This document shows positions 1-64,000 of a stretch of 64,000 nucleotides of DNA, piece after piece. Position numbers and translations under genes: made by a program. Within the stretch, counting starts at the first letter, position 1. The number at the start of each line of letters is the position of its first letter. The notes below the pieces were generated by a model that worked only from the letters and a program-made list of their open reading frames with translations, did no database searches and was not told the origin of the DNA. The stretch spans positions 1 through 64,000 of the forward strand of contig CAIXUG010000064.1 of assembly GCA_903922605.1 (NCBI GenBank). Reading direction: 5' to 3'. This stretch comes from an uncultured Verrucomicrobiota bacterium (GTDB lineage Bacteria > Verrucomicrobiota > Verrucomicrobiia > Limisphaerales > UBA9464).

Positions 1-33
1 ACACTCTTTCCCTACACGACGCTCTTCCGATCT
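1..33 (+). other. Illumina TruSeq read-1 adapter (assembly artefact)
   Basis: The first 33 bases match the TruSeq universal/read-1 primer, beginning ACACTCTTTCCCTACACGAC and ending in the diagnostic GCTCTTCCGATCT. Genomic sequence starts at base 34. This is untrimmed library adapter, not biology. Read through on the minus strand it adds a false C-terminal tail (ending DRKSVV) to the TPR lipoprotein that runs into the contig edge. Confidence 0.98.
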
Positions 34-920
34 CGGGCCTCCTTGGGCCGTCCCTGTTTCAGGTACAGGTCGGCCAGCATGGCCGCCGTCAGCGCGCTTT
101 TGGGGAAGCGTTCCCGCAGTTCCTTGTAGATTGTCTCGGCCTTGGCGACCTCCCCCAGCGTCTCATAGCTCTCACCCATCTTTTGCAGCAGGACGGGTTC
201 ATCCGGCTTCAGCGCGGCGGCCTTGTCGAGGGCGGCGAGAACGTCCGGCTTGATTTTGTCCCGGAGCTTCGGCTCGCGGGCGCCGAGACGTCCGAAGGAT
301 AAGGCGAGATCGACCCAATAGGCGGCATTGTCCACGGGCTGCTTGCCGGCCTCGCGCAGGACTTTCAGGGCTTCCTCCGGCTGTTTCTGATCGGCCAGCA
401 GCTGGGCCAGCGCCTGCGAACTCGTCAGCGAGGCCGGCAGGACCTTGAGCGCCTCACGGTAGGCCGCGATCGCCTCGTCCTTGCGGCCGAGCTGGTAATA
501 CGTGAGGGCCAGAAACGACTTGGAGGCCCCGGTGGAACCGGGCTGCGCCACCGTGCGCTTCAGCACGATCACCGCCTTCTCGCCCTGTTTGCGTTCGAGG
601 TAGCGTCGCGCCACCTCCAACGCAAGCTGCTCATTGCCGGGATCGGCCGCGACGGACTTGGCGAAATACTCCAGGCCCTGGTCGTCAGTATTGTTGTCCT
701 GGGCGACCAGGCCGGCGGCATAGGAGGCATGCGCCCGGACCAGGCGCTCCACTTCCGCATCGGAAACCGTAGGCCGGTCTGGCGACGATGGTTTTGCTGA
801 GGCGGAAGAAGCAGGTGCTGACGCGGAGCCTTTCGCTCCGCCCTTGCTGGCGCAGCCCGCAGAGAATGCCGCCAAAGCTCCGCCCAGCAGCACAACCGAG
901 GCTATGTGGGCGAGCTGCAT
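34..920 (-). CDS. TPR-repeat lipoprotein, 3'-truncated at contig end
   Basis: A tetratricopeptide-repeat protein on the outside of the inner membrane or on the outer membrane; TPR proteins of this kind scaffold protein complexes, and no specific partner can be named. The start at 920 gives a clean lipoprotein signal of about 22 residues ending in the lipobox FSAGC. An in-frame upstream start at 986 would bury that signal. After an Ala/Ser/Pro-rich linker, helical TPR units run to the end, with typical D-P-x-N/E and A-L-x-L-x-P signatures. About 295 codons are genomic; the C-terminus is missing because the contig ends in adapter. Confidence 0.85.
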
Positions 921-1020
921 GAGATTGGGACGGACAGGGAAAAGACAACGCGGCCCCGACGAAACGGAGCCGCGCTGGATAAGCATCGTGACGCCCGGAA
1001 GGCGTGTGGGCGAAGCCGGA

Positions 1021-1122
1021 CTAGCGGCCCCAAGTACGCTTCTTATGGCGATTCTTACGGAGCTTCTTCCTCCGCTTGTGCTTGTTGATCTTCGCTTTAC
1101 GACGCTTCTTAAGTGAACCCAT
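1021..1122 (-). CDS. bS22-like AURKAIP1/COX24-domain mini-protein
   Basis: A 33-residue, extremely basic protein beginning MGSLKKRRKAKINKHK and continuing with further KRRKK and RKNRHKK runs. It matches the bacterial AURKAIP1/COX24 family, which includes the small ribosomal subunit protein bS22 of mycobacteria and is related to mitochondrial mS38. By family it would sit in the small subunit near the decoding centre. It lies between the TPR lipoprotein and hisG, all on the minus strand, 37 bases downstream of hisG. No strong Shine-Dalgarno is visible, only a purine-rich GAAGAAAAACAG. It is short enough to be missed by most gene callers. The family call rests on composition and motif. Confidence 0.75.
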   Translation of the reverse strand: MGSLKKRRKAKINKHKRRKKLRKNRHKKRTWGR

Positions 1123-1159
1123 ATTCTGTTTTTCTTCGACTAACCAAACTGTTGTTGAG

Positions 1160-2068
1160 TCAGTAAACCACCTTGTTCAGGGGATACTCGATTATTCCTT
1201 CGGCACCGGCTGCCTTCAATTGAGGGATAAATTCACGGACGACGGACTCGTCAATGATCGTTTCCACGGCAACCCAGCCGGCAAGACTCAAACTGGACAC
1301 CGTGGGATTACGCAATGCCGGGAGCGATTGCAACAGCTTTGGCAAATCGCTTTCACGAATGTTCATCTTGAGGCCCACCTTCGCCTCGGCCTCGATGGCC
1401 CCCCGGAGCAGCAGTGCCAGGGTCTCGATCTTCTGCCGTTTCCACGCATCCGTCCATGCCGTGTGGTTGGCGATCAGGCGCGGAGTGGACACCAGGAGCG
1501 TCTCCACGATACGGAGCTTGTTGGCGCGCAGCGAGGAGCCGGTCTCGGTGACTTCGACGATGGCATCGACCAGCTCACGGGCCTTCACCTCGGTTGCGCC
1601 CCACGAAAATTCCACTTCGGCCTTCACGCCGTTCTTCTTCAGCCAGCGCTTGGTCAGGCCCACGACCTCCGTCGCGACCCGCTTGCCTTCCAGGTCCTTC
1701 ACGGACTGGATGGAAGACTCTTCGGGCACCGCGAGCACCCAGCGCGTGGGCTGGCGGGTGGACTTGCTGAACAGAAACTCACCCACCTCATGCACCTTGC
1801 TGTGGTTTTCCTGAATCCAGTCGAGGCCGGTGATGCCGGCATCCAGATAGCCCAGCTCCACATAACGGCTGATTTCCTGCGCCCGGATCAGGCGGATCTG
1901 CAGCTCGGAGTCGTCCACGTAGGGTTCGTAGCTGCGGCTGGACACGGTGATGTTCCAGCCGGCCTTGGCCATCTTCTCCAAGGTGGCATCCTGCAAGGAG
2001 CCCTTCGGCAGCCCGAGCTTGAGCTTCGGGGCCGGGGCGGCAGCAACAGGAGCGGATTTCTTGCTCAT
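1160..2068 (-). CDS. hisG: ATP phosphoribosyltransferase HisG (long form)
   Basis: First enzyme of histidine biosynthesis: it joins ATP and PRPP to give N1-(5-phosphoribosyl)-ATP in the cytosol. The 302-residue protein opens its catalytic domain with [11 protein letters not shown], carries the membrane-binding-type fold segment [11 protein letters not shown], and has the PRPP-loop-like region [17 protein letters not shown]. About 75 residues follow that fit the C-terminal ACT-like regulatory domain of the long, HisZ-independent form, which is normally feedback-inhibited by histidine. A short Ala/Pro-rich leader precedes the domain. No other his genes are in the window, and no histidine-rich leader peptide is visible upstream. 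Confidence 0.95.
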
Positions 2069-2287
2069 CGGTAAACGGAACGTGCTTCAGGTCACGCGGG
2101 GAGTTGAAACCGCTTCGCGGCCGGCGCTCCACGCGCGTGAACCGTTGAAACTGTCAGATCGTAGGAGGGCGTGCGACTTTTTTCTGCGCCGGTGAACGGA
2201 GGCACAGGGATGGTCCCGGGTCCCGCGTCCAAGGTCCAAGGTGCTGGACGCCACAAGCCTGATGTCACACCACAATGCGCTTGTCTC

Positions 2288-2539
2288 TCACTCAAACTCC
2301 ATCCGCTTCCACCATTCCTCCAGTTCGTCGGCACCGAAATCGGCCAGGATGTGGCCATCCACGTCGATGGAAGGGGCCTTGGTCTGGTCGGTGAGTTCGC
2401 GCATCTCACGGCGAGCGTCGGCGTCGAGAAAGAGGTTCAGGGTCTCGTAGCGGACGCCATGCGCGTCCAGCCAGTCGATGGCCTCGTGGCACCAGGGGCA
2501 GCCGGGCTTGATGAAGAGTCGGACCGATTGGGGCTTCAT
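2288..2539 (-). CDS. Glutaredoxin-family thiol oxidoreductase
   Basis: An 83-residue glutaredoxin-fold protein likely to reduce disulfides or glutathionylated targets in the cytosol. The dithiol active site CPWC is at residues 14-17, followed by the helix that normally follows it. A TKAPSIDVDG segment stands where the cis-proline of the TxP motif is expected. The start at 2539 leaves 4 bases after the stop of the cupin gene upstream, which supports a two-gene operon; an in-frame start at 2569 would overlap that gene by 26 bases and is less likely. Confidence 0.85.
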   Translation of the reverse strand: MKPQSVRLFIKPGCPWCHEAIDWLDAHGVRYETLNLFLDADARREMRELTDQTKAPSIDVDGHILADFGADELEEWWKRMEFE

Positions 2540-2543
2540 GAGG

Positions 2544-2915
2544 CTACTCAGTGAGAAAGGTGTCGCCATGCTCGTAGGCCGGGGCGCAGCAGCAGAGCAG
2601 GCGCAGGGTCTCGTCGCCGGTATTCCAGAGCTTGTGCTTCTTACCCGGCGGAATGGCGATGGCGTCGCCGGCCTTCACCTCAAAGAGATCGGCCTCGATC
2701 CGTATCCGGCCGGTGCCGTGCGTGATGTAGTAAATCTCTTCCGTCCGGGCGTGATAATGCTCGTCGGTCGCCTTGCCCACCGGCAGCCGGGCCTCGGCCA
2801 GGCTCTGGTTGCGGATGGCGGAGTTGCGGTGCGACAGCAGCTCGCGGATCTCGGAGCTGTCCTTCGTGATGAACGCGGGTTGCGCGTCGAGATTGATGAC
2901 GTCCATTGGTCCCAA
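2544..2915 (-). CDS. Single-domain cupin protein
   Basis: A 123-residue small beta-barrel protein with both cupin motifs. Motif 1 supplies metal ligands H53, H55 and E59 or E60; motif 2 has G83, PPG at 89-91, H94 and N98. Single-domain cupins of this size are variously sugar isomerases, dioxygenases or sensors, so no substrate can be assigned. It is 4 bases upstream of a glutaredoxin gene on the same strand, hinting at a redox-linked role. Start may be Met4 (position 2906) rather than Met1. Confidence 0.8.
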   Translation of the reverse strand: MGPMDVINLDAQPAFITKDSSEIRELLSHRNSAIRNQSLAEARLPVGKATDEHYHARTEEIYYITHGTGRIRIEADLFEVKAGDAIAIPPGKKHKLWNTGDETLRLLCCCAPAYEHGDTFLTE

Positions 2916-3017
2916 GGATGAGGCCGGAAGGGGCTTCCGTAAAGCCGAGCGACGCCGGAGCGGTGTCCCTCACTTCATCTGAATCTTTTTCTGCATCGTA
3001 ATCACGAGGAAAGTGGC

Positions 3018-3050
3018 GATTAAGATTATGATGATGATTAGGATTATGAG
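3018..3050. repeat. AT-rich GATTA/TTATGA low-complexity tract
   Basis: Between the cupin gene and the flavoprotein is a run of short imperfect ATTAAGATTATGATGATGA-like units, strikingly AT-rich against GC-rich surroundings. It sits in the divergent promoter gap, so it may carry promoter elements, but no clear -35/-10 pair stands out. Confidence 0.45.
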
Positions 3051-3109
3051 TGGGCAGGATACCACGGCGGAGGAGGGGCTTCGCTTCGGCCCATCCATCT
3101 GACTAATCT

Positions 3110-4675
3110 TTGCGCGTGTCCGAGACCTACGATCTGGCTGTGGTCGGCTCCGCCTTTGCCGGTTCGCTCACCGCGATGATTGCGCGACGGCTGGGCCGCT
3201 CGGTCGTGCTCCTTGAGCGCGGGCGGCATCCCCGCTTTGCCATTGGCGAATCCTCGACTCCGCTCGCCAACCTGCTGCTAGAACGGCTCGCGAACCGTTA
3301 CGGGCTCCCCGCCCTGGCCCCGCTCGCGAAATGGGGATCATGGCAGCGGGAGCATCCGGAGATCGGTTGCGGCCTGAAGCGCGGCTTCACTTTTTACCAT
3401 CATGACTTTGACCGGGCCTTTGCGCCGCGCACGGACCGGGCCAATGAACTGATGGTGGCCGCGAGCCCCAACGATACGATTTCCGACACCCACTGGTTCC
3501 GCCCCGACTTCGACCACTTTTTCCAGCGCGAGGCGGTTGCCCAAGGCGTGGTCTATCACGACGAGGTCAGCCTCACCGCCGCCGAGTTCGGCAATGACGG
3601 CGTCCGGCTCGCCGGCCGGCAGCGGGGGGAGCCCGTGGAGTTCCGCGCGCGCTTCGTGGTGGACGCCAGCGGGCCGCGCGGATTCCTGCACCGAGCGTTG
3701 GGACTCGGTGAGCGCTCTTTTGCCGGCTATCCCGCCACGCAGGCGCTGTACTCCCATTTCACCGGCGTGCGGCGCTGGGAGAACCTGAACCCGCCCGAAG
3801 GAACGCCGCCGTTCCCGCCGGACGATGCCGCGCTGCATCATGCCTTTCCTGGCGGCTGGATGTGGGTGTTGCGCTTCAACAACGGCATCACCAGCGCCGG
3901 CGTGTCCGTCAGTGATGAACTGGCGCAGGAACTGGTGCTGCACGAAGGCCAACCCGCCTGGCACCGCCTGCTGGCCCGCCTGCCCTCGGTCGCCCGGCAG
4001 TTTGCCCACGCCACGCCGACCCGCGAATTCACCCACATGCCGGCGCTGACCTTCCGCAGCACCCAGGCGGCGGGCGATCGCTGGGCGTTGCTGCCTTCCG
4101 CAGCGGGCTTTGTGGATCCCCTGCTCTCCACCGGCTTCACGCTCACGCTGCTGGGAGTGGAACGGTTGGCCGCACTGTTCGCCGAAAATCCGGTTCCATC
4201 GCGCCAAGATCTGGACGCCTACGCCGCCTCGGTGGATGCCGACGTGAACGCCGCCGCCGCGCTGATCGGCACCCTGCACCGGCACTTTGACCGGCCCGCC
4301 GATTTTCAGTCGCTGCTGATGCTTTACTTTGCCGCCGCCAGTTTCAGCGAGACAGCCCGGCGGCTGGACCGCCCGGAACTGGCCCCGGGATTCCTGCTGC
4401 GCGGGCATCCGGAATTTGCGGCCGGGCTCCACCGGATTCTGGAAGCGGTCCGGACCTCCGGTCTGCGCGGGGAAGCCCTGCTGCAGGCGGTCCGGGAAAC
4501 GGTCACGCCGGTGGACGTGGGCGGCTGGTGCAATCCGGCCCGGCAGAACTGGTATCCGGTGGAGATGGCCCCGCTCTTCGCGGCGGCGGACCGGCTGGGC
4601 AGCAGCCGGGAAGAAATCCGCGCCATGCTGCTGCGCGCCGGCGTCGAGGCGGCTCAGTTGCCCGGCGGCGGCTGA
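3110..4675 (+). CDS. FAD-dependent halogenase-like oxidoreductase
   Basis: A flavoprotein of the tryptophan-halogenase/geranylgeranyl-reductase group. The N-terminus has a Rossmann FAD-binding strand with VVGSAFAG at residues 11-18 and the FAIGESSTPL segment at 43-52 that is typical of flavin-dependent halogenase relatives. The halogenase signature WxWxIP appears only in modified form, as GGWMWVLRFNN, without the Ile-Pro, so halogenating activity is doubtful. A second FAD-contact segment, AAGFVDPLLSTG, is clear. It starts at a TTG (3110); a GTG at 3116 is an alternative. It overlaps convergently by 22 bases with the Spy-like gene. Substrate unknown. Confidence 0.8.
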   Translation: MRVSETYDLAVVGSAFAGSLTAMIARRLGRSVVLLERGRHPRFAIGESSTPLANLLLERLANRYGLPALAPLAKWGSWQREHPEIGCGLKRGFTFYHHDFDRAFAPRTDRANELMVAASPNDTISDTHWFRPDFDHFFQREAVAQGVVYHDEVSLTAAEFGNDGVRLAGRQRGEPVEFRARFVVDASGPRGFLHRALGLGERSFAGYPATQALYSHFTGVRRWENLNPPEGTPPFPPDDAALHHAFPGGWMWVLRFNNGITSAGVSVSDELAQELVLHEGQPAWHRLLARLPSVARQFAHATPTREFTHMPALTFRSTQAAGDRWALLPSAAGFVDPLLSTGFTLTLLGVERLAALFAENPVPSRQDLDAYAASVDADVNAAAALIGTLHRHFDRPADFQSLLMLYFAAASFSETARRLDRPELAPGFLLRGHPEFAAGLHRILEAVRTSGLRGEALLQAVRETVTPVDVGGWCNPARQNWYPVEMAPLFAAADRLGSSREEIRAMLLRAGVEAAQLPGGG

Positions 4676-5118
4676 ACCGGCGACGCGTTGGTCGGATTGC
4701 GGAGGCCGGGCATGGGCGCATTGGTGCCCTCACCGGGACGCCGCCCGATGCGTGCGCGCAGCATTTCCTCGAACTTTGCCTTCTGTTCGGAAGTCATTTC
4801 GGCCAGCACCCGCTCGCGCAACTGTTCCAGTTCAACCTTGGCCTGGGGTGCCAGCGGTTCCCAGAGCTTCCGAAAGCGCTCCTGGCTCTCCTTGATCTGG
4901 ACCTCAATCTTGGTTCGTTGCTCAGCGGTCAGCTCCAATTGCCGCTCGGTGCGGCGAAGCATTTCGAACCGCTGCCAGAGCATGAGGGGCAGGGTCTCCC
5001 GCTTGGCCACCTCGGCCTCACGGCGGGTTTTGGCCTGAATGTTGAAGATCGTGTAACCCGTGATGGCGCCAGCGGCAAAGATCAGCAGCGCGGCAAAAGT
5101 GAACTTCCAGGCTTTCAC
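4654..5118 (-). CDS. Membrane-anchored Spy/CpxP-like stress protein
   Basis: About 154 residues: one N-terminal transmembrane or signal-anchor helix (residues ~6-28), then a highly charged helical domain with the repeated pattern LTAEQRTKIE and MTSEQKAKFEEML, then a Pro/Asn-rich tail. The LTxEQ-type helices recall periplasmic Spy/CpxP/CnrX-like chaperone-sensors. A GTG start at 5118 overlaps the preceding stop as GTGA, indicating translational coupling to the membrane protein upstream. Third gene of the sigma-factor operon, so it may be an envelope sensor or target. Overlaps the flavoprotein convergently by 22 bases. Confidence 0.7.
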   Translation of the reverse strand: MKAWKFTFAALLIFAAGAITGYTIFNIQAKTRREAEVAKRETLPLMLWQRFEMLRRTERQLELTAEQRTKIEVQIKESQERFRKLWEPLAPQAKVELEQLRERVLAEMTSEQKAKFEEMLRARIGRRPGEGTNAPMPGLRNPTNASPVQPPPGN

Positions 5119-5435
5119 CAAGATTCGGAGGGAACCTCCATACCGCTGGGCACGACCAGGCTGTCAAGTTCCGCAGCGGCAAACTCCGTCACGGAGCCGT
5201 CATCTGGCAGCGTGGTCGGGGTGGAGAAGTTGATGACACAGGCAACCCCGGCGACCGCCAGGCTCGGCAGGGCCAACCGCCAGAAGGCCACCGTCCACTC
5301 CGTCAGCAGATCTTTCGGGACCGTGGCCAGACGCGCCATGATCCGGCGTTCAAAGGCCAGCGGCACCTGCTCCGAAGGCACATCCTGACGGGCGGCCTGA
5401 AGCAAGCTTTTCTGGAGCTGATCGTAGTTCATCAC
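5115..5435 (-). CDS. Small membrane protein, putative anti-sigma factor
   Basis: A 106-residue protein with a soluble N-terminal helical part, a single hydrophobic segment at about residues 51-66 (LALPSLAVAGVACVIN), and a short acidic C-terminal part. It has no recognisable zinc-binding HxxxCxxC motif, so it is not a classical ZAS anti-sigma. Its place directly downstream of an ECF sigma gene, and its one-helix topology, make an anti-sigma role the best guess. It is coupled to the downstream Spy-like gene by a GTGA overlap. Confidence 0.6.
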   Translation of the reverse strand: MMNYDQLQKSLLQAARQDVPSEQVPLAFERRIMARLATVPKDLLTEWTVAFWRLALPSLAVAGVACVINFSTPTTLPDDGSVTEFAAAELDSLVVPSGMEVPSESW

Positions 5436-5468
5436 CGGTTAAAACTGACGTGACGGGGGGGACGGCGG

Positions 5469-6050
5469 TTACACATACTTCTCCGGATGCATCCGTTGTA
5501 GTATTTTTTTCATTTCGGCCCTCGCACGAAAAGCGCGGACTTTTACTAGGGGACCCGACCAACCGGTCAGTTCAGAAATCTCACGCACACTGCGGTCCTC
5601 AATCTCCAACAGGGTGATGATGAGGCGGCCGGCAGGTGACATCTTTTCCAGGACCTTGCGCACCAGGGAACGGGCCGCCTCGGCATCGTTTTCGGTGCTC
5701 TCGGGGGAGGCCGCGTACTGGTTCAGCCAATCGGACTCCTCGTTGGAGAGGTCCGTCGAGTTATGTTCGCGATTTCGCTGATGGCGGCGCAAAAAATCGT
5801 AGCAGGTGTGGACTGCCGTCCGCATCAGCCAGTGCTCAAACGGCGCATCGGCCCGCCACGTATCGAGCTTGGAGAAAGCCTTCAGGAAGGTCTCCTGAAC
5901 GATATCCTGAACCTCGTCCTCCCGGCGGGCGTAGCGACGGGCGGTGGCAAACAGCCGGGGCTGGTAACGCCGGATCAGCTCCTCAAAGCGCGCGGTGTCA
6001 CCACCGCGAACGGCGGCAACAATCTCGGCATCAGCAGGTTCCGGGTTCAC
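5469..6050 (-). CDS. ECF RNA polymerase sigma factor
   Basis: A 193-residue extracytoplasmic-function sigma factor. Region 2 is clear (YQPRLFATARRYARREDEVQ then DIVQETFLKAF), including the core-binding and -10 recognition helices with DTWRADAPFEHWLMRTA. Region 4 is the helix-turn-helix segment SVREISELTGWSGPLVKVRA. It starts with GTG at 6050. Downstream on the same strand lie a one-helix membrane protein and a Spy-like anchored protein, so this looks like a self-contained envelope-stress regulon head. The inducing signal is unknown. Confidence 0.92.
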   Translation of the reverse strand: MNPEPADAEIVAAVRGGDTARFEELIRRYQPRLFATARRYARREDEVQDIVQETFLKAFSKLDTWRADAPFEHWLMRTAVHTCYDFLRRHQRNREHNSTDLSNEESDWLNQYAASPESTENDAEAARSLVRKVLEKMSPAGRLIITLLEIEDRSVREISELTGWSGPLVKVRAFRARAEMKKILQRMHPEKYV

Positions 6051-6113
6051 CTGTAAATAGCCTGCCGAAATTTTCCAAAAAAATGAAGCGCGTTAAAATT
6101 CATTCTGTCCGCA

Positions 6114-6146
6114 TAAAAAAAGCCGCCGCAAACGGATGCGGCGGCT
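6114..6146 (-). terminator. Rho-independent terminator after the Lys/Glu-rich exported protein
   Basis: On the minus strand a perfect 10-bp stem (AGCCGCCGCA pairing with TGCGGCGGCT) with a 6-base loop is followed directly by a run of seven Ts. It sits about 45 bases past the stop of the exported protein at 6191 and upstream of the sigma gene, so it separates the two transcription units. Confidence 0.85.
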
Positions 6147-6190
6147 GCTCAAACCGTGGACAGGCTGAGACAGGGGCGATGGAAGACCGG

Positions 6191-6514
6191 TTACTTGGTT
6201 TCTGCCTTGTGCTCGGGCTCGGCCTGCGCTGCCTTCTTTTCCTGGGCCTTGGCGCGCTTCTCGAGGTGGGCCAGCTTCTTGGTTTCCGCCTCGGTCAGTT
6301 TGCCGGCGGCCTTCTTCTCGCGGAGTTCCCTGAGCTGGGCGTCAGACTTGGCCTGCGCCGCCTTGCGCTTGGCTTCGCGCTGTTCCGGCGTGAGCGCCTC
6401 GGCCTGCTGTTTCTTGGGCGCATCCGGGGCGGGGGCCTTGTCCTCGGCGCGTAGGAAGTTGGCACCGCCGAGCAGGAGGCCGGCGATGCAGAGTGAACGG
6501 ACGATGGTCTTCAT
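6191..6514 (-). CDS. Small exported Lys/Glu/Ala-rich protein
   Basis: About 107 residues. The start at 6514 gives a typical signal peptide (MKTIVRSLCIAGLLLGGA) with probable cleavage after FLRA; an upstream in-frame start at 6553 would bury it. The mature part is almost wholly charged helix with LTPEQREAKRKAAQAK and LTEAETKKLAHLEKRAK, likely a coiled coil, ending in an EPEHK tail. Composition resembles periplasmic Spy-like helical proteins, but no family can be named. A strong terminator follows. Confidence 0.65.
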   Translation of the reverse strand: MKTIVRSLCIAGLLLGGANFLRAEDKAPAPDAPKKQQAEALTPEQREAKRKAAQAKSDAQLRELREKKAAGKLTEAETKKLAHLEKRAKAQEKKAAQAEPEHKAETK

Positions 6515-6680
6515 TATACGAACGTGTGTGTTGACTGCGTTGGCCATTCCCACCTCCTGGCGGGATGGCTACAACTGTGACGGACATGGGATCTGACCGG
6601 TTGCGCCGGTTCCCGTTCAAAGCATCCGTCTCGGGCGGACGGCTCCTTGTTACCCCGGCGCAGTCTGCTAGGATCGCCGC

Positions 6681-7667
6681 GTGAGCGATCTCCTCGTTGG
6701 CGCCCTGGCGGTGCTGCTGGCCATGAATCTGACGGCCGCCCCGGGCAATCCGGTCGTGCCGCCGACGGGCATCACAGCCTCGGTGCCGAACACCAATGAC
6801 CCGGTAGAGCAGGAACTCCAAAAGCTGCTGGTCGCCGATGACGCCGCCCAGGAAGCCGCCGAAAAACTGATCGCCGAGGCCGACCAACCGCCAGATCCGC
6901 TGCTCGCCCCCACGCAGCTCACCCTGCGTGCCCGGCTGGATGAGAAGTTCAAGCCGGTCCGCGAGGGCTACGAGGATTTCATCCAGCGCCATCCGAAGCA
7001 CGCCCGGGGATGGATGGCCTATGCCAGTTTTCTGCACGACACCGGGGATGAGAAAGACGCCATCGAACGCTACGAGAAGGCACGGGAACTGGATCCAAAA
7101 GACCCCGCCGCCTGGAACAACCTTGCGAACATCTACGCGCACATCGGCCCGGTCGAAAAGGCGTTCCCCTATTACGACGAGGCGATCCGGCTCAAGCCCG
7201 ACGAGCCGCTCTACCTGCACAACTTCGGCACGCTGGTCTTCCTCTTCCGCAAGGACGCCACGAACTACTTCAAATGCGATGAGCAGGAGGTTTTCGCCCG
7301 CGCGCTGGCGCTCTACGATCGCGCGCTGAAGCTGGATCCGAAGAATTTCCCCCTCGCCTCGGACGTGGCGCAGACCTACTACGGCATCAAGCCGCCCTCC
7401 ACGAAGACGCCCGAGGAGGCGCGCGCGGCGGAACTGCATCTCGCCGACCAGGCCCTCGCCTCCTGGACCAATGCCTTCAGCATCGCTGGTGACGGCGTGG
7501 AACGGGAAGGCGTGTATCTGCACTTCGCCCGTTGGAATATCCGGGTCGGGCGCTTCGCGGAAGCGCGGACGAATCTCACCTCGGTCACGAACACCATGTA
7601 CGCCCAGGTGAAGCAGCGGCTGGAACGCAACCTGGCCGAGAAGGATCCTCAGCCGGCGAAGCCGTGA
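6681..7667 (+). CDS. Exported TPR-repeat protein
   Basis: A 328-residue protein starting at GTG 6681, with a hydrophobic N-terminus that looks like a signal peptide (LLVGALAVLLAMNLTAAPG). After a variable segment come three to four TPR units, the clearest being ending in ALE/ARELDPKDPAAWNNLANIY and AIRLKPDEPLYLHNFG. It probably acts as a periplasmic or envelope scaffold. It stands alone on the plus strand, without operon partners. Confidence 0.8.
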   Translation: MSDLLVGALAVLLAMNLTAAPGNPVVPPTGITASVPNTNDPVEQELQKLLVADDAAQEAAEKLIAEADQPPDPLLAPTQLTLRARLDEKFKPVREGYEDFIQRHPKHARGWMAYASFLHDTGDEKDAIERYEKARELDPKDPAAWNNLANIYAHIGPVEKAFPYYDEAIRLKPDEPLYLHNFGTLVFLFRKDATNYFKCDEQEVFARALALYDRALKLDPKNFPLASDVAQTYYGIKPPSTKTPEEARAAELHLADQALASWTNAFSIAGDGVEREGVYLHFARWNIRVGRFAEARTNLTSVTNTMYAQVKQRLERNLAEKDPQPAKP

Positions 7668-7835
7668 GCCCCCTTGAGCGCGGAGCGGGGAACGCGGAGC
7701 GCGGAACGGAAGAGGCCCGATAATCCGTGGCCCAGTCGCCGTTCGAGGCAGGAATCTGACCTGCGGCGGTGATAGGAGACGAGGTGACGAGGCTCATTAT
7801 TCTCCCTGCCTGCCGTTCCCGAGGCTCGGCCCCTT
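7668..7835. other. Intergenic gap with short GGAGCGCGGAA-type repeats
   Basis: Convergent gap of 168 bases between a TPR gene and a HEAT-repeat gene. Bases ~7675-7708 contain imperfect direct copies of GCGGAGCGGGGAAC / GCGGAGCGCGGAAC. No terminator with a T-run, no ORF and no RNA gene are seen. Confidence 0.5.
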
Positions 7836-8918
7836 TTACGGCTTTTTCCCCTCAGCTTCACGTTCCCGCTTTTCCGCCACATTCGGAGCGATCTTCCGCA
7901 AGGCATCCAGTGCCAATGACCGGTTGTAGCTGTCATTGGGATCGGCCCGATTGGCTGGCGAATCCAGGAAGGCTGCGAGGAGCGGGATGGCAGGGGCCGC
8001 CCCGGGGCCCATCTCGCCAAAGCAATTTAGGATCATCCCCTTCATGTGCGGGTCGAAAACTGCCCATGCCTGCAGCAACGCCGGCAAAGCATCCGCCGGC
8101 TGATGCCGGATGTGCCACAGGGCGATGGCGGACGTGACGCGGAAATAGGCGTTGGTCGATTGACCGGCCCCTTCCTGCAACACGGGGACCGCCACGACCG
8201 CTCCCGAACCGATCTTGCCCAACGCCATGGCGGCCCACTCACGTTCGGCAGTGTACCCCGCCGAGCGGTCTTGGGGGCCGTCGAGACGAATGTTCTCCGC
8301 AATCGCCGGCACGGCATTGCTGGCCGCCGGCCCAAAACAGGAAATGGCCTCGACCACATAGAGGCGCACTTGAACATTCGGATCACGAAGGTGGTTGGTC
8401 AGGGCCGAAAACACGGTCGGCGAGCTGTTGGTCAACCCTCCCAAAGCCTCAGCCGCCGCCGCCCGTACTTCCGGGCGCGAATGACCGAGCGTCGCGATCA
8501 GCAGGGGTTCAGACTGCGGACGCAATCGTCGGGCGTCCTCGACAACCTGATAACGAAAAGCCATTTTCCGCTCGATATCCTGCGGTGCTGGGAGGGGGAG
8601 GTGCCGTCTCATGGCGAAAGGCAGACTTAAAAAACAGCGACGGTAGGCCGCCATCCCCCAGGACTCATATTTCATGGGCCGGACCGCCTCCAGCAGTGCC
8701 GGAAGCGCCTCCAAACCCATCGCTTGGATGGCCTCGCGCTGGGCCGGGGAACAATCGAAACGGGACGGATTGTTAGGGTCACCGGCTTTGATCTCCGCGA
8801 TCCACCGGGACAACGGCTTGCCCTGGTAGGCCGGTTCGCGTGAGGCGAGCGTCCACCACACGGCCGCTCCGGCCAGGACAGGCAACAGGATCAGCAGGAG
8901 GCGGTAGTACCGTTTCAT
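7836..8918 (-). CDS. Exported HEAT-repeat protein (copy 1)
   Basis: 360 residues with an N-terminal signal-anchor (YYRLLLILLPVLAGAAVWW) and a stack of HEAT/armadillo-like helical pairs such as SEPLLIATLGHSRPEVRAAA and NAVPAIAENIRLDG. Such proteins form curved binding scaffolds; nothing enzymatic is visible. A close paralogue lies 25 bases upstream on the same strand with the same N-terminal architecture (REPAYxGKxLxRWIAEIKAG), so the two arose by tandem duplication and are probably co-transcribed. Function unknown. Confidence 0.75.
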   Translation of the reverse strand: MKRYYRLLLILLPVLAGAAVWWTLASREPAYQGKPLSRWIAEIKAGDPNNPSRFDCSPAQREAIQAMGLEALPALLEAVRPMKYESWGMAAYRRCFLSLPFAMRRHLPLPAPQDIERKMAFRYQVVEDARRLRPQSEPLLIATLGHSRPEVRAAAAEALGGLTNSSPTVFSALTNHLRDPNVQVRLYVVEAISCFGPAASNAVPAIAENIRLDGPQDRSAGYTAEREWAAMALGKIGSGAVVAVPVLQEGAGQSTNAYFRVTSAIALWHIRHQPADALPALLQAWAVFDPHMKGMILNCFGEMGPGAAPAIPLLAAFLDSPANRADPNDSYNRSLALDALRKIAPNVAEKREREAEGKKP

Positions 8919-8943
8919 CCTTTAACTTGGGCAGGCAGGTTTC

Positions 8944-10038
8944 TCACGGCTCCTTATTCTCGCCCTCGCGTTCCCACTTGGCCGCGACGTCCGGAGCAAT
9001 CTTCCGCAAGGCTTCCAAAGCGACCTGCCGGTTGAGAACCGCACCGAAACCGAAGACATTCGGGTCCGGTGTCGAATCCAGAAACCGGACGATGCGCGGC
9101 ACGGCTTCGGCAGCCTCCGGCCCCATCTCGCCCAAGCAGGCAAGTATCATCGGCATCACGTCGGGGACTTTCTCGAAGTCCTCAATCAAGACCGGCAGCG
9201 CATCGGGCGCATGATGCCGTATCCGCCACAGGGCGATGGCAGAAGATATACGATAATATGAAGACGTCCGTTGGGCAGCCCCCGCCTGCAACACGGGCAC
9301 CGCCGCAGCTGCCGCAGGCCCCATGCGGCCCAAGGCGTCGGCACCAGCCGCCCGCTCACGCTCAGAAGGGTTGAACCCGGCCGGGCGGTTGCGGGAAAGC
9401 AGGTTGTCCACAATCGCTGGCAACGCATTGCTGGCCGCCGCGCCGTAGTGGGCAATGGCGGCATGCACATACATGCGTACTTCCCCATCGGAGTCCTGGA
9501 GCCGGTTGGTCAGGGCCTGAAAGACTTCAGCCGGAAGGTTGGTCTGCCAACTCAAAGCCCAGATGGCAGTGCTCCGAACCTCGGAGCGCGGATGCCGGAG
9601 CGTGCTGAGGAGCAACGGTTTCGTTTGAGGCCAGAGGCCGTTACAGCGCTCGGCGACAAAACACCGAAAGACCCATTCTCCTTCAGGATTCAGACGCGCC
9701 GGCGCCGGCAGGACTCCACTCAGGCCGGGAGGCAGATGAAGATAGCAATGGCGATAGGTCGCCGACCACCAAGGCTCATAGTCTCGATCCCGAACCGATT
9801 CCAGCAGCCCGGGAATGGCGTTCAGGCCCATCGCCTTGACAGCCTCCGCTTCGGCTGGGGAGGGAGCGAAACGAGGCGGGTTGGCGGAGGGACCGGCCTT
9901 GATCTCCGCGATCCAGCGCAACAACGATTTGCCCCCGTAGGCAGGTTCGCGAGGGGTGAGCGCCCACCACACGGCTGCCCCGGCGAGTACGGCCAAAACG
10001 GGCACCAGGATCAAGAGGAGGCGGTGGCGCCGTTTCAT
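8944..10038 (-). CDS. Exported HEAT-repeat protein (copy 2)
   Basis: 364 residues, paralogous over its full length to the downstream copy: signal-anchor RLLLILVPVLAVLAGAAVWWAL, the REPAYGGKSLLRWIAEIKAG block, and HEAT units including TLRHPRSEVRSTAIWALSW and VFQALTNRLQDSDGEVRMY. No catalytic motif. Lies 20 bases downstream of the cytochrome gene on the same strand, so it may belong to the transcription unit of the dehydrogenase-cytochrome pair. Confidence 0.75.
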   Translation of the reverse strand: MKRRHRLLLILVPVLAVLAGAAVWWALTPREPAYGGKSLLRWIAEIKAGPSANPPRFAPSPAEAEAVKAMGLNAIPGLLESVRDRDYEPWWSATYRHCYLHLPPGLSGVLPAPARLNPEGEWVFRCFVAERCNGLWPQTKPLLLSTLRHPRSEVRSTAIWALSWQTNLPAEVFQALTNRLQDSDGEVRMYVHAAIAHYGAAASNALPAIVDNLLSRNRPAGFNPSERERAAGADALGRMGPAAAAAVPVLQAGAAQRTSSYYRISSAIALWRIRHHAPDALPVLIEDFEKVPDVMPMILACLGEMGPEAAEAVPRIVRFLDSTPDPNVFGFGAVLNRQVALEALRKIAPDVAAKWEREGENKEP

Positions 10039-10058
10039 GAGTTGCGATTAAACGGCGC

Positions 10059-11243
10059 TCACTGCGGCAGGGCCACCTGCCCCGGTCGGCTGAGGTAGTA
10101 AAGCAGGTCGCGCAGTTCGCTGTCCTTGAGCTGGGTGATGAGCCCTTCCGGCATCAGCGACATTTCACTGAGACTGGTGGACTTCACCTCGGCGCGGGGG
10201 ATCGTCACCAGTTCGTTCGCCGTCTGGATGGAGAGCGACGTGGCATTCTGTTCCTTAACGATGCCCGTGATGACCCGGTCGTCCTTCGTTTCCACCGTGG
10301 TCGCCCGGTACTCGTTCGGGATGACGGCGTTCGGGAACAGGATGTTCTGGAGCAGATAGGAGAGATCGCTCCGGTTTGCCCCCGTGATGTCGGGGCCGAC
10401 GTGACCGCCGCTGTCGAAGAGCGTGTGGCACTGGGCGCAGACCTTGTTGAAGACCACGCGCCCACGCGGCGCATCACCGGGCGTCGAGCCGCCCGCCCAA
10501 TAGAGCCGGGTCACGCGATCAATCTCCTTCTGCATGTCGGGGCTGGTCTCCTGCATGACGCCCCACAGCTCGGTGAGCTGGGTCTTGATCGCGTCGTCCT
10601 TGAGGTTGCGGAGCTGGCGGACGAGATCGGCGGTAAGGTCGGTCTTGGGGATCTTGCCGGCAGCGACGGCGGCCAGCAGCGGCTTCGCGAAGGCGTTGCG
10701 CGAGGCGAGGGTGTTGAGCGCGTCGCGCTTCTCCGCGCCCAGGGAACCGTAGGCGGCCAATATGGCCGTGGGCGTCCCCGCATCATCGTAAGCCGCCAGG
10801 CCGCGCAGGGCGGTGCCACGCACGGCCGGGTCGGTCACGAGCTGCTGCAACAACGGCGGAAGGTCGGGATCGCGGATGCCCAGCAACGAATCCAACGCCG
10901 TGCGGCGGGCACCCGCCTCGGCCTTCGGATCGGCGGCGATCGCATGTAGGGACGACTTTGCCCGGGCGCTGCCGAACGTCAGCGAGAGCGTCTGCGTGAG
11001 CGTGCGGACCTCGGAGTTGCCGCTGGCGGCGAGCTTGGCCTCGACGGCATCCCAGCCGGCCGGCATCGGGGCGGTGCGACGGCCCTTTAGCGCGGCGCTG
11101 ATCCCGCGTAGGATGTCGAGCTGGAGCTGGGCGTCGTCCGATTCACGAAGCATTTGTGCCAGCTGAGGCAGTGAGTCGGCCGCGCACACCGAGCCAGTCG
11201 CGACACAGAAGAGGCAGAGCAGATTGAGCAGGAACAATTTCAT
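10059..11243 (-). CDS. PVC-type haem-binding cytochrome c protein
   Basis: 394 residues with a signal peptide (KLFLLNLLCLFCVATGSVCA), HEAT-like helices in the middle, and a C-terminal haem domain of the kind found in planctomycetes and verrucomicrobia. The haem attachment site CAQCH is at residues 269-273, followed by the family block GPDITGANRSDLSYLLQNIL and the end block MPEGLITQLKDSELRDLLYY. It should carry electrons in the periplasm. It overlaps the upstream dehydrogenase by ATGA (11240-11243), so the two are translationally coupled; in many PVC bacteria the same parts form one polypeptide. Confidence 0.88.
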   Translation of the reverse strand: MKLFLLNLLCLFCVATGSVCAADSLPQLAQMLRESDDAQLQLDILRGISAALKGRRTAPMPAGWDAVEAKLAASGNSEVRTLTQTLSLTFGSARAKSSLHAIAADPKAEAGARRTALDSLLGIRDPDLPPLLQQLVTDPAVRGTALRGLAAYDDAGTPTAILAAYGSLGAEKRDALNTLASRNAFAKPLLAAVAAGKIPKTDLTADLVRQLRNLKDDAIKTQLTELWGVMQETSPDMQKEIDRVTRLYWAGGSTPGDAPRGRVVFNKVCAQCHTLFDSGGHVGPDITGANRSDLSYLLQNILFPNAVIPNEYRATTVETKDDRVITGIVKEQNATSLSIQTANELVTIPRAEVKSTSLSEMSLMPEGLITQLKDSELRDLLYYLSRPGQVALPQ

Positions 11244-13789
11244 TGGGCGGAAGCAAGGCTGGCAGTGGCGAGACGGCGGGCGATGAACTCGCGGATCTTG
11301 GGGATTTTACAGGCGCGCAGCAGGTCGAGGCCGAAGCCCGGGTCGGTGGCGACCGTGCCTTCCGCCGCGTACCAGTAAAGTAGCGGCAGGTTGTGGTCTC
11401 CGCTGTCCTCGGCGTGGCCGACGAGCGCGAGGAGTGTGTCCTTGCGCTGCGTGGCCGGAAGCCGTTGCGCGGCGGAAGCGACGTAGCGGCGGACCACCGG
11501 CGAAGGATCGGCGGCCGCCAGACCGGCCAGGCCCTTGAGAGCGTTCTGGACACCCTCCTCGGACCAGTGGTCGGCCGGCCGGTAGGGCGCCGCTTCCGTC
11601 GCGACCTGGATGGCCCAGCCCCGCACAAACTCGTCGTGGCTCTGCACGAGTTCGCCGATGTCCTCAAAGGCCACGCCCCCCGTGACGTCCATGGCCCAAA
11701 TGGCGCGGAGCGTCGAAGCCGTGTCACGGCCGGCCAGCATCAGCTCGCGCAGGCTGGAGCGGGCGGATTCGGACAGTTTGCCAGCCGTGGCCCGCTCGGC
11801 CAGCAGCCGCCGCGCGTGGCGGCACATCCATTCGTTCTTGGAGGGCACTAGTTTCACCAGGTCCTCATCGCTCAGCTTGGCCAGGTCCACCTGGGTCTTG
11901 GGCTGGTTGTTGTAAATGATCTTGTAGATGCGGCCGTTGCTGCGGTCGTGGCCCTCGTAATTGTTGTGGTGGCACTGGTTCTTGTCGTACCAGTCGATGA
12001 CATAGACCGACCCGTCGGCGTCGTAGCGCTGGTTCAGCGTCTGGCTCCAGGAGTCGTTAAAATTCAGAAAATCCGGGCCGTGATGGCCGACATAGCCGGA
12101 ACCCACCCGTTCCGGCACATCCATGTTCAGGCGTTGGCCGTGGATGTTGCCCATGATCAGCTTGCCGCGGTATTCGGCCGGCCAGCTCGCCCCGAGATAG
12201 ACCATCATGCCCGCGTGGGCGTGACCGCCTCCTGCGGAATCGCTGCGGCCATTGCCGGCGTGCGGTCCCTGATTGCCGGCGTAGTGGAGATGGTCCGCGT
12301 GGGTCTGGATGTCCTCATAGACGTAGGGGAAGACCGGCTTGCGGCTGCCGTTCTCGCGATGCTTCGCGTTGCGCGCGGTTTCCTCCGCGCCGACGGTGAA
12401 GTGCTCCCCGCCCTGCCGGATGTAACGCCCACCCTGGATCATGTGGTAGAGGTGCGGAATCACGCAGGCCTCGATCCAGCACTGGCCGTTTTCATCGAAG
12501 TCCACACCCCACGGATTGCTCGTGCCCTCGGCAAAGACCTCGAAGATTTTCTTCGTCGGATGATAGCGCCAGACGCCGGCGTCCATCCATTGCCGCTCGG
12601 ACTCGGTCGCGCCGGGCTTGCCGACATTGGAGGGGCAGAAGACACCGTGACAGCCATAGAGCCAGCCGTCCGGTCCCCAGCAGAAGGTGTTCAGCGTCTC
12701 ATGCGTGTCGGCGTTGAAATTCCAGCCGTCGAGCAGCACCTGCGGCGGCCCGGCGGGCTTCGGCGCATCACCGTCGGTGATCGGGAGGAACATCAGGTAA
12801 GGCGCGGCCCCGATGAAGACACCGCCGTAGCCATACTCGATGCCGGAGACGAGATTCAGCCCTTCCAATACGACCGTGCGCTTGTCGAAGTGGCCGTCGC
12901 CGTCGGTGTCCTCGAACACGATCAGCCGGTCCTTGCCCCCGAGGATGTCCTTCAGCTTTTCCTCAGGGGTGCCGTTCTTCGGCGGCACACCGACACGCTT
13001 CGGATAGGTGTAACCTTCGACCACCCAGAGGCGGCCCCGGTCGTCGTCACAAAAGGCGATGGGCTGCTTGATGTCCGGCTCGCCGGCGAAAACGCGCATC
13101 TGAAATCCGGGCGGCAGGCTGGCGACCTCGGCGGCCTTTTCGGGAGTCAGCCCGGCGTAAAGCACAGTGTCCGCCGGTGGCGGCTCGTTCCGCTTCGCCT
13201 CGGCCAGGGAATATTCGTTGGCGAGCGTCGGACGGGCGGCGTACAGCTGGAAGTCGTCGAAATTCAGGTGCGCCCAGCCGCCCGAACGGTCATCCACCAG
13301 CCGGATGAAGATCTCCTTGCCCAGGTGGTCCTTCAGGTCCACGACCACCGGTCGCAGCGTCTCGCTATCCGTGCCACTCAGCTTGAGGAAGACATTCCCG
13401 GAGACGGCGTCCACAAGCTCCACGCGCTCTTCCGGCCAGGTGCCGCCCGCGAAGCGGAAGCTGCCCCAGGGCTGGGTCACCTTGAACGGGACCGAGGTCA
13501 GTGTGCCTTTCGGGTCGTCGCCCACCTTCTCGAACCCGCCGATCCAGTAATCGCCCGTGTGCTGCGAGGTCATGTCGCTGCGGCGCGCCTTCGGCAGGTC
13601 GCCCCTCACGGGCTGGCCGGTGAAGGCATTGCCGGTCGCGGTCCAGTCGCGCAGGTCGCCGGTCTCAAAGTCGAGGTTCAGGACATGGCCGTCCTTGCCC
13701 AACGGCCTGATACCGGCGGGTTCCGCCGCAGTGGCAGTCAGGACGACACCCAATACAAGCAGGCCGGAGAGCGAACGGCGTAAGTGCAT
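11240..13789 (-). CDS. PVC-type membrane-bound dehydrogenase (sorbosone-dehydrogenase-like propeller)
   Basis: 849 residues with a signal peptide (LRRSLSGLLVLGVVLTATAA). An N-terminal jelly-roll-like segment (LNLDFETGDLRDWTATGNAF) of about 200 residues precedes a beta-propeller of the PVC-type membrane-bound dehydrogenase family (LPPGFQMRVFAGEPDIKQPI, DRGRLWVVEGYTYP, GGKDRLIVFEDTDGDGHFDK). HEAT-like helices finish the protein. It probably oxidises a sugar or alcohol in the periplasm and passes electrons to the coupled cytochrome just downstream. The N-terminal domain may bind carbohydrate; the substrate cannot be told from sequence. Confidence 0.88.
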   Translation of the reverse strand: MHLRRSLSGLLVLGVVLTATAAEPAGIRPLGKDGHVLNLDFETGDLRDWTATGNAFTGQPVRGDLPKARRSDMTSQHTGDYWIGGFEKVGDDPKGTLTSVPFKVTQPWGSFRFAGGTWPEERVELVDAVSGNVFLKLSGTDSETLRPVVVDLKDHLGKEIFIRLVDDRSGGWAHLNFDDFQLYAARPTLANEYSLAEAKRNEPPPADTVLYAGLTPEKAAEVASLPPGFQMRVFAGEPDIKQPIAFCDDDRGRLWVVEGYTYPKRVGVPPKNGTPEEKLKDILGGKDRLIVFEDTDGDGHFDKRTVVLEGLNLVSGIEYGYGGVFIGAAPYLMFLPITDGDAPKPAGPPQVLLDGWNFNADTHETLNTFCWGPDGWLYGCHGVFCPSNVGKPGATESERQWMDAGVWRYHPTKKIFEVFAEGTSNPWGVDFDENGQCWIEACVIPHLYHMIQGGRYIRQGGEHFTVGAEETARNAKHRENGSRKPVFPYVYEDIQTHADHLHYAGNQGPHAGNGRSDSAGGGHAHAGMMVYLGASWPAEYRGKLIMGNIHGQRLNMDVPERVGSGYVGHHGPDFLNFNDSWSQTLNQRYDADGSVYVIDWYDKNQCHHNNYEGHDRSNGRIYKIIYNNQPKTQVDLAKLSDEDLVKLVPSKNEWMCRHARRLLAERATAGKLSESARSSLRELMLAGRDTASTLRAIWAMDVTGGVAFEDIGELVQSHDEFVRGWAIQVATEAAPYRPADHWSEEGVQNALKGLAGLAAADPSPVVRRYVASAAQRLPATQRKDTLLALVGHAEDSGDHNLPLLYWYAAEGTVATDPGFGLDLLRACKIPKIREFIARRLATASLASAQ

Positions 13790-13847
13790 GCAAATAGCAG
13801 GAAGACCAAGGGCGCAGGAGGCAAGGCTGTTTTCGAATTACGAATTT

Positions 13848-13909
13848 CGAACTGCGAACAGCGAGCGGCTGGGTGGGACGAGCGCTCGCCGGTCACCGTT
13901 CGCAGTTCG
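13848..13909. repeat. 12-bp inverted repeat in divergent promoter gap
   Basis: CGAACTGCGAAC (13848-13859) and its exact reverse complement GTTCGCAGTTCG (13898-13909) flank a 38-base loop containing a second palindrome, GAGCGCTC. It lies between the divergent dehydrogenase and hydrolase genes and could be an operator, cruciform or decayed intergenic repeat; nothing discriminates between these. Confidence 0.55.
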
Positions 13910-13977
13910 CCGTTTCCGATCACCGTTGAATTCTAGGTTTGGCGAATCGCCACCGGCACCGCTTCATTCCGCGCTCC

Positions 13978-15042
13978 ATGGTGCGACGAATTTTCTGTCT
14001 CCTGCTCAGCCTGCTCACGCTGGGCCTGACTGGCTGCACTCCCGGCAGCATCATCGCGCATGAGCTGGTGAAATCTCCGAACCGCCAGCCCGCATGGCTC
14101 ACGGAGCCCGGCCGCCTCCTGCCACCCGCCAAGGTTACGCTGAGCTACCACGCGACGATCCCGGCGAACCACATGTCCGTGCAAAAGGCCACCGTCGGCC
14201 AGCCACCGGCCATGCTGGAGGCCCTCGTGGTCGAACCCGCTCGCTATGGATTCAAGGCCAGCAGCCACTGGGAGCAGCAGGGATCGCATCCGGTCTTCCG
14301 CTTCGAGATGCGGCTCACGCCGTCCACGAACAGCGCCGATGCGCCGCTGATACCGCGTGGCACGATCTTCCTGCTGCACGGCTACGGCCTGAGAAAAGAT
14401 GTGCTGCTCCCCTGGGGCTTCAGTCTGGCCGAGGTGGGCTGGCGCTGCGTGCTGGTGGACCTGCGGGGGCACGGGGATTCTGGCGGACCCCGCATCTACT
14501 TCGGCACGCATGAGGCGGATGACTTGCGTGATCTGCTCACCGAACTCGATCGCCGCCACGTCATCAGCGGGCCGGTGGGCGTGCTGGGCGATTCCTACGG
14601 CGCGGACATCGCCCTGCGCTGGGCCGCCCAAGACCCGCGCGTGCAGGCCACCGTGGCCCTGGCACCCTATGCCAAACTGGCGGATGCGATGGAAGGCATC
14701 CGCCAGAGCTATGCCCCGTGGGTGCCACGCGGCTGGGTCCGCTCGGCCGCCCAAAAAGTTCCGCGCCTGCTCGGGGTGCCCGCGGAAAGCCTGGACCCGG
14801 TCTCAGTCCTGCCCGCGCAAAAGGTCGAGGCCCTGTTTATCGCCGGTGAAAAGGATGTCGTGGCACCCGTGGCCGCAGTGCAGCAGCTCAAAGACCTGGC
14901 CCTGCCGGAAAGCCAGCTGCTCCTCGTGCCGCAGTCGGCACACGAGGAGCTGCCCTATGAGTTCGACATGCTCGAAAAGCCGGTGAAGGCGTGGTTTGAC
15001 GCCCACCTGCACGGAGCGGCTCAGAGCGTCCGCACGCGATAG
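13978..15042 (+). CDS. Lipoprotein alpha/beta hydrolase
   Basis: A 354-residue secreted serine hydrolase. The start at 13978 gives a lipoprotein signal ending in the lipobox GLTGC (C20); the upstream TTG at 13939 would bury it. Oxyanion-hole motif FLLHGYGLRKD, nucleophile elbow GDSYG with S206, acid D293 in AGEKDVV and H322 in SAHEE form a full catalytic triad. A DLRGHGDSGGP motif is also typical. Esterase or peptidase-like activity in the envelope is likely, substrate unknown. Ends 22 bases inside the convergent gene. Confidence 0.85.
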   Translation: MVRRIFCLLLSLLTLGLTGCTPGSIIAHELVKSPNRQPAWLTEPGRLLPPAKVTLSYHATIPANHMSVQKATVGQPPAMLEALVVEPARYGFKASSHWEQQGSHPVFRFEMRLTPSTNSADAPLIPRGTIFLLHGYGLRKDVLLPWGFSLAEVGWRCVLVDLRGHGDSGGPRIYFGTHEADDLRDLLTELDRRHVISGPVGVLGDSYGADIALRWAAQDPRVQATVALAPYAKLADAMEGIRQSYAPWVPRGWVRSAAQKVPRLLGVPAESLDPVSVLPAQKVEALFIAGEKDVVAPVAAVQQLKDLALPESQLLLVPQSAHEELPYEFDMLEKPVKAWFDAHLHGAAQSVRTR

Positions 15043-16160
15043 AAGCGAGTGCCATCCGTCGGCGGGGTCAGGCTTACATCCTCCGAATCGGAGGCCAGCG
15101 TCCGGGTCTCCACCTCTTCCCAGGCGGCGGCATCCAGGTCCGCACTCTGCTCCACAATCACCTGCTGCCCTGACTTGGCGGTGATCGTCAGGGTGAGCTG
15201 ATCTCCCACCGCCACCAGGGTGGCGACCGGACCGGCCGGCTGTTCAAAATCGGTTCCATCAGTGAGATCGGGGATATGGTTTCCGTCGGCGTCATTTGGA
15301 TCGATGATCTGCATGTTCCACAGGTCATATTCGTCCTGAAACGGCGTCGAAGGCACGCCGTCCAGGAAGTAAAAGCTTCCGGAGTAATTGTTGGCGGTGG
15401 CACCCCGCACCAGCAGCATGTCATCAACGGTGACGCCCACGGAACCGAGCACGATGTAGGCCTCGTTTGCCGGCCCGAACCAGTCGGCATCCGATCGCAC
15501 CAGCTCGGTCTGGCTGCGCCGGGTCATGGGAAACGGTCCGGTGAACTCACCTGCCGTGCCCTGCCGCTGGAGATCCACTGACGCCTCGACCTGGGCGCCT
15601 TTCACGACATAGGTAAGCTTGCCGTCGTACTGATAGATTTCAAACGTATGGGTAAAGGTCAGCACGGGCAGGAACAGATCGCGCTCGAGGTTCACCCTGA
15701 GCTGCACGGTGCCGGTCGTCTGGCCGGCCGCCCGGTTCCAGGTGGCGGTGACAAAGCCCTGGATGACGTCCTCGCCATTATCGAGAGTCATGGTGCCCGA
15801 CGTGCCAATACCGGAAACCGACTGGGACACTTTAAAGAAATCCGTCACCAGATCTCCGTCCGAGTCGGTCATGTTGGGGAGGTCGATGTAGAAGCTGAAG
15901 CCCAGCGGCCCGTCGAAACCGGGCACATCCAGCAGGGCCAAAGTGCCATATTTGGCTTCCCCGTCGGAATTGTACCATTCGCCATTCACATAGTCGTCAG
16001 CCGTGGTGAAACCCAGCGTGTAGGTCTGTCCCGACTGTTTGACACTCTGGGTCGAAACCCGCACCGAGGTGCAGTTCATCAGCATGCGGGCGTCATTGGC
16101 CCGGACAAAGATGTTGGAAAAGAGGAGGAAGCTGAGCAGCAGTTGAATTCTGAGGTTCAC
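15021..16160 (-). CDS. Secreted protein of unknown function with Ca-loop-like motifs
   Basis: 379 residues with a signal peptide (NLRIQLLLSFLLFSNIFVRA) and a beta-rich, Asp/Gly/Thr-rich mature part. Two thrombospondin-3/dockerin-like acidic loops are visible, DSDGDLVTDFF and DPNDADGNHIPDLTDG, which would suit calcium binding. The C-terminus ends FYRVRTL, the style of many verrucomicrobial exported proteins. Not recognised as an enzyme. Overlaps the hydrolase convergently by 22 bases. Confidence 0.65.
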   Translation of the reverse strand: MNLRIQLLLSFLLFSNIFVRANDARMLMNCTSVRVSTQSVKQSGQTYTLGFTTADDYVNGEWYNSDGEAKYGTLALLDVPGFDGPLGFSFYIDLPNMTDSDGDLVTDFFKVSQSVSGIGTSGTMTLDNGEDVIQGFVTATWNRAAGQTTGTVQLRVNLERDLFLPVLTFTHTFEIYQYDGKLTYVVKGAQVEASVDLQRQGTAGEFTGPFPMTRRSQTELVRSDADWFGPANEAYIVLGSVGVTVDDMLLVRGATANNYSGSFYFLDGVPSTPFQDEYDLWNMQIIDPNDADGNHIPDLTDGTDFEQPAGPVATLVAVGDQLTLTITAKSGQQVIVEQSADLDAAAWEEVETRTLASDSEDVSLTPPTDGTRFYRVRTL

Positions 16161-16215
16161 TCCCGCACTAGACCCAGCCCGGGGTTCAAAGACAAGCCAG
16201 CTTTTATATTATTAC

Positions 16216-16352
16216 GGCACTCCAGTTACAGTGCCGATGGCACCTGCATGAAATTCATGCCGCAGGCATCTTGTTCGCTTGGGGAAGATGGGCCACGCCG
16301 TGGCCAGCGGACTGGTCCCGCACCTTTGGGCGGGCCGAGCGCTGGCCACGGC
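16216..16352. repeat. Cluster of strong hairpins downstream of leuA
   Basis: Three inverted repeats lie between leuA and the secreted-protein gene. GGCACT/AGTGCC pairs at 16216-16235. GCATGAAATTCATGC at 16246-16260 is a 15-base palindrome. GCCGTGGCCAGCG (16297-16309) pairs exactly with CGCTGGCCACGGC (16340-16352), and its loop holds another stem (GGTCCCGC with GCGGGCC). There is no T-run, so simple intrinsic termination of leuA is not assured. It may be a repeat element, a 3'-end stabiliser or a structured RNA. Confidence 0.55.
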
Positions 16353-16377
16353 CATCGCGGCCCGACCACGGGGAATC

Positions 16378-18036
16378 CTATCCCAGCCGGTTCAGCGCGC
16401 TGAGAACGGCCTTGATCGAGGCCAGCTCGATATTGGTGTCCACGCCGGCGCCCCACTTGGAGCGGCCATCCGCCGAGCGGAGCTGGATGTAGGCGATGGC
16501 GCTCGCGGCCGTGTCGGCGCTGAGCGCGTGTTCCTTGAAATAGGACACCTCGACCTTCGGGCCGCCCGCACCCACCAGCGCCTGGACGAAGGCCGAGATC
16601 GGCCCGTTGCCCTCGCCGGACACGGAGATCTCTTTGCCATGATGAACCAATGACGCCCGGCAGCGGAACACGCCGCCCAAGCCATCCGCGTGGAAGTGCT
16701 TCAGCTCCCACGGCGTGTTGCGCTCGATGTATTCCTGCCAGAACATGCGCTTCAGCTCTTCGCCCTTCACCTCGCGGCCGAGGGCATCCACCAGGTCGTT
16801 AGCGATCGGGCCGAACTCGCGCTGCATGTCCTTCGGCAGCTCGATCCCGAACTCCGATTCGAGCAGATATGCCACCCCGCCCTTCCCCGACTGGCTGTTC
16901 ACACGGATGACCTCGCGGTATTCGCGGCCGATATCCGTCGGATCAATGGTGAGATACGGCACGTCCCAGAATTCGCGGCCCCCCTTCTCCCATTCGGCGA
17001 GCCCCTTCTTGATCGCATCCTGATGCGAGCCGCTGAAGGCCGTGAAGACCAGTTCGCCGGCATACGGCTGGCGTGGCGGCACCGTGAGCCCGGTGCAGCG
17101 CTCATAGATCTCACGGAGAGAGCTCAGCTCGGAGAAGTCGAGCTGCGGATCAATGCCGTGCATGTACAGGTTCAGCGCGACGGTCACGACGTCGAGATTG
17201 CCGGTGCGCTCGCCATTGCCGAAGAGCGTGCCCTCGACGCGGTCCGCGCCGGCAAGCAGGCCCAGCTCGGTCGCGGCCACGCCGGTGTAACGGTCGTTGT
17301 GCGTGTGCAGCGAGACGATCAGCGAATCACGGTTGCGGATGTTCCGGCACACCCACTCGATCTGGTCGGCGTACACGTTCGGCATGGCGACCTCGACCGT
17401 GTCCGGCAGGTTCAGGATCATCTTCCGCTCCGGGGTCGGCTGCCACACGTCCATGACGGCCTCGGAAATCTCCTTCGCGAACTCGACCTCCGTCATGCTG
17501 AAGCTCTCGGGCGAATATTGGAGCCGGACATTGGTCCCGGCGAGCAAAGGCAGGCGCTCCTGAATCCACTTCGCCCCCTGCACCGCGATGGCCTTGATCT
17601 CGTCCTTGGACTTGCCAAAGACGACCCGGCGCTGGGCGGGCGAGGTGGAATTGTAGAGATGGATGATGACGTTCTTGGCCCCAATCAACGACTGGAAGGT
17701 CTTCTCGATCAGGTCTTCCCGCGCCTGCACGAGGCACTGGATGGTGACGTCGTCCGGAATGTGCCCCTTCTCGATGAGCAGGCGGTTGAAGGCGAACTCG
17801 GTGTTCGATGCCGAGGGAAAGCCGACCTCGATCTCCTTGAAACCGCATTTCACCAGCGCCTGAAACAGCTCCAGCTTCTGCGCGACATTCATGGGCACGG
17901 CGAGCGCCTGGTTGCCGTCACGGAGATCAACGCTGCACCAGATCGGCGCGGCGGTCAGCACGCGGTCGGGCCAGCGCCGGTCAGGCAGCCGCACCGGCGC
18001 AAACTGCCGGTATTTGGAGGCGGGATGTTTCAACAT
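16378..18036 (-). CDS. leuA: 2-isopropylmalate synthase LeuA
   Basis: First committed step of leucine synthesis: condenses acetyl-CoA with 2-oxoisovalerate. The start at 18036 opens with LKHPASKYRQFAPVRLPDRR, the N-terminus of the long yeast/actinobacterial-type LeuA, giving 552 residues. The metal-binding SVDLRDGNQ is at residues 35-43, with HTHNDRYTG and GNGERTGN further on. A C-terminal regulatory domain (SVSGEGNGPISAFVQALVGA onward) is complete, so leucine feedback is expected. Upstream is a leucine-rich leader peptide with a terminator hairpin, suggesting attenuation as well. No leuBCD nearby. Confidence 0.95.
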   Translation of the reverse strand: MLKHPASKYRQFAPVRLPDRRWPDRVLTAAPIWCSVDLRDGNQALAVPMNVAQKLELFQALVKCGFKEIEVGFPSASNTEFAFNRLLIEKGHIPDDVTIQCLVQAREDLIEKTFQSLIGAKNVIIHLYNSTSPAQRRVVFGKSKDEIKAIAVQGAKWIQERLPLLAGTNVRLQYSPESFSMTEVEFAKEISEAVMDVWQPTPERKMILNLPDTVEVAMPNVYADQIEWVCRNIRNRDSLIVSLHTHNDRYTGVAATELGLLAGADRVEGTLFGNGERTGNLDVVTVALNLYMHGIDPQLDFSELSSLREIYERCTGLTVPPRQPYAGELVFTAFSGSHQDAIKKGLAEWEKGGREFWDVPYLTIDPTDIGREYREVIRVNSQSGKGGVAYLLESEFGIELPKDMQREFGPIANDLVDALGREVKGEELKRMFWQEYIERNTPWELKHFHADGLGGVFRCRASLVHHGKEISVSGEGNGPISAFVQALVGAGGPKVEVSYFKEHALSADTAASAIAYIQLRSADGRSKWGAGVDTNIELASIKAVLSALNRLG

Positions 18037-18087
18037 GTTGATATTGTAGTACGTGTTTCGTGTGACCTCACAGCCGCAGACCGCCGA

Positions 18088-18128
18088 TAAAAAGCAAAAA
18101 GCCCCACCGTCGGTGGCGACAGCGGGGC
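18088..18128 (-). promoter_or_regulatory. Transcription attenuator terminator of leuA
   Basis: On the minus strand an imperfect stem (GCCCCGCTGTCG against GACGGTGGGGC, two mismatches, 4-base loop) is followed by TTTTTGCTTTTT. It lies 24 bases past the stop of the Leu-rich leader peptide and 51 bases before the leuA start. The 5' arm GCCCC could instead pair with GGGGC at the end of the leader ORF (plus-strand 18156-18160), a short candidate antiterminator. Confidence 0.7.
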
Positions 18129-18151
18129 GGAAAATTCGGTTCAGATCAGAC

Positions 18152-18223
18152 TCAAGCCCCAACCGTCGCGCGGCTAAGCAGCAGCGCGAGCGCGATAAGT
18201 CGAAGGCTCAGAATGCGAATCAC
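18152..18223 (-). CDS. Leucine-rich leader peptide (leuL-like)
   Basis: A 23-codon ORF from GTG 18223 to TGA 18152, read as (M)IRILSLRLIALALLLSRA then TVGA. Seven of 23 codons are leucine (CTG, CTT, CTC mixed), including three in a row, plus three isoleucines and a valine. It directly precedes a terminator hairpin with a T-run and then leuA, the arrangement of classical amino-acid attenuation: ribosome stalling at Leu codons when leucyl-tRNA is short would favour readthrough. The GTG has no obvious Shine-Dalgarno, so the exact start is a guess. Confidence 0.65.
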   Translation of the reverse strand: MIRILSLRLIALALLLSRATVGA

Positions 18224-18339
18224 GCGGTTTGTATAGTGCGCGCCTGGCAGAGGGGCAAGCTTCAAGATCGCCAGCGGTAGGCAGCAGCCCGGGTAGACAG
18301 CGGGTTGGAATACGTGGTTGCCGGCTCCGACGGCCCGGC

Positions 18340-19428
18340 TCAGTGGCCCATCACCCGTCGCCAGATCCGTCCTGGGATGGCACACCAGTCGCGCCAGCGT
18401 CTCCGCCCATCTTCGCGCCGCTGTTCCCGGATCCAGCGCGGGTCGGCAAAGGGATCGGTTGCCACCGGGGTGGTTCCAGTGTCCTTCCGGAAAACGGCGC
18501 GCGTTTCGCGGGTCAGCGGCAGGCTGTTCGCAAACCGGTCGTGGGTGTTGGGCCAGGTCTTCGTGTGCTGGTAATCTGCCCGCACCAGTTCCTCACGGAA
18601 CTCCGTGAACAGCTCCGGCAGCAATGGCTGCTCCGTCAGGAAAGGGCGGGTCACCCGGGAGAAAAAACGCAGCTTCGGCCAGTCCACCTGCGTGAAATGG
18701 AACAGCAGCAACGGCACGTCGTTGACGAACCAGCGGCCGTTGTCCCGTCGCAGCCGCCGGTGGTGCAGATTGAAGTGCGCCACGTTCACCCCGTCATGTC
18801 GCAGCACGTGCACGCCCCCGAACAGGACGGGCACGAGGTCCAGATAACGCTGGTCCACAAAGATGCCGCGCGCCGGATCATCCACGCACTCAAACTCCAA
18901 CGCCGCGGCCCACCATTCCAGAAAACGGATCGACTCAGGGGAATCACGGACGCCGACCACGCCCGCATTGTAGGTTCCCGAGGTAAGCAGGACGCTGCGG
19001 ACCGGCCACGCGCCGTCGTCGGGATAATCCACCACCGTATGCGGGGTGAGCAGCACTTCGCAGCCTTGCAGGATGCTGAAGATCGGCCCGAGGTCGCCGA
19101 ACACCCCCATATCCGAGTCGAGATACAGGAGGGCGCTTTCGTGCCGCTCGCGGATGAGATGCAGTAGCAGGAAGGGTTTCAACGCGTTGCAGAGCGAGAA
19201 CGAGTCGTAGCGGAAACAGAAGCCGCGTGGATCACGCAGTCGCAGGTCGGCCAATGAGACCACCGTGAAATCCTCCGCCTTGGGATCGTAAAATCCCTCC
19301 GGCTCATCCACCACCAGGACATAGGCCCGGCCGGCCGGATGCCGCTGCCGAAACGAACGCACCAGGGCACGCACGAAGCCTAGATGGTTTTTGGTGACGA
19401 CGCTGCAAATGACGGGTTCCGGTGGCAC
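18340..19428 (-). CDS. DXD-type glycosyltransferase-like protein
   Basis: About 362 residues from a GTG start at 19428 (VPPEPVICSVVTKNH); an ATG at 19467 is possible. The core YLDSDMGVFGD carries the DXD metal/nucleotide-sugar motif of GT-A fold enzymes, and the layout recalls GT8-like nucleotide-diphospho-sugar transferases. A later GTYNAGVVG segment and an HFTQVDWPK stretch complete the fold. It opens the surface-glycan block, divergent from the double methyltransferase. Donor and acceptor unknown. Confidence 0.7.
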   Translation of the reverse strand: MPPEPVICSVVTKNHLGFVRALVRSFRQRHPAGRAYVLVVDEPEGFYDPKAEDFTVVSLADLRLRDPRGFCFRYDSFSLCNALKPFLLLHLIRERHESALLYLDSDMGVFGDLGPIFSILQGCEVLLTPHTVVDYPDDGAWPVRSVLLTSGTYNAGVVGVRDSPESIRFLEWWAAALEFECVDDPARGIFVDQRYLDLVPVLFGGVHVLRHDGVNVAHFNLHHRRLRRDNGRWFVNDVPLLLFHFTQVDWPKLRFFSRVTRPFLTEQPLLPELFTEFREELVRADYQHTKTWPNTHDRFANSLPLTRETRAVFRKDTGTTPVATDPFADPRWIREQRREDGRRRWRDWCAIPGRIWRRVMGH

Positions 19429-19546
19429 TGGCCGGCTAGCTCTATCCCTTGAGCAGGCCGCAGGCAAATTCCAACTGCCATCCGCCGGATTTGTCGCCGG
19501 GACTGCTTGCAGGCCCGGTAGGCCGCCAGTTCAATGCCGGGGCCAC

Positions 19547-21007
19547 ATGAGAAACCAACTCCTCGCGAGACTGGAACGGTATGCCGTGGTCCGGCTGATC
19601 GCGATACCGGTCTGGTTGGCGGTGACGTTCAAATGGAGCCGGCTCCGTTATTGGACGCTGCGGCACTGGTTTCATAACAGCATCTTCGTTGAAGATTGGG
19701 AGATGGGCATGTGCTCCCACTGTCCCGAGCAGATGCTGGCTTATGTCCTGAACCGGTTCCACCCCACCTCCGTGCTCGATCTCGGCTGTGGCACTGGGCG
19801 GACCCTGGACTATCTGCTGGCACAGGGACTCGACGCCCAAGCCACGGAGGGATCGACCAAGGCAATTTCGCTGGCCAAGCGACCGGAAAAAATCCGCCGT
19901 CACGATCTGGAAAAGGCGCTGGATCTGGGACGCCGTTTTGACCTCCTGTGGTGCTTTGAAGTCGTGGAGCACATCCGCCCCGCCAAGGTGGAGGTGCTGT
20001 TGGACACCATCGCCCTCCACTCCGATCTGGTCGTGTTGAGCGCCGCCCGCCCCGGGCAGGGCGGCGATGGCCATTTTAACGAACAACCCCCGGAATACTG
20101 GATCGAACGGATGGGGCAGCGCGGCTACCAACTGCTCCGCGAAGAAACCGAAAGCTTGCGCGCCATTCCCGAGACCCACAGCGGCAACATGCTGGTATTC
20201 CAGCGGACGGGCCCCGGCAGCCTCTCCCCCGCGCACCCGGACAAACGGCTGGTCACGCGCCGCTTGCATGACTGGCTGCAAAACGGTGTCCCGCGATACC
20301 GGCACTGGCTGGGAAAACGTGCCCATCAACGGCTGGTCAGCCAAGGGACCGTCAGCTATCGGGGGGTCCAGTTTGACATCCGGGAGAGCCACACCCCCAT
20401 TCCGGAAGCCATCGTCAACGGCCGCTACGAAGCCGAGGAGCAGACCTTGTGTGCCCGGCTGCTGCGGAACGATGACCGGGTGCTGGAATGCGGGGGCAAC
20501 ATCGGCTTTCTGGCCTTGCTGGCCCGCCGGCTCTGGGGCATCTCCACCTGGGTTTCGCTGGAGCCCAATCCCCGGACGGCTGCGCTGTACCGCGCCAATT
20601 TTGCGCTGAACGGCCAGACGCCCCAGCTGATTGAGGCGGCGGCCTCCGCCCAGGATGGCACGCTGGATCTTTTCTGCGGCGGCCTCAGCACGGAGGATTC
20701 CCTGATCGCGACCCGCGCCGATCAGAACCGCATCCAGGTGCCGACCCTGTCGTTCCAGAGCATCGTCACCAAGATCGGTTTTGCCCCCACGGCGCTGGTG
20801 ATGGACATCGAAGGGGCCGAAACGCTGCTGCTGGAGGCGGAACTGCCGGCCTCGATCCGCGTGATCATCGTCGAGCTCCATCCCCACGCCATCGGACACA
20901 AGCAGTGCTTCGCCATTCTCGCGCGCCTATGGCGGGCCGGATTCGAGGTGGAGGCGGTGGCCGGACAGGTCCACGGTCTGGTGCGGATCAGGACCGCCCA
21001 AAGCTGA
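19547..21007 (+). CDS. Fusion of two SAM methyltransferases (class I + FkbM)
   Basis: 486 residues from ATG 19547. The N-terminal half holds a class I methyltransferase with the SAM motif VLDLGCGTGRTLDYL (residues ~76-90) and the FDLLWCFEVVEHIRP strand. The C-terminal half is an FkbM-type methyltransferase with RVLECGGNIGFLALLARR, the block FALNGQTPQLIEAAAS and ALVMDIEGAETLLLEAEL. Both SAM pockets look intact. The setting among glycosyltransferases suggests methylation of a surface polysaccharide or its sugars at two positions. It is the only plus-strand gene in the block. Confidence 0.82.
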   Translation: MRNQLLARLERYAVVRLIAIPVWLAVTFKWSRLRYWTLRHWFHNSIFVEDWEMGMCSHCPEQMLAYVLNRFHPTSVLDLGCGTGRTLDYLLAQGLDAQATEGSTKAISLAKRPEKIRRHDLEKALDLGRRFDLLWCFEVVEHIRPAKVEVLLDTIALHSDLVVLSAARPGQGGDGHFNEQPPEYWIERMGQRGYQLLREETESLRAIPETHSGNMLVFQRTGPGSLSPAHPDKRLVTRRLHDWLQNGVPRYRHWLGKRAHQRLVSQGTVSYRGVQFDIRESHTPIPEAIVNGRYEAEEQTLCARLLRNDDRVLECGGNIGFLALLARRLWGISTWVSLEPNPRTAALYRANFALNGQTPQLIEAAASAQDGTLDLFCGGLSTEDSLIATRADQNRIQVPTLSFQSIVTKIGFAPTALVMDIEGAETLLLEAELPASIRVIIVELHPHAIGHKQCFAILARLWRAGFEVEAVAGQVHGLVRIRTAQS

Positions 21008-21020
21008 GCGGTGAATCCAC

Positions 21021-21881
21021 TCAGCGTCGGGTGAACCACGTCCACTGGACCGTGCGGAAGGCGGCCCGCCACATTTCGCGGCAGACCCCGCGACGCAAGG
21101 CCTTGGGAGTAACCGGCGGCAGCTTGGCGCGCTGCAACTCCCAGCATTCGATGCAGGCGACCAGCTGGTAGTTGGCCTGCATGAGGCTCATCACCAGACC
21201 CGGCATGCCGTGCCGCCAACCGCCGCCAAAATAGCGGCCGAAAAATTCTCCCAGCGGACGCCGGATCAGGTAGAGCCAGTCCATGGTCACTCCGCGTTCC
21301 TCGAAACGCTGGGCCTCCAGCGGACCGTAGGCCAACGCCCGGGCCAGGAACCGGTGCACCTCCGGGCAGGCGCCGGGATGCTCCAGCGCCAGTGCCGGGT
21401 CGGCCGGCAGCGTCACCAGCCGGCCCTTGATTATCGCGGCCTCGTGGACCTTGCCGGACCAGCTGGCCACCCCTTTGCGGAAGAACCGCGTCTGGTGGTC
21501 TGGCCACAACTGCCCCTCCAGCCAGACATCGTGCAGGTAGTTCTTGCGGGGCAAGGCGTAGGCGTCGGCGGACGGATCCTCGGCCAGTTCACGCAACCGG
21601 ACGGCCAGGGTGGGTGGCACGGTTTCATCGGCATCCACCACGATGATCCAGTCACCCTTGCAGGCGGCCAGGGCCTGGTTCCGCACCTTCTCCACCGGAT
21701 TGGCCATGGGCACTTCTACTATCCGGGCGCCCAATGCCGTCGCAATTTCCCGGGTATCGTCAGTGCTGGCCATATCTGCCACCACCACCTCATCCGCCCA
21801 CAGGACGGAACGGACACAGCCGGCAATCCAGCGCGATTCGTTTCGGGTATGGATCAGGGCACTGATCGTGGGTCGGTTCAT
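21021..21881 (-). CDS. Family 2 glycosyltransferase (paralogue A)
   Basis: 286 residues opening with TISALIHTRNESRWIAGCV, then the GT2 nucleotide-sugar strand VVVADMASTDDTREIA and the metal site IIVVDADETVPP. The C-terminal part is amphipathic with GRYFGGGWRHGMPGLVMSLM. It resembles LPS-core glycosyltransferases of the WaaE/KdtX type. A close paralogue lies about 2 kb upstream; their 5' ends and 58-base upstream leaders are nearly identical in DNA, while the 3' halves differ. Confidence 0.88.
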   Translation of the reverse strand: MNRPTISALIHTRNESRWIAGCVRSVLWADEVVVADMASTDDTREIATALGARIVEVPMANPVEKVRNQALAACKGDWIIVVDADETVPPTLAVRLRELAEDPSADAYALPRKNYLHDVWLEGQLWPDHQTRFFRKGVASWSGKVHEAAIIKGRLVTLPADPALALEHPGACPEVHRFLARALAYGPLEAQRFEERGVTMDWLYLIRRPLGEFFGRYFGGGWRHGMPGLVMSLMQANYQLVACIECWELQRAKLPPVTPKALRRGVCREMWRAAFRTVQWTWFTRR

Positions 21882-21991
21882 GACTCACCGCAGCGTGGGA
21901 CGCAGGCCCCGGACTGTCATGCCGAAAAGGCATCCGGAAGCACGGGCGGCGGCGCGGCGCCGACGCGCGCGGTTCCGCACGCCTCGGTAGT

Positions 21992-22936
21992 TCACCCCTG
22001 CGAACCGTCCCCGGCCGGATGGGGATGCGGCGCCGGCACCCGGTTGAAAAAAGTTTCACCGCGCCAGATTCCACCGAGGCGCCCGGACATCTCCCCGTGA
22101 CGCCGGCGACGCCAGCACACTTCCGCAAACGCGCTCGCCTGCGCCAGCCAGCCACGCGGCCCGTCAAAATGCTTCCGGGCATAGCGCAGCGCACTCGCAG
22201 CCATTTCGGCCTGCGCGACCGAGCTTAGCTTCCGGGTGCTCTGCCCCATGTGATGCACCACCCGCCAGTCGGGCCGATAATGCCACGTGTAACCGGCCTG
22301 GGACCAGCGGCGGCACCAGTCGCTGTCGTTGAAATAGATGGGAAACTGCTCATCCAACAGCCCGACTCGGGCAACGGCCTCCCGGCGGGCGAGCAGACTG
22401 ACGAAAGCCGGATGGACCATGGTCCCCGGCTGGCTAAAATCGCGCCGGAGCTGGTAGAACTCGTCGAGTGCCCGGCCTCTCCGCCAGGGCGGCCAGTAGC
22501 GCCCGACACCGAAGGCAACCGCAAATGCAAACGGCGTCAGATGCCCGTTGTAGTAGTTTTGGAAGCGACCGTCGGGATACTCGTAGCGGCCCACCACACC
22601 GTTCACCGACGGCTCCCGCCGCAGCATCGCCTCAGCCATCGCCAGCGACTCCGGATCGGGAAGCACGGCGTCGTTGTTGAAAAAGAGGATATGCCGTCGC
22701 CCCATCACCTCGCGCAGGGCCACGTTGTTGCCGGCGGCGAAGCCACGGTTGGCCCCCTGCCGCAGGATTCGCACCTGCGGCCAGGCCTGGGCGACCGCCT
22801 CGGGTGAACCGTCGGCGGAACCGTTGTCCACTAGCCACACTTCCGGCGGCGCCGTCTGCCGCACGAGCGAACCGATCGCGTCCAGCAGCAACGGACCTCC
22901 GTTCCAGTTCACAACGATGGCGGCTGTTTGGGACAT
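21992..22936 (-). CDS. Family 2 glycosyltransferase, rhamnosyltransferase-like
   Basis: 314 residues of GT2/WbbL-like type: TAAIVVNWNGGPLLLDAI, VWLVDNGSADGSPEAV, GANRGFAAGNNVALRE and the metal site ILFFNNDAVLPDP. The later FPIYFNDSDWCRRWSQAGY block is typical of rhamnosyl- and related transferases that build O-antigen or exopolysaccharide. It sits between the two paralogous GT2 genes on the same strand. Confidence 0.88.
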   Translation of the reverse strand: MSQTAAIVVNWNGGPLLLDAIGSLVRQTAPPEVWLVDNGSADGSPEAVAQAWPQVRILRQGANRGFAAGNNVALREVMGRRHILFFNNDAVLPDPESLAMAEAMLRREPSVNGVVGRYEYPDGRFQNYYNGHLTPFAFAVAFGVGRYWPPWRRGRALDEFYQLRRDFSQPGTMVHPAFVSLLARREAVARVGLLDEQFPIYFNDSDWCRRWSQAGYTWHYRPDWRVVHHMGQSTRKLSSVAQAEMAASALRYARKHFDGPRGWLAQASAFAEVCWRRRRHGEMSGRLGGIWRGETFFNRVPAPHPHPAGDGSQG

Positions 22937-22990
22937 GATCGGCAGGCGGTGCTCAAGTCGGGGACACGGGGGCGGACATTCGCCGGGGCC

Positions 22991-23830
22991 TCATTGAAAA
23001 ATCATTTTGCAGGCCGTGCGCCAGACCTCCCGCCGCACCCCCCTGCGCAAGGCGGACGGGGCGGGCGCGGCAGCGTTGCGCCAGACGGCCTCCCAGTATT
23101 GCAGCCCGATGAAAAGCTGATACATGGCGAGGATGAGGCTCAGCACGAGCCCCGAAAGACCGTGGCGCCAGCCGCCCCCAAAATAACGGCCGACAAATTC
23201 GGAGACCGGCCGGCGCACCAGGAACGGCCAGGCTTCGGGTTTCAACTCCCGCATCCGTTCGACCTCCAGCCGCGAATAATGAACGAGTTTGAGCATGAAC
23301 CGGTGGATGTCATTGCAGTAGCCGGGATGTTCCAGGGCGCATTCGGGGACGGCCGGCAATGCTTCGAGACGGCCCCTGATCTCCGGCGGGTGATGGATCA
23401 CGCCATCCCAAAAGGCGGCTCCACGGCGAAAAAAGCGGACTTGGTGATCGGGCCAGAAGATGTGTTCCACCCATTCTCCGTAGAAGTAATTGCGGCGCGG
23501 CAGCGCATAGGCCTCGGCGGTCGGCGTGGCGGACAGGTCGCGCAGCCGTGCGGCCAATCCGGGCGACACGGTTTCATCGGCATCCACCACGAGGATCCAG
23601 TCGCCCTTGCAGGCGGCCAAGGCCTGGTTCCGCACCATGTCGACGTTTTCGGCCAACGGCATCTCCACGATCCGGGCCCCCATCGAAGTGGCAATTTCCC
23701 GCGTGTCATCGGTGCTGCACATGTCCGCCACCACGATCTCATCCGCCCACAGGACGGAACGGACACAGCCGGCAATCCAGCGCGTTTCGTTTCGGGTGTG
23801 GATCAGGGCACTGATCATCGGTCGGTTCAT
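22991..23830 (-). CDS. Family 2 glycosyltransferase (paralogue B)
   Basis: 279 residues from ATG 23830, opening MISALIHTRNETRWIAGCV, with VVADMCSTDDTREIA and ILVVDADETVSPG. The C-terminal WRHGLSGLVLSLILAMYQ region matches paralogue A. Upstream in-frame Met at 23887 lies in the duplicated leader and is unlikely to be used, because the same leader before paralogue A is also non-coding. Probably an LPS-core-type transferase with a different acceptor from paralogue A. Confidence 0.88.
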   Translation of the reverse strand: MNRPMISALIHTRNETRWIAGCVRSVLWADEIVVADMCSTDDTREIATSMGARIVEMPLAENVDMVRNQALAACKGDWILVVDADETVSPGLAARLRDLSATPTAEAYALPRRNYFYGEWVEHIFWPDHQVRFFRRGAAFWDGVIHHPPEIRGRLEALPAVPECALEHPGYCNDIHRFMLKLVHYSRLEVERMRELKPEAWPFLVRRPVSEFVGRYFGGGWRHGLSGLVLSLILAMYQLFIGLQYWEAVWRNAAAPAPSALRRGVRREVWRTACKMIFQ

Positions 23831-23896
23831 GACTGACCGCAGCGTGGGACGCTGCTCCCGGACTGTCATGCCGAAAAGGCATCCCAAACGGGGCGC

Positions 23897-25105
23897 TCAG
23901 GCGGGCAACAGGCCAGTTTCCTTCGCCAAGGAGCGGACGGCGTCCTGCACGTCGGCGACCCGGATTTCCTCGGTGAAAAAGTCGAGACCGCGTCCCGTGA
24001 CCGGCGGCTGCACCACCCGCCGCTTGGCACAATAGGGACCGATCCGCCCCGGATGCGCCGAATAGGTCGGTGGTGCGTCCAGCGGACAGCCGGACAATGA
24101 AACCACCGGCGTGCCCACCGCCGCCGCCACGTGCATGGGCCCCGAGTCGCAACCCACAAACAGGTCGCAATGGGACAGCAAGGCCGCCGTCTGCGGCAGT
24201 GGCAGCTTGCCGGCCAGGCTCACCGCCCGATCGCCCAGTCCCGCCTCCAGGCGTTCACCCTGCTTGATCAGGTCATCGCCGCCGATCCCGACGAAGCGCA
24301 CCGGCATCCGCGCCGCCAAATCACGGGCAACTTCGATGAAACGCTCCACCGGCCAGAGCTTGTTGGCCTGTGAAGCGCCCAGACCGATCGCCACCAGGCG
24401 GTCGCCCGAACCCCGCAATTTTGCCGCCAGCCCCGCCCCGATTTCCTCCGCCGTGGAGTTCCAGTGCAGCTCCAACTGGCGTTCCCGCACCTGACCGCCC
24501 AGCGCCTCCAAGAAGGAATAGGCCTTGTCTGCCTCATGCACCCCACCCGCCAACGGCACCAGCCGCGTCAGCAGGCTTCGGCCGCCCAACACGTCGGCGG
24601 CCTCCGGGTCCGTCCAGCCAATCCGAACGGGGGCACCAGAGAGATAGGCGAGAATGCGTCCGTCGTAGAAACTGAAGTCGGTCTGCGGCACGAGCACGGC
24701 CTCGAAGCGGCGGGGCCAGAGCTCCTGCCGGGCGTATGCCAGCGCATCGCGATGCCGGCGCAACTGCTGATAGGTCGGATAGGCGGATGCCTTGAAGGAC
24801 AGCAACTCGTCCACGTGCGGATTGGCCCGCATCAGCGGCACCCATTCGCTGCGGATGAGCAGTGATATCGTCGCCTGCGGGGCGGCCTGGCGCAGCTCCC
24901 GTAAAAACCCGGTCGTGACGACGAGGTCGCCCATGCCGTCGTAACGCACCACCAACAAACGCTGAACCTTGGCCAGGTCGAACGGTTTCGCGGGCAGCCG
25001 CAGACCGCTGAACGTCAGGGTGGGCCGCGCCCAGTAGCGCACCACCCGGGGCGAGGCCAGCCAGCCGACCAGCTGCCGCCAAAGATCGCGCGGCGCGGAA
25101 CTCAT
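23897..25105 (-). CDS. Family 9 glycosyltransferase (heptosyltransferase-like)
   Basis: 402 residues of ADP-heptose:LPS heptosyltransferase type. The N-terminal half has VQRLLVVRYDGMGDLVVTTG with the conserved D-x-x-x-x-T start. The C-terminal half has VAIGLGASQANKLWPVERFI and the nucleotide-sugar block DLFVGCDSGPMHVAAAVGTP. It should add a heptose-like sugar to the LPS core at the cytoplasmic face of the inner membrane. It overlaps the upstream ABC exporter by 4 bases (25102-25105), so the two are coupled. Confidence 0.92.
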   Translation of the reverse strand: MSSAPRDLWRQLVGWLASPRVVRYWARPTLTFSGLRLPAKPFDLAKVQRLLVVRYDGMGDLVVTTGFLRELRQAAPQATISLLIRSEWVPLMRANPHVDELLSFKASAYPTYQQLRRHRDALAYARQELWPRRFEAVLVPQTDFSFYDGRILAYLSGAPVRIGWTDPEAADVLGGRSLLTRLVPLAGGVHEADKAYSFLEALGGQVRERQLELHWNSTAEEIGAGLAAKLRGSGDRLVAIGLGASQANKLWPVERFIEVARDLAARMPVRFVGIGGDDLIKQGERLEAGLGDRAVSLAGKLPLPQTAALLSHCDLFVGCDSGPMHVAAAVGTPVVSLSGCPLDAPPTYSAHPGRIGPYCAKRRVVQPPVTGRGLDFFTEEIRVADVQDAVRSLAKETGLLPA

Positions 25106-26940
25106 GCTTCGGCGGAAGGCTTTGCGCGCGTGGCCTCCAGCAGCCGCCGGAAGGCCCCGCCCTTCGCCTCCAGTTCGGCCCAGGTGCCGGACTCCACGAC
25201 GCGGCCGTGTTCCAGCACCACGATCAGGTTGGCGTTGCGGATGGTGGAAAGACGATGGGCGATCACCACCGAGGTTCGCCCCTGGCGCGCTTCGTCGAGA
25301 GCTTCCTGCACCTGCCGCTCGGACACGTTGTCGAGCGCGCTGGTGGCCTCATCGAGGAGCAGCAGCTGCGGGTCGCGCACCATCGCCCGCGCAATGGCCA
25401 GCCGTTGTTTTTGCCCGCCGGAAAGCAGCGTGCCGCGCTCGCCAATCACGGTGTCGAGCCCCTTGGCCTGCGCCTGAACCACGTCCTCCAGATGGGCGAT
25501 GCGCAAGGCCTCGTTCATGCGCTCGCGTGATACGTCGGTCAACCCGAAGCTGATGTTGTCGGCGATCGTTTCATGAAAGAGAAACGCCTCCTGCTCGACC
25601 ACGCCCAGGCGGCGGTGCCAGGCGTTCGGGGAAAATTCCCAGTAGTCCGTTCCATCCACCAGAATCCGGCCTCCGGTAGGCTCACGCAGCCGGATCAGCA
25701 AGCCGGCGATCGTGCTTTTGCCCGAGCCTGAGGCTCCAACGAGCGCGACCGTGGAGCCAGCCGGAACGCTGAACGAAACCCCATCCAGCGCGAGGGTGCC
25801 ATTCGGATAGCGGTAGGTGAGGTTCTCGAACCGGATCTCGCTCCGCACCCCGTCGAATTCCCGGTTGCCAAAGGGCCGCGACGGGAACTGCGGCGTATCG
25901 AGCCACTTCTCCACCTCCCGCACGCCGCTGTAATTGTAGGCGAGCTGGCCCGTCACGCCCTGGAGCTGATTCACCATCGGAAGCAGGCGGATTAGCAGCA
26001 CTCCGAGGACCATCAGGCTGGTGGCGGAGAGTTTTTCGGCCTCGATGAGGAAGTGATGCGCGCCGACAAGGATGATCATCGCACCCGCCACGCCAACCGT
26101 CTCGGCCACCGGCGACAGCAGCGAACCCAGCAGCGTACCCCGGCGTTCGACCGTCTCCAGCTCGCCGCTCACGCGGTTGAAGCCGTCCCGCGCCCTCCCT
26201 TGCGCATTGTTGGAACGGACGACGCGGATGCCCGCAAATATCTCGTTGAGGTAGGCGCCCAGCCGACGGAACACCTCGCCCCGTTCGCCGCCCCGCTGCT
26301 TGATGTGCTGGTGCAGCCGCCCGGCCATCACGCCCATGCCGACCACGAGCAGGACCAGCGCCCCACTGACCTGCCAGGACAGGATAAAGACGTAGCCCAG
26401 CATGAACAGGGCGATGCTGCTGCGCTGCAGGAAGAGCACCAGGTAGTCGAGCGCATTCATCGTGCGGACGCACTCGACAGTGAAAATGGCCGCCAGCTCA
26501 CCGGCCTTGTTCGACTCGAACGTCTGCAACGGCGCCACCTGCAGCCGGGCGAAGAGGGAGTTTCGCAGGTTCATGCCACCCCGGCTCAGCAGACGGGAAG
26601 TGAGCACCTGCCCGGAGAACAGGACGAGGTTCTTCGCCAGCAACGCGACCACGATCAGGCCGCAGATCAGGCCGAAGTAGAAGTTGGCGTCGTGATCCGG
26701 AAAGAAGTCGCGCAGGTAATGGCCGTACTGGCCGCTGAGCAGCTTTTCGCGTTCCTCCCGACTGCCCTTCAGAAACAGCAGCATCGGGATCAGCAGGCCC
26801 ACCCCGACCATTTCCAGCGGCGCGCTTAGCAGCGAGCACAGCATGACCGAGAGCAGCACCCAACGCCCCAGCCGCAGGTGCGGACGCAGCCGCCAGAAGC
26901 TGACGAGCAGGTCGCGGAAAAGATTGAAGGTGGACCCCAT
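25102..26940 (-). CDS. ABC exporter, fused permease-ATPase (MsbA-like)
   Basis: 612 residues from ATG 26940 (GSTFNLFRDLLVSFWRLRP). Six transmembrane helices fill the first ~330 residues; the ATPase domain has Walker A VALVGASGSGKSTIAGLL, signature LSGGQKQRLAIARAM, and Walker B LLLLDEATSALD. Such half-transporters flip lipid A-core or lipid-linked glycans across the inner membrane. Coupling to a GT9 gene and glycosyltransferases favours LPS or glycolipid export. Eight bases of in-frame upstream sequence reach 27009, but those codons overlap the next gene and are not supported. Confidence 0.9.
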   Translation of the reverse strand: MGSTFNLFRDLLVSFWRLRPHLRLGRWVLLSVMLCSLLSAPLEMVGVGLLIPMLLFLKGSREEREKLLSGQYGHYLRDFFPDHDANFYFGLICGLIVVALLAKNLVLFSGQVLTSRLLSRGGMNLRNSLFARLQVAPLQTFESNKAGELAAIFTVECVRTMNALDYLVLFLQRSSIALFMLGYVFILSWQVSGALVLLVVGMGVMAGRLHQHIKQRGGERGEVFRRLGAYLNEIFAGIRVVRSNNAQGRARDGFNRVSGELETVERRGTLLGSLLSPVAETVGVAGAMIILVGAHHFLIEAEKLSATSLMVLGVLLIRLLPMVNQLQGVTGQLAYNYSGVREVEKWLDTPQFPSRPFGNREFDGVRSEIRFENLTYRYPNGTLALDGVSFSVPAGSTVALVGASGSGKSTIAGLLIRLREPTGGRILVDGTDYWEFSPNAWHRRLGVVEQEAFLFHETIADNISFGLTDVSRERMNEALRIAHLEDVVQAQAKGLDTVIGERGTLLSGGQKQRLAIARAMVRDPQLLLLDEATSALDNVSERQVQEALDEARQGRTSVVIAHRLSTIRNANLIVVLEHGRVVESGTWAELEAKGGAFRRLLEATRAKPSAEA

Positions 26941-26954
26941 GGCTTCTTCCCCGT

Positions 26955-27635
26955 TCAGCCCCCGTTGACCAGCCACCAGCCACCCACACCAAAAGCGGCG
27001 GTGGCGCACGCCCCCATCAGGCCGCGGTACGCCCGTGCGCGGTGCGCCCCCAACGCCTGGGCCAGCCAGCCCAGCACGGATGAAAAGGACGCCATCGCGA
27101 TCACCGTCCCCGCCGCGAACGCCGCCAGATACAGGACCGATTCCAAGTGCGTCGAAAAGGCCAGCGCCGGCAGCACACCCAGAAAATGGGAGGCGCCGGC
27201 AAATCCATGCAGCGTGCCGATGCCAAACGCCGCATGGGTATGCACATGGGCCGTTTCCGCCGGCGGATGGGCATGGTCCGGCGGGTGGAAATGGACGTGC
27301 TCATGCCGGGAGCCGTCGTGTTCGCGGGCGTGCGCGTGTACCTCCACCCGCAACGCCCGGCGCACCGTCCAGATGCCGATACCGATCAGCAGCACCCCGA
27401 CGAGCCGCTCGCTGATGGAGGAGAGGCGTTCCAAAGGCAGCACTTCGCGCAGCGCCAGCGCCAGCAGTCCCACCAGCGCCACCCCGGCCGAATGTCCCAG
27501 GCCCCAGCGGGCGCCAGCAAGCCAGGCGCGGCGGTGCCCGCGCACCGCCAGCGGAGCGACCGCCGCCAGATGGTCCGGGCCGGAAACCACATGCAGCAGT
27601 CCGGCTAGAAGTCCTGACAGGGCGGCAAAAATCAC
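26955..27635 (-). CDS. UreH/NicO-type transition-metal transporter
   Basis: About 226 residues from GTG 27635. Transmembrane helix 1 carries HVVSGPDHLAAVAPLA, matching the HxxxxDH nickel/cobalt permease signature. Between the third and fourth helices is a strongly His-rich loop (HAHAREHDGSRHEHVHFHPP and more), a probable metal-binding segment. Five to six hydrophobic helices in all. It likely moves Ni or Co across the inner membrane. Reported upstream extension would run into deoC and is rejected. Divergent from deoC by 87 bases; no urease or hydrogenase genes nearby. Confidence 0.78.
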   Translation of the reverse strand: MIFAALSGLLAGLLHVVSGPDHLAAVAPLAVRGHRRAWLAGARWGLGHSAGVALVGLLALALREVLPLERLSSISERLVGVLLIGIGIWTVRRALRVEVHAHAREHDGSRHEHVHFHPPDHAHPPAETAHVHTHAAFGIGTLHGFAGASHFLGVLPALAFSTHLESVLYLAAFAAGTVIAMASFSSVLGWLAQALGAHRARAYRGLMGACATAAFGVGGWWLVNGG

Positions 27636-27722
27636 GCGCCCGGAGGGTGCGGGGAAGTCAGCGACCGGAGCAAGCCCGCACCACCGGCTTGCCTTGCTCC
27701 GCCCTGCGGCCAAGCTCAACCC

Positions 27723-28403
27723 ATGCAACTGTCGCCGCGCGATCTGGCCCGCCACATCGACCACACCCTGCTTAAGGCCGACGCCTCGGCCAAAGACATT
27801 GAGAAGCTCTGCGCCGAGGCCTTGGAACATCATTTCTGGTCCGTGTGTGTGAACGGCTCCCGCGTCGTGCAGGCCGCTGCCATCCTGGAAGGCAGTGACG
27901 TGAAAGTCGCTGCGGTCGTTGGCTTTCCGCTCGGCGCAATGGATGGCGACGCCAAACGCTACGAGACCGAGAACGTCATTGACCTCGGGGCGCAGGAAAT
28001 TGACCTGGTGCTGAACATCGGCCGGCTCAAGGAGGGCGACGACAGGTACGTGCTGCGGGAGCTGCGCGATGTGGTCGAGGCGGCGGACGGCGTGCCGGTC
28101 AAAGTGATCCTCGAGACCTGCCTGCTGACCCGGGACGAGAAGCTCCGGGGCTGCTCACTGGTCGTGGAATCCGGGGCCAGTTTCGTGAAGACCTCCACCG
28201 GCTTCAGCACCGGCGGCGCCACGATTGAGGATGTGAAACTCATGCGCGAGGCCGTGGGGCCGAAGTTCGGCGTGAAAGCCAGTGGCGGCATCCGGGACAC
28301 CGCAACCGCCCTGGCCATGATCGCGGCCGGAGCCACCCGACTCGGCACGAGCGCCGGCATCGCCATCGTCAAAGGTCACGACGCTGGCGGCGGGGCGTAC
28401 TAA
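27723..28403 (+). CDS. deoC: Deoxyribose-phosphate aldolase DeoC
   Basis: 226 residues. Cleaves 2-deoxyribose-5-phosphate to glyceraldehyde-3-phosphate and acetaldehyde, the last step of deoxynucleoside salvage. The Schiff-base lysine K156 sits in GASFVKTSTGFS and the second active-site lysine K185 in VKASGGI. ELNVVINIG-like segment IDLVLNIGRL and HIDHTLLKAD also fit. It could feed sugar phosphate from nucleoside breakdown, in keeping with the nucleobase genes downstream in the window, but no nucleoside phosphorylase is present here. Confidence 0.96.
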   Translation: MQLSPRDLARHIDHTLLKADASAKDIEKLCAEALEHHFWSVCVNGSRVVQAAAILEGSDVKVAAVVGFPLGAMDGDAKRYETENVIDLGAQEIDLVLNIGRLKEGDDRYVLRELRDVVEAADGVPVKVILETCLLTRDEKLRGCSLVVESGASFVKTSTGFSTGGATIEDVKLMREAVGPKFGVKASGGIRDTATALAMIAAGATRLGTSAGIAIVKGHDAGGGAY

Positions 28404-28462
28404 TGGACTGACTGCTACCCCGGTCCGCCACTTTTCCTCCACCAGGCCTCCGCTTCGATGAG

Positions 28463-29740
28463 CTATCGCTGGGCTGAATTGCCAAAACACCAGAGTGATT
28501 TATCCGTGCGCATGAAGATGCGGCCTTGGGAGAGGGCGAGTGAGGCGTTCGTCGGTTCGTCAACCGGGCTCACGCCCAGGAGATGGAAATCCCGCGTCGC
28601 GGAGAACGCGAAGACGTCGCCTGATTGGTTGGGTACATAAATGATGTTTCCGACGATCGAGACGGAGGACCAAGTGCTGCCTTTTTTGCCGGGCCCTTGC
28701 AGTCGTTCCTGCCAGAGGACTTTGCCGGTGCGTTTCGCCCGGCATTCGGCGATACCGTTTTCACTGACCGAAAACAGATGATCCGCGGTGGCGACTGCGG
28801 AGCCGTAGCGGAATTTGGATTTTTGATCCGACCAGACCGTCTCCGCCGGTTTTCCTTTGGGCGACGGCGGATGAACCGCGATGGCGGAAATTCCACTCAT
28901 GGGGAACAAAATTCCATCCGTCCAGAGCGGGGTCACATATGTTTGCAGCCCCAAGCCGTCCTGCTCCCACTCCAGTTCACCGGTGTTGGCCTCATAGGCG
29001 CCCAATCGAAAATCGAAGGCCATGATCAGTTCCCGGCGACCATGATCGCGAATGACCAGAGGCGTGCTCCAGGCACCGAAGGGCGGGCCGTTGCTGGATA
29101 CGCGGACGAGATCCTGGGCGCGGGGCATCAGCGCTTCCCTGCGCCAGGCTATCTTGCCGGTCCGCTTATCGACGGCGACCATGGTTTCGTTCGTGCCCGG
29201 CCCGACGAAAACGTAGCAGAGGTTCCCCTCGAGACAGGGCGAAGAGGCGGTTCCGAACATGTGGGCGATCTTTCCCAGTTCGGTATGCCACAGTTCACGG
29301 CCTTTGAAATCGTAGCAACACAACCCGGCGGAACCGAAGAACGCGATGACCCGGGTACCATCGGTTACGGGCGAAGCGGCGCAGTACGGGTTGCTCCCAT
29401 TCATCGTCGGCTCCGGCTGGTCGTAAGTTGGACCGCTTTGCCACAGGCGTTTGCCGGTGTCGCGATCCACACAGATGACCGTGCGACGAGTTCCCTCCGC
29501 CTGCGTGATGAAGACCCGGTCCCGCCAAACAATGGGGGATGAGTTGCCCGCTTCGGGAAGGTCCAGCCGCCAAAGGACGTTGTTGGTCCGGCTCCAGGTT
29601 GCCGGAAAGGCGGCGGAAGCTTCATCCGTCGAACCGTTGCTGAACGGTCCGCGCCAGTTGGGCCAGTTCGATGCCTGCGTGGTGATTGTCGCCTGTAATA
29701 ACAAGCAGAGGAGCGTAAGCAGCCCGGACAATTTCCCCAT
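28463..29740 (-). CDS. Exported PQQ-type beta-propeller protein
   Basis: About 425 residues from Met at 29740 (MGKLSGLLTLLCLLLQA), which gives a signal peptide cut near TQA. Repeated propeller blades of the PQQ-binding-like family: TVICVDRDTGKRLWQ, VAVDKRTGKIAWRR, LGAYEANTGELEWEQ, ECRAKRTGKVLWQE. An NWPNWRGPFSNG opening is typical of verrucomicrobial and planctomycetal propellers, many of which have lost enzymatic function. No PQQ-ligating Glu/Asn/Asp set can be assigned by eye. Confidence 0.85.
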   Translation of the reverse strand: MGKLSGLLTLLCLLLQATITTQASNWPNWRGPFSNGSTDEASAAFPATWSRTNNVLWRLDLPEAGNSSPIVWRDRVFITQAEGTRRTVICVDRDTGKRLWQSGPTYDQPEPTMNGSNPYCAASPVTDGTRVIAFFGSAGLCCYDFKGRELWHTELGKIAHMFGTASSPCLEGNLCYVFVGPGTNETMVAVDKRTGKIAWRREALMPRAQDLVRVSSNGPPFGAWSTPLVIRDHGRRELIMAFDFRLGAYEANTGELEWEQDGLGLQTYVTPLWTDGILFPMSGISAIAVHPPSPKGKPAETVWSDQKSKFRYGSAVATADHLFSVSENGIAECRAKRTGKVLWQERLQGPGKKGSTWSSVSIVGNIIYVPNQSGDVFAFSATRDFHLLGVSPVDEPTNASLALSQGRIFMRTDKSLWCFGNSAQR

Positions 29741-29842
29741 GCGCATAGGACGCAGGTTGGCAGACTTCGGAAAGGCCAACAAGTTCACGGAAGGTCCGGT
29801 GTCAGCTTCCCCGGACCTCCGCTGTGGTCAGCGACCCGGTGG

Positions 29843-31294
29843 CTAAGCAAGAATGTCCTTCACCAGCTGCCCGTGGACATCCGTGAGGCGGAAGTCGCGG
29901 CCGGCATGACGGAAGGTGAACTTCTCGTGATCGAATCCGAGCAGGTGGAGGATCGTCGCGTGCAGGTCATGGACGTGGACCTTGTCATCCTGCGCGGCAA
30001 AGCCGAATTCGTCGGTCGCGCCGTGAACGTGGCCGCCCTTCACCCCGCCTCCGGCCATCCACATGGAGAAGCCGTGGTTGTTGTGGTCACGGCCGTTCTG
30101 CTTGCCGGCATTCGCGCCCGGCGTCGGTAGCTCCACGGTGGGCGTGCGGCCAAATTCACCGCCCCAGATCACCAGGGTGTCATCCAGCATCCCGCGATCC
30201 TTGAGGTCGGTGAGGAGGGCGGCAATGGCCTTGTCGCACTGGTTCGCCAGATTGCGATGGCCGGTCTCGATGTCGTCGTGGTTGTCCCACGGCTGGCCTT
30301 GGCCATGCCAGACTTGCACAAAACGCACCCCCCGCTCCAGCAACCGCCGGGCGATCAGGAGCTGCCGCGCCTGGACGCTGTCGCCGTAGCGCTGCCGCGT
30401 GGCCTCCGTCTCGCGCATGATGTCGAAGGCGTCGGCCGCCTCCATCTGCATCCGGTAGGCAAGTTCGAAACTCTGCACCCGCGCCTCAAGTTGCGCGTCC
30501 TTGGCCCGGGCCTTCTGGTGCCGGGCGTTGAGCTGCTGGAGCAGATCGAGCTGCGCACGCTGCTGGGGCAGTGCCGTGTAGTGGTTGTTGATGTTCTCGA
30601 TCAGCTTCTCGAGCTGCGTGTGCTCGGTGTTGATGTAGGTGCCCTGGTACACGCCCGGCAGGAAACCCGACTGCCAGTTCTGCGACTCCTGGATCGGATA
30701 GCCGCCCGGGCACATGGCGATGAAACCGGGCAGGTTCTGATTCTCGGTACCCAGCCCGTAAGTCGTCCACGAACCCATGCTGGGCCGCGGTTGCCGGGCC
30801 TCACCGCAGTTCATCAGGAGCAGGGAAGGCTCATGATTCGGCACGTCGGCCTGCATGGACCGGATGATGCACATGTCGTCCGCATGCTGGGCGGTGTGCT
30901 TGAAGAGTTCGCTGATCTCCAACCCGCTCTGGCCGTACTTCTGGAACTTGAACGGCGACTTCCAGGCGGAACCCGTGCGGCGCTCGGTCGCGAAATGGAT
31001 GGGGATTTCCTTGCCGTGAAACTTGTCCAGCGCCGGCTTCGGATCAAAGGTGTCCACATGCGACGGACCGCCGTTCATGAACAGGTGGATCACCCGTTTG
31101 GCCTTGCCCGGAAACTGCGGCGCGTGCGGGGCCAGCGGACTCGTGAAATCGCTCTCCGCGCGGGCTGGCAGGGCCGCTCCCAGCGAACCCATGACCGAGG
31201 CCAGCCCCAACGCCCCCATGCCCATCCCGCAGCGGGACAGGAATTCGCGGCGCGTCAGCGCGAGATGCTCGGGTGAGAACGGGTGGTGGCTCAT
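29843..31294 (-). CDS. DUF1501 Tat-exported sulfatase-like protein
   Basis: 483 residues from ATG 31294. The N-terminus holds a Tat signal, LTRREFLSRCGMGMGALGLA, so it is exported folded. The mature domain has RVIHLFMNGGPSHVDTFDPK, a metal-binding start of the alkaline phosphatase/sulfatase fold, plus the DUF1501 block DTLVIWGGEFGRTP and the end block HDLHATILHLLGFDHEKFTF. In PVC bacteria DUF1501 is normally paired with DUF1549/DUF1553; no such partner is present here. Confidence 0.9.
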   Translation of the reverse strand: MSHHPFSPEHLALTRREFLSRCGMGMGALGLASVMGSLGAALPARAESDFTSPLAPHAPQFPGKAKRVIHLFMNGGPSHVDTFDPKPALDKFHGKEIPIHFATERRTGSAWKSPFKFQKYGQSGLEISELFKHTAQHADDMCIIRSMQADVPNHEPSLLLMNCGEARQPRPSMGSWTTYGLGTENQNLPGFIAMCPGGYPIQESQNWQSGFLPGVYQGTYINTEHTQLEKLIENINNHYTALPQQRAQLDLLQQLNARHQKARAKDAQLEARVQSFELAYRMQMEAADAFDIMRETEATRQRYGDSVQARQLLIARRLLERGVRFVQVWHGQGQPWDNHDDIETGHRNLANQCDKAIAALLTDLKDRGMLDDTLVIWGGEFGRTPTVELPTPGANAGKQNGRDHNNHGFSMWMAGGGVKGGHVHGATDEFGFAAQDDKVHVHDLHATILHLLGFDHEKFTFRHAGRDFRLTDVHGQLVKDILA

Positions 31295-31516
31295 GCAAAA
31301 GTCTCCGCTAAGGACGGTCCAATGGACGGAGCGATTCAAGCGGACTCATGGGGCGGAAGTTAACAGCATCGCCCGGGTGGGCAACGCCGAATGAAGACCC
31401 ATCTTGGCTGCCGCAGCGGTTTGCGGCAACTGCACCTGCCATGCGGCCCAACGCGGTCGCAGGGTACCGACCGTTTTTGATTCCGCACCACACGACAGGC
31501 GAGGCATCCTTCGGCG

Positions 31517-32857
31517 GTGAAGTTCCCCCGTCGCCGCAGGCCACTGCTCGTCATTTTGGCCGTCGCGCTGGTTGCGTTGGTGGTCTGGCGCAGACAGCAG
31601 CCTTACGCCATTGGACAACGCCTTGCGAAGCTTCGCGCCGTGGGGCTCCCGACGACGCTCACCGAACTCGACACATGGTATCCCGCTGTGCCGGAAAAGG
31701 AAAACGCGGCCCTGCTCCTGATCGAAGCCGCGTCCTCCTTTCGGGCCGGTGGCGACACCAATCTGCCCATCGTCGGTTACGCCAAGGAACCGCCACGCGG
31801 CCGGCCCTGGCCACCCGAATTGCTGGTTGCAGCCCAGGCGCACCTGGCCAGCAATCAGGAAGGATTCGAAAAACTCCATGCTGCACTCCGCCATCCCCGG
31901 TCACGTTATCCCACAAACCCAACCTTGGGGATAGGTCCAACGGCACCTATGTTTCCTCTGAAAAAAGCCAACACTGAGTTGGCGTTGCACGCACAAATAG
32001 CGGCCGAAACCGGCCAATCAGCGGAGGCGATGCAATGCCTGCTCGACCAGGTCCGGCTCATCCGCACCATGGACGGATGCCCCCTCTTGACTTCGCACCT
32101 GGTGCAAATGGCACACGAACCCATTGCCGCCGGCAGTGCCGAACGCGTCTTTAGCCGCTGCGCTTTCTCGGAAGCCGAGTTGTCCTCACTTCAGCACGCC
32201 TATACGGAAGCGGCCGGCTCTTTGTCATACGAAAATGCCATGATTGGTGAAATCTGTTGGAACGTGGACGTTTTAAGCCGGCCAGCAGGTGAACTCGCCG
32301 ACCTTTGGCCCGGCGTGACTGGCGACACTTGGCAAGACCATATGCGGAAGGCCGAGGCATGGCTTTACGGCTTCTCCGGCATGCAGCGGCGCGATTTGCG
32401 CATCGCCATCGACTATCTCGACGATCTCCGGGTCACGGCGAAGCTCCCACCGGGTCAGCGGCTTCTGGCCGCCAACCGTCTCAATGCCGAATTGGACGAG
32501 CGTCTGGCCCGCCAGTTCGTGCCGTTTACCCGATCTCTCCTGCCTACCATCGGCAAAGTCGTCGGCATCGACACGCATCGCTATGCCATCCTGCGCTGTA
32601 CGGAGTCAGCCTGTGCCATTGAGCGCTGGCGGCTCGCGCATGGCGGGTCGCTGCCGCCGTCGCTCAGCACGCTCGCGCCGGAATACCTTGCCGCCGTGCC
32701 GGAAGACCCGATGGATGGGAAGCCCCTTAAATTACGGCCGCTCGTCCAAGGCTATGTCGTTTACAGCATTGGCGAGGACGGCACCGACGATGGCGGGAAG
32801 GAGCGCACGGGCGGCCAGTCCACGGGCTGGGACTACACATTCACGGTTGCCCGCTGA
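31517..32857 (+). CDS. Membrane-anchored protein of unknown function
   Basis: 446 residues from GTG 31517, with one N-terminal membrane helix (RPLLVILAVALVALVVW). The rest is mostly helical and soluble, with a C-terminal YVVYSIGEDGTDDGG segment of a type seen at the ends of other verrucomicrobial exported proteins, possibly related to prepilin-like C-terminal domains. No family is recognised. It stands alone between divergent and convergent neighbours. Confidence 0.65.
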   Translation: MKFPRRRRPLLVILAVALVALVVWRRQQPYAIGQRLAKLRAVGLPTTLTELDTWYPAVPEKENAALLLIEAASSFRAGGDTNLPIVGYAKEPPRGRPWPPELLVAAQAHLASNQEGFEKLHAALRHPRSRYPTNPTLGIGPTAPMFPLKKANTELALHAQIAAETGQSAEAMQCLLDQVRLIRTMDGCPLLTSHLVQMAHEPIAAGSAERVFSRCAFSEAELSSLQHAYTEAAGSLSYENAMIGEICWNVDVLSRPAGELADLWPGVTGDTWQDHMRKAEAWLYGFSGMQRRDLRIAIDYLDDLRVTAKLPPGQRLLAANRLNAELDERLARQFVPFTRSLLPTIGKVVGIDTHRYAILRCTESACAIERWRLAHGGSLPPSLSTLAPEYLAAVPEDPMDGKPLKLRPLVQGYVVYSIGEDGTDDGGKERTGGQSTGWDYTFTVAR

Positions 32858-32865
32858 ATGCACCC

Positions 32866-34044
32866 TTACACGAGCTTCTTCAGCTTCGGATCGGCCGCGA
32901 GCTTCTTGACCAGCTCCTTGATCTTCTGCGACTCGGACTTGGCGGCGACCAGCGTGGAGTCATCCGTCAGCACAATGATGCTGTCCTTCACGCCGACCAG
33001 GGTGATGGGCGTGCGGTTCTTCGTGCGGGCGTCGTAAACCACGTTGCGCGCGGAATCGACATGCAGGAACTCGCCCACGGCCGCGTTGCCCTCGGCATCC
33101 TGCTTCACATGGCGCGCCAGGGCGGGCCATGCGCCGAGATCGTCCCACTCGAACGAGCCGTCGGCGACCACGACGTTGTGCGCCTTCTCCATCAGCGCAA
33201 AGTCGATGCTGATCTTGCGGATGTCCGGATATTCCTTTGCCAGCACGCGATCGAGCGCCTTGGGCCCCTTGGTCGCAGCGGCAAACCAGCGGTGACAGGC
33301 GGCATTCATCTCGGGCTGATGCGTTTCCAGCCCGTTGGTGATGGTGACGAACGACCAGACGAACATTCCCGCGTTCCAGCGGTAGTTGCCCGCGTCCACG
33401 TACTCAATGGCTTTCTCCAGCACCGGCTTCTCGACGAACTGCTCGGCCTTGAAGAAGGCCGTCTTGTACGGCTTAACGCCAGAAGGCGGCGGCAGCGCCG
33501 TCAGGTCGTGCCGGATGTAGCCATAACCGGTCTCGGGTCCGGTCGGCTTGATGCCAATGGTCACGATGACCTGCCCGCGCGAAGCCAGGTCCAGCGCGTC
33601 GCCGAGCACCTGCTGGAACTTCTTCTCCTCGGGAATGACATGGTCCGCCGGCAGCACAGCCATGACGGCCGTGGTCGAACGCGCCCCGACAATCGCCGCG
33701 CCCAGCGCCACCGCCGCGCAGGTGTCGCGGCCGACCGGCTCGGCGATCACGTTTTCCTTCGGCAATTTCGGGAGCTGCTTGCGCACCGTCGGCGCCTGAA
33801 CCGCATTGGTGATGATCAGGATGTTCTCGATCGGCACCAGCGGCAGCACGCGGTCCACGGCCTGTTGCAAAAACGAGCGCCCCCCGAGCAGCGTGATGAG
33901 CTGCTTCGGGGTGGCCTCACGGCTGACGGGCCAGAAACGCTCACCCTTCCCCCCCGCCATGATGATGACGTAGCGGTCGGACTTGGGGAATTTCGCGGCC
34001 TTCGGCGACTTCGAGGGTTTCGAGGACTTTTTAGACTGTGCCAT
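32866..34044 (-). CDS. manC: Mannose-1-phosphate guanylyltransferase
   Basis: 392 residues from ATG 34044. Makes GDP-mannose from mannose-1-phosphate and GTP, the precursor of mannose, fucose and rhamnose residues in surface glycans. The nucleotidyltransferase signature IIMAGGKGERFWPVSREATP is near residue 27. RDTCAAVALGAAIVG and EKPVLEKAIEYVDAGNYRWN follow. It lacks the C-terminal isomerase domain of ManC/AlgA fusions. A Lys/Ser-rich N-terminal 20 residues is unusual. Upstream in-frame codons to 34227 enter the repeat region and are not supported. Confidence 0.92.
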   Translation of the reverse strand: MAQSKKSSKPSKSPKAAKFPKSDRYVIIMAGGKGERFWPVSREATPKQLITLLGGRSFLQQAVDRVLPLVPIENILIITNAVQAPTVRKQLPKLPKENVIAEPVGRDTCAAVALGAAIVGARSTTAVMAVLPADHVIPEEKKFQQVLGDALDLASRGQVIVTIGIKPTGPETGYGYIRHDLTALPPPSGVKPYKTAFFKAEQFVEKPVLEKAIEYVDAGNYRWNAGMFVWSFVTITNGLETHQPEMNAACHRWFAAATKGPKALDRVLAKEYPDIRKISIDFALMEKAHNVVVADGSFEWDDLGAWPALARHVKQDAEGNAAVGEFLHVDSARNVVYDARTKNRTPITLVGVKDSIIVLTDDSTLVAAKSESQKIKELVKKLAADPKLKKLV

Positions 34045-34234
34045 AAAAGATGTTGGAGGAACGATGCCCGCGATCACTGGATTTCGACAAGGGTTTCGCC
34101 GTGGCGAAAGTTTTTTCCAGAAGGGCCAAAGGCCCGGCCATAAGCCAGCCCAGGGCAAGCGGGATGAAGTCCAGCGCCGCCCTGGGATCAGTGCCACAAT
34201 CATCAAAGCCCTGAAGGGGCAGCACAATCCACGT

Positions 34235-34640
34235 GTCTATAGCGGTTCCATAAATTCTGTGGCCTAAAAAACTGGGGTCCGGTGGTGGACTTTCTTGAAT
34301 CCGAGAGCCCCCGGCCCTGTGGAAGGCCCCTTCCCCCTCACCCCGGCCCTCTCCCTCAGGGAGAGGGAGAATCATCGTCCGCCTGCTGGTGAAAACCCGG
34401 CGCTGGCATGGCCGGACGCGCGGCCAAAACCCCAGCCCAACCCCCCCCAATCCGTGACCACTCCAGCCCCAAATGTGTCCACCATGTCCCCGCACACCCG
34501 TCCACCATGTCTTCGGTCTGTACACTCCCCAAGGGAGAGGGACGGGGTGAGGGGGAAGGGAGCTTACGTCCGTCGGTTGCTTCCGATTGTCAGGCAAGCC
34601 CTCGCAATTGCGGCTACAGTATTTTTGGAACGGCTCTAGC
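34235..34640. mobile_element. MITE-like repeat element with CCCTCACCCC sub-repeats
   Basis: The ~718-base gap between manC and the DUF433 gene holds no credible ORF. Its centre looks like a non-autonomous element of about 406 bases. CTATAGCGGTTCCATAAATT at 34235 resembles, inverted, the right end with GGAACGGCTCTAG near 34640 (about 23 of 28 positions by eye). Internally, copies of CCCTTCCCCCTCACCCCG then CCCTCTCCC face each other at ~34330 and ~34560. The same sub-repeat and similar ends recur at 55128-55492. No transposase. Confidence 0.55.
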
Positions 34641-34762
34641 AAGGGTTGTCTCGCTCCTTCAGAGCTGAACCCGTTCTCCGTCCACCACCCAAGGGGTCGC
34701 TCGTGCCTCGCTTTGCCTTGGGCTGGCTTTTGACCAGGCCTTTGGCCTTCAACACAGAGCCG

Positions 34763-34969
34763 CTACGGGCTGATTCGTCGCCGTGCGAATGCGAGACAGG
34801 CCCGGATGTCTTCGGCCTCCAGATCGGGAAGCTCATCCACCACCTGCGCCGGAGTAAGGCCAGCTTCCATCAGTCCCAGCACGTCAGTCACACGAATTCT
34901 CAAGCCGCGAATGCAAGGGCGCCCGCCACAGTGCTTCGGATTGAAGGTAATTCGTTCCAACAAGTTCAT
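34763..34969 (-). CDS. DUF433 antitoxin-like protein, no toxin adjacent
   Basis: A 68-residue protein with the full DUF433 pattern: RITFNPKHCGGRPCIRGLRI, then VTDVLGLMEAGLTPAQVVDE and a final LEAEDIRACLAFARRR. DUF433 proteins are VapB45-type antitoxins with a winged-helix-like fold and usually precede a DUF5615 PIN-like toxin. Downstream on the minus strand there is only repeat sequence, so the expected toxin is missing. Confidence 0.82.
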   Translation of the reverse strand: MNLLERITFNPKHCGGRPCIRGLRIRVTDVLGLMEAGLTPAQVVDELPDLEAEDIRACLAFARRRISP

Positions 34970-35031
34970 GTTTAAGGCGATGGCTCCTCAACCGATCGGC
35001 AGATTTCTCATCAATCTGCCCCCGCTCTTCC

Positions 35032-35829
35032 TTACCCCCGAATCGCCTCCGCCAACCCCCTTACAAACCCGCTTACCTGTGGCACCAGCTCCGGTGACTT
35101 GCCGAACTCGGCAATGCGGTTCACCACGGCGCTGCCGACCACAATGGCCTCGGCGTGCTGGGCGACCTGACGGGCCTGGTCCGGGTTGGAAATGCCGAAC
35201 CCGACCGCGATGGGCAGCTGGCTGTGGGCACGGATCTTCGCGGTCATCTCACCAATGGTGTCGCTGACCTTGGACTGCATCCCGGTCACGCCCTCTCGGC
35301 TGACGTAGTAAATGAAGCCCCGGGCGCGCGGCGCGATCAGGGCGATGCGCTCGTCGGGCGTGGTGGGCGCAATCAGGTACACCGGGCACAGACCCGCCTG
35401 CTCCATCAGCGCCTCGTAGTTGTCGGACTCTTCGGGGGGGAGATCCAGGACCAGCAGGCCATCCACACCGGCCTCCGCGGCGTTTTGGATGAACTGACCC
35501 ACCCCGACGCGGTGCAGCAGGTTGTAATAGATGTAGAGCACCACCGGCACCTGGGACTCCCGGCGGATCGCCGCCACGGTCGCCAGCACCTTCGGCGGCG
35601 TCGTGCCGCTTTCCAGCCCGCGCTGGGCTGCGAGCTGGTTCACGATGCCGTCCGCGAGCGGATCGCTGAACGGCACACCCAGCTCCAGCACGTCCACGCC
35701 CGCCTGGTCAAAGGCCAGCGCGAGCTGGCGGGTGGCCTCGAGATTCGGGTCGCCCGCGCCGATGTAGATGACGAGGCCCTTCTGGCCACGGGCGCGCAGG
35801 TCGGCGAAGCGTTGGACGATTCGGTTCAC
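35032..35829 (-). CDS. trpA: Tryptophan synthase alpha subunit TrpA
   Basis: 265 residues from GTG 35829. Cleaves indole-3-glycerol phosphate to indole and glyceraldehyde-3-phosphate for the beta subunit. With this start the catalytic residues E49 (VLELGVPFSDP) and D60 (LAD) fall at exactly the canonical E. coli numbers, which decides the start against the longer frame to 35898. IYIGAGDPNLEATRQ and IAVGFGISNPDQARQV are further family signatures. No trpB lies in the window. Divergent from the tandem cyclohydrolase by 116 bases. Confidence 0.95.
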   Translation of the reverse strand: MNRIVQRFADLRARGQKGLVIYIGAGDPNLEATRQLALAFDQAGVDVLELGVPFSDPLADGIVNQLAAQRGLESGTTPPKVLATVAAIRRESQVPVVLYIYYNLLHRVGVGQFIQNAAEAGVDGLLVLDLPPEESDNYEALMEQAGLCPVYLIAPTTPDERIALIAPRARGFIYYVSREGVTGMQSKVSDTIGEMTAKIRAHSQLPIAVGFGISNPDQARQVAQHAEAIVVGSAVVNRIAEFGKSPELVPQVSGFVRGLAEAIRG

Positions 35830-35945
35830 GGACGCGGAGGTTGCGGTTGCCGGTGCGTGCGAGGCAAGCCGCAGCTGCGGCGCCTGACCGCCCGCCACGC
35901 GGTCGCGCTTGCGCTTCCCCCCGTCTGGGGCGACATACTACCCGC

Positions 35946-37541
35946 ATGGTCGCCCCTGCGATTAAACCCAAACCGGCGCGCCGACCCAAAGCCGCGCCCA
36001 AAGCCGACGCAACCCTGGCCGAACTGCTGGCCCAGCTCGGTGATGCCTCGGTGAAGCCCGAGTCCAAGTCCGCCCTGACCGAGCGCGCCGTTCACGGCAC
36101 CACGCTTTTCGTGGCGTCCTGCTCGGTCGAAACCCGCTTCGGCGTGTTCCAGGCGCACGTCTTCCAGGACCTGATCCACAAGGGCTACATCATCGCGCTG
36201 GCTCACGGAAACCTGCACGCCAAGACCCTTTATACCCGCATCCATTCGTCCTGCGTCACCAGCGAAACGCTGCGCGGCTGCGACTGCGACTGCGTGCAGC
36301 AGCTCGAAGGGGCGCTGGAGGTCATCTCCAAACGCCACCACGGGATTCTCTTCTACCTGATGCAGGAAGGCCGCGGCGTCGGCTACGTGGCGAAAGCGCG
36401 CGACCGCATGCTCGTGCAGGCCAGCAGGGACCGCATCTCGACCTTTCAGGCCTACGCCGCCATGGGGCTGAAGAAGGACTACCGCAATTACGAGGATGTC
36501 TCGCATGTCTGCCATCTGCTCGGTCTGACCAAGACCAGGTGGGTGCTGCTCACGAACAATCCGGACAAGATTTCGGCCATGAGTGCCGCCGGCCTGAAGG
36601 TGTTGCGCGCCGAGCCGCTGGAGTTCGAGCCGTCCCCGTTCAACCTCTTCTACCTGACCACCAAGGCACAGAGCGGCCACATCCTGAAGCGCCCCAGCGA
36701 AGCCCAGCTCAAGGCGGCGCTGCCACCCGAGCCGGTCGTGCCCTTCAAGCCGCACGCCCTCGCCGAGGCGCAGCGGTTCGTTTACGCGGCCTGCTACTTC
36801 CTGCCGGTCAAGCCGGTGGACAGCGAAATTCTCCTCAGCGAGACGCAGTTCAAGGAGCACCAGGCCGACATCGAGCGCCAGATGGCCGGACCGATGCCGC
36901 TGGTGAAGGACTGCTACCTCATCCGCGACCACCGGTTCATCGTGCAGATTGACCGCGACCGTTTCACGCGCTTCCGCAAGGAACGGCCCGAGGATCCGCT
37001 CGTACCGCTGCTCACCACACCGTACTGGTTCCGCGTCCATGTCTATTTCGACATCGTGAGCGCCCAGGAGTTTGTCGTGCTCACCTACGGCAAGCCGAAG
37101 ATTTACGACCTGCCGATCCTGCGCCTGCAGAGCGAGTCGCTCTTCAACCGGCTGCCGCTGGCGAACATGGACAACCGCGACAAGTTCAAGCGCAGCCTTC
37201 GCGAGATCGTCCACTACGGGGTCGGTGCGATCTGCCTGCTCTACTTCGATGGCCGCGGTGCCGGTTTCGGTGCCCACGCCACCGACCGGATGCTGACCGA
37301 GCGCAGGGTCGCCTTCTCCAGTGACGAGGCGTACAAGAAGCTGGGCGTCACCTACGACAGCCGTGACTACGACGCCTGCTTCCAACTGCTCCGTCACCAC
37401 GTGCCCAACGCCCGCGTGCAGATGATCATGAACTCGCCGAGCAGCCTCGTAAAAAAGACCGAGTATGCCGCGGCGCTCAACAAGCATGGCCTCGAAGTCG
37501 AGAAGTGGATCTTCCTCGACGATCACACCATTGCGGACTGA
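35946..37541 (+). CDS. Tandem GTP-cyclohydrolase-II-like protein
   Basis: 531 residues from ATG 35946, with two copies of a RibA-like fold. The first (about 55-290) keeps the zinc cysteines C103, C114 and C116 with the exact RibA spacing (SSC, then CDC), and the LMQEGRGVGYVAK catalytic strand. The second (about 330-531) repeats the fold (LLYFDGRGAGFGAHATDRML, YDSRDYDACFQLLRHH) but lacks the cysteines, so it is probably non-catalytic. GCHII-like Urc1 proteins act in the uracil URC pathway. Adjacency to a phosphoribosyltransferase and a SIS protein makes that reading attractive, but a riboflavin-type reaction is not excluded. Confidence 0.8.
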   Translation: MVAPAIKPKPARRPKAAPKADATLAELLAQLGDASVKPESKSALTERAVHGTTLFVASCSVETRFGVFQAHVFQDLIHKGYIIALAHGNLHAKTLYTRIHSSCVTSETLRGCDCDCVQQLEGALEVISKRHHGILFYLMQEGRGVGYVAKARDRMLVQASRDRISTFQAYAAMGLKKDYRNYEDVSHVCHLLGLTKTRWVLLTNNPDKISAMSAAGLKVLRAEPLEFEPSPFNLFYLTTKAQSGHILKRPSEAQLKAALPPEPVVPFKPHALAEAQRFVYAACYFLPVKPVDSEILLSETQFKEHQADIERQMAGPMPLVKDCYLIRDHRFIVQIDRDRFTRFRKERPEDPLVPLLTTPYWFRVHVYFDIVSAQEFVVLTYGKPKIYDLPILRLQSESLFNRLPLANMDNRDKFKRSLREIVHYGVGAICLLYFDGRGAGFGAHATDRMLTERRVAFSSDEAYKKLGVTYDSRDYDACFQLLRHHVPNARVQMIMNSPSSLVKKTEYAAALNKHGLEVEKWIFLDDHTIAD

Positions 37542-37568
37542 GTCCCTTTTCTCCCACTCCCTGCGCCG

Positions 37569-38138
37569 GTGAACCGCCAGCAACTGCCGTCCCACCTCGA
37601 AGCCATTTACGGGCCGGACGAAATCCGCATCCGGGTGGCAACTGTCGCTGCCCGACTCGACCCGTGGGCGGCCGAGATCCGCAAGCAGTCGGGGCAGCAC
37701 CTGCTGGTAGTCTGCATCCTGCGCGGTGGCGTGTTCTTTTTCTCGGATCTCCTGCAGGCCATGCACGAGTCGGTGGAGCCGGCGTTCTGCCGCTGCCATG
37801 CCTATCGTAAGGGCGTCAACGGCGACGCGGCGGCGGAGCTGCAGGTTGATTTTCCGGTCACGGTCGCCGGACGGGCCGTGCTGCTCGTGGACAACATCTG
37901 CGACTCCGGCCGCACCCTCGCCGAAGTGGTCCGTCTCTGCCGCGAACGCGGGGCTGCCGAGGTCCGCACCGCCGTGCTGATCCACCGCCTGCGGGAGGAC
38001 AGCCGGCTGACTCCCGACCACAGGGCGTTCACCCATCCGGGAACCGAATGGTTCGCGGGTTATGGATTGCGCGACGGCGACGCGGCGATGAACTTTCCCA
38101 CGGTGTTCCGGGTGGTCCGAAGCACCGCCGTGTCGTGA
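37569..38138 (+). CDS. HPRT-like phosphoribosyltransferase
   Basis: 189 residues from GTG 37569, 27 bases after the cyclohydrolase-like gene. PRPP-binding loop VLLVDNICDSGRTLAEV, hood/strand VVCILRGGVFFFSDLLQ, and the base-pocket end GTEWFAGYGLRDGDAAMNFP match hypoxanthine-guanine phosphoribosyltransferases. The usual acidic pair of the PRPP loop reads D-N, with the second acid changed to Asn. It should turn a free base plus PRPP into a nucleotide; the base could be hypoxanthine or, given the neighbours, another nucleobase. Ends in a GTGA overlap with the SIS gene. Confidence 0.85.
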   Translation: MNRQQLPSHLEAIYGPDEIRIRVATVAARLDPWAAEIRKQSGQHLLVVCILRGGVFFFSDLLQAMHESVEPAFCRCHAYRKGVNGDAAAELQVDFPVTVAGRAVLLVDNICDSGRTLAEVVRLCRERGAAEVRTAVLIHRLREDSRLTPDHRAFTHPGTEWFAGYGLRDGDAAMNFPTVFRVVRSTAVS

Positions 38139-39187
38139 ATTCTCCATCTGATCCCCTTGGGCACGCCCTGCTCGCCCAGCGCCTGGCTTCCATTCCCCGG
38201 CACTTGGAAGCCATGCTCAGAAATCCGCCGCGCCGTGCGGATCTGTCTGTCCCACGCCGTGTCGTCGCCACCGGCATCGGGAGTTCTGAGGCGCACGCGC
38301 GTTACCTGGTGTGGCTGCTGAACAGCTTCGGCGACATCCCGGCAGAATTTGCACCGCTCGCCAGCTTCATCCATTGGCCCGGCCCGGAAGCCCGCGACTG
38401 CACGCTCGTCATCTTCAGCCAGGGGCTTTCGCAGAACACACGGCTCGTCCTAGACCGCCGGTCGCACTTCGCGCACACGGTGCTCTTCACGGCCTCCACC
38501 GAGGCCGGGCTGCGCGCCGCCGGCAAGGCGGATCGGGCGGAACTGTTCGTCCAGCTGCGTGAGGGCGGTGTTGAGTTTGTCCCCTTCCAGATGGAGGACG
38601 AATACACGATCCTCATCCGCACCGTCGGCCCGGCCTGCGGTTTTCTTGCCGCCCGCCAGTGGGCACAGACGCTGCCTGGCAGCCGCCTACCGCAACTGCA
38701 CCCGCAAGATGTCCTGACCGGCTACGCCAGCGCCGAAGCCACCGCGCCGGTCGGGGCCTTCGCCGCGCGCCAAGCCGAATTACAAAACGGCTTCCTCCTG
38801 CTGGTGCCGCCTTCGCTCTTGCAAACCGGCCACAACCTCGTGTGCAAGTTCGTCGAAGGAGTTTATTGGCCAGCGCCGCAGGTGACGGATCTGATTTCCT
38901 TTGCTCACGGTCCGTTCCAGCAGATTGCCGCCGTGCCACGTCCGGTGGTCATCCTCCATACCGCCACGCCGCCAGAGATCGATTTGGCGGAGCGCGCCCG
39001 CACCATGTGCGCCGCCCTGAAGATCGAGCCCATCGTCATCGCACTGGCCGGCTCACGGACCTTGGTGCCACTGGAGGCCGAGGCGCTGTTCAATCCGGTC
39101 ATTCTCCGCCTGGTGCAGCAGCTCGGACTCGACCAGTTGAACTGGCCCGGCAAGGGGCTCGACGGACCGCTCTATGCCTATCCCTGA
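38135..39187 (+). CDS. SIS-domain sugar-isomerase-like protein
   Basis: 350 residues from GTG 38135, overlapping the stop of the phosphoribosyltransferase as GTGA, so translation is coupled. Two SIS-like halves are visible: VATGIGSSEAHARYLVWLLN with IFSQGLSQNTRLVLD in the first, and a second half from about residue 190. This is the layout of GlmS-type isomerase domains without the glutaminase part. SIS proteins bind phosphosugars; here the ligand could be the ribose-phosphate part of a base-breakdown intermediate, but that is inference from position only. Confidence 0.72.
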   Translation: MNSPSDPLGHALLAQRLASIPRHLEAMLRNPPRRADLSVPRRVVATGIGSSEAHARYLVWLLNSFGDIPAEFAPLASFIHWPGPEARDCTLVIFSQGLSQNTRLVLDRRSHFAHTVLFTASTEAGLRAAGKADRAELFVQLREGGVEFVPFQMEDEYTILIRTVGPACGFLAARQWAQTLPGSRLPQLHPQDVLTGYASAEATAPVGAFAARQAELQNGFLLLVPPSLLQTGHNLVCKFVEGVYWPAPQVTDLISFAHGPFQQIAAVPRPVVILHTATPPEIDLAERARTMCAALKIEPIVIALAGSRTLVPLEAEALFNPVILRLVQQLGLDQLNWPGKGLDGPLYAYP

Positions 39188-39590
39188 TCGTCGCCGCCTG
39201 CTTTCCGGGTCGCTGCTGGCCGTCACGTTGCTGTTGGCCGGCTGTGCCACCCCGAAACCACCGCCACCGCTGGACCGCCCGTCGGTCGCCACGGCTTGGG
39301 TGCGCACGGAACTGTATTTCGGCGCAGTCGATCCGGAGCTGTGGAGCCGGTTTCTCTCAGAAGTCGTCACCCCGCGGTTCCCGTCCGGCCTGACCGTTCT
39401 CGACGCGCAGGGCCAATGGCGCGGACATGACGGGCAGGTTCACAAGGTGCCCACCCGCATCCTGGTCATCCTGCACCCCGGCAGCGCGGAGACGAACTCC
39501 GCCCTCGACGACATCCGACGCGAGTTCATCGCCCGCTTCCATCATGAATCTGTCCTGCGCACGGACACGGGCGCGTCGGTTTCTTTCTGA
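39174..39590 (+). CDS. DUF3574 lipoprotein
   Basis: 138 residues with a lipoprotein signal (RRRLLSGSLLAVTLLLAGC, C24). The mature part has the DUF3574 hallmarks: VRTELYFGAVDPELWSRFLS, EVVTPRFPSGLTVLDAQGQW and a closing FIARFHHESVLRTDTGASV. No function is known for the family. It overlaps the SIS gene by 14 bases and closes the plus-strand operon that begins at the cyclohydrolase-like gene. Confidence 0.85.
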   Translation: MPIPDRRRLLSGSLLAVTLLLAGCATPKPPPPLDRPSVATAWVRTELYFGAVDPELWSRFLSEVVTPRFPSGLTVLDAQGQWRGHDGQVHKVPTRILVILHPGSAETNSALDDIRREFIARFHHESVLRTDTGASVSF

Positions 39591-39603
39591 GACCGAATTT
39601 GAA

Positions 39604-39666
39604 CGACGGATTTCATGGATGGCACGGATAAGAATTTCTATCCGTGAAATCGGTGTAATCCGTGGT
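39604..39666. repeat. ATCCGTG-type intergenic palindromic repeat
   Basis: Imperfect hairpin in the convergent gap: CACGGATAAG facing TATCCGTGAAATC, ending AATCCGTGGTC. Two similar copies occur at 42386-42447 and 58919-58975. The family fits short dispersed intergenic repeats of unknown function. Confidence 0.6.
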
Positions 39667-39676
39667 CAATTTGCTC

Positions 39677-40927
39677 TTACTCCCGCCTTACGATCCACTT
39701 CACCGCCTTCTCCGCCAGCGCATCGAAGGCCATCACGCACAGTTCCAGGTGCTCCTCCTTGGTGTCCTCAATCTTGTTGTGGCTGATGCCGTGCAGGCTT
39801 TGGACGAACATCATCACCGTAGGCACGCCGGCCGCCGCAACCTCGGCCGCATCGTGCAACGGGCCGCTCGGCAGCGGGTGAACCTTGCCGCAGGTTTCCC
39901 GGATTGACTCGTCGCAGAGCGCGATCAGCTCGTCGTGGAACGGACGCGGCGCGATCTGCCAGAGGCGCTCCCACGAAACCCGGACGTTCCCCTCCTTGGC
40001 AAAGTGTTCGCTGGCCGCCTTCGCCTCCGCCAGCATCCGTGCCAGCTTGGCGGGATCAAGGTGCCGCTGGTCGAGGGTGATCCGGCATTCCTCTACCACG
40101 CTGGTCACGATGCCAGGCTGGGTGGTGCAGGACCCGATGGTGCAGACCCCGCCGCCGCTGCGCTCGGCGATGCGGTAGATTTCCGGGCTCATCTTCGCGG
40201 CCGCGAGGAACGCGTCCCGGCGGCGGTTCATCGGCGTGCTGCCCGAATGGGCGGCCTGCCCGTGAAACGTGATAGCATGGCGCTCGACGCCGAATGTGCC
40301 CAACACCGCCCCGAGCGGCAGATCCAGGTCCAGCAATACCGGCCCCTGTTCGATGTGCAGCTCCAGGTAGGCAGCGGCATTGTTCAATTCCACGCCGCTC
40401 TCCTTCACCCGTTCGAAATCAATGCCCACGGTCTTCAGCGCCTCGGGCAGGCTGATGCCCTGCTTGTCCTTGAGCCCGCGCGCCTCGTTCAGGTCGAGGT
40501 TGCCCGAGCAGGCGGAGGAGCCGAACAGGCTCTTCCCGAAGCGTGCCCCCTCCTCATCCGCCCAGTCCACGAGCCGCACCGTCACCGGCGGCCGGCCATT
40601 GTACTGCGTACTGAGGCGCCGGAGGATTTCAAGGCCCGCCAGCACGTTGAGGCAGCCGTCGAGCCAGCCGCCGTTCGGTACGGAATCCATGTGCCCACCA
40701 ATGATCAGCGCCCGCTCCGATTCGCCCCGCAGGGTCGCCCAGAGGTTGCCCGCCGCATCGGTATGCACCTCGACCGGCAACTCGGCGAGCTTCCGGCGGA
40801 GCCAGTCCCGTGTCGCCATCCAGGTCGGCGTGAAGGCCACCCGTTGCGCGCCCTTATCATCGGCGGTGAAGGCGCGCAGTTCCTTCAGTTCGGCCACGGT
40901 GCGCTTCGGATTGGGCAGCGGTCTCAC
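39677..40927 (-). CDS. Zn-dependent N-carbamoyl-amino acid / ureidopropionase-type hydrolase
   Basis: About 416 residues from GTG 40927 (VRPLPNPKRTVAELKEL); an ATG at 41014 would add 29 unlikely residues. M20/HyuC-type dizinc amidohydrolase: GGHMDSVPNGGWLDG (H, D), ADEEGARFGKSLFGS (E), LELHIEQGPVL (H) and the final SLHGISHNKIEDTKEEH. Members cleave N-carbamoyl-beta-alanine, N-carbamoyl amino acids or allantoate. Next to preA and dihydropyrimidinase, the beta-ureidopropionase role (N-carbamoyl-beta-alanine to beta-alanine, CO2 and ammonia) is most likely. Transcribed divergently from preA. Confidence 0.87.
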   Translation of the reverse strand: MRPLPNPKRTVAELKELRAFTADDKGAQRVAFTPTWMATRDWLRRKLAELPVEVHTDAAGNLWATLRGESERALIIGGHMDSVPNGGWLDGCLNVLAGLEILRRLSTQYNGRPPVTVRLVDWADEEGARFGKSLFGSSACSGNLDLNEARGLKDKQGISLPEALKTVGIDFERVKESGVELNNAAAYLELHIEQGPVLLDLDLPLGAVLGTFGVERHAITFHGQAAHSGSTPMNRRRDAFLAAAKMSPEIYRIAERSGGGVCTIGSCTTQPGIVTSVVEECRITLDQRHLDPAKLARMLAEAKAASEHFAKEGNVRVSWERLWQIAPRPFHDELIALCDESIRETCGKVHPLPSGPLHDAAEVAAAGVPTVMMFVQSLHGISHNKIEDTKEEHLELCVMAFDALAEKAVKWIVRRE

Positions 40928-41063
40928 GGAGTTTTCCAAGTGGTTTTGACGGATGCAGGCGAGCGTCGTTGGCCGGCCACAAATTCGCAACTGCCGCTTG
41001 GAATCTACGGGCACCGCTCGCTAGCTTCAACCGTCGGCAAACAATGCCGGTCCGCCATAAGCC

Positions 41064-42173
41064 ATGCCTACGCTCGCGACTACCGTTGACGGTCTGAAGC
41101 TTCCGAATCCCTTCCTGATCGCCTCAGGACCTCCGGGGACGAACCTCAACGTCATCACCCGCGCCTTCAAAGAAGGCTGGGGCGCGGTGATCGCCAAGAC
41201 AGTGAGCCTCGACGCCTCGAAGGTCAGCAACGTCTCTCCGCGCTACGCCAAGCTCCACGCCGCCAGCGGCGAGGTCATCGGCTGGGAAAACATCGAGCTC
41301 ATCAGCGACCGGCCTTTTGCGCACTGGATCGACGAGTTCAAGCGGTGCAAGGACCAGTTCCCCGACCGCGTGCTCATCGCCTCCATCATGGAGGAGTATC
41401 GCCGGGATGCCTGGGTCGAGATCGTCGAGCGCTGCCAGGCGGCGGGCGTGGATGGCTTCGAACTGAACTTCTCCTGCCCGCACGGCCTGCCTGAGCGCAA
41501 GATGGGCTCGGCGATGGGTGAGGACCCGGAAATCCTTGAGCAGGTGTGCGGCTGGGTGAAGGCCACCACCAAAAAGCCCGTATGGGCGAAGATGACGCCG
41601 AACATCACGCACATCGAGGAGCCGGGCCGCGCGGCCCTCCGCGGTGGCGCGACCGGCCTGAGCGCCATCAACACGGTCCGCTGTGTGATGGGCGTCAACC
41701 TCGACACCCTGCGCCCTGAGCCGACGGTCGAGGGCTACACCACGGCGGGCGGCTATTCGTCGAAGGCGATCCGGCCCATCGCCCTGCGCATGGTGATGGA
41801 GCTGGCGACGATGATCCGCACCGAATTACCGGACCGCTCGCTCTCCGGGCTCGGCGGCATCGAGAGCGGTGCCGATGCGGCCCAGTTCATCCTGCTGGGC
41901 GCGGACACCGTGCAGGTCTGCACGGGCGTGATGAAGTTTGGCTACGGCTGCGTGAAGCCGATGTGCGACGAGCTGCTTGGCTTCATGGCGAAGCACCAGT
42001 TCGAGACGCTCGCGGACTTCAAGGGGAAGAGTCTCCCCTACTTCACCACCCACGCCGACCTCGTGCAGAAACAGGCCGCCCGCAAGGCGGCGCAGCAGAC
42101 CCCGCCGAGCGACACCGCATGGACCGGTGACGAGTTCGTGAAGCAGTCGGATGCGCTGGCGAAGGGGGAATGA
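41064..42173 (+). CDS. preA: Dihydropyrimidine dehydrogenase catalytic subunit (PreA-like)
   Basis: 369 residues of the FMN-dependent DHODH-like fold. It reduces uracil or thymine to the 5,6-dihydro form. The catalytic cysteine C138 lies in ELNFSCPHGLPERKMG, and SAINTVRCVMGVN, GYSSKAIRPIALRM and SGLGGIESGADAAQFIL are all family blocks. The C-terminal 4Fe-4S ferredoxin domain of E. coli PreA is absent: the protein ends without any CxxCxxC. No PreT partner gene is in the window. How electrons arrive is therefore an open question. Confidence 0.88.
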   Translation: MPTLATTVDGLKLPNPFLIASGPPGTNLNVITRAFKEGWGAVIAKTVSLDASKVSNVSPRYAKLHAASGEVIGWENIELISDRPFAHWIDEFKRCKDQFPDRVLIASIMEEYRRDAWVEIVERCQAAGVDGFELNFSCPHGLPERKMGSAMGEDPEILEQVCGWVKATTKKPVWAKMTPNITHIEEPGRAALRGGATGLSAINTVRCVMGVNLDTLRPEPTVEGYTTAGGYSSKAIRPIALRMVMELATMIRTELPDRSLSGLGGIESGADAAQFILLGADTVQVCTGVMKFGYGCVKPMCDELLGFMAKHQFETLADFKGKSLPYFTTHADLVQKQAARKAAQQTPPSDTAWTGDEFVKQSDALAKGE

Positions 42174-42456
42174 AGCTCCAATGGCCAAGCTCAAAGCTCA
42201 AAGCAGCGAAGATTCGGCCGTTCCTTTTTATCGTAGAGGAGCTCGGAGACTCTGACAGTGAGGCGATGGCAAGAGCGTACTCATTTGCACTACGCTTCAC
42301 CTCCCTCACCCTTCATCGGGGAGAGGGTCGGGGTGAGGGGTGGGAATGCCCGACGCCCACCTCCCCACACTGAACCGGACTGTGGATTAGCTAAACGGCA
42401 CGGATGGAATGCCTTTTATCCGTGCCATCCGTGCCATCCGTGGTTAATCACCCCTC
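42174..42456. repeat. Intergenic region with CCCTCACCC and ATCCGTG repeats
   Basis: 283 bases between preA and the dihydropyrimidinase gene with no ORF. One copy of the CCCTCACCC...GGGAGAGGG palindromic unit lies at ~42304-42341. At 42386-42447 CACGGAT faces ATCCGTG, with CCATCCGTG tandemly repeated three times. Neither looks like a promoter; they probably belong to dispersed repeat families and leave open whether preA and hydA share a transcript. Confidence 0.55.
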
Positions 42457-43839
42457 ATGTCGCTGCTGATCAAAAACGGGGAAATCGTCACCGCCAGCTC
42501 GCGCTATGTGGCGGACATCTGGTGCGAAGGCGAGACCATCACGCGGATTGACCGCGACATCGCGCCGCCGCCGGGTGCGACGGTGATTGATGCCACCGGC
42601 AAGTTTGTCTTCCCCGGGTTCATCGATCCGCACACGCACATCTATCTGCCCTTCATGGGCACCTTTTCCAAGGACACCTACGAGACCGGCAGCAAGGCCG
42701 CGCTCGTCGGCGGCACCACCACGATCTTCGACATGTGTTGTCCGTCGCGGGCGGACGAACCCAGCGCCGGCTTCGCAACATGGACAGTGCAGAGCACGGG
42801 CAAATCCGCCTGCGATTACAGCTATCACATGGGTGTGACAAGGTTCGACGCCGGCACCGAAGCGCAGCTTCGGGAGATCGTCGCGGCGGGCGTCAGCTCC
42901 TTCAAAATCTTCCTCGCCTACAAGGGGGCCTTCGGGATCAGCGACGAGGAACTTTGGCGCACGCTCAAGCTGGCCAAACAGCTCGGGGTCATCGTCGCCG
43001 CGCATTGCGAAAACGAAACGCTCGTCGCCGAGCGCCAGAAGGAACTCCTCGCCGCCGGCAAGACCGGTCCCGGCCAGCACCACGAGAGCCGTCCGCCGCT
43101 CGTCGAGGCCGAAGGCGTCCACCACCTGATGACCTTCGCCGAACTGACCGGTGCGGCGACCTACATCGTCCACCTCAGTTGCGAGGAGGCCTTGCAGCAG
43201 GCGCTCGCCGCCCGCCGGCGGGGCGTGAACGTCGCGGTCGAGACGCTCATCCAGTACCTGCTGCTCGACAAAACCCTCGCCGAGCAGAATGGCTTCGACG
43301 CGGCGAAGTTCGTCATGTCGCCGCCCCTGCGCGATGCCCGCAACCAGTCCGTGCTCTGGCACGCGCTGAAGTCGGGTCTCATACAGACTGTCGCGACCGA
43401 CCACGCCCCCTTCGACTTCGCCAAACAGAAGCCGATGGGGCTCCATGATTTCACCAAGATTCCCAATGGCATTCCCGCTCTCGAGGACCGCGTGAATCTG
43501 CTCTACACCTACGGCATCCGCGCCGGAAAGCTCGACCTGCACACTTTCGTGGATGTCGCCAGCACCCAGGCCGCGAAGATTTTCGGCCTCTTCCCGCGCA
43601 AGGGCACCATCCAGCCCGGTAGCGACGCCGACCTGGTGGTGTTCGATCCCGACTGGCGCGGCACCATCTCCGCCGCGACGCAGATGATGAACGTGGACTA
43701 CAGCGCCTTCGAGGGCTGGAAATTGGAAGGCCGCCCGAGCGTCGTCACCGTCCGCGGCGAAGTCGCGGTCCAGGACGGGAAGTTCGTGGGCACGGTCGGC
43801 CGTGGAAAGTTTCTCAAACGCGAGCCGAAGTATTTTTAA
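42457..43839 (+). CDS. hydA: Dihydropyrimidinase (D-hydantoinase)
   Basis: 460 residues. Opens the ring of dihydrouracil or hydantoins to N-carbamoyl-beta-alanine-type products. All dinuclear-zinc ligands sit at the canonical positions: H59 and H61 (DPHTHIYL), carbamylated K150 (SSFKIFLAYKG), H183 (AAHCENE), H239 (IVHLSCEE) and D315 (VATDHAPFD). The start is ATG 42457. The next gene, an NCS1 permease, begins 16 bases downstream. Together with preA, the ureidopropionase-type hydrolase and the aminotransferase it completes reductive pyrimidine degradation. Confidence 0.96.
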   Translation: MSLLIKNGEIVTASSRYVADIWCEGETITRIDRDIAPPPGATVIDATGKFVFPGFIDPHTHIYLPFMGTFSKDTYETGSKAALVGGTTTIFDMCCPSRADEPSAGFATWTVQSTGKSACDYSYHMGVTRFDAGTEAQLREIVAAGVSSFKIFLAYKGAFGISDEELWRTLKLAKQLGVIVAAHCENETLVAERQKELLAAGKTGPGQHHESRPPLVEAEGVHHLMTFAELTGAATYIVHLSCEEALQQALAARRRGVNVAVETLIQYLLLDKTLAEQNGFDAAKFVMSPPLRDARNQSVLWHALKSGLIQTVATDHAPFDFAKQKPMGLHDFTKIPNGIPALEDRVNLLYTYGIRAGKLDLHTFVDVASTQAAKIFGLFPRKGTIQPGSDADLVVFDPDWRGTISAATQMMNVDYSAFEGWKLEGRPSVVTVRGEVAVQDGKFVGTVGRGKFLKREPKYF

Positions 43840-43855
43840 CCATCTCCTTCTTTTC

Positions 43856-45307
43856 ATGAGCGAAAACAGAGACCCGCGCCTTTACAACGAAGACCTTGCG
43901 CCCGTATCCCCCGCGCAAAGGACCTGGTCGCTCTGGAACTTCGCCGCACTGTGGGTCTCGATGGCGGCCTGCATCCCCACCTACATGCTCGCCTCGTCGC
44001 TCATCGGCGGTGGCATGAACTGGTGGCAGGCCGTGTTCACGATCTTCCTAGGCAATGCCATCTTGCTGGTGCCGATGATCCTGAATGCGCATGCCGGAAC
44101 GCGCTACGGCATCCCCTTCCCTGTCTACTGCCGCGCGGCCTTCGGCACGCTGGGAGCGAACGTCCCGGCGCTGCTCCGGGCGCTGGTGGCCTGCGGTTGG
44201 TTTGGCATCCAGGCCTGGATCGGCGGCGAGGCGATCCACAAGATTCTCGCCGTCTTCATCCCCGCACTCGCAACTGGCACGGCGATTCCCGGGCTGGGCA
44301 TCAGCCTCACGCAGCTGGTATGCTTCCTGTTCTTCTGGGGCGTGAACATGTGGGTGATCCATCGGGGCATCCATACCGTCCGCGTGCTGCTCAGCATCAA
44401 GGCCCCGCTGCTCGTCGCGCTTGGGCTCGTGCTGTTGTGGTGGGCCTATCATGCGGCCGGCGGATTCGGCCCGATCCTCTCGCAACCGTCGGCGTTCGAT
44501 CCCGGTCAGCCCAAGGCGGGCCAGTTCGCCGCTTACTTCTTTCCCGCGCTCACGGGCATGGTCGGTTTTTGGGCGACGCTTTCGCTGAACATCCCCGACT
44601 TCTCGCGCTACGCCCGCACACAGCGCGACCAGATCCTCGGCCAGACCATCGGCCTGCCCCCCACGATGGCCCTCTACTCGTTCATCGGCGTCGCAGTCAC
44701 GTCGGCCACAACGATCATCTATGGCCAGACCATCTGGGATCCGGTGGATGTGCTGACCCGCTTCCAGAATCCGGCTGTGCTGGTCATCGCCATGCTCGCA
44801 CTGTGCCTCGCAACGTTGGCGACCAACATCGCCGCCAACGTCGTCAGTCCGGCGAATGACTTCGCCAATCTCGCCCCGGGAATCATCTCGTTCCGCGTCG
44901 GCGGCTTCATCACGGGCATCATCGGCGTGCTGATGATGCCCTGGAAGCTCATCGCGGACCCGAACGGCTACATCTTCACCTGGCTCATCGGCTACAGCGC
45001 CTTGCTCGGCCCCATCGCCGGCATTCTTATTGCCGACTATTTTGTGCTGCGCCGCATGAAGCTCGACGTGGAGGCGCTCTACCAGTCCGACGGCGAATAT
45101 CGCTTCACCGGCGGTTTCAGTTTGGCCGCTATCGGAGCACTGGTTCTGGCCATCCTGCCGAATCTCCCCGGCTTTTTGGTGACAGTGAACCTGCTGTCCA
45201 AAGAGACGGTGCCCGCATTCCTAGTGGAGAGTTACCACTACGCCTGGTTCATCGGGTTCGCGGTCGCGTTTGCGGTCTATCTTCCGCTGCGGAAAATCAG
45301 GAACTGA
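43856..45307 (+). CDS. NCS1-family nucleobase/hydantoin permease
   Basis: 483 residues from ATG 43856, 16 bases after the dihydropyrimidinase. About twelve transmembrane helices; the N-terminal [15 protein letters not shown] and [20 protein letters not shown] are typical of the Mhp1/PucI/CodB family of sodium- or proton-driven importers for uracil, cytosine, allantoin or hydantoins. The block [20 protein letters not shown] is the family's inner-core motif. Its place in the operon suggests it brings the substrate of dihydropyrimidinase or PreA into the cell. Confidence 0.92.
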
Positions 45308-45313
45308 GACCGC

Positions 45314-45667
45314 ATGTTTGCCATGCTGCTGATCGGCTCGGTGTGGATATTTCACGGCTTGTACAGCAAGCTGCTCAACGGGATTCCGCGCCACCGGATG
45401 ATCGTGGATCGGATCCTGGGAAAGCGTTTCGGATTCTTGGCCACGAAATTCGTCGGCGGCGCCGAGGTGCTGCTCGGCATCTGGGTGTTCACGGGTTGGC
45501 AGCCGGTCATCTGCGCAGGCCTTCAGACGCTTGCGATCGTGAGCATGAACACACTCGAAATCCTGCTCGCGCGAGACCTGCTTATTTCCGCCGCCGGAAT
45601 GGTATTCCTGAATGCCGGCTTTCTGCTGTTCATCTGGCACTGGGCCTTGGCGGCGCAAAACTCCTGA
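45314..45667 (+). CDS. DoxX-like small membrane protein
   Basis: 117 residues with four predicted transmembrane helices ([20 protein letters not shown] start, then [28 protein letters not shown] and [18 protein letters not shown]). It resembles the DoxX-like family of small quinone-associated or uncharacterised membrane proteins. It follows the NCS1 permease by 6 bases, so it is in the same operon; any accessory role in transport is inference. Confidence 0.7.
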
Positions 45668-45744
45668 GTTTTGAGGCCAATTCTTCTCAGTCCCGGCCGC
45701 CTCACGCTTGCGAAGCGGTGAGGTTGTCCCCTTTCATTCTTTGC

Positions 45745-47088
45745 ATGGCGAGCAACCCGCAGCTACCTCCCTTCGGTCACACGCCCGCACCCTACACCGG
45801 CCCGTCCGCCGAGGAGGTGCTGGCGCTGCGCAAGGAGTTCCTCTCCCCTGCCATCTTCCACTATTACAAGCAGCCGCTGATGATTGTGGAGGGACGCGGC
45901 CAGTATCTCTTCGACGAAAAGGGACGGCGCTACCTCGACGGCTTCGCCGGCATTGTCACCGTGAGCGTCGGTCACTGCCATCCCCACGTCGTGGCGGCCG
46001 CGCAGCGGCAGTCAGCCCTGCTCCAGCACACCACCACGATCTACCTGCACCCGAACATCGCCGAATACGCACGAGCGCTTGCCGCCAAGATGCCCGGCGA
46101 CCTCAAGGTCGTTTACTTCACCAACTCCGGGTCCGAGGCCAATGATCTGGCGCTGCTCATGGCGCGCGCCTATACCGGCAATTACGACGTCATCGCGCTG
46201 CGCAACGGCTATCACGGCGGCGGCCAGGCCACGATGGGGCTCACCTCGCAGAGTACCTGGAAGTTCAACGTGCCACATTCCTTCGGCGTGCAGCACGCAC
46301 AGATGCCCGACACCTACCGCGGCCACTGGGGCCGGGACGACCCCGAGGCCGGCCGCAAGTACGCCGACGACGTGCAGAGCCTCATCCAGTGCGGCACCTC
46401 GGGCCAGGTCGCCGGCTTCATCGCCGAGAGCATCCAGGGCGTCGGCGGCGCGGTGGTGTATCCGGACGGCTACCTGCAGCACGCCTACGGGCACATCCGG
46501 GCGGCCGGCGGCATCTGCATTGCCGACGAGGTGCAATCGGGCTTCGGCCGCACCGGCACGCACTTCTGGGGCTTCGAGACCCAGGGCGTCATTCCCGACA
46601 TCGTCACGATGGCCAAGGGCATCGGCAACGGCTGCCCGCTCGCCGCCGTGGTCACCACGCCGACGATCGCGCAGGGGCTCATGGGCCGCATCCACTTCAA
46701 CACCTTCGGCGGCAATCCGGTTGTCACCGCGCAGGGCAAGGCCGTGCTGGAAGTGATCGAGCGCGAGGGCCTGCAGGCGAATTCGTTGCGGGTTGGCCAT
46801 CACCTCAAGGCCGGCCTTACCAAGCTCGCGGGCAGGCACTCGCTCATCGGCGAGGTGCGCGGACTCGGACTTATGCTCGGGGTGGAAATGGTGAAGGACA
46901 GCGCGACGAAAGTGCCCGCTAAGGAAGAATGCACCGCCGTCTTCGAGAAGTGCCGCGAACTCGGCCTGCTCATCGGCAAAGGCGGCCTGCACGGCAACAC
47001 CCTCCGCATCAAGCCCCCCCTGTGCCTCACCCTCGCCGACGCCGACTTCCTGCTCGAGGTCTTGGACCTCGCCTTGAAGTCGGTCTGA
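45745..47088 (+). CDS. Class III aminotransferase (AGXT2 / beta-alanine type)
   Basis: 447 residues from ATG 45745. PLP-dependent fold type I, class [62 protein letters not shown], and the Schiff-base lysine in [16 protein letters not shown]. Closest in style to AGXT2, which transfers amino groups from alanine, beta-aminoisobutyrate and beta-alanine to glyoxylate or pyruvate. In this operon the natural job is to convert beta-alanine, the product of uracil breakdown, to malonate semialdehyde. Substrate is inferred from context. Confidence 0.9.
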
Positions 47089-47178
47089 GAGGTGTGCCGA
47101 GTGCCAGCGCCGCAATGCACAATGGAGGGGGAGCGCAACCATCGCGCTCAACCCGGAGCCGCCGAGCGCACCGATTTT

Positions 47179-47344
47179 TCATTAACACCGGGTTTCAACC
47201 CGGTGCCCAGCCACCTCGCGAAGGAAAACCGTTTCCAACGGTTTTGGCCACGGAGTTCACCGGGCTGATTCGGGCAGAAAACCGTTGGAAACGGTTGCTG
47301 CCGCATGGGGGCCGAGACACCCGGTTGAAACCGGGTGTTAATGA
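47179..47344. mobile_element. MITE-like element with 27-bp terminal inverted repeats
   Basis: A 166-base unit whose left end TCATTAACACCGGGTTTCAA... (47179-47205) is matched, inverted and with few mismatches, by the right end at 47318-47344 (ending GTGTTAATGA). A second inverted pair lies inside: AAAACCGTTTCCAACGGTTTT at 47225-47245 and AGAAAACCGTTGGAAACGG at 47277-47295. No coding capacity. It fills most of the 312-base convergent gap; the flanks on either side hold nothing recognisable. Confidence 0.7.
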
Positions 47345-47400
47345 GAAGCTCTTGCCAATGCAGTCAAATCTGGGTGTCGGTCACAAAAACAACTGCCCCG

Positions 47401-48186
47401 CTATCTCGTTGTCGCCGCTGCCGGTTCCGCCAACAACCCCGCAAACGGCAACCCGCTCGCATCCGGCGGCGCCGCCTCCAACCCGAGCGCACCGCTCCAC
47501 CACCCATACGCAGCCTCGCCCTCCCTCAACGGCGCGTTCAGGCGATCCCTCACCGCCCCCAGCAGCGCGCCCAGCTCCGCTTCCGTGGGGAACGCATTAT
47601 AATACCCCGTTTCCAGCCCCAGGCGCCGGGCCCAGCCGCCCGCCCGGGAAGGTTCGTCGCGGGCGAGCAATTGCAGCACGCACGTCCGGGCGAGCTGCCG
47701 GAGAAACCACACATCGATCAGCTCGAACTCGCCATCCGCCGCGAACTTCTGCTGCGCGCCAAACACGACGTGCTTCTGCGCGAAGGTGAAGACGCACATG
47801 CCCAGCCCCGTCCACGAGCGCAGCGTGTCCGCCACCGTCACGTCGCCGCCGGTGTTCTGCCCGCCAGCCGTGGCAAAGGCGGTCCCGAGTTTGCCCCAGA
47901 GCTGAAGCCCGGCACCCAGTTCCAGAAACCGCCGTACAAACCACGGCGAACCCTGCGCATAGGTCGGCGATGCGAGCACCAGCAGATCGGCCGTCGAGAG
48001 CAGCTCATGCACGCGCGACGTTGAGGTGATGGCCGGCAGGGCCCAGACCAGTTCCACAGCGATGTCCACGCCGGCTTCGTTCACCGCTTCCCGCGCGAAC
48101 CAGACGAACGCCAGCGACGCACGATGGCTGTCATGCCGACCGGTCGCCGAGCTGGGCGAGAAGTGGAGAAGACGGAGAATGCGCAT
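47401..48186 (-). CDS. Flavodoxin-fold NAD(P)H oxidoreductase-like protein
   Basis: 261 residues from ATG 48186. The N-terminal part has the flavodoxin-like strand MRILRLLHFSPSSATGRHD and ADLLVLASPTYAQGSPWFV, with GTAFATAGGQNTGGDVTV forming the flavin-loop region, as in NADPH-dependent FMN reductases. The C-terminal ~80 residues are Ala/Gly/Leu-rich helix with no clear match. Last gene of the ABC-importer operon. It might supply reduced flavin to an enzyme of the pathway; this is a guess from position. Confidence 0.68.
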   Translation of the reverse strand: MRILRLLHFSPSSATGRHDSHRASLAFVWFAREAVNEAGVDIAVELVWALPAITSTSRVHELLSTADLLVLASPTYAQGSPWFVRRFLELGAGLQLWGKLGTAFATAGGQNTGGDVTVADTLRSWTGLGMCVFTFAQKHVVFGAQQKFAADGEFELIDVWFLRQLARTCVLQLLARDEPSRAGGWARRLGLETGYYNAFPTEAELGALLGAVRDRLNAPLREGEAAYGWWSGALGLEAAPPDASGLPFAGLLAEPAAATTR

Positions 48187-48205
48187 GGGTTGCGACCAGG
48201 GCGGA

Positions 48206-49705
48206 TCACCGCAACTGGTATTCAAAAGGCACAAAATACATGTGCATTCCCCCCGGCGGCCAGCGCCAGCGGCGCTTCACATGTTTGACGGTTTCCCTGA
48301 CGATTTCGAACTTCAGCGACTTTTGTGAAGCCTCCACCAGCAGCGGCACACCATCCGTCCCGACCGTGACGAGGAGCGTGAATGATCCGTTCTCACCAAT
48401 CCTTAGCGCACTGGTAGGATAGGCGGGGGGCGGAAAAATGCCGCCCTGGCTGCGATACTGGTCCAGGACCGTGAGTTTACCAGCCAGCAAGGCTCGAAAC
48501 TCAAAGGGCGCCTCCACGTCATGAGCCGGTCCCGGTGGCCAGACCCACGCATAGCGGACCATGTCGCGACAGGCTGAATCCAGCCTAGCGAAGCCGGAGC
48601 TGCCGGTCACCTCGACCTGATCGGCCAGGCCATCGGCGCCCACGCTGATCCGCAGCCTGACTTCGCCCGCTTCGCCGTGAAGTTGGGATTTCCATGGATA
48701 ATCGGGTGCGGGCTGGCAGAGGGAAGCCGTCGGCTTGAAACCGCTGATCGGGCCATCCAGCAACTCACACACGGAAACAACCTGCGGCAACAGGCCCGCC
48801 CGGAAGGTTCTCTGCCCGATCCGACCCCAGGCGGCGGGATCGGGCGGCCTGAAACCCACCCCCCAATCAGAAGCATCCGGCTCCCTCGCCAGTTGCAACA
48901 CCCGCCGCAGGGAGGCGCGCTGATAGGCCGGATCAAATCCGGGCGCATAGCGTTTGATCACCAAACCGGCCGCCCCATCCGGGTCCAGGACCACTTCGCG
49001 CCAGCCCTGCCCCGACGCCGCAAGGAACCGTTCGACCGTCCGACGGTCGCGCTGGAGAAATTCCTCAGAAATGAAATAGGCCTGCGAAAAGGCCTGATAA
49101 CCCTGCTCATCAAACCGCAGGACGTTGATGGCCTTACCGGCCAGCTCCAGTTTTACTGCCTCGTCAATCGTGTAACCCTGCACCGCGTCGCATCCGCTTT
49201 CCAGCAGTGGCGTGAGATCCGCCTCCTGCTCGACCACGGTCAGTTGGTTGGTCGAAAGGCCATTGTTGGCCAACAGCAGCTCCAACGCCTTCCGTCCGTC
49301 GGGGTGGATGGCAATCTTCTTGCCCACCAGGTTCCTGGGACTCGTCAGGCCTCGCTCCTTGAAACTGAGCAGCGCCATTGGGCTCCCTTGGAACATCTGG
49401 CCGATGACCTTGATGGGGTGGCCCTTCGCCCGGGCCGCCAGCAACACGCTGCTTTCCGCACAGCCAATCCAGTTCGTGCCAGCGACGACACGCTCGACCA
49501 CCTTCATTTCCGGGTCCACCGGCAGAATGGTCACATCGAGCCCCAGGTCCCGGTAATAGCCCTTCTCCTTGGCCACCAGGATGCCGGCAAACTGGACGTT
49601 GAACTTCCAGTCTAGCTGGAAGGTGACCGGCGTCAGCTTTTCGGCGACTAATGACCAGCTGAATGAGCAGAGGCAGGCGAGCAGGAATGGCAGGCGCGGG
49701 TTCAT
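48206..49705 (-). CDS. NMT1/THI5-type binding protein fused to two TonB C-terminal domains
   Basis: 499 residues. Signal peptide 1-21 (cleaved after SLVA), then an NMT1/THI5-like periplasmic binding domain (~25-325: TFQLDWKFNVQFAGILVAKE, NLVGKKIAIHPDGRKAL, TIDEAVKLELAG). The end is two TonB C-terminal-like domains: 331-405 (PDYPWKSQLHGEAGEVRLRI, SSGFARLDSACRDM, YAWVWPPG) and 424-499 (PPAYPTSALRIGENGSFTLL, VKRRWRWPPG). No inner-membrane anchor is seen besides the signal peptide. The operon provides a permease and an ATPase, and a TonB-dependent receptor is encoded 10 kb away. It may bind both the receptor and the permease. Overlaps DUF3891 by ATGA. Confidence 0.85.
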   Translation of the reverse strand: MNPRLPFLLACLCSFSWSLVAEKLTPVTFQLDWKFNVQFAGILVAKEKGYYRDLGLDVTILPVDPEMKVVERVVAGTNWIGCAESSVLLAARAKGHPIKVIGQMFQGSPMALLSFKERGLTSPRNLVGKKIAIHPDGRKALELLLANNGLSTNQLTVVEQEADLTPLLESGCDAVQGYTIDEAVKLELAGKAINVLRFDEQGYQAFSQAYFISEEFLQRDRRTVERFLAASGQGWREVVLDPDGAAGLVIKRYAPGFDPAYQRASLRRVLQLAREPDASDWGVGFRPPDPAAWGRIGQRTFRAGLLPQVVSVCELLDGPISGFKPTASLCQPAPDYPWKSQLHGEAGEVRLRISVGADGLADQVEVTGSSGFARLDSACRDMVRYAWVWPPGPAHDVEAPFEFRALLAGKLTVLDQYRSQGGIFPPPAYPTSALRIGENGSFTLLVTVGTDGVPLLVEASQKSLKFEIVRETVKHVKRRWRWPPGGMHMYFVPFEYQLR

Positions 49706-50523
49706 GCGACGAGTTCCACCGCGAGGGTCTCGATCGGGGCGGCCCGATACCTGGCCTGGAGTTCACCCGCGCTGTCAAACGTGTCACCACTCACCCGTCG
49801 TCCTTTGATGCGGAAGCTCAACTTTGTTTCCGCAAATGGCCAAGGCATCAATTGGAACGTTCGCGGGGCCACACGGCGTACCTGCACTTCACTCGTGCCG
49901 CCGTCAAGGAGCGGCAGCGGGTGGAGCAGGCTCGCCGGGCCGTCAAAGTCTACGCAGGAAAGCAGACTCAGGTTGTCGCACGCCTGGAGCAGCCGGAAAT
50001 GTTCGGTGAGCCGTTCCATCGACAGGTCCTCGTCCCGGAAGCGGCCCGTGTCCGCCGCGGCGGCGCGGAGCTCGAGCTGGCGCTGCTGCTGCCGGGCGAT
50101 GAAGCCGTCGAGCAGCGGCAGCTCCGCCGGCCGGATGGTGCTGCGATCCGCTCGCGCCGCGAGCAGGTTCGCGGTGTGCATCGAGACCAGGATGGCGGCG
50201 TACGGATTGTCCGCCGCCACCAGTTCCATCGCGTTCCCGCGCACGCCGAGGTAATCGGCCAGATCAATCTCCTCGAAGGCGGTGTACTTGCCCACGAGAT
50301 CGGCCCCAAAGGCGCTCGGCTTGCCCGCCCGCGTGATGAGCGGTGCGGCGTCCCGCACAGCCCAGCCATCGTCATGCCGGCGGATGCCCTCGAGCACGTC
50401 CGGGCGCGGCTCGGGCGGACGGAAGCGTTCGTTGCCCCACGCGGCGGCGAACTCGCCCGCAAGCACGGCGTGGTCAGGATGGCGGATGAGGAACCAGCCT
50501 TCGGGAGTTTTTTGGCGGAGCAT
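49702..50523 (-). CDS. DUF3891 family protein
   Basis: 273 residues with HD-like features: DHAVLAGEFAAAWGNERF near the start, EGIRRHDDGWAVRDA and LVSMHTANLLAARAD later. His and Asp clusters suggest metal-dependent hydrolase activity. The family is uncharacterised. It is embedded in the importer operon and overlaps the binding protein as ATGA, so a role in processing the imported compound is likely but unproven. Confidence 0.78.
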   Translation of the reverse strand: MLRQKTPEGWFLIRHPDHAVLAGEFAAAWGNERFRPPEPRPDVLEGIRRHDDGWAVRDAAPLITRAGKPSAFGADLVGKYTAFEEIDLADYLGVRGNAMELVAADNPYAAILVSMHTANLLAARADRSTIRPAELPLLDGFIARQQQRQLELRAAAADTGRFRDEDLSMERLTEHFRLLQACDNLSLLSCVDFDGPASLLHPLPLLDGGTSEVQVRRVAPRTFQLMPWPFAETKLSFRIKGRRVSGDTFDSAGELQARYRAAPIETLAVELVA

Positions 50524-50534
50524 TTTAAGAGAGT

Positions 50535-50632
50535 GATCAGTAATCAGTAATCAGTAATCAGTCGGACTGAGATAGCTCCCGGTGCTTGCGTCTGTCTCAC
50601 TGATAACTGATTTACTGATCACTGATTCACTG
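50535..50632. repeat. CAGTAAT tandem repeat facing an inverted copy
   Basis: The left arm (50535-50562) is GAT followed by three 7-base CAGTAAT units and a final CAGT. The right arm (50599-50632) has ACTGATAACTGATTTACTGA and further ACTGATT units in inverted sense. The two arms can form a long imperfect hairpin between DUF3891 and the permease gene. Seven- to eight-base periodicity argues for a slippage-prone dispersed repeat, not a CRISPR. Confidence 0.65.
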
Positions 50633-50634
50633 GG

Positions 50635-51426
50635 TTATTCGGCTTCCGGCTTCATGGCGGCCTCGTGCCACTGGTGCAGGAACAGCCACTCGAAGAAAAT
50701 CACGATGAAGAAAAAAAGAAAGCCCAGCGCGCTGGCCGTGAGCACCAGCGCAAAAAGGTAGTCGGTCTGGAGCTGGCTGTTGGCGTAGGTGATCGAGTAG
50801 CCCAGCCCGCCCTGCCCCACCGCGTTCGAGCTCGCGAAGAACTCACCCGTGATGGCGCCAATGACCGAGATGCCGGCCGAGATACGAAGGCCCACGAAGA
50901 GATTCGGCACTGCGTGCGGGAAGCGGAGCTTCAGCAGCACCTGCGCCCGTGACGCATTCGACATGGTAAACAGGTCCACCAGGTTCTTGGGCACGGTAAT
51001 CAGTCCCTGCGTCGTGTTGGCGATGATGGGGAACAGGCAGATGATGAAGGCCACGAGCATGACCGAGCGCAGTCCGGAGCCGAACCACATGAGGATGAGC
51101 GGCGCAACGGCGACGATCGGCACCGTCTGCAACAGGATGGTGTAGGGAAAGAACGATCGGCGGATGACCGGTGACTGGGCAAAGAAGAACGCGATGATGA
51201 CACCCACCATAATGCTCATAGCGTAGCCCCCGGCAGCTTCCAACGCGGTGATGCGAAAAGCGTTGATCAGGCTCTCGTGCCGTTCGATGACCGCCGCCCA
51301 CACCGCCGGCGGTGCGGGCAGGATGTAACCCGGGATCTTGAAGGCAACGCACGCGCCCTGCCAAAGCGCCAGCACAGCCAGCAGGACACCCAGAGGCCAG
51401 CCGGCGGATCGAAGTAGCTTTTTCAT
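50635..51426 (-). CDS. ABC importer permease (SsuC/ThiX type)
   Basis: 263 residues with about six transmembrane helices. The EAA loop that docks on the ATPase reads NASRAQVLLKLRFPHAVPNL with the conserved G nearby (VGLRISAGISVIGAI). Family members move sulfonates, nitrate, taurine or thiamin precursors such as HMP. Partnered with the ATPase upstream and the NMT1-TonB binding protein downstream. The ligand is probably a pyrimidine-like or amide compound, from context. Confidence 0.9.
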   Translation of the reverse strand: MKKLLRSAGWPLGVLLAVLALWQGACVAFKIPGYILPAPPAVWAAVIERHESLINAFRITALEAAGGYAMSIMVGVIIAFFFAQSPVIRRSFFPYTILLQTVPIVAVAPLILMWFGSGLRSVMLVAFIICLFPIIANTTQGLITVPKNLVDLFTMSNASRAQVLLKLRFPHAVPNLFVGLRISAGISVIGAITGEFFASSNAVGQGGLGYSITYANSQLQTDYLFALVLTASALGFLFFFIVIFFEWLFLHQWHEAAMKPEAE

Positions 51427-51458
51427 GGCCGAAAATCGTGGGTGGGAGGACTGGTGTT

Positions 51459-52241
51459 TCAGGCCAGGGCTTTCACGGCGCGCAGGGCGGCGCTGACTTC
51501 GCCCACCAGCGCCAGGTATTCGGGGGCACTTCGCAGGCTCGCGGTGCGCGGGAATGGGAATGGCACCGGAATCTCCCGCTCAATCCGGCCCGGCTTGGCG
51601 CGGAGCACGATGATGCGCGTGGAGAGAAAAACGGCCTCGGCGACGCTGTGCGTGACGAAGAACGTGGTGAACCGATCATTTTCGCGCAGGCGCAGGACCT
51701 CCTCGTTCAGGAAGTCGCGCGTCATCTCGTCGAGCGCGCCAAACGGCTCGTCCATCAGCAGGATTTTCGGGCGCGTGGCCAGGGCGCGGGCGATGGACAC
51801 CCGCATCTTCATGCCGCCGCTAAGCTGGCGCGGATAGTGACTCGCAACATCGGCGAGACCGACGAGCTTCAGCAGGTCGGCGCACTTGGCCCGGCGCTGC
51901 TCCCGGGTGGTTTTGCGTTCGAGTTCGAGGCCGAGTTCGACATTGCCCAGCACCGTCCGCCACGGCAGCAGGGTCGCGTCCTGAAAAATGAAGGACATGA
52001 TCTCGCGGGCCGCGTCGGGAGCCATGCCATCCAAGGTGATCCGCCCCGAGGTCAGCGGGCTCAGACCCGAAAGCAGCTTGAGCAGGGTGGATTTGCCGCA
52101 ACCGCTCGGCCCGATCAGCGAGATGAAATCGCCTTTTGCCACCGTCAGGAGGACCCGGTCGAGCACGGTCGAGCCCGAGGCCCACGTCTTGGTGACGTCG
52201 GTGAGCGAAATGAAGGGCGGCGTTGACGGGCTGTCGCTCAC
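51459..52241 (-). CDS. ABC importer ATPase (SsuB/ThiZ type)
   Basis: 260 residues. Walker A IGPSGCGKSTLLKLL (residues ~43-57), Q-loop FIFQDATLLPWRTV, signature LSGGMKMRVSIARAL, Walker B ILLMDEPFGALDEMTRD and the switch His in TTFFVTHSVAEAVFL are all present. It drives the permease encoded 32 bases downstream. It overlaps the upstream CocE-like gene by 4 bases, so hydrolase and importer are translationally coupled. Confidence 0.93.
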   Translation of the reverse strand: MSDSPSTPPFISLTDVTKTWASGSTVLDRVLLTVAKGDFISLIGPSGCGKSTLLKLLSGLSPLTSGRITLDGMAPDAAREIMSFIFQDATLLPWRTVLGNVELGLELERKTTREQRRAKCADLLKLVGLADVASHYPRQLSGGMKMRVSIARALATRPKILLMDEPFGALDEMTRDFLNEEVLRLRENDRFTTFFVTHSVAEAVFLSTRIIVLRAKPGRIEREIPVPFPFPRTASLRSAPEYLALVGEVSAALRAVKALA

Positions 52242-54262
52242 GGGGTCGCGGGGATCCAGGCGGGCGGAGAAAGGATGGGCAGTTCCAGCGACGAGGGATA
52301 ATCCGCGTCATGCAGAATCTGCGTGCGCGCTTGCCGCCAATCCCACGAGGTGGCGAAGGCCGGCGGGGTCGCCCAGTTCGGATGCCGGTCGTAGAGGGGG
52401 AATGCGTTGCTGCTGATTTCGAGGCGGAGCCGTTCTCCCGGGGCAAAGACACAGCTCGTCGGCTCCAGCGCGAATTGCCAGCGTTGGGGCATGTCCGGTT
52501 CGTGCGGCGGCTCACGAAAAAGGAAGTCACTACGTGCAATGCCGAGGCAGACATTCAGCACGCGGCCATCCCGGGTGACGCGCACGAGCTTGGCGACCAA
52601 GTCGGTCTGGGACGCCGAGGTCTGGGCGAACAAAATGACACGCGGCGCGCCGCAAACATGCAGGCGCTCGGCCAATTCCGGCCCGGTATAGACGAGGACG
52701 TTATTCAGCAGCTCGTCACGGGCCTGATTGAACTGCCCCGGAGCACCATTGCCGGGCGCGAGCACGGGTACTTCCGGCTCGTAGCAAAACGAATCGCGCG
52801 GCTCGTCCACGGTTGGATTTGACTCGCCAAGCAAGCCATCGCCTTTCGATGAGTTTGCAAAGCCGCCCGAATGAAGGAACCACGAAGCTGTCCGCGACAG
52901 GTCCCCTCTCCCCGCAACGGGGAGAGGGCTAGGGTGAGGGGTGGGAAGGCCTGAGGACTTCCCTTCGCCCGTAGATTCGCTGTCGGTGAATGGATGAGGT
53001 TCCTTCTTCTCGGATTGATCCAATTCATAGGTGGCCTCACCCCTCACCCCGCCCCTCTCCCCGTTGCGGGGAGAGGGAGTTGTGGCCGCCTTGGTCAAAT
53101 TGGATGGCCAAGCATCCAGCGAGTGCCATTGGTTTTCGCCGAGCGCGAAAAGGCGGGCTTTGGGGTCATGCGCGAACTCCCCGCTGTCCTTCAGCCAGTG
53201 GTTGAACCAGCGCAGCAGCAGGGCGTCGGTGTCGAGATTTGCGGCCGGACCGAAATCGGTCTCCCCGGCGAACTGGCTCCATGGGATGTGCACCCACGGA
53301 CCGGCCACCAGAAACTGGTTGGCTCGGGCGGAGTCCGAACCGGCATGGGCGACGAGATTCTCGTAGAGCGAGATGCTGCCGAACAGATACGGATCAAACC
53401 AGCCGGCCAGGTGCAGGCCGGGGACTTGAATGCGGTCGTAGCGACGCGAGATGTCGTGCGCGGCCCAGTAGTCACCCGGTTCCGTATGCGTCACCCAGTC
53501 GCGGTAGTAGGTGGGCAGGCCCCGGGCGTTCAGTTCGGGAATCCGGGCGTACGGAGTATGGGCAAAAAGGGACGGCAGCCTCAGCCACGCGGCCTCAAGA
53601 GCATCGCTCGCCCGGCGCAGTTTCAGACGGCGCGCGTCGGTCTTCAGCATCTGCGTGGCCCAACCGATGGTGCCGGCCAGTCGCAGCGCACCGTGATGGT
53701 AAAACCAGCCGTGAAACAGATCTCCCGCCGTCTGGGCCGGGGCGATGCAGGCGAGCCCGGCCGGCTGCTCGGCGGCGGCGAGCAGTTGCGTCATGCCCTG
53801 GTAGCTGAAGCCGTACATGCCGATGCGGCCGTCACTTTCGGGACGGGCGGCAAGCCATTCGATGGTGAAGGCACCATCGCTGCCCTCGTCGCGGAAGGGA
53901 TAAAAGCGCCCCGAGCTGTCGCCCCGCCCGCGGACGTCCTGGATGACGACGTTGTAGCCGTGTCGCGCAAACCACTCGGGCTGCGCGTAGGTCACGGTCG
54001 TGGCAATCGCGCGGCCATACGGCTGACGCACCAGCAGTGTCGGCGCGGACACATCATCAGCGATGGCGGGAGGATAATAATGGTCCGAGACCAGTTCCGT
54101 ACCGTCGGGAAGGCGCAGCCGGACTCCGCGTTCGAGCGTGACGCCGGAACCGCAATCCACGAGCTGCCCGGCACTATCCGCCGGCACATGTCGAATGCGC
54201 GGAGAAGATTTCCGCCCGGTTCGCGTGAGGCGTTTGTTGGGGGATGATTTCTTCGGCGGCAT
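52238..54262 (-). CDS. CocE/NonD-family serine hydrolase with in-frame repeat insertion
   Basis: 674 residues of the X-Pro dipeptidyl-peptidase/cocaine-esterase family. Nucleophile elbow MYGFSYQGMTQ, acid HLAGWFDPYLF, His in GPWVHIPWS; the C-terminal jelly-roll begins near SWFLHSGGF and includes VLVYTGPELAERL. Between the GENQWHSLDAWP strand (~residue 385) and SWFLHSGG lie about 60 extra low-complexity residues coded by two palindromic repeat units, keeping frame. Without them the protein would be of usual length. It probably hydrolyses an ester or amide. Coupled to the ABC ATPase by a 4-base overlap. Confidence 0.85.
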   Translation of the reverse strand: MPPKKSSPNKRLTRTGRKSSPRIRHVPADSAGQLVDCGSGVTLERGVRLRLPDGTELVSDHYYPPAIADDVSAPTLLVRQPYGRAIATTVTYAQPEWFARHGYNVVIQDVRGRGDSSGRFYPFRDEGSDGAFTIEWLAARPESDGRIGMYGFSYQGMTQLLAAAEQPAGLACIAPAQTAGDLFHGWFYHHGALRLAGTIGWATQMLKTDARRLKLRRASDALEAAWLRLPSLFAHTPYARIPELNARGLPTYYRDWVTHTEPGDYWAAHDISRRYDRIQVPGLHLAGWFDPYLFGSISLYENLVAHAGSDSARANQFLVAGPWVHIPWSQFAGETDFGPAANLDTDALLLRWFNHWLKDSGEFAHDPKARLFALGENQWHSLDAWPSNLTKAATTPSPRNGERGGVRGEATYELDQSEKKEPHPFTDSESTGEGKSSGLPTPHPSPLPVAGRGDLSRTASWFLHSGGFANSSKGDGLLGESNPTVDEPRDSFCYEPEVPVLAPGNGAPGQFNQARDELLNNVLVYTGPELAERLHVCGAPRVILFAQTSASQTDLVAKLVRVTRDGRVLNVCLGIARSDFLFREPPHEPDMPQRWQFALEPTSCVFAPGERLRLEISSNAFPLYDRHPNWATPPAFATSWDWRQARTQILHDADYPSSLELPILSPPAWIPATP
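52901..53079. repeat. Pair of CCCCTCTCCCC palindromic units inside a gene
   Basis: Unit 1 at 52901-52951 (GTCCCCTCTCCCCGCAACGG then GGAGAGGGCTAGGGTGAGGG) and unit 2 at 53035-53079 (CCTCACCCCTCACCCCG then CCCCTCTCCCCGTTGCGGGG) are inverted copies of the intergenic repeat seen at 34.3, 42.3 and 55.2 kb. The span is about 180 bases, a multiple of three, and carries no stop in the CocE-like frame. Confidence 0.85.
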
Positions 54263-54298
54263 TTCGTAAGGGAGGCAGGAACCTCCTCACGGCGGTTC

Positions 54299-55087
54299 CT
54301 ATGGTGTAACGGGATGATTAAACTCGGCCATTTCCATCAGCGCGGCGGCGACGCGGGTGGCCATCTCGTCGCACCATTTCCAGCCATTCTCGGCGGTCGC
54401 GGGATTGGGATCGCCCATCACGCCACTCGGTGCGATGTCGCGGGTGAGCCACGCGTAGGTGGCATAGGCAAACTCGGGCTTGAGCGTGCCTTTCGCACCG
54501 ACCTGCGCGATATAGTTCACGGTGTATTTGTCCGGGTGGACCAGCTCGGGGGTCGCCGCCAGCAGCAGCGCCGTCTCCACTTCGCCAGCGTGAAAACCAT
54601 AGGCCGCCTCCTGCGGGTTCACCCCGCTCGCGGGACCGCCGCCGTAAAGACAGAACATCTTCAGGCCGAATTCCGCCCGGAGATCGCGCGCCATCACATC
54701 GAGCAACGAATGGTTGCCCCCATGGCTGTTGAAGAACACGAACCGCTGGAAGCCCGCCGCGTGAACGCTCGCGGCGAGGTCCCGCAGCGTGGCCATGAAG
54801 GTGTCGCGGCTGGTGGACAGCGTGCCCGGAAAGCCAAGGTGCTCGTTGCTCTTCCCATAGCAGACCGGGGCCAATGCATAGGCCGGAAAATCCTTTGGCA
54901 GCTTCTGCAAGGCGTGACCGAGAATGAAGTTGTTGATGAGCGTGTCGGTCGCCAGCGGCAGGTGGTGCCCATGCTGTTCGATGGCGGCGGTGGGCAGGAT
55001 GAGCAGCGTCCGGTCCTTGGGCAGCGCCTCAACCTGTTTCCAGGTCAGGTAGGGCAGAAAGCGTTCGGGTGGAATCCAGGTTTTCAT
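54299..55087 (-). CDS. Creatininase-family amidohydrolase
   Basis: 262 residues. Metal site PTAAIEQHGHHLPLATDT gives E37, H39 and D48; FFNSHGGNHSLLD and GFHAGEVETALLL supply the remaining ligands. Family members open cyclic or linear amides: creatinine, mycofactocin peptide, and 2-amino-5-formylamino-6-ribosylaminopyrimidinone 5'-phosphate in archaea. In a nucleobase locus a pyrimidine-like or ureido substrate is plausible. First gene of the minus-strand importer operon, 36 bases before the CocE-like gene. Confidence 0.9.
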   Translation of the reverse strand: MKTWIPPERFLPYLTWKQVEALPKDRTLLILPTAAIEQHGHHLPLATDTLINNFILGHALQKLPKDFPAYALAPVCYGKSNEHLGFPGTLSTSRDTFMATLRDLAASVHAAGFQRFVFFNSHGGNHSLLDVMARDLRAEFGLKMFCLYGGGPASGVNPQEAAYGFHAGEVETALLLAATPELVHPDKYTVNYIAQVGAKGTLKPEFAYATYAWLTRDIAPSGVMGDPNPATAENGWKWCDEMATRVAAALMEMAEFNHPVTP

Positions 55088-55127
55088 CGGTGACGTTTCA
55101 TCGGCCGCTCAGCGCACTTTCAGAATT

Positions 55128-55492
55128 CTCGTAGCCGTGCTCGCAATTGGGAAAGGCGGCAGGTCACCTTGAGCCATCGCTGCTTTCGATCCGTTCTTAT
55201 CATTTCCGGGGGTCTTGTAGTCCGTTGGCTCCCTTCCCCCTCACCCCGACCCTCTCCCTTGGGGAGAGGGGGAATTACCGCCTGCTTCCCTGCGAAATCC
55301 CACGCTGGACTTGCCGGAACCACCTTCCGAGAACCCGTGAAGCCGCCCTGCTTTCCCCTCTCCTCGAGGGAGAGGGTCAGGGTGAGGGGGAAGGCAACTC
55401 GCGCATCCCCGGGCCTCCTGCCACTCAAGGTGGTTTCCCAATGGTTCTCATGTTTCATCTGCCCCATAACACACTTCTGTGACTGCTCTAGC
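55128..55492. mobile_element. MITE-like element, relative of the 34.2 kb copy
   Basis: The 400-base gap between the creatininase and FAD-oxidase genes carries inverted copies of GCTCCCTTCCCCCTCACCCC + CCCTCTCCC at ~55228-55273 and ~55354-55402. The right end ...GACTGCTCTAGC resembles the ends of the 34235-34640 element, and CGTAGCCGTGCTCGCAATTG at the left resembles that element's GTAGCCGCAATTG. The right end supplies the TAG stop of the oxidase gene. No ORF or transposase. Confidence 0.55.
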
Positions 55493-56891
55493 CGCCCACC
55501 GCCGGCACGGAGGCGGACGCCGCTGCCTCCGCCCCGGCGACCTGTTCGAGGGAGGCGGCAAAGCCACGCATCTTGCCCGGGTTGAGCAGGCCGCGCGGGT
55601 CGTACTGCTGCTTGGCGACCAGCTTGGCGTCATCCGGTCGCCAGCGGCCGGAGCCTTCGAGAAAGTTGACGTGCGGATTCGCCACGCCCACCCCGATCTC
55701 ACCGCAGAACCGGATCATTTCCTGCAGCCGCTCGTCGGTGGTGTAGCGGATGACCGGGAGAGCACCGGGCGTGACCACCCCATCCCACTTGGTCATCTCG
55801 ATGTGAAACAGGAAGGCGTCGCCAAAGCGCGCCTTGAGCTGCCGGAGCTGGTCACGCGCGTGAGTCGGGGAAAAACCGCACTGGAGGTAGGTGAGGGAAG
55901 GATCTGCCTTCAGTGCCCAGAGCGTGGTGTGATTCCAGGTGTAATCGCTCAGTTGTGCGCCCCGCCGTGGCTCGGTGAAAGGCGCGACGAAGACCGGCGA
56001 ACCGCCGGCGCTAACTGCTGCGTTGGTAAGGCGTTCCAGCTGATCATCGGCAACCTCGAAAAAGGCCAGTGCCCTTCCCTGTGGCACCCACTTTTGCAGT
56101 GGCGTGAAGTAACCGGGCAGCGGCCATTCGAAGTTGGTCACGAGGCGCTTCTTGAACGACTCGTTCAGTGCGATGGCCTCGATGAAGTCGAAGGATTTCG
56201 CAAAGGTGTCGTGCGCCACGGCGAGCTGCGCCCAGTTGGTCCGCAGGGCCAGCTTCAGTTCGACGCCGATGATGATGCCGTTGGTGCCCCAGGCATGGAG
56301 CACCTTGAAGATGTCGGGGCCGGTAAGGCGGAGTTCACGCGGCTCGGCCTCCATCGTGATGATGGTCAGGGCATGCACCGTCCCGTTTTCGCGCAGCCCC
56401 CCCCAAGTGATGCTGCCGATGCCGCCGCTGCCACCGGCACAGAAGCCCGCGACGCTGGCCTTCTGCACGGTGCTGGGGTAGCAGCGCAGCTCCCAGCCCA
56501 CCCGCCGTGCGGCTGACTCAATGGCGCCGAGCCGAGCGGCCGGCTCGCAGATGGCCGTGCCATCCGACGTGATTTCCAAAATGCGGTCGAGCGCGGCGAG
56601 ATCCAACACGATGCCGCCGTGCGTGGGAATGCACTGGCCGTAATTGCCCGTGCCCGCTCCCCGCAAGGTCACCGGTATGCACCGGGCATGGGCGAAGGCG
56701 ACGAGACGCCGGATGTCGCCCACGGATTTCGCCTGCACAACGACATCGGCGAGCTTGTGCTCCAGATCTCGCTTGAGCACCGGCGAGTACCAGTAGAAGT
56801 CGCGGCTGAGCGACTCGAGCTGATTGGCCGCCGTCACGATCTGCTCGCGCGGGAAGATTTCGGCCAGGGAATTGAAGTCGGCGGTGGTCAT
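55488..56891 (-). CDS. FAD-binding oxidase (GlcD/PCMH type)
   Basis: 467 residues of the vanillyl-alcohol-oxidase fold. FAD domain: CIPVTLRGAGTGNYGQCIPT, SVAGFCAGGSGGIGSITWGG, AWGTNGIIIGVELKLA. The C-terminal substrate domain ends RYTTDERLQEMIRFCGEIG and GLLNPGKMRGFAAS. Members oxidise 2-hydroxyacids, sugars or amines; here glycolate, glyoxylate-related or ureido compounds fit the setting. Transcribed with the deaminase upstream (46-base gap). Its stop codon lies in the end of a MITE-like repeat. Confidence 0.88.
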   Translation of the reverse strand: MTTADFNSLAEIFPREQIVTAANQLESLSRDFYWYSPVLKRDLEHKLADVVVQAKSVGDIRRLVAFAHARCIPVTLRGAGTGNYGQCIPTHGGIVLDLAALDRILEITSDGTAICEPAARLGAIESAARRVGWELRCYPSTVQKASVAGFCAGGSGGIGSITWGGLRENGTVHALTIITMEAEPRELRLTGPDIFKVLHAWGTNGIIIGVELKLALRTNWAQLAVAHDTFAKSFDFIEAIALNESFKKRLVTNFEWPLPGYFTPLQKWVPQGRALAFFEVADDQLERLTNAAVSAGGSPVFVAPFTEPRRGAQLSDYTWNHTTLWALKADPSLTYLQCGFSPTHARDQLRQLKARFGDAFLFHIEMTKWDGVVTPGALPVIRYTTDERLQEMIRFCGEIGVGVANPHVNFLEGSGRWRPDDAKLVAKQQYDPRGLLNPGKMRGFAASLEQVAGAEAAASASVPAVGG

Positions 56892-56936
56892 CGGCAGGAA
56901 GTTGGGTCTGAGGGATTCAGGTCAGTCGGGCTCCTG

Positions 56937-57509
56937 CTACCGCCGCTGGCTGTGCCGCCAGAGCTTCATGGCCGCCTGCATCCGCTCGTCCTCGAATATG
57001 GCGACACATTCCTTCCGCGCAACTGGCCCATTCACTTCGCAGCGCATATCGGACTTTCGCGCCACCGTTTTGGCGGGAATGTAGATCTGCCAGCAGTGCT
57101 TGGCCGCATCGCCGATGGTTGCCCCGAAGACCACACGGTCAACTTGCGACCACAGCGCCATGCTCATGCACATCGGGCAGGGTTCGCACGTCGTATAGAG
57201 CGTATAGCCTTGCAGACTCAGCCGTTTCAGTTTTTTGCAGGCGGACCGGAGCACGCGCACCTCCGCGTGGGAGCTGGGATCGTGCTCGGCGGCCACGGCA
57301 TTGAGGCGGCGCAGAAACAGCCTCCCGGTGCCGGTCTCCACGACATCGGCACAGAAGGGTGACTGTTTCGGTGTGCCCAGACGCCGTGCGGTCCACGCCG
57401 CCAGATCGCGCATCTGGGCGAGGTCGAAAGATTGGGTGCTGTCTGTTTTGAATGAGCCCACTCCCCATTCATTGAAGCAGGCACCGCGCCAGACGGGCCT
57501 CCCCGCCAA
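56937..57509 (-). CDS. Guanine-deaminase-like nucleoside/base deaminase
   Basis: 190 residues of the cytidine-deaminase fold. Zinc ligands H81 (SSHAEVRVL, proton shuttle E83), C111 and C114 (TTCEPCPMCMSMALW). The VFGATIGDAAKHCW strand follows. The layout is that of GuaD and related purine or pyrimidine deaminases, not of TadA, which is shorter and has a tRNA-binding end. N-terminal ~45 residues are extra and the start is uncertain. It likely deaminates guanine, cytosine or an oxidised base in this catabolic locus. Confidence 0.82.
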   Translation of the reverse strand: MAGRPVWRGACFNEWGVGSFKTDSTQSFDLAQMRDLAAWTARRLGTPKQSPFCADVVETGTGRLFLRRLNAVAAEHDPSSHAEVRVLRSACKKLKRLSLQGYTLYTTCEPCPMCMSMALWSQVDRVVFGATIGDAAKHCWQIYIPAKTVARKSDMRCEVNGPVARKECVAIFEDERMQAAMKLWRHSQRR

Positions 57510-57592
57510 GGAACGGTGAATTCATGGCAATCGGCGCGAAGCCTGCACTCGCGACGGTGCGAAACTTGTGCCCAAGCTGTGCCGCCTTTTGC

Positions 57593-58918
57593 ATGAGCCG
57601 AGAAAAAATCACCAGCCTGCCGCTTAAAGAATTGCACCGCCGCCTGCTCGACGGCGACCTGACCGCCACCGCCCTGCTCGAAGCGGGGCTGGCCGCCGCC
57701 CAGGAATTCGCCAGCACGCCGATGTTCCTGTGGCGTGACGACGCGGCCGCAAGGCGGACTGCCCGGCGATTCGACGAGCAGCGGGACTTTGCCAGGCCGC
57801 TGGCCGGGTTGCCGGTCTCGGTAAAGGATCTTTTCGATCTGGCCGGTGCCCCGACCACCTGCGGCTCACCGTTCTATGCCTCAACCCGGCCTTTGCCCGC
57901 CGTGGACTCGGGCTACGTCGCCCGTTGGCGTCGCACCGGGGTCAGCTTCATCGGCAAGACTCACCTCAACGAGTTTGCCTACGGCATCACGGGTGAAAAC
58001 CGGTGGTTCGGCAACTGCACCATTCCGGGATATCCGGACCGGCTGACGGGTGGCTCCAGTAGCGGGGCGGCAGCGAGCGTGCTATCCGGCGCGGCCTGCC
58101 TGGCGCTGGGTACCGATACCGGCGGTTCGCTGCGTGCCCCGGCGGCCTTGTGTGGGCTGGTAAGTTTTCGCCAGTCGCTCGGTTTTGCCGAATGGGAGGG
58201 TTCCTTCCCGCTCGCGCACAGCTTTGACACGGCGGGCTGGCTGCAACGCCACCTGAGCGATGTCGCGCTGGTAGCCCACGCGCTTCATCCCGAAATTTCC
58301 CTGCAACCACTGCGCGAACCGCCGCGCATGAGCCTGATGGATGGCCCCTGGCTGACCGCGTGTGCGCCGGAGGTTTTGTCAGCACAGCGCGATTTCGGCG
58401 CGGCGCTGGCCCAAGCGGGCTGCCAAATTGCATCCAGGGTTGCCACCGGCTGGGAAGGTGCCCGTGACCTTTTCGTCCCGATCCAGGCCAGTGAAGCGGC
58501 GGGCATTCACGCCCCATTTTTGCCCGCACACGCCGACCAGTATGACCCCGCGATCCTGGAGCGGTTGAAGATGGGGGCGGCGGTGAGTCCCGAGCGCTAC
58601 GCCGAATTGCAGGCCGCCCGTGCGAAGTTTGTGGCGCAAAACGTCCTGCCGCTGTTTGCCCACGCCGACTTCCTGGTCGCCCCCGCCTCGGCGATGCCCA
58701 AGCTGGCCGCCGATGAGGATCAAAGCGCCACCCGACCTCGTTTGCTCACGCTGACCACTCCAGCCAGCCTGGCCGGATTGCCCGTGCTGACGATTCCATG
58801 GAAACCCCAGGGCGTACCCGGTTTCGGCTTTCAAGTGCTCGCCCCGCGCGGCCACGACGCCCGGCTGTGGGCCGTGGCCGAGTGGCTTTCGGAACGTCGT
58901 TTCGAGACCGGTCGCTGA
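57593..58918 (+). CDS. Amidase-signature hydrolase
   Basis: 441 residues from ATG 57593 (MSREKITSLPL); a GTG/ATG at 57524 is less likely. The Ser-Ser-Lys triad is visible: K78 in GLPVSVKDLFDLAG, the cis-serine in LTGGSSSGAAASV (~155) and the nucleophile S179 in LGTDTGGSLRAPAALCG. Family members hydrolyse amides such as allophanate, biuret, formamide or ureido compounds. The setting suggests an N-carbamoyl, allophanate or formyl intermediate. Divergent from the deaminase by 83 bases. Confidence 0.9.
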   Translation: MSREKITSLPLKELHRRLLDGDLTATALLEAGLAAAQEFASTPMFLWRDDAAARRTARRFDEQRDFARPLAGLPVSVKDLFDLAGAPTTCGSPFYASTRPLPAVDSGYVARWRRTGVSFIGKTHLNEFAYGITGENRWFGNCTIPGYPDRLTGGSSSGAAASVLSGAACLALGTDTGGSLRAPAALCGLVSFRQSLGFAEWEGSFPLAHSFDTAGWLQRHLSDVALVAHALHPEISLQPLREPPRMSLMDGPWLTACAPEVLSAQRDFGAALAQAGCQIASRVATGWEGARDLFVPIQASEAAGIHAPFLPAHADQYDPAILERLKMGAAVSPERYAELQAARAKFVAQNVLPLFAHADFLVAPASAMPKLAADEDQSATRPRLLTLTTPASLAGLPVLTIPWKPQGVPGFGFQVLAPRGHDARLWAVAEWLSERRFETGR

Positions 58919-58975
58919 ACCACGGATTTCAGAGCTGACACGGATAAGTCCCTTCCCATCCGTGAAATCCGTGGT
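58919..58975. repeat. ATCCGTG-type palindromic repeat after the amidase stop
   Basis: ACCACGGATTTCA (58919-58931) and its exact reverse complement TGAAATCCGTGGT (58963-58975) bracket an inner CACGGATAAG / CATCCGTG pair. It begins on the base after the amidase stop. Third copy of the family seen at 39604 and 42386. Confidence 0.7.
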
Positions 58976-59381
58976 AAATCCTCTCCCTTTCACCGCTTAA
59001 AACCCGGCGCGAATGAGCCACGTTTCCGGGGCGGTTTCGCCAGCGCGGACGTTGACAGACTGGTCAAATACTTACAGGCGTTAACGAGACGAAGGAGAGG
59101 GACTGCGCCAGTCATTTTGAAATCTTCTCAGCATCTGGTGATGGAATGCTGAAATTTGATCATCATCACAAGGCCAACCATGATGAGCATTACTCCGAAT
59201 CCCGAACGAATTGCAGTTGGTTTGTGATTTTGACGGCGATCATCGATTGACCGATGTTAAAAATCCCCCCGGACGATTTTCTGAAAGACGATCGGACTGG
59301 CACAGTCGATGTTTACCGGGTTCCGCCTGCACCCAACAGGCCGCCCGCCTAACGCAAACAACCAAACCCGATTTGTCGTCG
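58976..59381. other. AT-richer leader/promoter region of the TonB receptor gene
   Basis: About 400 bases without a credible ORF, noticeably less GC-rich than the surroundings. TTGACA occurs at ~59052 and TTGACG at ~59230, but neither has a convincing -10 at proper distance. No known riboswitch consensus (thiamin, cobalamin, purine, preQ1) was recognised. A long 5' leader regulating the receptor is possible. Confidence 0.4.
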
Positions 59382-61850
59382 ATGAATCACCATTCCTGCC
59401 TGCATATCCCCGCACGGCTGGGCGGAGTCGCCCTGCTCACGAGTCTCGCCGCGTGGTCCGTGGCCGCCCAGAACGCCGCCTCCACCAACGCCCCGACGGT
59501 GATGGAAAAGACCGTGGTCGAAGGTTTGCCGCTGGACGAAACCGTGCTTCCCACCGCCCGGCCGCTGAGCTCGGTCCTTGGCGATGACCGCAGCATCATC
59601 GACACGCCCCGCTCCGTCAGCCTGATCACCAAGGCGCAGATGGAGGCGCGCGGCATCTCGCAGATGACCGACATCGGGCAGCTGGCTCCCGGCGCCTACA
59701 CGCCCGAGCGTTACGGACTGCCGGGCGTACCGGTCATCCGCGGGGACCTCGCGGAGATCTACCAGAACGGCCAGCGGATGCTCTACAGCCGTGACTCCAT
59801 CCTGCCCAGCTTCAACCAGGTCGAGGCTCTGGATGTGGTGAAGGGCCCCGGCTCCGCCATCTATGGCCCGCAGGGTCAGGGTCCGGGCGGCTACGTGAAC
59901 TTCGTCACCAAGCAGCCGTACTTCGACCAGTTCCACGCTGACGTCACCACCAAATGGGGAACCTACGTCCCGGGTGGCCAGTCCTTTTTCAGCCCGGAAT
60001 GGAACCTGGACCTCGGCGGGCCGATCAACAAGGAGCTGGCCTACCGGGTCAGTTATCTCGGGCGCGAAGCCGACAGCTACTACCAAAACGTCAAAAACGA
60101 CACCCAGGACATTTTCACGGCGCTGACCTGGCGCCCCAATGAGAAGCTGGAACTGGACTGGACCGCGCAGTACATCAACAGCCGGTTCAACGAGATCACG
60201 GGCATCAACCGCGTCACGCAGGAACTGATCGATCGCGAGATCTACAACGCCGGCCCGGTGCTGCCAAACAACGCCTTCGGTGGTCCGGTCTATCCCGACG
60301 GCGGCTTTGCCATCCTGGATCCGGCGCAGGCCCACAAGGTCAAGATCTACGGATATGAGGCGCTCACCTCTCCCGGTGACATTGCCCTCGGGCAGAAGTT
60401 CAACTCGCAACTGATCACCACCTACTACCTCAGCGACTCCGCGAAGATCGTCAACCTCTCCTACGGCGAGTTCATGGAGACGCAGAAGTTCGAGCAGTAT
60501 GGCTACAGCGAATTCGTGCCGGTAGACTGGATGATCAACAACCGCACCGAACTCCATTTCGATTTCGACGTGAAGGCGGGCAGTCATGACTTCGCCATCA
60601 AGACCATTTCCGGGGTGGATTTCCGCTACCAGAAGCTTCTGTCCTACCAGGACTTCACGGACGAGCCGTTTTTCATCTATGACCTGAGCAATCCCGCCAG
60701 TTCACTCACCTTCCCCACCGCCACCGGGACAGTCGGCGGCGGACTTCCGATCATCGGACATCCGAAATATGGCATTACCACGTTTTATGACTTTTCCAAG
60801 AATCCCCCCGTCCCGGTGGCGACACCCAACGGAAGCCAGGATTCGGAGCTGACGCAGGTCGGCCTTTTCACCCAGTGGGAGGCGCAGATTTTTGAGAAGT
60901 TTTCCATCGTGACCGGTGGCCGGCTCGACATCCTGGATGCCAATGCGGCCAGCCCGGAGATCGTGGGCTATTCCAAAGGATACTTCTATCAGGCCGAGGC
61001 GGATGTCCTGGATCCTTCCGTGTTTGTGAGCGGGATCTACAAATGGACCCCCACCGTGTCGTCCTACGTGACCTACGACCTGACCGAGGCGGTCACGGGC
61101 AGTCCCAATTTCGGCGGCGTCGATGGCACGGGCGGCAATTCGGGGTTGCGCCGGTCGTTGCAGGCGGAAAGCCAGCTGATCGAGGTCGGCACCAAAGCCA
61201 GCCTCTTTCACAATCAGGTCTATGTGGGTGTGGCCGCATTCGACCAGAGCCGTCTCCGTCCCAATCTGACCGGCCCGGCCTCGTTGATCGATACGCGCGG
61301 CATCGAGCTGGAAGCGGTCTATCAGCCGAACCGCAACTTCAACCTCAATGCCAACCTGACCCTTCAGGACTCCTACAATGAATATCCTCCGGGTGCTTCC
61401 GGATACGAGCAGACGGCAAACTACCTGGACGGATACCCGGTTGGGTTTCCGGCCGATTCCGCCGCCCCGGGCGGAGGCGCCGGGCTGGGGAATGGAAGCC
61501 CCAACTACGCGGGGAACAATGTGGGGCGACTCCCGCTGGCGGCCGCGCCGAAGCTGCTCTTCAACGCCTACGCGACCTACATGTTTGAATCGGGATTTGG
61601 CTTCAGCGTGGGACCCCAGGTGCAAAGCAGCCAGCGGGCAAACCAGGAGGGCACGCTCATCATTCCGGCCCAGTATGTGTTCAACGCATCGTTCTTCTAC
61701 AAGCGGCCCAAATGGGAGGTGCAGATCAACTTCTTCAACTTCACCGACCAGCGGAACTGGACCTCGATCGACCCGGATTTCGCGGGCAACGACGTGATCT
61801 TCCCTGAGCTGCCGTTCCATATCAGCGGTCTGGTGAAGTACAAATTCTGA
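59382..61850 (+). CDS. TonB-dependent outer-membrane receptor
   Basis: 822 residues from ATG 59382, with a signal peptide cut near SVAA. A candidate TonB box (MEKTVVEG, ~41-48) precedes the plug: DTPRSVSLITKAQMEARGI, VPVIRGDLAEIYQNGQRM and VEALDVVKGPGSAIYGPQGQ. The 22-strand barrel ends in GLVKYKF with the C-terminal Phe required for outer-membrane assembly. The plug sequence is of the siderophore-receptor subfamily, but the locus (ABC importer, amidases, deaminases) suggests an organic amide or nucleobase-like ligand. A terminator follows. Confidence 0.93.
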   Translation: MNHHSCLHIPARLGGVALLTSLAAWSVAAQNAASTNAPTVMEKTVVEGLPLDETVLPTARPLSSVLGDDRSIIDTPRSVSLITKAQMEARGISQMTDIGQLAPGAYTPERYGLPGVPVIRGDLAEIYQNGQRMLYSRDSILPSFNQVEALDVVKGPGSAIYGPQGQGPGGYVNFVTKQPYFDQFHADVTTKWGTYVPGGQSFFSPEWNLDLGGPINKELAYRVSYLGREADSYYQNVKNDTQDIFTALTWRPNEKLELDWTAQYINSRFNEITGINRVTQELIDREIYNAGPVLPNNAFGGPVYPDGGFAILDPAQAHKVKIYGYEALTSPGDIALGQKFNSQLITTYYLSDSAKIVNLSYGEFMETQKFEQYGYSEFVPVDWMINNRTELHFDFDVKAGSHDFAIKTISGVDFRYQKLLSYQDFTDEPFFIYDLSNPASSLTFPTATGTVGGGLPIIGHPKYGITTFYDFSKNPPVPVATPNGSQDSELTQVGLFTQWEAQIFEKFSIVTGGRLDILDANAASPEIVGYSKGYFYQAEADVLDPSVFVSGIYKWTPTVSSYVTYDLTEAVTGSPNFGGVDGTGGNSGLRRSLQAESQLIEVGTKASLFHNQVYVGVAAFDQSRLRPNLTGPASLIDTRGIELEAVYQPNRNFNLNANLTLQDSYNEYPPGASGYEQTANYLDGYPVGFPADSAAPGGGAGLGNGSPNYAGNNVGRLPLAAAPKLLFNAYATYMFESGFGFSVGPQVQSSQRANQEGTLIIPAQYVFNASFFYKRPKWEVQINFFNFTDQRNWTSIDPDFAGNDVIFPELPFHISGLVKYKF

Positions 61851-61871
61851 GTGTTGCTGCGTGTGTGTGCA

Positions 61872-61903
61872 CCCTCCGTCCGCGCAAGCGGCGGAGGGCT
61901 TTT
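61872..61903 (+). terminator. Rho-independent terminator after the TonB receptor
   Basis: CCCTCCG-T-CCGC pairs with GCGG-CGGAGGG around a GCAA tetraloop, followed by CTTTTC. It begins about 20 bases past the receptor stop. Confidence 0.8.
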
Positions 61904-61964
61904 CGTGAAAGTGATGTTCTGCCCGGCTTCCAAGTTTCCAATCTGCGTTCTCCAGCACCGCCGC

Positions 61965-62180
61965 GAAGTCCGCGAGGGCCTGGACTGCGGCAGTCCTCTG
62001 CCGCTTTGGGCGGGGCGCGCTGCGAGAAGTCGGGTGGTTCAGCCCTTTGTTCATCCATCCGGCGGTCGAAAGTGCCAGAGGACTGGCGCAGTCCAAGACG
62101 CTACCGCGATCCCAAGCCCCGCCATAAAGTCCGCGAGGTATTGGAGTGCGGCGCAGCTGCGCCGCTTTGGTTGGGGCTCC
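61965..62180. repeat. GTCCGCGAGG repeat array upstream of the pseudogene
   Basis: Direct copies of AAGTCCGCGAGG start at ~61965 and 62127, each followed by a palindrome (GACTGCGGCAGTC at 61983-61995; GGCGCAGCTGCGCC at 62150-62163) and GCCGCTTTGG. An inverted copy lies at ~62073-62102 (CAGAGGACTGGCGCAGTCCA). The array ends where the binding-protein pseudogene should start, and may have displaced its promoter and start codon. Confidence 0.6.
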
Positions 62181-62225
62181 CGGCAGGAGGTCGAGCCCGC
62201 CTTCCCTCCTCCTTTCCGCCCCAGA

Positions 62226-63307
62226 ATCTCTGGCCCCACCCTGGCCCTTGCCGCCCTGCTACTGGGCCTCGCCCTGTTGACCAGTGGCTGCGGTCCCGGG
62301 GAAAAGACACCGACGGTGGTCGGCACCTCCGTTGACACCTCCACCAATTTCCCCGCCCTGCCGACCCTGAACTTCACCCACGACTGGGTGCCGGAGCCCG
62401 AGCATGGTGGCTACTAGGCCGCGTCACTGAAAGGCATCTGGAAAGAGCTTGGGGTGACCGTAAACGTCCTCATCGGCGGGCCGAACTCCGAGATCGAGAA
62501 GCGCGTTGCGCTCGATCCCTACGGGCTCGGGATCGTGCGCGGCGATGCGGTGTTCATCGCGGTCGAGCGCGGTCTGCCCATCATCGCCGTCAACTCGTAC
62601 TTCCAGCACGATCCGCAGGGCGTGATGGTCCGGGCCGATTCCCCGGTAAAAACCTTCGCGGACCTTGATGATCGCGACCTTGCCATGCAGGTCGGCGCGC
62701 CGTGGCTTCTGTACCTGCAAAAGAAATACGGCCTGACGAGATCCGCGTGCGGCCGGTCACGGGCAGTGTCGCCAACTTCGTCCGCGACCCAAACTGGATC
62801 ACCCAGGCCTATCCCACCAGCGAACCCTATTATGCCGCCAAGGAGGGCGTCGCCGCGCGCATGATCCAGATCAGCGACTCCGGTTTTGACCCGTACCGCG
62901 TCATCATCGCCAACAAGGAACTCGTGACGGAGCACCCCGAGCTGGTCGCCAAGTTCAGTCTTGGTGCCTATCGCGGCTGGCAGGAATATTTCCGCGATCC
63001 GCAGCCCATCCACGACTACCTCCTGAAAATCTCACCCACGATGGAAATGGGCGGCATGCGCTTCAGCTATGTGAAGTTGCGCGAGCTGAAGCTGGTAGAT
63101 GGCGATCCGGCCAAGGGCGAAAGCATGGGCGCAGTCAGCCTCAGCCGCTGGGAGGAGCTCGGGAAGATCCTGCTCGACCTCGGCGTCATCAAACAGCATC
63201 TGCTCCTCTCCGATGTGGTCACCGACGCGTTTACGCCGGAAAAGTTGAACCATGATCCCACCCTACCCCCGCCGTTCTGGAGTGATGCGCCCATTCCCAC
63301 CCAATAA
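62226..63307 (+). pseudogene. NMT1/THI5-type binding lipoprotein, broken
   Basis: Remnant of a substrate-binding lipoprotein. Signal region GPTLALAALLLGLALL and lipobox LLTSGC, then LPTLNFTHDWVPEPEHGGY, where the next codon is TAG (62415-62417) instead of the Gln usually seen in GGYYQA-type motifs. The same frame continues with SLKGIWKELGVTVNVLIGGP. At ~62735 one base is missing: YGL must be followed by DEIRVRPVTGSVANFV in the -1 frame, which runs intact to 63307. No start codon is visible in frame. Three lesions make it non-functional as written. It lies between the receptor and an amidohydrolase. Confidence 0.85.
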
Positions 63308-63387
63308 GCGGGGCATCCCTGAGATCCGCCACGAGACCTGACCGACAAAAAACTGACAAATATCAGCAAACCACCGAACTTTCGTTC

Positions 63388-64000
63388 ATGCCGAAACCCG
63401 CCCGCCTGCTGCTCAAGAATATCGGTTACCTGGTCACGATGGACCCGCAACGGCGCATTTTGCGGGACGCCTGGCTGTTGGCCGAGAACGGCTTCATTGT
63501 CTCCCTCGGTACCGGGCGGCCGCCCAAGGTGAGCGGGGCAAAGTCGGTCAACGCCCGGGGCGGCATCGCGACGCCGGGGATGATCAACACGCATCACCAC
63601 ATGTTCCAGAACCTGGCGCGTGCGTTTGAGCCGATCTCGAACCTCCCGCTGCTGCCCTGGCTCGCGGGGCACATGCCGCTCTGGCGCCACTTTTCGCCCG
63701 CCGACCTGTTCGTCGCCACCCAGGTGGCCGCCGCCGAGCTCATGCTCAGCGGCTGCACGATGACGAGCGACCATCACTACCTGTTCCCGCGCGACGGCAG
63801 CCCGGAAATGTTGGACGCCGGTTTCCATGCTGCGGCCGCAATGGGTATCCGCTACGTGGGCTGTCGGGGTTCCGTGAACCAGCCCAGCGACATCATGCCC
63901 GAATGGGCCACACAGGATCTCGACGTGATCCTCGCGGACTGTCAGCGGCTGCACGACCGGTTTCACCAGCGCGGCCCGGGAGCGATGGCCCACATCGCCT
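63388..64000 (+). CDS. 8-oxoguanine-deaminase-like amidohydrolase (5' part)
   Basis: From ATG 63388 to the window edge, 204 codons, no stop reached. TrzN/AtzB/8-oxoguanine deaminase family of the amidohydrolase superfamily: RLLLKNIGYLVTMDPQRRIL, metal-binding ATPGMINTHHHMFQNLARAF, PLLPWLAGHMPLWRHF, AELMLSGCTMTSDHHYLFPR. In such enzymes the HxH pair binds the single metal. 8-Oxoguanine to urate, or a related amino-heterocycle deamination, is the expected chemistry. Its N-terminal third fits the family throughout; the remaining metal ligands lie outside the window. Confidence 0.85.
   Translation, partial: MPKPARLLLKNIGYLVTMDPQRRILRDAWLLAENGFIVSLGTGRPPKVSGAKSVNARGGIATPGMINTHHHMFQNLARAFEPISNLPLLPWLAGHMPLWRHFSPADLFVATQVAAAELMLSGCTMTSDHHYLFPRDGSPEMLDAGFHAAAAMGIRYVGCRGSVNQPSDIMPEWATQDLDVILADCQRLHDRFHQRGPGAMAHIA

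Follow-up and report, generated by a model that had tools for sequence, protein, structure and literature searches.

How a substrate that has entered through a TonB-dependent receptor travels on to an importer in the inner membrane is, to our knowledge, not a settled matter, and one gene in the DNA described here raises that question directly. Within the window (the whole stretch of 64,000 nucleotides that was analysed), a 499-residue open reading frame carries an NMT1/THI5-like ligand-binding domain together with two TonB C-terminal domains. Both parts were already known, and what is new is their combination in one chain; no report of a binding protein with TonB domains was found in the titles and opening lines of abstracts that were searched, most of the subscription literature and the domain-architecture databases lying outside that search. 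An initial annotation had proposed that the product could dock on a receptor from the periplasmic side and pass ligand straight to an ABC importer. The fusion suggests, on the reading of its domains, a physical line of hand-over from an outer-membrane gate to an inner-membrane pump. As a gene fusion of both kinds of partner, lying inside a cluster for a receptor and an importer, it makes the hand-over idea directly testable with soluble proteins.

Table 1 Positions in the window of the fusion gene, its parts and the associated genes.
Feature	Position	Strand	Evidence
Fusion gene: signal peptide, NMT1 binding domain and two TonB C-terminal domains, 499 aa	48206..49705	minus	
Probable signal peptide, residues 1-21	49643..49705	minus	cleavage after LVA judged by eye
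NMT1/THI5 ligand-binding domain, residues 36-245	48971..49600	minus	PF09084 E 3.4e-41; confident AlphaFold core
TonB C-terminal domain, module 1, residues 332-403	48497..48712	minus	PF03544 49.1 bits alone
TonB C-terminal domain, module 2, about residues 425-497	48215..48433	minus	PF03544 35.8 bits alone; Foldseek
DUF3891 protein; stop overlaps fusion start	49702..50523	minus	PF13030 E 1e-42
ABC permease of the importer	50635..51426	minus	PF00528 E 7.4e-27
ABC ATPase of the importer	51459..52241	minus	PF00005 E 3.6e-32
FMN-reductase-like protein, directly downstream of the fusion	47401..48186	minus	PF03358 23.9 bits (cut-off 24, narrowly missed); synteny
TonB-dependent receptor of the same conserved cluster	59382..61850	plus	Plug domain E 1.8e-10; orthologs

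The identity of the parts was assessed by profile searches and structure models. The binding domain is complete, with positions 1-216 of the 216 in PF09084 matched, and its top solved chain is 4nmy (phmmer, E 3.3e-16); the NCBIfam model SsuA_fam scores 34, far under its cut-off of 163.5. In the C-terminal part, Pfam TonB_C finds two stretches that together reach 77.9 bits against a cut-off of 24.6, and the NCBIfam model TIGR01352 (tonB_Cterm) likewise finds two, at 56.7 bits against 27.1. Each module also exceeds the Pfam cut-off singly in a genome-level profile search. The two modules are 31% identical to one another and have in common a core of YP, GxDG and W-W-PPG. Module 1 matches solved TonB chains, best 9ddz (phmmer, E 6.4e-5), and is weakly matched by NF038079 of NCBIfam over model positions 9-58 of 792 (E 0.14). 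For module 2, an AlphaFold model built from a two-row alignment, with module 1 as the sole relative, gave a strand-strand-helix-strand fold with a pLDDT of 66. When this model was searched against the PDB with Foldseek, the best 17 matches were all TonB-type C-terminal domains, including FusB, TonB of several species, HasB and TonB2, with probabilities of 0.91-1.00 and E values of 0.011-0.19. As none of these E values falls below 0.001, and as residues 320-499 have a pLDDT below 50 in a full-length model in which the binding domain is confident, we treat the fold as supportive and let the sequence evidence carry the TonB assignment. The modelled fold of module 2 agrees with that assignment, weak as it would be taken alone.

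These results bear out the initial annotation, which had read the protein as a signal peptide (judged by eye here), a full binding domain and two TonB modules repeating one motif pattern. It had also remarked that a membrane anchor and a Pro-rich spacer are missing, and reading the sequence by eye we agree: no second hydrophobic segment is seen besides the cleavable-looking signal peptide, and there is no Pro-rich spacer at residues 245-331 or 405-424. The fusion is thus apparently an exported, unanchored binding protein of an ABC importer. Elsewhere in the same genome (labelled G000 in comparisons with relatives), TonB_C has one match over its cut-off, a 237-aa frame on contig C85 with a hydrophobic segment and a Pro-rich spacer by eye, and one match under it (21.8 bits, contig C54).

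A chimera of this kind could arise from an assembly or frame artefact that joined two genes, and the two-module form is indeed known from one genome only among those searched. Against this, the gene has an ATG start and a single open frame with no stops, and its surroundings are those expected of the intact gene. Among 16 ortholog loci in relatives, the FMN-reductase gene adjoins the binding protein in 13 and DUF3891 in 11, with both present, as they are here, in 10; G231 and one of the two G208 copies have neither neighbour, and one locus of the 16 stops at a contig edge. Gene calls at these loci used a simple codon score, which missed genes in G199 and G208 that tblastn placed. The codon model also prefers the gene's own frame in both modules (0.09-0.10 bits per codon, against -0.35 to -0.65 in the other two forward frames). 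Module 1 gives -0.013 on the reverse strand, and the stretch between binding domain and module 1 is about neutral in the gene's own frame (-0.026 bits per codon). Because the same two neighbours recur in 10 of the 16 loci and the modules fit best in the gene's frame, we consider a join artefact very improbable and reject misassembly as the source of the fusion.

The surrounding genes show which transport system the protein accompanies. As the initial annotation had it, the gene sits in an operon with a matching ABC permease and ATPase, and a TonB-dependent receptor is encoded about 10 kb away. The FMN-reductase-like gene begins 19 bases past the fusion stop. The cluster, with gaps in some genomes, comprises in order genes for the FMN-reductase-like protein, the binding protein, DUF3891, permease, ATPase, an S15 hydrolase and a creatininase, and then an FAD oxidase, a deaminase, an amidase, the receptor, further NMT1 proteins and an 8-oxoguanine deaminase-like protein. 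To the left of the fusion in the window are genes for a PreA-like protein, a dihydropyrimidinase and an NCS1 nucleobase symporter. These cluster and left-flank neighbours suggest that the ligand of the importer is a nucleobase-like N-heterocycle. Further off, a GTP cyclohydrolase II-like protein (35946-37541, plus strand) adjoins a uracil phosphoribosyltransferase-like protein (37569-38138, plus strand), and we take this pair (35946-38138) to resemble the URC set for uracil catabolism. Beside the receptor, a second NMT1-type binding protein (62190-63307, plus strand) is broken, first by a stop in frame and further on by a change of frame. In relative G137 this second gene is intact and the TonB fusion is missing, the reciprocal of the arrangement in G000; G231 and G285 are among several genomes with both.

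The receptor belongs to the same conserved gene cluster as the binding protein. We counted as receptor orthologs matches of 55% identity or more, excluding those of 35-39% as paralogs, and as close orthologs of the binding protein matches with E 1e-56 or better, in a family set of 50 genomes. The binding protein is present in 24 of these genomes and the receptor in 32, that is, in all 24 with the binding protein and in 8 of the 26 without it, by a hand tally over genomes that share ancestry. The initial annotation had raised the question of whether a receptor is always nearby. Although one is encoded in every genome with the binding protein, the two genes share a contig, 6.7-9.7 kb apart, in only 13 of the 24. 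In the other 11 they lie on different contigs, several of which end near the gene; in G199, where the contig continues and the cluster lacks nothing as far as the amidase, the receptor is truly elsewhere.

We next consider the same binding protein in the other genomes of the family, where its C-terminus varies. Two TonB_C modules are found on the ortholog from G000 only, and 20 of the 24 genomes have an ortholog with no TonB domain, counting G282, whose contig stops before the C-terminus, and G301, whose frame is interrupted. In the sister genus g6, four proteins from three genomes (G199, G293 and, twice, G208) bear about 104 extra C-terminal residues. Pfam does not call this extension in the two of the four proteins that were scanned. 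In one hhalign comparison with TonB domains, using a TonB profile that includes a duplicate and fragment rows, the extension reached a probability of 96.7% (E 3.4e-10), and 20 column-shuffled controls reached at most 4.94. We take the extension to be a single degenerate TonB-like domain on the orthologous binding protein. The pair G199 and G293 gives a dN of 0.196 and dS of 1.64 for this module and a dN of 0.073 and dS of 0.931 for the binding domain (dN/dS of about 0.12 and 0.08, respectively), the other five of the six pairs being near or at saturation of dS. The g6 module is, on these substitution rates, under purifying selection in the sole pair near enough to judge.

In two congeners, G006 and G253, the same binding protein has an FGE-sulfatase domain at its C-terminus. 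They also encode in the operon a full TonB of 254 aa, with hydrophobic segment, Pro-rich stretch and TonB domain (TIGR01352 48.3 bits in G006; PF03544 53.3 bits in G253). This TonB gene begins within the last bases of the FMN-reductase gene that adjoins the binding protein. In both genomes (loci L014 and L015) a coiled-coil-like protein follows the operon TonB gene. In G155 two NMT1 domains stand in tandem in one protein (631 aa as called); this copy lies outside the usual cluster, the FMN-reductase gene being its sole cluster neighbour. The remaining orthologs are a binding domain alone, with G282 and G301 incomplete. Since g6 carries a fused degenerate module and G006 and G253 an operon TonB, the link of this binding protein to TonB appears to recur both in cis and in trans. 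A separate observation in the family is a 405-aa frame at locus L087 (G264:C231, about 3166-3735, minus strand) that has two TonB_C stretches, an apparent signal peptide and no Pro-rich spacer, and is possibly another unanchored tandem TonB protein.

A common origin of these TonB links was assessed with approximately unbiased (AU) tests on a reduced tree of 22 rows, the fuller tree having 35. One clade uniting G000, the four g6 proteins and G006/G253 is rejected (p 2.4e-5). A clade of G000 and the g6 proteins alone is not rejected (p 0.143), but neither is it established, since G000 sits on a long branch of uncertain placement; the fuller ortholog tree likewise gives G000 no firm position.

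A second example of the fusion was sought more widely, in order, phylum and family samples that overlap with one another. The whole protein as query finds matches in 44 of the 293 genomes from the order (E 1e-10) and in 77 of the 387 from the phylum (E 1e-12), and no second place covering both parts is found in the order and phylum samples among the matches listed (the best 4-5 candidates per genome). When up to 30 loci per search were scanned for both domains, 11 frames with both were recovered among 159 loci, all 11 being instances, from loci that overlap, of the G000 protein and the four g6 proteins. With the two modules as query, 81 of the 320 genomes from the order give matches. These lie in separate frames, the majority about as long as a TonB and few longer than 400 aa; one merged row, covering residues 6-173 of a 289-aa frame, comes from G069. 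In a plasmid collection 441 records match, and none of the best 15 of these 441 covers 80% of the query. Fusions outside the family, order and phylum samples would escape these searches. The architecture that the initial annotation had thought worth seeking in other genomes thus does recur as a single degenerate module in g6, but in its exact two-module form is known from one genome only.

This variety at the C-terminus could mean that the modules are recent accretions with no Ton-related role, on a binding protein that tolerates additions. The additions do vary, with FGE-sulfatase for G006 and G253, another NMT1 domain for G155 and none for most other genomes, so that the protein evidently accepts unrelated parts. 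The modules are lower in third-position GC (0.68-0.69 against 0.79), and their codon-model scores are below that of the binding domain (0.415 bits per codon). The gene is, by comparison of clusters, also dispensable, both for the cluster and within the genus. In G137, the nearest relative examined as judged by the cluster (DNA identity of 83-90% across most of its length and 78% in part of the receptor gene), receptor, permease and ATPase are kept but the binding-protein gene is missing, and DUF3891 runs directly into the FMN-reductase gene. G064 also lacks the gene, with 28 bases between the same two neighbours, which makes at least two congeners with the importer cluster but no binding-protein gene in it. 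However, the YP, GxDG, W-W-PPG core is intact in both modules, the gene's frame is the one that suits them best, and TonB-type modules occur on the same protein in a second genus, where they are conserved. Accretion with no Ton-related role therefore seems to us rather unlikely.

The reading that we prefer, at somewhat less than an even chance, is that the TonB modules bring the binding protein to a dock at the receptor, or elsewhere in the Ton zone, and that the importer then receives the ligand. Reported interactions make docking near the receptor the explanation that we rank first. TonB domains are reported to join their targets by strand addition (PMC12204202) and, more specifically, to bind the TonB box (PMC11658791); binding of TonB to FhuD and BtuF, two periplasmic binding proteins, is reported as well (via references in PMC3813593), and the TonB homolog FusB is reported to bind its receptor and then its substrate (PMC13253070). 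A receptor-partner abbreviation in PMC13217887 was dropped as a lead, as it denotes a thioredoxin-fold protein, and a short TonB-like protein with an effect on septal peptidoglycan (PMC8262864) contributes little here. On the docking reading, an ABC-importer binding protein would have acquired a pair of TonB-type C-terminal domains serving as docking arms. The arms would bind the TonB box of the cluster receptor, or in some other way keep the protein beneath the outer membrane, where Ton contacts are made. Ligand leaving the receptor barrel would be caught on the spot by the docked binding protein, which would then let go and deliver it to the permease. Having no anchor, the fusion protein would itself transmit no force, and the resident 237-aa TonB would still open the plug.

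Several observations would favour docking: both modules exceed curated cut-offs, the receptor accompanies the binding protein in all 24 genomes, g6 has its fused module and G006 and G253 their operon TonB, and a TonB-box-like stretch is kept, by eye, at the receptor N-terminus past the signal peptide. Others would speak against it. The clusters of G137 and G064 do without the gene, so docking by this protein is not required for the cluster. When G000 is compared with fusion-less G137, every 50-residue window of receptor residues 1-200 shows 90-100% identity, with divergence falling in residues 200-750, and because residues 1-200 are nearly unchanged the periplasmic side of the receptor seems to show no adaptation to the fusion. 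(Among the 30 rows of the receptor alignment, G300, G298 and G274 are antisense frames and G294 and G301 are partial; the G137 figures are unaffected.) The 20 of 24 ortholog genomes with no TonB domain, the 11 in which the receptor is on another contig, and a C-terminus that also accretes FGE-sulfatase or a second NMT1 would likewise count against docking, and a free TonB domain could compete with TonB itself.

That last concern can be turned into a role, in which free TonB domains hold the TonB box of the receptor until the binding protein is loaded and so tune receptor use. TonB domains are reported to bind TonB boxes generally (PMC12204202 and PMC11658791), and the TonB part of the fusion has no visible connection to a motor, but such a device would presuppose ligand-dependent exposure, and we regard it as improbable. 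Alternatively, the tandem modules could pair together, or with peptidoglycan, and hold the binding protein in the wall zone with no receptor contact. According to a review (PMC7014051), TonB dimerises in solution, and the dimers are proposed to contact peptidoglycan in such a way that one monomer positions its partner close to the outer membrane. Two modules in a single chain could form such a pair, and the fusion shows no other anchor. The lone g6 module, however, would be unable to pair in cis, and genes for receptor and TonB accompany this binding protein, so a tether of this kind is in our view unlikely. Returning to docking, its fullest statement is that a covalent chimera of TonB domains and binding protein takes its place beneath its own receptor and there guides substrate on from the outer-membrane gate to the ABC importer. 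It would then be a one-polypeptide natural proof of direct hand-over, and a degenerate fused module or a dedicated operon TonB would be parallel solutions in sister lineages. This fuller statement we put forward tentatively, as possible and on balance doubtful.

In comparison with known systems, the fusion shares with TonB energy transducers (PF03544/TIGR01352) a C-terminal domain with the YP, GxDG, W-W-PPG core, and its best fold matches are TonB, but it differs in having no second membrane helix or Pro-rich spacer and in bearing tandem copies on a binding protein. Like NMT1/THI5-like (SsuA/ThiY-type) binding proteins, it has the full domain, is apparently exported and is encoded near a permease and an ATPase; unlike them, it has some 170 extra C-terminal residues that make up the TonB domains. 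The weak NF038079 match to module 1 suggests a likeness to MxcH-type receptors in the fusion of a TonB-type domain to a protein of the Ton path; we take NF038079 to be MxcH-type, with the TonB-type domain there presumably fused to the receptor itself. In E. coli, TonB and the periplasmic binding proteins FhuD and BtuF are also reported to be brought together (cited in PMC3813593), and the adaptor idea fits that reported binding by analogy; there, however, the partners are separate proteins, whereas here they form a single covalent chain with no visible link from its TonB part to a motor. In Pectobacterium, FusB is reported (PMC13253070) to use a TonB-type C-terminal domain to engage both receptor and cargo, a putative likeness for the fusion, but it is itself an inner-membrane TonB homolog with a protein substrate.
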